Below are positions 1 to 20,015 of a stretch of DNA of 20,015 bases, piece after piece; the first letter of the stretch is position 1; each line of letters opens with the position of its first letter. Both the position numbers and the translations under genes were made by a program. The notes under the pieces are model-generated. The model was not told the origin of the DNA, did not search any database, and saw only the letters and a program-made list of their open reading frames with translations. Source of the DNA: Candidatus Auribacterota bacterium (GTDB lineage: Bacteria; Auribacterota; JAFGBW01); contig JAFGBW010000002.1 in assembly GCA_016932965.1 (NCBI GenBank), positions 1-20,015 on the forward strand, written 5' to 3'.

Positions 1-236
1 ACCATGGCTCCGCAGGCTCTGGTTGCTGAACATCCTTCAGTATAATATTTGAGATCAATGATTTTTTGCTGCTCAATCACCAGATAAAATTCCATGTAAT
101 CTCCGCATGGACCCTGCAGGTAGGCCGAACTTGTGGGATCATTCATTTGGCCGAAATAGTTCTTGTTATTCATCAGTTTCAATATCTCCGGAGGCAATTC
201 CAACTCTTCCTCTTCTTTTTTATCAGCCATAGTCAT
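1..236 (-). CDS. NifU/IscU-like iron-sulfur cluster scaffold protein (partial, C-terminus beyond the window)
   Basis: The first 78 codons of a minus-strand gene run off the left edge. The protein starts with an acidic segment (MADKKEEEE) and then reads GPCGDYMEFYLVI...YYTEGCSATRACGAM, which matches the U-type scaffold fold, with the GD-x-M-x-x-Y strand and the GCSA cysteine loop. IscU/NifU proteins assemble [2Fe-2S] or [4Fe-4S] clusters on conserved cysteines and pass them to apo-proteins. Here one Cys precedes the GD motif and two more lie in the GC-x6-C segment. The start at 236 follows an AAAGGA ribosome site by 7 nt; a second ATG at 230 is possible. It lies 24 bp downstream of the DUF2099 gene, so it is probably the last visible gene of that operon and may supply its Fe-S clusters. 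Family assignment is fairly sure; the rest of the protein cannot be seen. Confidence 0.75.
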   Translation of the reverse strand, partial: MTMADKKEEEELELPPEILKLMNNKNYFGQMNDPTSSAYLQGPCGDYMEFYLVIEQQKIIDLKYYTEGCSATRACGAM

Positions 237-260
237 AAAAAAATCCTTTCGAAAAAATTT

Positions 261-1265
261 TCAAGTGGACTGGCAAACATGCGCCTTGTAGGTTCCAAAT
301 GATGGAATCCGTTTGCCTGAAACAGGTAAACGGGTCTCATTGAGGTAATGCAATAGACGACCCATCTTGATGCTTTGTCCTTTTTTTTCGTCTGAAACAA
401 GATATTGCCTGCCGGTTTCAAGGGCAGAAATCAGGTCAGGTGCATCTGAATAGGCGGCAATAAAATCCATTCCTTTCCTTGTTAAAATAAAAACAGGGAT
501 CCGTTTGGAAAGCTGCATGCGTGCAGATGGCCCGATTATCCGCCGAATGTCAGGAGAAGCGCATGCCCACACCAGGTCGGCGTGATCACGGATCATACTG
601 ATTTTATCATTACTGATGCCTGTCGTGCAGACCACGAGTGAAATGATTTTTACTCCGTGCTTTTCTTCCAAAAAAGCAAGTTCGGACAAGATATGGCTCA
701 TTTGACCGCTGACAGTTACGGCAATGGTTTTATATCCCAATCTGACCGCTTCCTTTACCCCGCGGACCTGGTCTATGAGGGCATGGTCTGAAATCAATAT
801 GCAACCGAGGGCCTTAAGTTTTTCAATGATCCCTTTGATGGGCGAGGTTAAACAAAGACTGTTCATCCGGCCGCCTATGCCTTGAACCACTTCCGGTCTG
901 GATGTTATGACTGTACCCGCCCCTTCGCATAAAACCACAGATGCATCGATCGCATGCTTTTGCAGGGCAGACATTAGCATCTCGGAAGCCCCATATGGTA
1001 CGGTCACCTGATTTGAGATAAGTGTTCTGAATCCGGTAAAAAAACCATACTTTCTTATTTTGAATTCTATGGTGTTTTTTATTGCCTGTCTGACTGCTTG
1101 TTTATCTGGGTTCCGCAAACGTCTGAAAAAAATGTGTAAATGCGCGGCCAAGGGACAATATGCAAGGGACGGATTGGTGACATGAATCACTCTGCCTTCT
1201 GAAATGCTCACATAGGATGAAAAATATCGTATGATATGGATATCCTTATCAAATTTTTCTCTCAT
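261..1265 (-). CDS. DUF2099 family protein (methanogenesis marker 8-like)
   Basis: A protein of about 334 residues that I recognise as DUF2099, the family of putative methanogenesis marker protein 8. The signature block is VPYGASEMLMSAL (about residues 92-104), VVLCEGAGTVIT (113-124, with Cys116 in the longer numbering) and QGIGGRMNSL (131-140), followed by a DQVRGVKEAVRLGYKTIAVTV stretch typical of the family. The biochemical function is not established to my knowledge; the family was defined as a marker of methanogenic archaea. Here it sits in a bacterial operon beside two ferredoxin-MinD ATPases, an FAD oxidoreductase and a NifU-like scaffold, which points to a redox or metal-centre role (inference). 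The ATG at 1274 overlaps the previous stop by 4 nt but directly abuts AAGGA; the ATG at 1265 has the same AAGGA 9 nt away and is the better start. No signal peptide or membrane helix is visible. Confidence 0.8.
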   Translation of the reverse strand: MREKFDKDIHIIRYFSSYVSISEGRVIHVTNPSLAYCPLAAHLHIFFRRLRNPDKQAVRQAIKNTIEFKIRKYGFFTGFRTLISNQVTVPYGASEMLMSALQKHAIDASVVLCEGAGTVITSRPEVVQGIGGRMNSLCLTSPIKGIIEKLKALGCILISDHALIDQVRGVKEAVRLGYKTIAVTVSGQMSHILSELAFLEEKHGVKIISLVVCTTGISNDKISMIRDHADLVWACASPDIRRIIGPSARMQLSKRIPVFILTRKGMDFIAAYSDAPDLISALETGRQYLVSDEKKGQSIKMGRLLHYLNETRLPVSGKRIPSFGTYKAHVCQST

Positions 1266-1270
1266 GAGAT

Positions 1271-2128
1271 TCATTCCTTCAGTTCATCCCAAATCTGGAT
1301 GAAGGCTTTTTTTACACTACCATCGCAGTACTCCATAACGGTTTTTCCTGAAATCATGGATTCAACAACACTCTGATCAAATCCAATTCTGCCGATAATC
1401 GGAATCCCTTTATCCCTGCATAAAACATCAATCTGATTGGTTATGCCAGGATTGAGATCATATTTATTTATGACCAGTTTCACCCGTATTCTGAAAAATT
1501 CCGTAAGGGCGATGACTCTTGCGGCGTCATGGATGCCTGAAACGGTCGGTTCTGTCACGATCAGTACGCAATCAGTTCCGGTAAGAGAAGCGATCACCGG
1601 GCATCCGATTCCCGGCGGACCGTCAATAATCACGTAATCTGATTTCAGGCATTCAGCCTTTTCTCTGGCGATTTGTCTTATTTTTGAAACCAGTTTGCCG
1701 GAATTTTCTTCGGCGATACCCAATTTTGCATGAATGAAGACGCCATATTTTGTTTCAGAAACGAACCATTCACCGCTTATATTCTCTTTCATGTGGATTG
1801 CAGACACAGGACACGCCCTGCTGCAAAGCGAGCATCCCTCGCAAAAAAGGGAGTCAACAGAATAGGAGGGAGTTTTGATTGCTTCAAACCTGCAGACGGA
1901 TACGCACCTGCCGCATTGATTGCACATTTCTTTATTGATCACCGCCGTTTTACCGCCTCTGAATTCATGCCGTTCTTTAATGAGAGGCTGGAGCAAAAGA
2001 TGCAGGTTAGCGGCATCGACATCGCAGTCAACCATCACTTTATTTTCAGCCAGGGCAGCCAGTGCGCCTGCAACGACTGTTTTTCCTGTGCCGCCCTTGC
2101 CGCTGATGATGACGATTTGTTTCTTCAT
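1271..2128 (-). CDS. MinD/Mrp-type P-loop ATPase with inserted 2x[4Fe-4S] ferredoxin domain (second copy)
   Basis: A 285-residue soluble ATPase of the MinD/Mrp/NifH-like (SIMIBI) class, COG1149 type. The deviant Walker A motif GKGGTGKT is at residues 10-17 and DCDVDAAN at 34-41. A ferredoxin module is inserted with two four-cysteine clusters, C69/C72/C75/C79 and C96/C99/C102/C106. The Walker B region reads YVIIDGPPGIGCPV. Relatives couple ATP hydrolysis to Fe-S cluster transfer or to low-potential electron transfer. The ATG at 2128 overlaps the FAD enzyme's stop as TGATG and has GGAAG 7 nt upstream; an in-frame TTG just before it (2131) is less likely. Its own stop overlaps the alternative DUF2099 start by 4 nt, so translation of the three genes is probably coupled. 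It is a diverged paralogue of the ATPase at 3476-4351. Confidence 0.9.
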   Translation of the reverse strand: MKKQIVIISGKGGTGKTVVAGALAALAENKVMVDCDVDAANLHLLLQPLIKERHEFRGGKTAVINKEMCNQCGRCVSVCRFEAIKTPSYSVDSLFCEGCSLCSRACPVSAIHMKENISGEWFVSETKYGVFIHAKLGIAEENSGKLVSKIRQIAREKAECLKSDYVIIDGPPGIGCPVIASLTGTDCVLIVTEPTVSGIHDAARVIALTEFFRIRVKLVINKYDLNPGITNQIDVLCRDKGIPIIGRIGFDQSVVESMISGKTVMEYCDGSVKKAFIQIWDELKE

Positions 2129-3492
2129 CAATGTGCTTCCGATGATCTCATTTTTGAGGACGCATCCTGTGAAGCCAATACGACCGGATACACGGTCGGC
2201 GCGCTGGTTAAAAACGGATGAGTCGCTATCTGCAGCGTTTCGAGTTCTATGATAGAAACCCGCTGTTGGATGGCCATACCTATCAAATTGATGATTTCGC
2301 CCGAGGAAATACCTCCTGCGACCTGGCCCCCCATGAGAATTCCCGATTGCCTTGAAAAAATCAGTTTAATTTTGATTTTTCCGGCTCCGGCCAGATTCGC
2401 AGGATGTTTGTCCACGCCTTCGGCATGACCTGTGACAATTTCAAAGCCTTCTTTTTTAGCCGTATTTTCCGTCAGGCCGGCTGATCCCAGGATCAATCCG
2501 TTCACATAAGTAGAATAAATGGCGATCGTTCCTTTGTTTTCTCTGACCAGTTTAAGCTGATAAAGATTGGCGCCGGCTATTCTTGCTTCAGCTGTCGCCG
2601 TGGAGGCAAGCATGACCGGTGTGTCCCGACGGGTATAAAAATCTTTTTTGCAGGCACAATCTCCTACTGCAAAAATATCGGAATCGGTGGTACGCATGTA
2701 TTCATCGACCCATATTCCTTTTCCTTTTTCCATTTCCAATCCGGCTTCAAGGGCAAGACGGGTGTTCGGCGACGCGCCTATTCCCAATATGACACTGTCG
2801 GCTTTGATTTCTTTTCCGTTATCAAAACGGACACTTTCAACTTTACCGCTACCCAGAAATTCCTTGACACGTTCACCGGTAAAAATATGGACCCCTTTTG
2901 ATCTGAGTTTTTCTTCTGCGATACTGGCGAATTCCTCATCAAAAGAATTGGCCAGAATAGTAGGAAAAATTTCCGCCAAATACACGTTGATCCCCTTGAG
3001 ATTGGATATTTCATCGGCGAATTCAACTCCGATAAATCCTCCGCCCAAAATCAGAACATCTTTTGTCTGTCGTATGTTTTTTATGCAATCCTTGAGATAA
3101 TCCATATCTTTGCAGACGGGATAAATCCCTTTTTTATCGATTCCCGGGATGGGCGGAATAACAGGTGACGATCCTACAGACAGAATCAGTTTTTCATAAA
3201 TAAACCTGGTTCCGGATACGGTTTCCACCATTTTAACGTTTCTGTTTATTCGTGTCGCCTCATCCAATGCCACATCGATCTGGTTTTTTTCCAGAAGAGC
3301 CGTTCCCATCTTATTGTCATCGGGATTGGTCAAGCTGGAAAACATATATGGAATGCCGCAGGGGATGACCCCATTGGAAATATTTTTCATCACCAGGATT
3401 TTTTTATCCGGATAATATTTCCGGGCCGTGACGGCGCTCACCATGCCTGCAGGACCAGCTCCGATAACGAGAATATCAACTTTTTTTTCCAT
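2128..3492 (-). CDS. FAD-dependent pyridine nucleotide-disulfide oxidoreductase, NADH oxidase/CoA-disulfide reductase-like
   Basis: A 454-residue flavoprotein of class III disulfide oxidoreductases. The N-terminal FAD-binding dinucleotide fold is GAGPAGM (residues 11-17), the NAD(P)H fold is LILGGGFIGVEFADE (around 146-160) and the second FAD motif is DIFAVGDCA (around 270). A single redox cysteine, Cys45 in PCGIPY, matches the active-site Cys of NADH oxidases and CoA-disulfide reductases; no CxxxxC pair is present. Such enzymes reduce O2, CoA disulfide or polysulfide with NAD(P)H through a cysteine sulfenate or persulfide. The length is normal and there is no C-terminal rhodanese domain. The start at 3492 has AAAGGA 7 nt upstream and overlaps the upstream ATPase by 17 nt. 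Lying between two ferredoxin-ATPases, it may pass electrons from NAD(P)H to them, or be a sulfur/thiol reductase for the same pathway (inference). The exact substrate cannot be read from sequence. Confidence 0.88.
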   Translation of the reverse strand: MEKKVDILVIGAGPAGMVSAVTARKYYPDKKILVMKNISNGVIPCGIPYMFSSLTNPDDNKMGTALLEKNQIDVALDEATRINRNVKMVETVSGTRFIYEKLILSVGSSPVIPPIPGIDKKGIYPVCKDMDYLKDCIKNIRQTKDVLILGGGFIGVEFADEISNLKGINVYLAEIFPTILANSFDEEFASIAEEKLRSKGVHIFTGERVKEFLGSGKVESVRFDNGKEIKADSVILGIGASPNTRLALEAGLEMEKGKGIWVDEYMRTTDSDIFAVGDCACKKDFYTRRDTPVMLASTATAEARIAGANLYQLKLVRENKGTIAIYSTYVNGLILGSAGLTENTAKKEGFEIVTGHAEGVDKHPANLAGAGKIKIKLIFSRQSGILMGGQVAGGISSGEIINLIGMAIQQRVSIIELETLQIATHPFLTSAPTVYPVVLASQDASSKMRSSEAH

Positions 3493-4351
3493 GGTTATTT
3501 CCTTTCATTAATTCTTTAATTTGAATGAACAATTGTCGGAAGCTGTTCTCATATTCAGGAAAAGCCTTAACAAGTGGGATCCCCTGCGAGCAGGCAGCAG
3601 CAATTTCTTTTTTAAAAGGGATGTGCATCAACACATGAATATTCTCCTTTATGCAATACATCTCGACCTCATCATTCCCCAAATCCGAACGGTTGATGAT
3701 TACTCCAAACTGCACATTCATCTTGCGCAGCAATTCAACCGTTAAAATAAGATCATTCAGCCCGAATGGAGTCGGCTCTGTAACCAGAATGCAGAAATCA
3801 GTGCCTTTAACCGCGGAAATCACCGGGCATGATGTCCCGGGAGGAGCGTCAATGATAACTGATTTTGTCATGCTGATATGCTTTTTAACCTGGCGGATGA
3901 CCGGAGGAGACATGGCTTCGCCTATGTTCAGCCGGCCGTGAATGAATTCCATGTCGTTTTTTTCCCCGATTTCAATCACTCCGATTTCCCGGTCCACTTC
4001 CTTGATGGCATTTGAGGGACACAGCAATGAGCATGCCCCACAGCCGTGACATAAATTCTGAAAGATCAAAACATGGCTGTTTTTAGTCTGGCTGGCTGGC
4101 AACACTGCAATGGCATTATATTCGCACACGTCTCGACATTTTCCGCAAAGTCTGCATTTTGTTTCGTCCACCACAGGCATAAGGAGGCAGGCTTTTTCTG
4201 TTCTGCTAATGCGGGGCTTTAAAAAAAGATGCGCATTGGGTTCCTCCACATCGCAGTCGAGAAACTGGACGTTATCAATTGAAAGAGCCAGGCTGACAGC
4301 CACTGTTGTTTTTCCTGTTCCGCCTTTTCCGCTGGCTATTGATATGATCAT
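3476..4351 (-). CDS. MinD/Mrp-type P-loop ATPase with inserted 2x[4Fe-4S] ferredoxin domain (first copy)
   Basis: A 291-residue paralogue of the ATPase at 1271-2128 with the same layout. Walker A is GKGGTGKTT at residues 8-16 and the switch region DCDVEEPNAH is at 32-41. The ferredoxin insert has C66/C69/C72/C76 (CRLCGKCRDVC) and C101/C104/C107/C111 (CHGCGACSLLC). The Walker B region reads VIIDAPPGTSCPV. Two such genes side by side are common in Desulfobacterota and archaea, and the pair may work as a heterodimer; this is inferred from pairing, not shown here. The start codon at 4351 overlaps the methyltransferase stop as ATGA, and an AAGGA lies 10 nt upstream. Its 3' end overlaps the FAD enzyme by 17 nt. 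The two copies differ clearly in sequence, so this is an old duplication. Confidence 0.9.
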   Translation of the reverse strand: MIISIASGKGGTGKTTVAVSLALSIDNVQFLDCDVEEPNAHLFLKPRISRTEKACLLMPVVDETKCRLCGKCRDVCEYNAIAVLPASQTKNSHVLIFQNLCHGCGACSLLCPSNAIKEVDREIGVIEIGEKNDMEFIHGRLNIGEAMSPPVIRQVKKHISMTKSVIIDAPPGTSCPVISAVKGTDFCILVTEPTPFGLNDLILTVELLRKMNVQFGVIINRSDLGNDEVEMYCIKENIHVLMHIPFKKEIAAACSQGIPLVKAFPEYENSFRQLFIQIKELMKGNNHGKKS

Positions 4352-4968
4352 GATCGATTTTTCCTTATTTTCACAGCCGTGACTATTTTTTGAAAATCAC
4401 TCTGGGATTCCCTGACATCAAAACCCCGATAGATAAGATAGTCACCCGCTTCTTCAATTCTGTCTTGTAAACATTCATGTTTTCTGCCTTCACTCTCATG
4501 AATATCATTGATTATTTTAAAACCTTTTTGATTGAAATCACTCAATACCGTTTTCCCCCCAGGTTTCAGTAACCGTACTATTTCATCCAGAATAGATAAT
4601 GGCTTTTCAAGATGATGAAACACATTGATCAAAAAAATGACATCAAAAGATTTATTCTTAAAATCCAAATGGCCGGCGTCCGCCTTTTTAAAAATAACCG
4701 TTTTTTCCAAATTAAAAAATCGAAGATGCGCCTTTGCAAATTCCTGTTCTGTTTCAGATTGATCAACAGTAGTAAATTTAAAACCATGCCTGGCCAGGCA
4801 AAGACTGAAATAGCCTTTACCTGTTCCTATTTCCAGGATTTTTCCGGATACAGGAAGAGCTTGATTTAAAACGGTTTCTTTTTCTTTTTCTATGTCGTAT
4901 CCGTATTTTTTATATAAGCAAACTCTTTCCGAATATTTCTTATGATATTCTGCTAGCCTCGAATTCAT
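4348..4968 (-). CDS. Class I SAM-dependent methyltransferase
   Basis: A 206-residue cytoplasmic protein with the Rossmann-like class I methyltransferase fold. Motif I is KILEIGTGKGYFSL (around residues 42-55), the acidic residue ending strand 2 is in FTTVDQSE, motif II/III is SFDVIFLINVFHHLE and LLKPGGKTVLSDF closes the core. It resembles the UbiE/Methyltransf_11 group and the small-molecule methyltransferases often found next to ferredoxin-MinD genes. The substrate is unknown. ATG 4968 is chosen over an in-frame TTG at 4974 because AAGG lies 7 nt upstream. The stop overlaps the next ATPase start by 4 nt, so the enzyme is part of the same operon. Confidence 0.85.
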   Translation of the reverse strand: MNSRLAEYHKKYSERVCLYKKYGYDIEKEKETVLNQALPVSGKILEIGTGKGYFSLCLARHGFKFTTVDQSETEQEFAKAHLRFFNLEKTVIFKKADAGHLDFKNKSFDVIFLINVFHHLEKPLSILDEIVRLLKPGGKTVLSDFNQKGFKIINDIHESEGRKHECLQDRIEEAGDYLIYRGFDVRESQSDFQKIVTAVKIRKNRS

Positions 4969-4981
4969 CGTCAAACCTTGT

Positions 4982-5203
4982 TCATTCCCTTGTCATTTTA
5001 CCTCCGCATTTAGGGCAGACAATAGATGAACACGGCATGCCAGGCTGACGGCGAATTCTTTCTCCGCATGAAATACAAAAGCAATTTCCCATTATCGCTG
5101 TTGCCTGCTGATTTACTAAACCAGTACTTCCCGAGCATCTACCTCTGCCTCTGCCAGTTCTCGGCCCTAAACCTGCCGGACCTGTTCCATCACCTCTTGG
5201 CAT
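4982..5203 (-). CDS. Small DUF5320-type protein with C-terminal zinc-ribbon-like CxxC pairs
   Basis: A 73-residue protein opening with MPRGDGTGPAGLGPRTGRG, the usual start of DUF5320 proteins. Behind this glycine/arginine-rich head it has CISCGERI and CPKCGGKM, two CxxC knuckles about 19 residues apart that could bind Zn or an Fe-S centre. A perfect AGGAGG lies 8 nt before the ATG at 5203. It precedes the methyltransferase by 13 bp. DUF5320 genes often lie beside NifX-like and MinD-like genes, as here, but their function is unknown. The protein could be a metal chaperone or redox sensor of the cluster (inference). Confidence 0.8.
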   Translation of the reverse strand: MPRGDGTGPAGLGPRTGRGRGRCSGSTGLVNQQATAIMGNCFCISCGERIRRQPGMPCSSIVCPKCGGKMTRE

Positions 5204-5225
5204 ATGAATTGCCTCCTGAAAACAT

Positions 5226-5393
5226 TTAACTCTTCATATCAATGAATTGATTCATCCGTGACATGTAAGGCATATCATCCAGACTATCATTCGCGCTGGT
5301 TATATTTTTACTGATCCTTAATAATCGAATAAGATTGATAAGGCCGACTCTTCCGCAGCCCGCACATTTATTCCATTCTTCTTCAAGTCTTCT
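5226..5393 (-). pseudogene. Coding-like cysteine-containing fragment without a start codon
   Basis: Between the NifX-like gene and the small DUF5320 gene the minus strand holds an open stretch of 55 codons. It reads EEEWNKCAGCGRVGLINLIR near its start and ends ...MSRMNQFIDMKS before a TAA at 5226. The CAGCG knuckle and the residue mix look like real protein, but there is no ATG, GTG or TTG at its beginning. An in-frame TGA lies directly upstream at 5394-5396, next to a tandem copy of CTTGAAGAAGA. It may be the tail of a gene broken by that duplication, or a separate small gene with an unusual start. I do not recognise the family. Confidence 0.35.
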
Positions 5394-5400
5394 TCAAGAA

Positions 5401-5775
5401 TCAAACACTGCGGGACATGCCTGACTTTGAATTTACCGTTGACTGGCTGCTCGTTTTGTATTCACCCATTTTATACTTCTCAATGACATCCTTCACAATA
5501 CCTGATGCTCCGGTAACAACCTCTATTTCAGCGGCTTGTAATGTGTTAAAAGCATTCGGGCCGACATTTCCTGTAATAACTGCCTTCACCTGTTTTGAAG
5601 ACATAAACTGGCCGGACTGTACACCCACACCTCCCATTGAATCAATATTCGCATTCTGAACAGCCTCAAACTCCTTGGATTCAGTATCGATAATAATAAA
5701 ATACCTGCATCTGCCGAATCTAGGATCAACCATGGACTCCAGATTATCACCTTCTGATGTAACGCATATTTTCAT
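5401..5775 (-). CDS. NifX/NifB-type dinitrogenase iron-molybdenum cofactor-binding domain protein (copy 1)
   Basis: A 124-residue protein of the COG1433 family, which has the ribonuclease H-like fold used by NifX, NafY and the NifB C-terminus to bind iron-molybdenum cofactor precursors. The start MKICVTSEGDNLESMVDPRF-GRC is typical, with FGRCRYF around residues 20-26 and the glycine-rich VVTGASGIVKDVIEKY end. The Ser/Lys-rich tail has no cysteines. AGGAG lies 9 nt before the ATG at 5775 and the gene follows the second NifX-like gene by 13 bp. Stand-alone members like this are widespread in anaerobes without nitrogenase, so the gene does not show nitrogen fixation; no nifHDK is seen in the window. 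A role in carrying or shielding a metal-sulfur cluster is likely. Confidence 0.88.
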   Translation of the reverse strand: MKICVTSEGDNLESMVDPRFGRCRYFIIIDTESKEFEAVQNANIDSMGGVGVQSGQFMSSKQVKAVITGNVGPNAFNTLQAAEIEVVTGASGIVKDVIEKYKMGEYKTSSQSTVNSKSGMSRSV

Positions 5776-5788
5776 ATATTATAACTCC

Positions 5789-6187
5789 TTAATGAGCATG
5801 TTGTTCAGTGTGAGAATGATCACATACTTTTTTATCAAGTCCATAGCCTTTTCCCGCACCTGGCTTACAGAAACTTTCCCCTCCTTTTAATGTTTGATTC
5901 TTAAACTGTTCAATTACATCGTCGATTTTCCCGCTTACTCCCACAATTGTTTCAATTCCGTATTGGGCAAAAAAAGATGTCGCTCTCATCCCCATCCCAC
6001 CTGAAATAATGCAGATCACACCCTTTTTGTGTAAAAATTCAGGTATTGCGCCAGGCTCATGACCAGGGTTTGCCACTTCCATTCTCTGGATTTCCCTGCC
6101 GTTTTCTACATCAACCAATGTAAAAACCGGACATCTGCCGAAATGGGCAGATACATTATTTCCGTCTGTAGATATAGCTATTCGCAT
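5789..6187 (-). CDS. NifX/NifB-type cofactor-binding domain protein with His/Cys-rich tail (copy 2)
   Basis: A 132-residue COG1433 protein. It has ISTDGNNVSAHFGRCPVF near the N-terminus, the GGMGMRATSFF loop in the middle and IVGVSGKIDDVI before the tail, all as expected for the NifX-like fold. The last 25 residues add two cysteines and several histidines (VCDHSHTEQHAH), a likely metal-binding tail that copy 1 lacks. AAGGG lies 7 nt before the ATG at 6187. It is the first gene after a 233-bp spacer, so it may start its own transcript or continue from the DUF5320 gene upstream. It probably carries a metal-sulfur cofactor for the same pathway; the partner is unknown. Confidence 0.88.
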   Translation of the reverse strand: MRIAISTDGNNVSAHFGRCPVFTLVDVENGREIQRMEVANPGHEPGAIPEFLHKKGVICIISGGMGMRATSFFAQYGIETIVGVSGKIDDVIEQFKNQTLKGGESFCKPGAGKGYGLDKKVCDHSHTEQHAH

Positions 6188-6250
6188 AATGAATCCCTTC
6201 TGTTCTTAGCATCAAAGCAGTCAGAAAAATTATTCTTTAACTCAGATATT

Positions 6251-6271
6251 TAATGAAACCATTCCCCATTT
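6251..6271. promoter_or_regulatory. Weak, degenerate Fur-box-like sequence before the NifX-like genes
   Basis: TAATGAAACCATT followed by a degraded right arm resembles the perfect box at 6830-6850 with one base missing. It lies 64 bp upstream of the NifX-like start at 6187. Only the left arm is good, so this may be chance in AT-rich DNA. Confidence 0.2.
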
Positions 6272-6420
6272 GTTATCCAAACAGAGCTTTCTGATTGAAT
6301 TCTCTGGTCTGTAAGGTTTCATCATGAAATTTATCCCGATTCTTCTTCTAAGGATGATGGCTATACACCTTAAGGCAAATTTAACGTGATATCAAAATTT
6401 AATTTCCTGTTAATATCCGG

Positions 6421-6804
6421 TTATGCCTTTTTGTCTTCTTCTGCCTTTTCTATGCTTTTGATGCGGTTTTGAATATCATCCAGCTGTTTTTTTAAAAGTT
6501 CCGCTTCATTTTTTAATAAATCAGTCTCTTGTTCCTGGGAAAGCTCGGATGCATAAGGATATCCTTTGCCGTAAGCGAGCGGGCTTAAAGGCATGTTTTG
6601 CCAATTTAGGAATCCGGCCTGGTTATACCAATTTTGCCTGCCTCTGCCACGACCGTATCCAAAAAATCCACGGCCTCTTCCGAAATATCCTCTTCCTGGA
6701 ATTGGATTCATGTAGCCCGGCATGGCATAGCCTGCGCAAAAACCAGCTGCCCTGCCTGACATGGCGCCCAAACCGTTTGGTCCTGTTCTGTCTCCGCCTG
6801 GCAT
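6421..6804 (-). CDS. Glycine/arginine/aromatic-rich DUF5320 protein with C-terminal coiled coil
   Basis: A 127-residue protein starting MPGGDRTGPNGLGAMSGRAA, the DUF5320 signature head. Residues about 35-60 are a low-complexity run of GRG, FGRG and FGYGRG units with many Gly, Arg, Phe and Tyr. The C-terminal third, from about residue 88, is charged and helical (ETDLLKNEAELLKKQLDDI) and probably forms a coiled coil. AAGGAGG lies about 7 nt before the ATG at 6804, and a Fur-box-like palindrome overlaps the probable -10 element upstream. The function of the family is unknown. It is often linked to NifX-like and MinD-like genes, as here. The low-complexity part could support oligomer or condensate formation (speculation). 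Confidence 0.82.
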   Translation of the reverse strand: MPGGDRTGPNGLGAMSGRAAGFCAGYAMPGYMNPIPGRGYFGRGRGFFGYGRGRGRQNWYNQAGFLNWQNMPLSPLAYGKGYPYASELSQEQETDLLKNEAELLKKQLDDIQNRIKSIEKAEEDKKA

Positions 6805-6829
6805 TTTATTGCCTCCTTTCTTTTATTGT

Positions 6830-6852
6830 TAATGAAAACCATTTTCATTATA
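6830..6852 (-). promoter_or_regulatory. Fur-box-like perfect inverted repeat over the -10 element of the DUF5320/NifX cluster
   Basis: Two 9-bp arms, TAATGAAAA and TTTTCATTA, pair perfectly around a 3-bp centre (6830-6850). The core fits the 7-1-7 Fur pattern TGAAAAT-N-ATTTTCA with one mismatch. On the minus strand a TATAAT lies at 6847-6852 and overlaps the palindrome, so a bound repressor would block the promoter. The site lies 26 bp before the DUF5320 start and just after the Fur-family gene. Confidence 0.7.
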
Positions 6853-6875
6853 ATATAAAATAAAAAATAATAAAG

Positions 6876-7346
6876 TTATTTTTTCGGACTGCACGAAGCG
6901 CACATGCCGTAAAACTGAATCAGATGGTTCGTGATTTTGAATCCGTATTTTTTGGATAAACCTTTTTCAGTTTCATGCAGGAGTTTCACTTCCTCATTGA
7001 TGAAGTCCGTATAATCCACAATTTTGTGGCACTCGGTACAAACCAGATGATGATGGTGATGCGCGCCCTTAGGACCTTCCGTAAGCTCATATCTGGCGCG
7101 GCCGTCACCGAAATCAAACCTGTAAACAAGAGCCATGTTGACCAAGATATCCAGTGTCCTGTAAATCGTGGTCAGCCCTACATTGGGACAGTTGGGACGG
7201 ATGGCCATGTAGATGTCCTCCGCGCTCAAGTGTTTGTCCGAACCGGCAAGGAAATTCAGTATAGCTTCTCTTCCTTCCGTGATCCGGTAACCGCATCCTC
7301 TTAATTTGCTATGCCACCATGAGCCAAAATGATTTTGATGACGCAT
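6876..7346 (-). CDS. Fur-family metal-dependent transcriptional regulator
   Basis: A 156-residue Fur-superfamily repressor. The N-terminal winged helix includes GYRITEGREAILNFL (about residues 19-33), HLSAEDIYMAI and the DNA-recognition helix in VGLTTIYRTLDIL (around 56-68). The dimerisation domain has the metal ligands AHHHHHLVCTEC (about 94-105), with the first CxxC of the structural zinc site, and the C-terminal MCASC supplies the second. The sequence alone does not tell Fur from Zur or PerR. The short ribosome site is AGGAGG 4 nt before the ATG at 7346. A Fur-box-like sequence lies over its own promoter and another in front of the next operon, so it probably regulates itself and the DUF5320/NifX cluster downstream. 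Confidence 0.9.
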   Translation of the reverse strand: MRHQNHFGSWWHSKLRGCGYRITEGREAILNFLAGSDKHLSAEDIYMAIRPNCPNVGLTTIYRTLDILVNMALVYRFDFGDGRARYELTEGPKGAHHHHHLVCTECHKIVDYTDFINEEVKLLHETEKGLSKKYGFKITNHLIQFYGMCASCSPKK

Positions 7347-7355
7347 GATCCTCCT

Positions 7356-7376
7356 TAATGGAAATGATTTTCATTT
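7356..7376 (-). promoter_or_regulatory. Fur-box-like imperfect inverted repeat before the Fur-family gene
   Basis: The minus strand reads TGAAAATCATTTCCA, which fits TGAAAAT-N-ATTTTCA with one mismatch; seven of nine arm positions pair. It lies 10 bp upstream of the start codon and overlaps the -10 element of the probable promoter, as expected for autoregulation. Confidence 0.6.
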
Positions 7377-7400
7377 ATAATATCGAATGCCGGCTGTCAA
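7374..7400 (-). promoter_or_regulatory. Probable sigma-70 promoter of the Fur-family gene
   Basis: On the minus strand a perfect -35 TTGACA (7395-7400) is followed after 15 bp by TATAAA (7374-7379). The spacing is slightly short. It ends where the Fur-box-like sequence begins. Confidence 0.5.
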
Positions 7401-7491
7401 TGAAAAATAATAAAATCATGTCCCGTGTCAGGCGTTTCGGTGAAAGGAGGACTGAATTTTCCTGATCGTGTAATGCCAGACAGTAAAAATT

Positions 7492-8673
7492 TTATCTGCG
7501 GCGCCGGTGATGACCTGCACTGAAGATGATTCTGGGTTTGGCGAAATTTTCCATCGGAACTTCAGGATGATTGGAGATGGGAATAGCCATCCTGATCAGG
7601 GATTCAATTTTTTTTACTTCATTTCTCTGGTCCGGCATGGCAAAGGATATGGCGTGCCCTTCATGACCCGCCCTGCCGGTGCGTCCGATACGATGAACAT
7701 AATTTTCGGCATCATCTGGAAGATCATAATTGACAACCAGTTCGATCCCGGCCACGTCTATACCGCGCGCGGCGATATCCGTTGCCACCAGCACGCGGAA
7801 TATGCCTGATTTGAAACCCTCAAGTGCATGCCGTCTCTGTCCCAGTGTCTTATTGGAATGGATTTCCGCGACCTTATGACCAAAAGTCCGGATGGTACGG
7901 GTTATTTTCGCCGCGCCGTGTTTGGTGCGTGAAAAAATCAGAATAGATCCCTTGTACTCATTGAGAATTCTCTGAAGAAGCTGGTTTTTCAATTCTTTCT
8001 TCAGGATAAAAAGTTCCTGAGTCACCCGTTCAGCCGCTGTTCCGGAAGGGGCGATCTCAAGATGAATAGGAAGTTTCATGTGCGCGGAAGCTATTTTCAT
8101 GACGGCCTCGGGCATGGTGGCGGAAAAAAGCAGGGTCTGCCTTTCCCTGGGCACCATCTTTAAAATCCGCTCTATGGCTCTGACAAAACCCATGTCAAGC
8201 ATCCTGTCTGCTTCATCCAGGATGACGATCCTCACTCCCGACAAAGACAGGCTTCTTCTTTCCAGGTGATCCATGAGCCTGCCCGGAGTGGCGATAAAAA
8301 TCCTGGGATTTTTTTTCAGTGAATCCATCTGGTGGGTCATGGATGCTCCGCCAATCAGGACAGACCGGTTGAGAGAAAAACGATCGGCAATCTCTTTCAG
8401 GCTGTTGTCAACCTGGATGGCCAGTTCCCGGGTGGGAACCAGGATGAGCGCCTGTCCCTTTTTCTGGGCCAGGCTTTGAACCATGGGAATGCCAAAAGCA
8501 AGGGTCTTGCCGGTTCCTGTCTGGGCGATTCCAATGATGTCGTCTCCGCGGGTAATCGGCGGAATGGCTTTATGCTGGATCGGAGTTGGAATTTTAAAAT
8601 TCATCGTGTCCAGCATATCCAGGATGCCTGGAGCGATGCCGAGACTGTAAAAATCGCGTGGGGATTGGTTCAC
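7492..8673 (-). CDS. DEAD-box ATP-dependent RNA helicase, RhlE-like
   Basis: A 393-residue DEAD-box helicase with all core motifs in order: the Q motif (F..PTPIQ, about residues 27-33), motif I AQTGTGKT (49-56), Ia PTRELA, Ib TPGR, II DEAD, III SAT, IV LIFSRTK, V ATDIAARGID and VI HRIGRTGR. It unwinds short RNA duplexes using ATP, probably in ribosome assembly or RNA decay at low temperature. The C-terminal extension is very short and ends in a basic HHRRRR tail, as in small RhlE-type proteins. The start is GTG at 8673, with an AAGGCGG ribosome site upstream. It is separated by over 100 bp on both sides and seems monocistronic. The subfamily name is a best guess. Confidence 0.92.
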   Translation of the reverse strand: MNQSPRDFYSLGIAPGILDMLDTMNFKIPTPIQHKAIPPITRGDDIIGIAQTGTGKTLAFGIPMVQSLAQKKGQALILVPTRELAIQVDNSLKEIADRFSLNRSVLIGGASMTHQMDSLKKNPRIFIATPGRLMDHLERRSLSLSGVRIVILDEADRMLDMGFVRAIERILKMVPRERQTLLFSATMPEAVMKIASAHMKLPIHLEIAPSGTAAERVTQELFILKKELKNQLLQRILNEYKGSILIFSRTKHGAAKITRTIRTFGHKVAEIHSNKTLGQRRHALEGFKSGIFRVLVATDIAARGIDVAGIELVVNYDLPDDAENYVHRIGRTGRAGHEGHAISFAMPDQRNEVKKIESLIRMAIPISNHPEVPMENFAKPRIIFSAGHHRRRR

Positions 8674-8862
8674 CTGTCCGCCTTTACTGGTAGTGGTTCA
8701 TGACTTAAAATAGGATTTTCTCATCAAAATAATAACACGTATTGTCAGTTATAGATACCAATATCTCATCATCCCGTCCGTAATTTGAGTTTTTACCCTT
8801 CCTGAACCAATTCGGAAATATTTTTTTTCTTCCTGCAAAACACAGGGTCTGCAGTATCCGGC

Positions 8863-9222
8863 TTAACTGGATTCGTCAAAAATTTCCTGATAAACACGGG
8901 CAGGAAAAGGGGGATAATGCCCGGTAACGGCCATGTCAGATCTGTCGACAGGGAGCCGCATAACCACTTTAATAAGAGGCCAGCCATTCGGCAGAATTTC
9001 GGTCATGAGATCGTAGATTTCAAAGCCGCATTTTTCATGCGCCCTGACGACCGGTTCGTTTTTTTCACTGGCCGAAGTTTCAAGAATAATCCTGGATATG
9101 CCTTTCTGTCCGGCAAGATCCTTGAGATAGGGATTCCTTCTTTTAAAAAATCCCCTGGAACGATAGCCCGGATCTGTCGAGGCTTTGGAAATATACACCA
9201 CCCAGTTCGCATGATCATAATC
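8863..9222 (-). pseudogene. Truncated GNAT-family N-acetyltransferase remnant
   Basis: The minus strand keeps the second half of a GNAT domain. It has the acetyl-CoA-binding motif A region (STDPGYRSRGFFKRR) and motif B (ASEKNEPVVRAHEKCGFEIYD), followed by a C-terminal strand. The open frame begins right after a TAA at 9223-9225 and has no ATG; the first usable codon is a GTG at 9201 inside the fold. About 60-80 N-terminal residues normal for the family are missing, and the 100 bp upstream cannot encode them because a terminator lies there. The segment is therefore read as a decayed gene. A functional short protein from the GTG is possible but unlikely. Confidence 0.55.
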
Positions 9223-9237
9223 TTACCTCATTTTATT

Positions 9238-9272
9238 AAAAAACAATAAGGGGGGAAGATTGCCCCCCATTG
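9238..9272 (-). terminator. Rho-independent terminator after the alpha/beta hydrolase gene
   Basis: On the minus strand a CAAT-GGGGGG arm pairs with CCCCCC-TT-ATTG across a 7-nt loop and is followed by TTTTTT. The stem is long and GC-rich and lies about 57 bp past the hydrolase stop at 9329. It separates that gene from the GNAT remnant. Confidence 0.75.
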
Positions 9273-9328
9273 TCCGGTAAAAAAGTTGAGTCGTGAGCTG
9301 AATAGGAAGAACAGAAAGGGGGGAAATA

Positions 9329-10075
9329 TCAGTTACTGAATCTGACATTATACAGCCTGCCCAGTGGGGATTTGTTTTCAAACCAGTCCAGAATCTCCTT
9401 TGTCCTGTAGATGTTATAATGATCATCGTCCTGAAAAACATAAAACGACGTGTCAAAACCATGTTGATTCAATCTGGTATAAGATTGATAGGCTTCGTGC
9501 AGTGGAACAATCTTGTCTTTGGCTGCATGGACAATACAAAACCTGGGCTTGGCCCTGCATCTGCCGAAATCCACCGCATCCTGAATCCGGACCAGACTGC
9601 CCACAATCGGCGCTACGGCTGAAAAAAATTCATAATGGTTGATGCCCAGATAATAAGCGTAAATGCCCCCGGCGGAATTGCCGGTCAGTAAAACCCTTTT
9701 TGGGTCTATCCGGTATGACTTTAAAACCGATTTCAGCAATTTGATCAGAACTCGCGCCTCTTTTTCAGACCATCGGTTCCGGTCCCTTGCGTCAGGACAG
9801 AGAATAAAATATCCCCTTTTTTCAGCTTCTTCCTGCCAGTAAGGCAGATATTCCTGGGCGCTGCCGCTGGAATAATGCAGGCCGAAAATAAGCGGCCATG
9901 AATCGTTGCCTGATATGCGGTAACCGCCCGGGATGAACAGTAAATACTGGGTGTGATGTCTTTTTTCAAGCGGGAAATATTTGACGACAGACGGGGGGTC
10001 TGCCTTTTCAGAATAAACAGGGTGAGGAAGGAAAAAAAGCATGACCATCCAATAAATCACTCTCAGTTTTGACAT
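9329..10075 (-). CDS. Secreted alpha/beta hydrolase, esterase/PHB-depolymerase-like
   Basis: A protein of 248 residues with an N-terminal signal peptide (basic MSKLR, then a hydrophobic YWMVMLFFL stretch and a likely cut near VYS-EK). The hydrolase core shows PLIFGLHYSSGSAQEY (the oxyanion region), the nucleophile elbow GNSAGG with the catalytic Ser, a probable acid in HAAKDKIVP and the catalytic His in DDDHYNIY. The layout matches esterases of the LpqC/feruloyl-esterase/poly(3-hydroxybutyrate) depolymerase group. It would act in the periplasm or outside the cell on an ester; the substrate is unknown. I choose ATG 10075, which has AAGGA 8 nt upstream and gives a standard signal peptide. An in-frame ATG at 10114 would add 13 residues. 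A strong terminator follows the gene. Confidence 0.8.
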   Translation of the reverse strand: MSKLRVIYWMVMLFFLPHPVYSEKADPPSVVKYFPLEKRHHTQYLLFIPGGYRISGNDSWPLIFGLHYSSGSAQEYLPYWQEEAEKRGYFILCPDARDRNRWSEKEARVLIKLLKSVLKSYRIDPKRVLLTGNSAGGIYAYYLGINHYEFFSAVAPIVGSLVRIQDAVDFGRCRAKPRFCIVHAAKDKIVPLHEAYQSYTRLNQHGFDTSFYVFQDDDHYNIYRTKEILDWFENKSPLGRLYNVRFSN

Positions 10076-10199
10076 TTTCCTATTCCTTTTTTGTATGATG
10101 AATTCAACTGACATGATTTTTCATGTTCTCTCATCCCACGTGTCCGGATCAAATTGTTAAGGGAAAAGTCTCTTCCAGCAAGCCTGATTTATGCGCGTG

Positions 10200-10724
10200 T
10201 CAGATGCGATCAATTACCTTGTAAAATATTCTTTCATGATCATTTCCCGGAAATAAATTGAAACGGCCTTTGACCAGGATGTCGTCCGGTGTGATGGTTT
10301 TAAAAACAGTCGGTTTTTCATCCGGCTCCGGTTCCCGCGACAGGGCGTATATTTCCAATTCCTCAGTTTGCTGAAGAAGCTGTTTGATCAGGTTGATTAA
10401 ATCATCACAGCCTTGCTTCCTTTTTTTTAAATCCTTGAGTTCATCCGCCCAGCTGTATCCGATCTCTTTTTTTAGTTTGGTTGAACATTTTTTCCATTGA
10501 ATTTGATAGGCTTTGATTTCTTTCAGTTCTTTTTTCATGTCCATTTCAAATCCGCATCCGCAGCCTGCGGGCGGATTCAAATAGTAAACATGTGGTTTAG
10601 AAAATAAACGGGTCCAATCCCTGCAGCTTTCCGGAAGTTTTTCGACGCAGAACCGGGGGTTTTCCTCCGACCATTTGGATGTAGGGATTTGAATGTCTGA
10701 ACCTAATAATAATACCATGCACAT
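10200..10724 (-). CDS. Conserved hypothetical protein with CGCGF motif and central coiled coil
   Basis: A protein of about 174 residues that I know only as a family of unknown function. Its first part reads MCMVLLLGSDIQIPTSKW, then ENPRF, FSKPHVYYLNPPAGCGCGF and a run of charged heptad-like helix. The C-terminus is ERIFYKVIDRI. The CGC pair may bind a metal or form a redox pair; this is a guess. The open frame extends upstream to a GTG at 10763 (187 residues), and an ATG at 10754 is also possible. I favour the MC start at 10724, because homologous proteins I recall begin near this point, though the ribosome site is poor. Upstream lies the remnant of a GxxExxY gene, so the original promoter may have been changed by rearrangement. 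Confidence 0.55.
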   Translation of the reverse strand: MCMVLLLGSDIQIPTSKWSEENPRFCVEKLPESCRDWTRLFSKPHVYYLNPPAGCGCGFEMDMKKELKEIKAYQIQWKKCSTKLKKEIGYSWADELKDLKKRKQGCDDLINLIKQLLQQTEELEIYALSREPEPDEKPTVFKTITPDDILVKGRFNLFPGNDHERIFYKVIDRI

Positions 10725-10866
10725 GGCCTGTTTCACGCTTTCTGCATCCGACATCACCTTCACAAGAGGGCAAGAGCATTGTATTAAACCCTGCTCCGTG
10801 TGCCCACCTCAATAACGTTGGTTAGCATTATATTGAACCATGAAGGACATGAAGTACAGGAGGATT

Positions 10867-11010
10867 TTATAGAAGGTGATTTTTGATTACCTTTTTTAAA
10901 ATAGGCACATTGTAATTCATCAGTAATCCTTGATGAATATTTGCCAGTTTCATGTGAGTCAGTATTTGAACTCCATGAATTTCTTTTGTTTCTTCTGCTT
11001 TTAATTCCAT
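10867..11010 (-). pseudogene. C-terminal remnant of a GxxExxY-family protein (PDDEXK_3-like)
   Basis: On the minus strand from the ATG at 11010, a 47-codon frame reads MELKAEETKEIHGVQIL, then THMKLANIHQGLLMNYNVP and ILKK, ending in TAA at 10867. This is the closing part of GxxExxY proteins, which have ELKA, then an E-x-Q-L-L-x-Y-L-K helix and GLLINFNVP. The N-terminal half with the GxxExxY signature is missing. A stop lies directly upstream in frame. In the adjacent frame, DEDYRM and KIIE resemble pieces of the preceding segment, so a deletion or frameshift cut the gene. The neighbouring open frame over 10784-11032 is only a shadow. The biological role of the family is not known. Confidence 0.6.
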
Positions 11011-11420
11011 ATTCACATTCTATAATCTTCATCCTCTTCTTGGTATTTTTTCATGCCAACAATCAGCTTCACAAGAAGGGGAATGTGAAATGGAGTTGTG
11101 AGTGGATTTTTGGATAAGTCATCCCGGATCCTTTCAAATCATCAATCAAAGACTTAAAAAATCCCGTATTCTTCATCATTTGAAACCCCGCCGCGTTTCC
11201 CATTCTCCTGTGAAAACGCTGGTTATTCTTTTATTTTCAAACAATGGAAATATTTTTACTCAAAAATCTTAAAACATGATTTTTAAAAATCCTATTTTCG
11301 TGTGTTCGTGATTATCATGGTTTATTAGATTTTTCTGTCCTGCAAATATATCATGGTCTTGACGAATCTGTTTTGAAAGAGTTGCTTTCATCTGCAGTTG
11401 TTTCGCGTATCCAAAAAAAT
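11011..11420. other. Gene-free spacer with decayed DNA upstream of the GxxExxY remnant
   Basis: These 410 bp hold no convincing gene. On the minus strand there is a 44-codon frame (from an ATG near 11203, beginning MGNAAGFQMMK) without recognised similarity. A tandem CACGAA/CACACGAAA motif lies near 11297-11312, similar in style to the short repeats I remember before GxxExxY genes. An AT-rich 7-bp inverted repeat lies at 11262-11284 and has no clear U-tract function. Confidence 0.4.
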
Positions 11421-14036
11421 CTATAGGGTTCTTTTTTTGGTGTAAAACCATTGGACCATCCGGGACCCCATTTCCTCGTCGACGTTTTCCATTTCCATGA
11501 CGGATCTGCCTTTTAAGGAGGGAAGGACTTCTTTCAGCTTCCACTGATTGTTGTGTCTTCCGAATGTCCAGTATTCCTCATACGGTGTGACATATTCATC
11601 CCGGATCAGGATTTGACCATTATGTTTTACAATTTTCTGTGCATGAAAGCTGATCCGGGTGAAATACTCATCCTGTGTATTGTCAGAATAATTCCTGATT
11701 AAAATGAGCTCAACCTTGCGGACGCAGAAGTTGCGGAATTCAACGGTCCGTTTCATTTCTTTTCCCTTTTTGATTTCCTCCCTTAGGCTTTCAGCCAAAT
11801 CCGGGAAAAGCTGAAGCGCAATCTCATCTGAGAGGTTTCCAGCTTCCCTAGCCATATAAACATTGATAAATATGTTTCTTGCCCTGGCCAGCATGAAGTC
11901 CCTGCCCCACAGTTTGTCGGTTTCATAGAGGAAATTCAGCATCCTTTCGATCTTGACCGCCTTGGTTTCTGTCTTTTTATCAAGCCATGGGCCGGTCTCG
12001 CCTGTTTTGTCAACCGCCTCTCCGTAAATCTCCTTTACCTGGTGGTCAGTGAATTGTTCAAAAAAGTTTTCATCTTTCAGGACATCGCTCTCCCTGGTCT
12101 GCTCGATATCGCGGAGCAGCCACTGATTTTCTTGGAAATGAAAGGTCCAGAATTCCTGAAAACGGGCGGGAGTTGTGTCCCCGCGTAAAAAACGCTCACT
12201 CCGGTCATCGATATAATAGTCCCTCATTTCCGCGGTAAACAGCACGGTGAATTCGCGCTGATTAGGTTTGTTCGTATAACGCACGTTGACGAAATCGATT
12301 TTGATAATTTTGATATTCTCCATCCTGTTGATTTCATGGTTTCGGAGCATCCCGCTGATTTGTTTCAAGTGCTGGCTGTATAAATCAGGCATCATTAATG
12401 ATTTCATAGGCTCGTAATTTCTCGCCTGCCAGCAATTTTGAAGTTTTAAAAAGGTGCTTCTGGCCATTTCCTCAAGAAGCGGGACGGAAAAGGCCTGATC
12501 CTGCCTGGAAATGAATTCAATGAGTTTTTGCGTTTTGCCGGCCTTTTTTTCAATTTGGCTGCGGGAATAGCAGAAATCAAGGTTTTCATCCTGGTTGTTC
12601 TCACGTGATTTCAATATTTTGACCACGATGATGATGCCGAACCAGATGAAGATGATCAGGGGGCTGAACTCTCCGCCCGAACCCCCGCGCGACCTTGCCC
12701 CCGATCTTCCGCTGCGATGATAGGAAGACGAGCTGTGAAATCCGCCGCCCTTATTATGAACCAGGAAGCCATTGGCTATAAACGTATTCGGCGCGTCAAC
12801 CGAAAGGTTGAAGACGGTTGTATTTTCCGTTTGAACATGAACTTGCTGTACTGGACAGGAAATGAATTCCCCGTTTATCCTCATCAGGACCCTGTCCTTG
12901 TTTGTCAATCTGCCTGCATTGCAGAAGAGGCTGTCCGATACGGCAACAGGATGATCCGGTGTGGCTTGGAGAAAACCGTTCTCTGTTTTGATGACAACCA
13001 GGGGATTTCTGAAGGCATAGATATCACGCACACCGGTTGAAACCGGTTTGCCGTTTTGTCCTTTTGTCAAAATAAAATCACCGGGTGCCAGGGTTTCAAT
13101 GTTCCGTTTTCCAGCCGGGGTTTCAATTTTCGTTCCGCTGGGCAGGCAGCCTCCGCCCTTGTTATGCACAGCGATGCCGGCCGCGAAAAAGGTGTGGGGG
13201 CCGTCTGTCTGAATGTTATAAACCATAACCGGATCCCTGACCCGTTTGATCCCCACAATTTTTTGACCGGACAAACCGCGGCCGTCAAAGCAGAAAAGAA
13301 TGTCCCCGGTTTTAAGAACTTCAAGCGTCTTAAACGTCCCTTCGCCCACATAAAACGGATGCTCTTTTGTGACATTTAAAACCACTTTGTCCGTGGTCAC
13401 CACAATGTATTCCTCAACCCGGTGTTGAATGACATTCATGACTTTTGCGGAAACGAGCGTACCGTCACTCAAAAAAGCCTTCAGTTTATCTCCTGTCTTG
13501 ATGTTGCTGATGGAAACAGCAGTCCCGTCATCACGAAGAATCCGGGTGTCCGGCAGGAAGCACCCTTTGTTATGAACCAGTAAATCGCCGGCAATAAAGG
13601 TTCCTTTCTCCACGATAAGGTTATAGGCCGGAGTTGAACCCATGAGAGGTTTGATTGAAATGACCGGAACAGCCGCTGATTTGTTTCCGTTCCAGCTCAA
13701 AACGGTTTCCCCTTTATTTAATTTCCCTGCAAACCTGTACGTTCCTTCTGCAATCTTAAACGGGTGTTCACTGGTCACGTGAACGATTCCGGAGCCAAAC
13801 GCAAATTCGATATATTCTGCCGGATCGATCTGTGTACAGGAGAGTATTTTTACAGGCTGAAGTCCGGTATCCGCCAAGGTTTGGACCGTATCTCCCTCAT
13901 GAAGGGATTCAATCGGAACATATCCTTTTGGCGTGAGAACAGGGGTGCCTTTCTCAAAGCATCCGCCTCCGCCGCGGCCTAATGCTGTAAAAGCATCAGC
14001 TAGAAAGAACAGGATCACCAGTATTTTTTTCATCAA
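11421..14036 (-). CDS. Membrane protein with three tandem Hint (hedgehog/intein) domains and two Tim44-like domains
   Basis: An 871-residue protein. Residues 1-20 form a signal peptide and GRGGGG leads straight into Hint domain 1 (C26 to H155-N156). KG then joins Hint 2 (C159 to H291-N292) and KGGG joins Hint 3 (C297 to H427-N428). Each domain keeps the N-terminal Cys, the block-B histidine (H91, H226, H362, in EHPF/EHPF/DHPV) and the terminal His-Asn. Each is followed by Lys, so canonical splicing is not expected but self-cleavage could occur. A Gly/Ser/Arg-rich segment (430-456) follows, then one transmembrane helix (about 458-473). Two Tim44-like domains (about 512-646 and 700-850) each end in E-(F/Y)-WTF...W-L/K. 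Predicted topology: Hint domains outside, Tim44-like domains in the cytoplasm. ATG 14036 overlaps the DUF350 stop by 4 nt. Function is unknown; the Hint array may be a self-removing insert in the Gly-rich linker. Confidence 0.9.
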   Translation of the reverse strand: MMKKILVILFFLADAFTALGRGGGGCFEKGTPVLTPKGYVPIESLHEGDTVQTLADTGLQPVKILSCTQIDPAEYIEFAFGSGIVHVTSEHPFKIAEGTYRFAGKLNKGETVLSWNGNKSAAVPVISIKPLMGSTPAYNLIVEKGTFIAGDLLVHNKGCFLPDTRILRDDGTAVSISNIKTGDKLKAFLSDGTLVSAKVMNVIQHRVEEYIVVTTDKVVLNVTKEHPFYVGEGTFKTLEVLKTGDILFCFDGRGLSGQKIVGIKRVRDPVMVYNIQTDGPHTFFAAGIAVHNKGGGCLPSGTKIETPAGKRNIETLAPGDFILTKGQNGKPVSTGVRDIYAFRNPLVVIKTENGFLQATPDHPVAVSDSLFCNAGRLTNKDRVLMRINGEFISCPVQQVHVQTENTTVFNLSVDAPNTFIANGFLVHNKGGGFHSSSSYHRSGRSGARSRGGSGGEFSPLIIFIWFGIIIVVKILKSRENNQDENLDFCYSRSQIEKKAGKTQKLIEFISRQDQAFSVPLLEEMARSTFLKLQNCWQARNYEPMKSLMMPDLYSQHLKQISGMLRNHEINRMENIKIIKIDFVNVRYTNKPNQREFTVLFTAEMRDYYIDDRSERFLRGDTTPARFQEFWTFHFQENQWLLRDIEQTRESDVLKDENFFEQFTDHQVKEIYGEAVDKTGETGPWLDKKTETKAVKIERMLNFLYETDKLWGRDFMLARARNIFINVYMAREAGNLSDEIALQLFPDLAESLREEIKKGKEMKRTVEFRNFCVRKVELILIRNYSDNTQDEYFTRISFHAQKIVKHNGQILIRDEYVTPYEEYWTFGRHNNQWKLKEVLPSLKGRSVMEMENVDEEMGSRMVQWFYTKKRTL

Positions 14037-14326
14037 GATACCAGAAAGAGCCCACAGAAGATGGAAACGGCCACGATGATACTGACCCCGATGGTCACGG
14101 CCGAGACCACCCGGCCGAAATATTCGGCAACAGCCACGTTGCCGCGGGCAATTTCTTTCTCCTCATCAAGATTCGGAGTCAGCTTGTTTATGATTTTCGG
14201 GAGATAGGAGGCGGATAGAAACACAAAGCACACTCCCAGAAAAGACCCGATAAACGCATAAAGCGCCGCCCAGCCTATCCGGCTGACATGATCAATGACC
14301 TGTTTTATTGCGGTTGATTCTTCCAT
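14033..14326 (-). CDS. DUF350 family small membrane protein
   Basis: A 97-residue inner-membrane protein with two hydrophobic helices, at about residues 17-40 (IGWAALYAFIGSFLGVCFVF) and 74-95 (VSAVTIGVSIIVAVSIFCGL). Between them EKEIARGNVAVAEYFGRVV matches the conserved E-I-x-x-GN-x-AVA loop of DUF350. The normal DUF350 unit has this length. The function of the family is not established. AAGGGGA lies 5 nt before the ATG at 14326, and a good sigma-70 promoter lies 37-64 bp upstream. Its last codon overlaps the start of the Hint/Tim44 gene (ATGA), so the two membrane proteins are made together and probably act together. Confidence 0.75.
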   Translation of the reverse strand: MEESTAIKQVIDHVSRIGWAALYAFIGSFLGVCFVFLSASYLPKIINKLTPNLDEEKEIARGNVAVAEYFGRVVSAVTIGVSIIVAVSIFCGLFLVS

Positions 14327-14362
14327 GGCATTCCCCTTTGTTTGTTGGTTGATTTAAATGGG

Positions 14363-14390
14363 ATTTTATTGATGGAGTGTCAGTTGTCAA
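14363..14390 (-). promoter_or_regulatory. Sigma-70 promoter of the DUF350-Hint/Tim44 operon
   Basis: On the minus strand a perfect -35 TTGACA (14385-14390) and a -10 TAAAAT (14363-14368) are 16 bp apart, 37 bp upstream of the DUF350 start. No operator palindrome is obvious around it. Confidence 0.6.
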
Positions 14391-14663
14391 TCAATAAGCC
14401 ATTATCATGAAGCCGGTTCAATACGCTTCAGCAGGACGGAGTTCCTGGATAGATCAAAGTACCGGTATTTTAACCGGCAGGATTAACTGACGAAACTCAT
14501 CTGCTTCTCCAGCGGGAGCGATGAATAGGGGGAATTCCATCCGTATTTCATCCCGTGTATTCGACTGTGCTGGGTGCAAAATTTTTTTTGTTGTAAAATA
14601 TAAGATCGTCTTTCCGGGAATGCTGAAACGTATTTTTTTCAGTCACTATTACCTTCTGGAGTA
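14391..14663. other. Gene-free divergent spacer
   Basis: This stretch lies between the two back-to-back promoters and has no coding frame that I can support. It contains a short hairpin, CCGGT-ATTTTA-ACCGG, near 14462-14477 and a T8 run near 14580-14590. No riboswitch or RNA gene is recognised. Confidence 0.4.
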
Positions 14664-14691
14664 TTGACAGAGAACAAAGGATACGATAAAT
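14664..14691 (+). promoter_or_regulatory. Probable sigma-70 promoter of the plus-strand secreted-protein gene
   Basis: TTGACA (14664-14669) is followed after 15-16 bp by GATAAA or ATAAAT (14685-14691), about 50 bp before the ATG at 14743. The -35 element is perfect and the -10 element is moderate. Confidence 0.45.
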
Positions 14692-14742
14692 CAAAATACA
14701 AGTTATCAGGGGAGAACCACATGAAATTACCGGAGGTTAAGG

Positions 14743-16196
14743 ATGGAGTTAAAACGGCTGTATCCCATTGCTTTTTCCCTGATTGTGATTGTAAATAGCG
14801 GTAGTTATTCCCACGCCTGTTCCGACACTCCGTGTCCTGCCCCTGTTACAAACGTGATGCAAGGGGGGGCCTGTTTGATGTCTTCACCAGCACCGACCCG
14901 GACATCTTTTTTTCCGATTATGAGGCCCTGATCAGCACCTATACCGGACCCGTAAACCAAGTGAATCTTTTTTCATCAAGCGACGGGTATTTCAAACGCC
15001 TTACTCTGCCTGATGTGACCGCCATGCCCCATGTCTTGAATAAAGCCATTTATAAAAATTATGTCGCCAAATCTTTCGCCAGGGCACTGGCACTGAGGCA
15101 TCCCAGTTCCTCAGAAAAAAATCTTGCTGTCACTGTTCTCAAAGAAGGTATTAACATCCCAGAGGAGGAAACCCTGCTCGTGGAGATCATTCAGGAATAT
15201 TTTGATGAGATTAATGCAACCGGTGACGGTCCTTTTTACAGGAAAACGAGCTTGGGCCAGCGGATTGTTGTCCAGAGATATACCAGCGATTTTATCGTCT
15301 GAAAAGATTACCAGTACAGCGATCATCAGGCTAAACTGCTCCCCGTTGAAGAACTGCGCAAAGTCATGGGCAGGGATCTCATCACCATCGGAGTGGATAT
15401 GGGAGGAACCAGTATCGAAACAATCCACGATGCCCTGGAATCGGAAAAATCCGATGTTTTTGATAAAGAAACCTGGAAATCCGCCGGCGAACTCCCTGCT
15501 TTTGTCAGAAATGAAATCGAAAGCCTGGAATCAAAAAAGGAAGCCTTCCGCCTTCTGAAAGAGAGGGACAACTCCTTTCTCCTCATCACGGAGAAGGGGT
15601 TTAAAATCATCGGCCACTATGTCCGTAAAGACGGGGAATGGATGAACCTCATTTACAAATACGGGGTGGACACCCTCATCCCATTTGGGAACCGCTGGAT
15701 GCTTGACGAACATGGATTCATCGATTTCCTCGGGAGAAAGATTCCCTTTTTCGACAAACAGGGAAAACCCATCGGCAGAGATCTCGTTACAGACAACGGC
15801 GATGTCATGGTGGATGGTCGAATCCGGAAAACCATCCGGCATGGATTCATCTGCAAGCTGGTCCCCAAGGAAATCCGTCCCCTTATCTGCAGGGACACGG
15901 CTGAAACAGGTATCACGGCGCTCTACCGGATGAAGGAAATCATGGACAGGATGGGCCTCATGAGGCTGGCCGCCTCTGATGAAAATGTTTATGCGTTTTA
16001 CAAGTTTTACAGGGACATGACGTTCACCCTGACCTATAAAAGGAAGGACGGAGTCTGCGACAGGGAAATGGCGGCCTATAACGCCGGAAGCCATAGTGTG
16101 CCCGTGGTGTTCTGCTTCCATGACTGGCTGAACACAGCCCTCACCATGGCCTCAAAAGGCAGAAGATCGGAAGTGACTGTCATGATTCCAGAATAG
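14743..16196 (+). pseudogene. Secreted protein of unknown function, broken by a frameshift at a G7 run and an in-frame TGA
   Basis: The gene starts at ATG 14743 with GGAGG 6 nt upstream and encodes a signal peptide (MELKRLYPIAFSLIVIVNSG, cut near SHA-C). The frame then shifts by -1 at a run of seven G (14863-14869) and continues as LFDVFTSTDPDIFFSDYEAL. It stays open to 16196 except for a TGA at 15300-15302 between DFIV and KDYQYSD. Restored, it would be a soluble secreted protein of about 480 residues with segments such as IGVDMGGTSIETIHDALESE and IDFLGRKIPFFDKQGKPIGR. I do not recognise a family. It is the only plus-strand gene here and converges on the kinase-like gene. The clean reading frame over long stretches suggests recent inactivation, or sequencing errors at the two lesions. 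Confidence 0.6.
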
Positions 16197-16655
16197 ACCG
16201 GATTCTGGCCCGACAGCCCGGACCATTTTCCGGTGTGAGACGTGGCACCGGCTGAAACAGAACCCCTGCTTGATTTCAGAAACTGATTGGCGGTTGGCGA
16301 TGAGTTTCCATATAATCATGTTCTTTATATCGGTGAGCACGAGATGTCCGAATCCGCTGTCATCATTCCCGAATCCGGCTTGGTGATGATCATGGAAACA
16401 GACCAACCCACCCTTGAACACGACAAAATGTCCAATCTGGTTTTTTTCGTTCCCCGCGAGGATGATCCGACTTAGGGACCCGATACGGATACAGTCGCCC
16501 TGGAACCTGGAACCCATGTCCTCCTGCGTGGATGTCGTCAATATGAATAGTAAATTCCGAAGACATTCGAACCTCAGCGTGTCCTACCCCGGAAAGGTTT
16601 TGAGAGCTTTTTCCTGACTGAAGGTTTTAACCGCCGGTGGGTATGCCGCCTATAA
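16197..16655 (+). pseudogene. Possible decayed continuation of the plus-strand secreted-protein gene
   Basis: Beyond the TAG at 16194 the same frame keeps protein-like sequence: TGFWPDSPDHFPV, DVAPAETEPLLDFRN, LAVGDEFPYNHVLYIGEHEM, GPDTDTVALEPGTHVLL and KGFESFFLTEGFNRRW. It is interrupted by TGA (16236), TGA (16284), TAG (16473), TAG-TAA (16548-16553) and finally TAA (16653). Several stops sit where a Trp codon (TGG) would fit. The longest uninterrupted piece, 16287-16475, has no ribosome site of its own. I read the stretch as the eroded C-terminal part of the upstream gene; it could also be chance openness of the frame. From 16656 to 16801 I see nothing. Confidence 0.4.
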
Positions 16656-16801
16656 ACTCAAACGGGATGCCGGAGTGTCAAGAATGGGAACGCGTAAGCG
16701 TCAGTGGGCCATGTGAGGCGCAGGAATTTTGTTGATCCCTCAGTCTGCATGCATCGGATCTGATACCGGAGACTGAACAATCAGTTAAGCTCATCTCCTG
16801 T

Positions 16802-18841
16802 TCAGGCGTCATCATCTGTCATTCCTCGGTGAAACCCGATGGCTTCCCTGTATCTTCCTCTTTGAACGGAATAAAAGGAATCTATTTTTTCCTTCAGAAT
16901 CTGATCCGGTGTTTTTTCACCGGTCCAGCGCTTCAAGACCTCTGCCATTGTTTTATTATAATCCAATACATCGCCCAGGGCATCTTGAAAAACCATGCCC
17001 TTTTTTGCAATCAGATGAAACCACGGTACGCTGGAAGCAAAAACATCAATCATTTCATTTTCGAGCTGTGTTTTTAAATCAGGCCCCAATGCCATGTATT
17101 TCCCCGAGTCACTGGTTTGCGCAGCAATATATTCTCTGGCAAGTCCGGGTATTTCAGTCATTGCCAGAAGATCCCTGATGGCATCTTCTGTTTCAGGCCG
17201 GTCACCCTGTTCGGGTGACAGCATTTTCTGGATGACTGAATACAACTGGTCCGCATTTTTCACAACCCATTTGAATCGAACACCGCGTGTTGCTTTGGCC
17301 ATCTTTTCAATACAACCCGCATGCAGCCGGGTCACTCTTTCAGAATGTCCCATCACAAATTCCATTACATGAGCATAGCTGAAATCCCCGAAAACATCCT
17401 CCCCTGTCAAAAATTCATAAATAATGAGCCCCAGGGAGAACACATCAACCTTGGTGGAAAAATTTTTGAGATAGACGGCGCGTGGATGTTCAGAGAGGCC
17501 CGGCATATAACATTCAGTAGGAGCATGGGAAGGGGAAAAGATGTATGAATCAATCTTCCCGATAAATCTCAGGACATCACTTGAAACCCCATGGTCAATC
17601 AGCGAGACCTTGCCGTTGTTGTTCATGAGAATGTTTCCAGGTTTCAGGTCCCTGTGCACGATCCCTCTTGCGTGGGCCGGTCTTAATCTGATCAGACATT
17701 CAAGCAGTAAATAGGAAAGATGATAGGGATTGGGCACCGTATCCGTATAGACTTGTTTCACCACGTCATCCAGAGGCATGCCTAAAAAAAGGGTGATGCA
17801 GATATTTCTGAACCGGGGTTCGAGCGATCTGTCTTCAGGCAGCCTGACAATATGAATATGCGGATCCAGTTTCAGGGCTGTTAAATTTTCCAGGGCGGTG
17901 GTATCTTGCTGTATGAAGGGTTTAGCAACATGGACCACAAAAAAATCAGTCTGCTGAAATTTCCGCGGAAGGTGCTGCCTGTCAAGGCTGCTTTTCTTTT
18001 TGAAAACCAATATGTCTTTCTGGCCTCCGGTCTGGATCATTCTCACATAACTAAAGGGGGTGGGTTGAAGAACCCCCTGAATCAAATTATGCCTGATCGT
18101 ATCGTTCAATTGGGGTATGGGATTTTCCAATATCCTCATGATATCTCTGATGATCGATCCTGAAATGGCCAGGCGGCCTTCAATCGGAGACGGAGGCAGA
18201 CTTACTCTCTGGGTTCCATCAACCGGGAGGATGAGCGTTTCCCCTTCATCAGCTGAAGAAAAGTCGGTGCCGAAATCTTCAACCGTGATGGTCTGAGGGG
18301 GATAATGAAAGGTGAATTCATGGGTGTCGGGGTTGTAGGAATAGCTGTATTGCCCCAGGATTTCCCGCATTTGACGGCCCTGAGCGGTTTTTTCAATGAA
18401 CCGGATAAAACCGGAAATGACCGGAACAACTATGTCTCCGACGTCCTGTATCCCTCTTTCCTCCAAGGCCGGCCAGCCCAGTTCTTTCTGATATTCAGGG
18501 TACAGGGCGACGATCATCTGATACACATATTCAAGATCAACCGTAAAACTCGTTTGAGATAAAAAATCGTCCAGACCAACGATCCCGGCAGGGATCAGCA
18601 TGCCTTCAGAGACATTCGTTCCCGGCCTTGGAATTCCCTTTTCGGTGATGAGGGAATCAATCCACAGGTATTTCGGGTTCCAGGGATCAAAATGTTTCAT
18701 CTCGGAACAATTCTGTGTGACGGTTTTTTTCTGATAACTCATCGGAGCCAATGCCGGCAAATCCATTGAGAAAAAATACAGAACAACCAGCATGGACAGA
18801 AATAGCTGTATGGGTCCGTTGATGAGTCCGTGTTTCAGCAT
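16802..18841 (-). CDS. Ser/Thr protein kinase-like protein with N-terminal signal peptide or membrane anchor
   Basis: A protein of about 679 residues. In the 687-residue numbering from the alternative ATG at 18865, a hydrophobic segment spans residues 19-40 (IQLFLSMLVVLYFF, ending PALA-P). Residues 41-270 are an unrecognised region. The kinase domain spans about 272-570: the putative ATP-lysine K315 (HVAK), alpha-C Glu about 327, catalytic loop HRDLKPGN (404-411), D424-H-G in place of DFG, APTE (448-451) as the APE motif, KVDVFSLGLIIYEFLTG, and DRPETEDAI near the end. The glycine-rich loop is poorly kept. A helical tail of about 110 residues follows. Key catalytic residues are present, so activity is plausible. 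ATG 18841 has AAGGA 9 nt upstream and is preferred to 18865. It follows the unknown gene by 42 bp and is probably cotranscribed with it. Confidence 0.82.
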   Translation of the reverse strand: MLKHGLINGPIQLFLSMLVVLYFFSMDLPALAPMSYQKKTVTQNCSEMKHFDPWNPKYLWIDSLITEKGIPRPGTNVSEGMLIPAGIVGLDDFLSQTSFTVDLEYVYQMIVALYPEYQKELGWPALEERGIQDVGDIVVPVISGFIRFIEKTAQGRQMREILGQYSYSYNPDTHEFTFHYPPQTITVEDFGTDFSSADEGETLILPVDGTQRVSLPPSPIEGRLAISGSIIRDIMRILENPIPQLNDTIRHNLIQGVLQPTPFSYVRMIQTGGQKDILVFKKKSSLDRQHLPRKFQQTDFFVVHVAKPFIQQDTTALENLTALKLDPHIHIVRLPEDRSLEPRFRNICITLFLGMPLDDVVKQVYTDTVPNPYHLSYLLLECLIRLRPAHARGIVHRDLKPGNILMNNNGKVSLIDHGVSSDVLRFIGKIDSYIFSPSHAPTECYMPGLSEHPRAVYLKNFSTKVDVFSLGLIIYEFLTGEDVFGDFSYAHVMEFVMGHSERVTRLHAGCIEKMAKATRGVRFKWVVKNADQLYSVIQKMLSPEQGDRPETEDAIRDLLAMTEIPGLAREYIAAQTSDSGKYMALGPDLKTQLENEMIDVFASSVPWFHLIAKKGMVFQDALGDVLDYNKTMAEVLKRWTGEKTPDQILKEKIDSFYSVQRGRYREAIGFHRGMTDDDA

Positions 18842-18883
18842 GTGGGATAATCCTTTTTTTTCCATTGTATAGGCTCTGCAGAA

Positions 18884-20015
18884 CTAGGAAGCCTTTCCTA
18901 ATATTTTTTGGGTTACCGGAAAACGACTTAACGCCGAGCCCTCCATGCCGCTGTATACGTTGTTCCAATCCAGTAAAAGGGTGTCACCCGAATAGACAAA
19001 CCGAAGATGGAACCGTTCCTGTACGGCTTCCAGGAGAGCAGTTTCATCCGCGTAAGCCTCATGAAAAAATTCCGCCATGTCAGCACAGGTCGTATCCTGA
19101 AAAACAGCATGGGAAAATTCGGCATTCTCCTGGATGTGGGCCAGGTTCTTTTCCATGATGAGAAATTTCAGAATGTGAAGAGGCCTTCCTTTTTTTTCAA
19201 AAAACTCAAATATTTTTGAATTGAGATAAAGGAACCGCAGGAGGGAGTGCTCATCCAGGTCCCCCAGTCTTCTTAAAAAATGATAGGCCCAGCCGACAAA
19301 ACTCATCTTTTTCCGGAGCATCTGTTCGAATGTGAGCGCGTATTCACGAGGGCCTGCCGAATCCAGCTCTTCCCTGATGAAAGCCGGTAATTCATAAGCT
19401 TCTAGTTGAGTCAATTGCGCCAATGGAATCGGGGTGGCCCCTTTGCCGCGGAATCCCTCCAGCCAGCGCACTTTTTCCCAATGCGCAAACAAAGACGCAA
19501 TGTGCTCTTCATGGGAAAGCCAGTCCGCATTTTCCAGCATGCTGTTGGTCAGGATGCCCGCCTGGGTCCCGGAATGGTCCACGACATACATGAAAGAAGC
19601 CGGGCCGTAATAATCCGAAACCTCAAGACCCTTTTCAGTTAAATAATCACCGATTCTTGGAGGAACGGACTCGCCGTATTGGGTGGTATTGAAATCTTCA
19701 TGCTGGGAAATAAGGGCCAGAATAAGGTTTTTTTGATCAGCAGTAATGACTTCTTTTTCAACCAGTACCTGCAGGGCCGGTTCGATGATTTCGGCTGATT
19801 TATAAGCATCCTTGCCGAGGTTGAGAACCGAGCTCGACTGGCGAAAAATATAGGCGAACCTCAAAGCCTCGCGTTGAGACGGATTCAGATGCCTGTAAAG
19901 CTGGAGCAGCTTCTGGAGACTCTCCCCCGTCAATCCGTCCTTTTCAACGCTTTTTGTGTTCAGATGGTCCTGAAGCGCATCCAGATCGTTTGTCCGTTCA
20001 GCCTCCTCAAACCAG
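18884..20015 (-). CDS. Unknown protein, N-terminus beyond the window (partial)
   Basis: At least 377 codons of a minus-strand gene. The frame is open to the right edge with no stop and no ATG or GTG in the last 80 bp (WFEEAERTNDLDALQDHLN upstream of a TTG at 19933), so the true start lies outside the window. The visible part is soluble and mostly helical, with segments such as LNPSQREALRFAYIFRQ, YGPASFMYVVDHSGTQAGIL, KKMSFVGWAYHFLRRLGDL and FFEKKGRPLHILKFLIMEKN. I do not recognise a domain. It ends 42 bp before the preferred kinase start, so the two probably form an operon. It may be the kinase's partner or substrate (inference only). Confidence 0.75.
   Translation of the reverse strand, partial: WFEEAERTNDLDALQDHLNTKSVEKDGLTGESLQKLLQLYRHLNPSQREALRFAYIFRQSSSVLNLGKDAYKSAEIIEPALQVLVEKEVITADQKNLILALISQHEDFNTTQYGESVPPRIGDYLTEKGLEVSDYYGPASFMYVVDHSGTQAGILTNSMLENADWLSHEEHIASLFAHWEKVRWLEGFRGKGATPIPLAQLTQLEAYELPAFIREELDSAGPREYALTFEQMLRKKMSFVGWAYHFLRRLGDLDEHSLLRFLYLNSKIFEFFEKKGRPLHILKFLIMEKNLAHIQENAEFSHAVFQDTTCADMAEFFHEAYADETALLEAVQERFHLRFVYSGDTLLLDWNNVYSGMEGSALSRFPVTQKILGKAS

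Follow-up and report, generated by a model that had tools for sequence, protein, structure and literature searches.

The window analysed here, a stretch of 20,015 nucleotides from Candidatus Auribacterota bacterium (assembly GCA_016932965.1, contig JAFGBW010000002.1), encodes a protein of 870 aa in which three Hint domains, resembling A-type bacterial intein-like (BIL) domains, precede a transmembrane helix and two Tim44-like domains. Judging from the residues that these domains carry, we favor, with moderate confidence, the view that they are A-type BIL domains that autoprocess, cutting or splicing themselves from the N terminus of an inner-membrane Tim44-like protein.

The Tim44-Hint gene lies on the minus strand (14033..11421), and its likely start is the ATG at 14033, which shares one base with the TGA stop of the upstream 97-aa gene and is directly preceded by a TTG at 14036. 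The original prediction had taken the TTG as the start; with the ATG, every residue number becomes one lower, and the Hint domains extend from C25 to N155, from C158 to N291, and from C296 to N427. The arrangement of the structural elements, all on the minus strand, is as follows.

14033..14326, minus strand: upstream 97-aa membrane protein, DUF350-like (PF03994, 1.8e-5; 25.2 bits, just under the cut-off of 26)
13977..14033, minus strand: probable signal peptide, residues 1 to 19 (MKKILVILFFLADAFTALG); hydrophobic N terminus with an A-L-G end just ahead of RGGGG
13962..13976, minus strand: RGGGG, residues 20 to 24; all that would remain N-terminal to Hint 1 after removal of the signal peptide
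13569..13961, minus strand: Hint 1 (type H1), C25 to N155; Pfam and NCBIfam profiles, H1 clade (97/98)
13563..13568, minus strand: KG joint between Hint 1 and Hint 2, residues 156 and 157; HN-KG-C at all H1-H2 joints seen
13161..13562, minus strand: Hint 2 (type H2), C158 to N291; best PT-HINT stretch (172 to 292), nearest PDB sequence 2LWY, H2 clade (100/99)
13149..13160, minus strand: KGGG joint, residues 292 to 295, seen in the sequence
12753..13148, minus strand: Hint 3 (type H3), C296 to N427; profiles and fold, H3 clade (95/86)
12663..12752, minus strand: Gly/Ser-rich linker starting with KGGGFHSSSS, residues 428 to 457; seen in the sequence, pLDDT below 50
12597..12662, minus strand: transmembrane helix, residues 458 to 479; hydrophobic helix in the model, its place conserved across the family
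12102..12521, minus strand: Tim44-like domain 1, residues 505 to 644; PF04280 1.7e-23, 1.8e-16 in the genome search
11502..11963, minus strand: Tim44-like domain 2, residues about 691 to 844; phmmer match to domain 1 at 4.8e-10, with helices and strands of the model in the same order

The hydrophobic leader is a probable signal peptide: among the 24 family members with such an end, the residue ahead of the arginine is always alanine (16) or glycine (8), which fits the preference of signal peptidase I, and the RGGGGC motif is identical in all 24, whichever Hint type comes first. At the other side of the array, the Gly/Ser-rich linker falls at the same alignment position as the corresponding linkers of the relatives. 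The Tim44 profile PF04280 scored 83.8 bits against a cut-off of 29.6, and the TimA-type adaptor model NF033779 scored 42.1 bits, below its curated cut-off of 80.

The original prediction had described three complete Hint domains, each running from a cysteine to a terminal His-Asn and joined by KG or KGGG, and had suggested profile searches and structure prediction as a check. The joints and the three domains, which share about 30% mutual identity, are present in the sequence as described, and profile, PDB-sequence and fold searches all point to Hint. In particular, Pfam detected three PT-HINT stretches (4e-23; the best at 172 to 292) together with Hint_2, Hint and Intein_splicing, and NCBIfam detected intein_Nterm three times and intein_Cterm twice. 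In the AlphaFold2 model (mean pLDDT 75.9, pTM 0.44), for which the fold search covered mainly H2 and H3, both domains aligned with BIL or intein structures at Z about 20 across 130 residues or more. H2 did so with Tetrahymena BIL2, the top match (Z 21.8, 1.8 A over 138 residues), as well as with a BIL from Clostridium (Z 20.3, 1.5 A over 132 residues); H3 did so with the inteins of DnaB and RecA (Z about 20.6). BIL domains are the nearest solved structures. The features of the Hint superfamily (Cys1, the block-B TxxH motif and the horseshoe Hint fold) are present, and the Hog domain of Hedgehog proteins was ruled against, as the Hints end in His-Asn and are followed by the transmembrane helix and Tim44 domains, not by a sterol-recognition region.

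Twenty-five relatives were found in Verrucomicrobiota, in Desulfobacterota and other "delta" bins, and in Sumerlaeota, giving a total of 26 proteins and 60 Hints. The recurrence of the same array in these relatives excludes chance or a frameshift artefact as its origin. The scan of a GTDB-type collection was run with Tim44 motifs, not with Hint motifs (a three-row alignment gave a usable pattern, and six rows of distant Tim44 proteins gave none), and the best 80 loci were kept. Sixteen of these are relatives over the entire protein, and all 16 carry Hints; the remaining 64 are distant Tim44 proteins of about 25 to 34% identity. No Hint-free protein with a closely related tail occurs among the 80 best loci. 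Among sampled genomes, six further members were added in Verrucomicrobiota (7/337 including the seed) and three in the phylum of locus L067 (6/297 including the seeds), and none was found in Sumerlaeota besides the seed (1/40).

The host genome contains no second Hint detectable by the PT-HINT profile and no second Tim44, and no other Tim44 was found in 44 genomes of the same phylum. The Tim44-Hint protein is also the sole Hint protein detected in 12 of the 14 other host genomes searched. Phages and viral contigs yielded nothing related to the full protein, and the Hints detected on plasmids were all of the toxin or calcium-binding type; hence no mobile carrier was found. The tetranucleotide make-up of the contig matches that of its genome (r 0.967), which argues against contamination of the host bin and indicates that the gene probably does belong to this genome, where it may have arrived by horizontal transfer.

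Three Hints of other proteins were also noticed. A short lipoprotein-like open reading frame (L175, in the genome of L082) carries a Hint whose C terminus reads LVHNCGGGGK, with almost nothing after His-Asn; at L229, a secreted protein ends with a Hint in LVHNK, so that the lysine in position +1 is its last residue; and L040 has a type IV pilin-like start and a Hint (CFEKGT..., with an end other than HN) after a run of eight glycines, a further Gly-rich Hint site.

A DUF350-like gene lies directly upstream in the window and in 13 of the 14 family loci with upstream DNA, and was found upstream of a Hint-free Tim44 gene in none of the loci scanned; furthermore, the order LemA, DUF350-like, Tim44-Hint, all in the same direction, occurs in four Desulfobacterota-type loci (L067, L077, L079 and L082). 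This context suggests that the DUF350-like protein (with LemA) and the Tim44-Hint protein form a functional unit. It also bears on the idea that the array is a polymorphic-toxin PT-HINT module releasing a toxic tip, which would agree with PT-HINT being the best-scoring Hint model in Pfam: the neighbors are DUF350 and LemA, the Hints are followed by a transmembrane helix and two Tim44 domains, and no toxin model matched, so that we give this idea next to no credence.

Elsewhere in the window, inspection by eye pointed to two MinD/Mrp-type ATPases with ferredoxin-like Cys clusters around an FAD/NAD oxidoreductase (1271-4351, minus strand), close to two small proteins (5401-6187) that look like dinitrogenase iron-molybdenum cofactor proteins. 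A 687-aa protein (16802-18865, minus strand) contains a Ser/Thr kinase domain (PF00069, 2.5e-20), and its long N-terminal part has no Pfam match at E 0.01.

The Hints had been predicted to occupy the place of the Gly-rich linker of Tim44-like proteins, and this agrees with the distant Tim44 proteins, which have only ARAGGG... at that position: elsewhere, these proteins consist of a leader, ARAGGG, a Gly/Ser stretch, a transmembrane helix and Tim44, with no Hint. Homologues with zero to three copies at this one position, which had been anticipated, were all found, and four copies also occur. One Hint is present in L081 and L177; two in L069, L071 to L077, L080, L082, L178, L179 and L181 (and at least two in L070); three in the window and in L067, L068, L180, L182, L219 and L220; and four in L079 and L221, L078 being a truncated protein. 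A tree of 36 Hints resolved three clades, namely H1 (13 rows, 97/98), H2 (16 rows, 100/99) and H3 (7 rows, 95/86), and profile typing assigned an H2 to each of the 22 members typed. The order is invariably H1, H2, H3, to which L079 adds a second, terminal H3, and this widespread order is probably ancestral. Since the Hint arrangements are mixed inside the clades of the tail tree, modules have been lost repeatedly and cleanly, and gains and losses always leave RGGGG|C and HN|KG intact. The same ends are kept in L068, L180 and L181, where Hint 1 is short (113 to 123 aa), and in L182, where it has about 35 extra residues; some of these copies may be impaired, a point against the self-processing favored here.

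The claim that the diverged copies form an array that is old and kept held up as well, given three orthologous Hint clades across phyla and dN/dS values well below 1. These were about 0.05 to 0.24 in the Hints and 0.09 to 0.13 in the tail, with several dS values near saturation; the Hints are thus under purifying selection. With Hint boundaries set by profile and not by motif, Cys1 and the glycine preceding it were conserved in 59 of 59 Hints each across the 26 proteins, and the His-Asn end followed by Lys-Gly (HNKG), which provides the A-type BIL motif of a terminal His-Asn with lysine and not Cys, Ser or Thr in position +1, in 60 of 60. The block-B Thr and His were found in 49 of 49 Hints of a 49-Hint alignment, in which few other columns exceed 90%, and block-F position 4 is Asn in 46 of 49, not the Asp of inteins; the Clostridium BIL 2LWY likewise has Asn there. 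By comparison, position +1 varies freely in Hints outside the family in the same phyla, several of which lack the HN end, and only about 4 of 18 unrelated HN-ended Hints inspected have Lys in position +1.

Two other readings are to be weighed against these counts. The first, that the Hints have lost their reactivity and act in the periplasm as folded spacers or in binding, is compatible with the C-terminal function being independent of them, as Hint-free Tim44 proteins occur. We consider it unlikely, as what stays invariant is exactly the set of reaction residues and the two scissile flanks, against variation at nearly every other position. The second is that the domains are ordinary inteins, i.e., recently inserted mobile parasites with class 1 splicing. 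Although they share the intein fold and the Cys1 and HN motifs, they lack a +1 Cys, Ser or Thr, the Asp at F4 and an endonuclease, and they occur as three orthologous copies across phyla at a low-complexity site, which leaves this second reading only a very slight chance; a class 1 intein is specifically ruled against by the invariant Lys in position +1 and the Asn at F4.

Type A BILs have a His-Asn end and no +1 nucleophile, form a thioester at Cys1 and undergo C-terminal cleavage by Asn cyclization; they mostly cleave, and attack of the freed amine on the thioester can lead to ligation (PMC4031507; PMC7664689). All residues required for these steps are present and invariant in the Hints of the family, from which we infer that autoprocessing of some kind is quite likely. 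Under the self-processing that we favor, the protein would first be exported, placing the Hints outside the cytoplasm; a thioester would form between Cys1 of each Hint and the preceding Gly (G|C), the terminal Asn would cyclize at HN|KG, freeing the other end, and the Hints would exit the protein. The upstream Gly peptide would then be lost by hydrolysis or joined to the next segment through attack of the freed amine of Lys in position +1 on the thioester. If rejoining were complete, the window protein would carry RGGGG-KG-KGGG-KGGGFHSSSS ahead of the transmembrane helix and the two Tim44 domains, an unbroken Gly-rich linker resembling that of Hint-free Tim44 proteins. A maturation step or a timed release would be the most likely purpose.

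We attribute about equal likelihood to a cleavage-dominant and to a splicing-dominant outcome. A point against self-processing is that cleavage of Hint 1 alone would change little, its N-flank being only RGGGG if the leader is cut before the Arg. The conservation of Cys1 and of the preceding Gly at Hint 1 would therefore be easier to understand if the peptide were carried forward, by splicing or by transfer to an amine, than if it were plainly lost. Overall, the data suggest that self-processing is an inherent part of producing this rare but old Tim44-Hint protein and not the mark of a passing parasite.

It is possible to hypothesize, tentatively, that the amine of the invariant Lys+1 acts as the built-in nucleophile of each Hint, and that the exported array would thereby link Gly peptides through amide or isopeptide bonds with no need for ATP; this, if true, would be a bacterial, conserved, multi-module protein-ligation device on a membrane. 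In a related and likewise doubtful alternative, the Lys+1 side chain, or a Lys of another protein, would take the Gly acyl group from the thioester to form an isopeptide bond, i.e., a branched N terminus or a cross-link. The occurrence of Lys+1 in all 60 Hints, compared with its rarity in unrelated HN-ended Hints, points in this direction, as does Tetrahymena BIL2, the top fold match, which is reported to form a Lys isopeptide bond (PMC8616854). However, the Lys used in BIL2 comes from a flanking domain and is not in position +1, the +1 alpha-amine released by Asn cyclization would suffice without the side chain, and Lys+1 could instead matter for solubility or for how fast the C terminus is cleaved.

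Compared with known systems, the Hints are closest to A-type BIL domains in every sequence and fold feature tested, in a setting unlike that of BIL descriptions. The A-type BIL of Clostridium thermocellum (2LWY) is alike in fold (Z 20.3), in sequence (profile E 2.6e-23), in the terminal His-Asn, in having Asn in place of the block-F Asp and, as in A-type BILs, in a +1 residue other than Cys, Ser or Thr. BILs have been described from variable regions of non-conserved proteins (reviews PMC7765530 and PMC5874633), whereas here one to four orthologous copies, always followed by Lys-Gly, occupy one fixed site, a low-complexity linker, in a host protein conserved across phyla. As we regard the described setting as a habit of the class and not a mechanistic criterion, we assign the domains to the A-type BILs on the basis of their motifs and modeled fold, while noting that their setting is atypical. 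BILs are known as sporadic features of unclear purpose; here they have long been kept in a fixed position with the reaction residues and both predicted cut sites invariant, and one defined protein family makes the question of what BIL processing is for testable, while the invariant +1 Lys is a natural starting point for protein ligation driven by an amine. An open-licence library returned no paper that connects Tim44 with Hint, which counts as weak evidence. Tetrahymena BIL2 from the BUBL1 polyubiquitin locus (6Y75, 6TMM) is alike as the best fold match (Z 21.8) and in its reported Lys amine chemistry, but it is eukaryotic, with ubiquitin-like flanking domains and neither Tim44 nor a +1 Lys array. 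Polymorphic-toxin PT-HINT modules share the same Pfam domain but directly precede a C-terminal toxin, and their +1 residue and ends vary. Bacterial Tim44-like proteins (PF04280; TimA-type NF033779) share the signal peptide, the ARAGGG start, the Gly-rich stretch, the transmembrane helix and the Tim44 domain; they differ in lacking Hints, in a tail identity of about 25 to 34%, and in that many have other tails or zinc ribbons; no zinc ribbon was seen in the Tim44-Hint subfamily, where the Hint array stands in the place of the Gly-rich linker.
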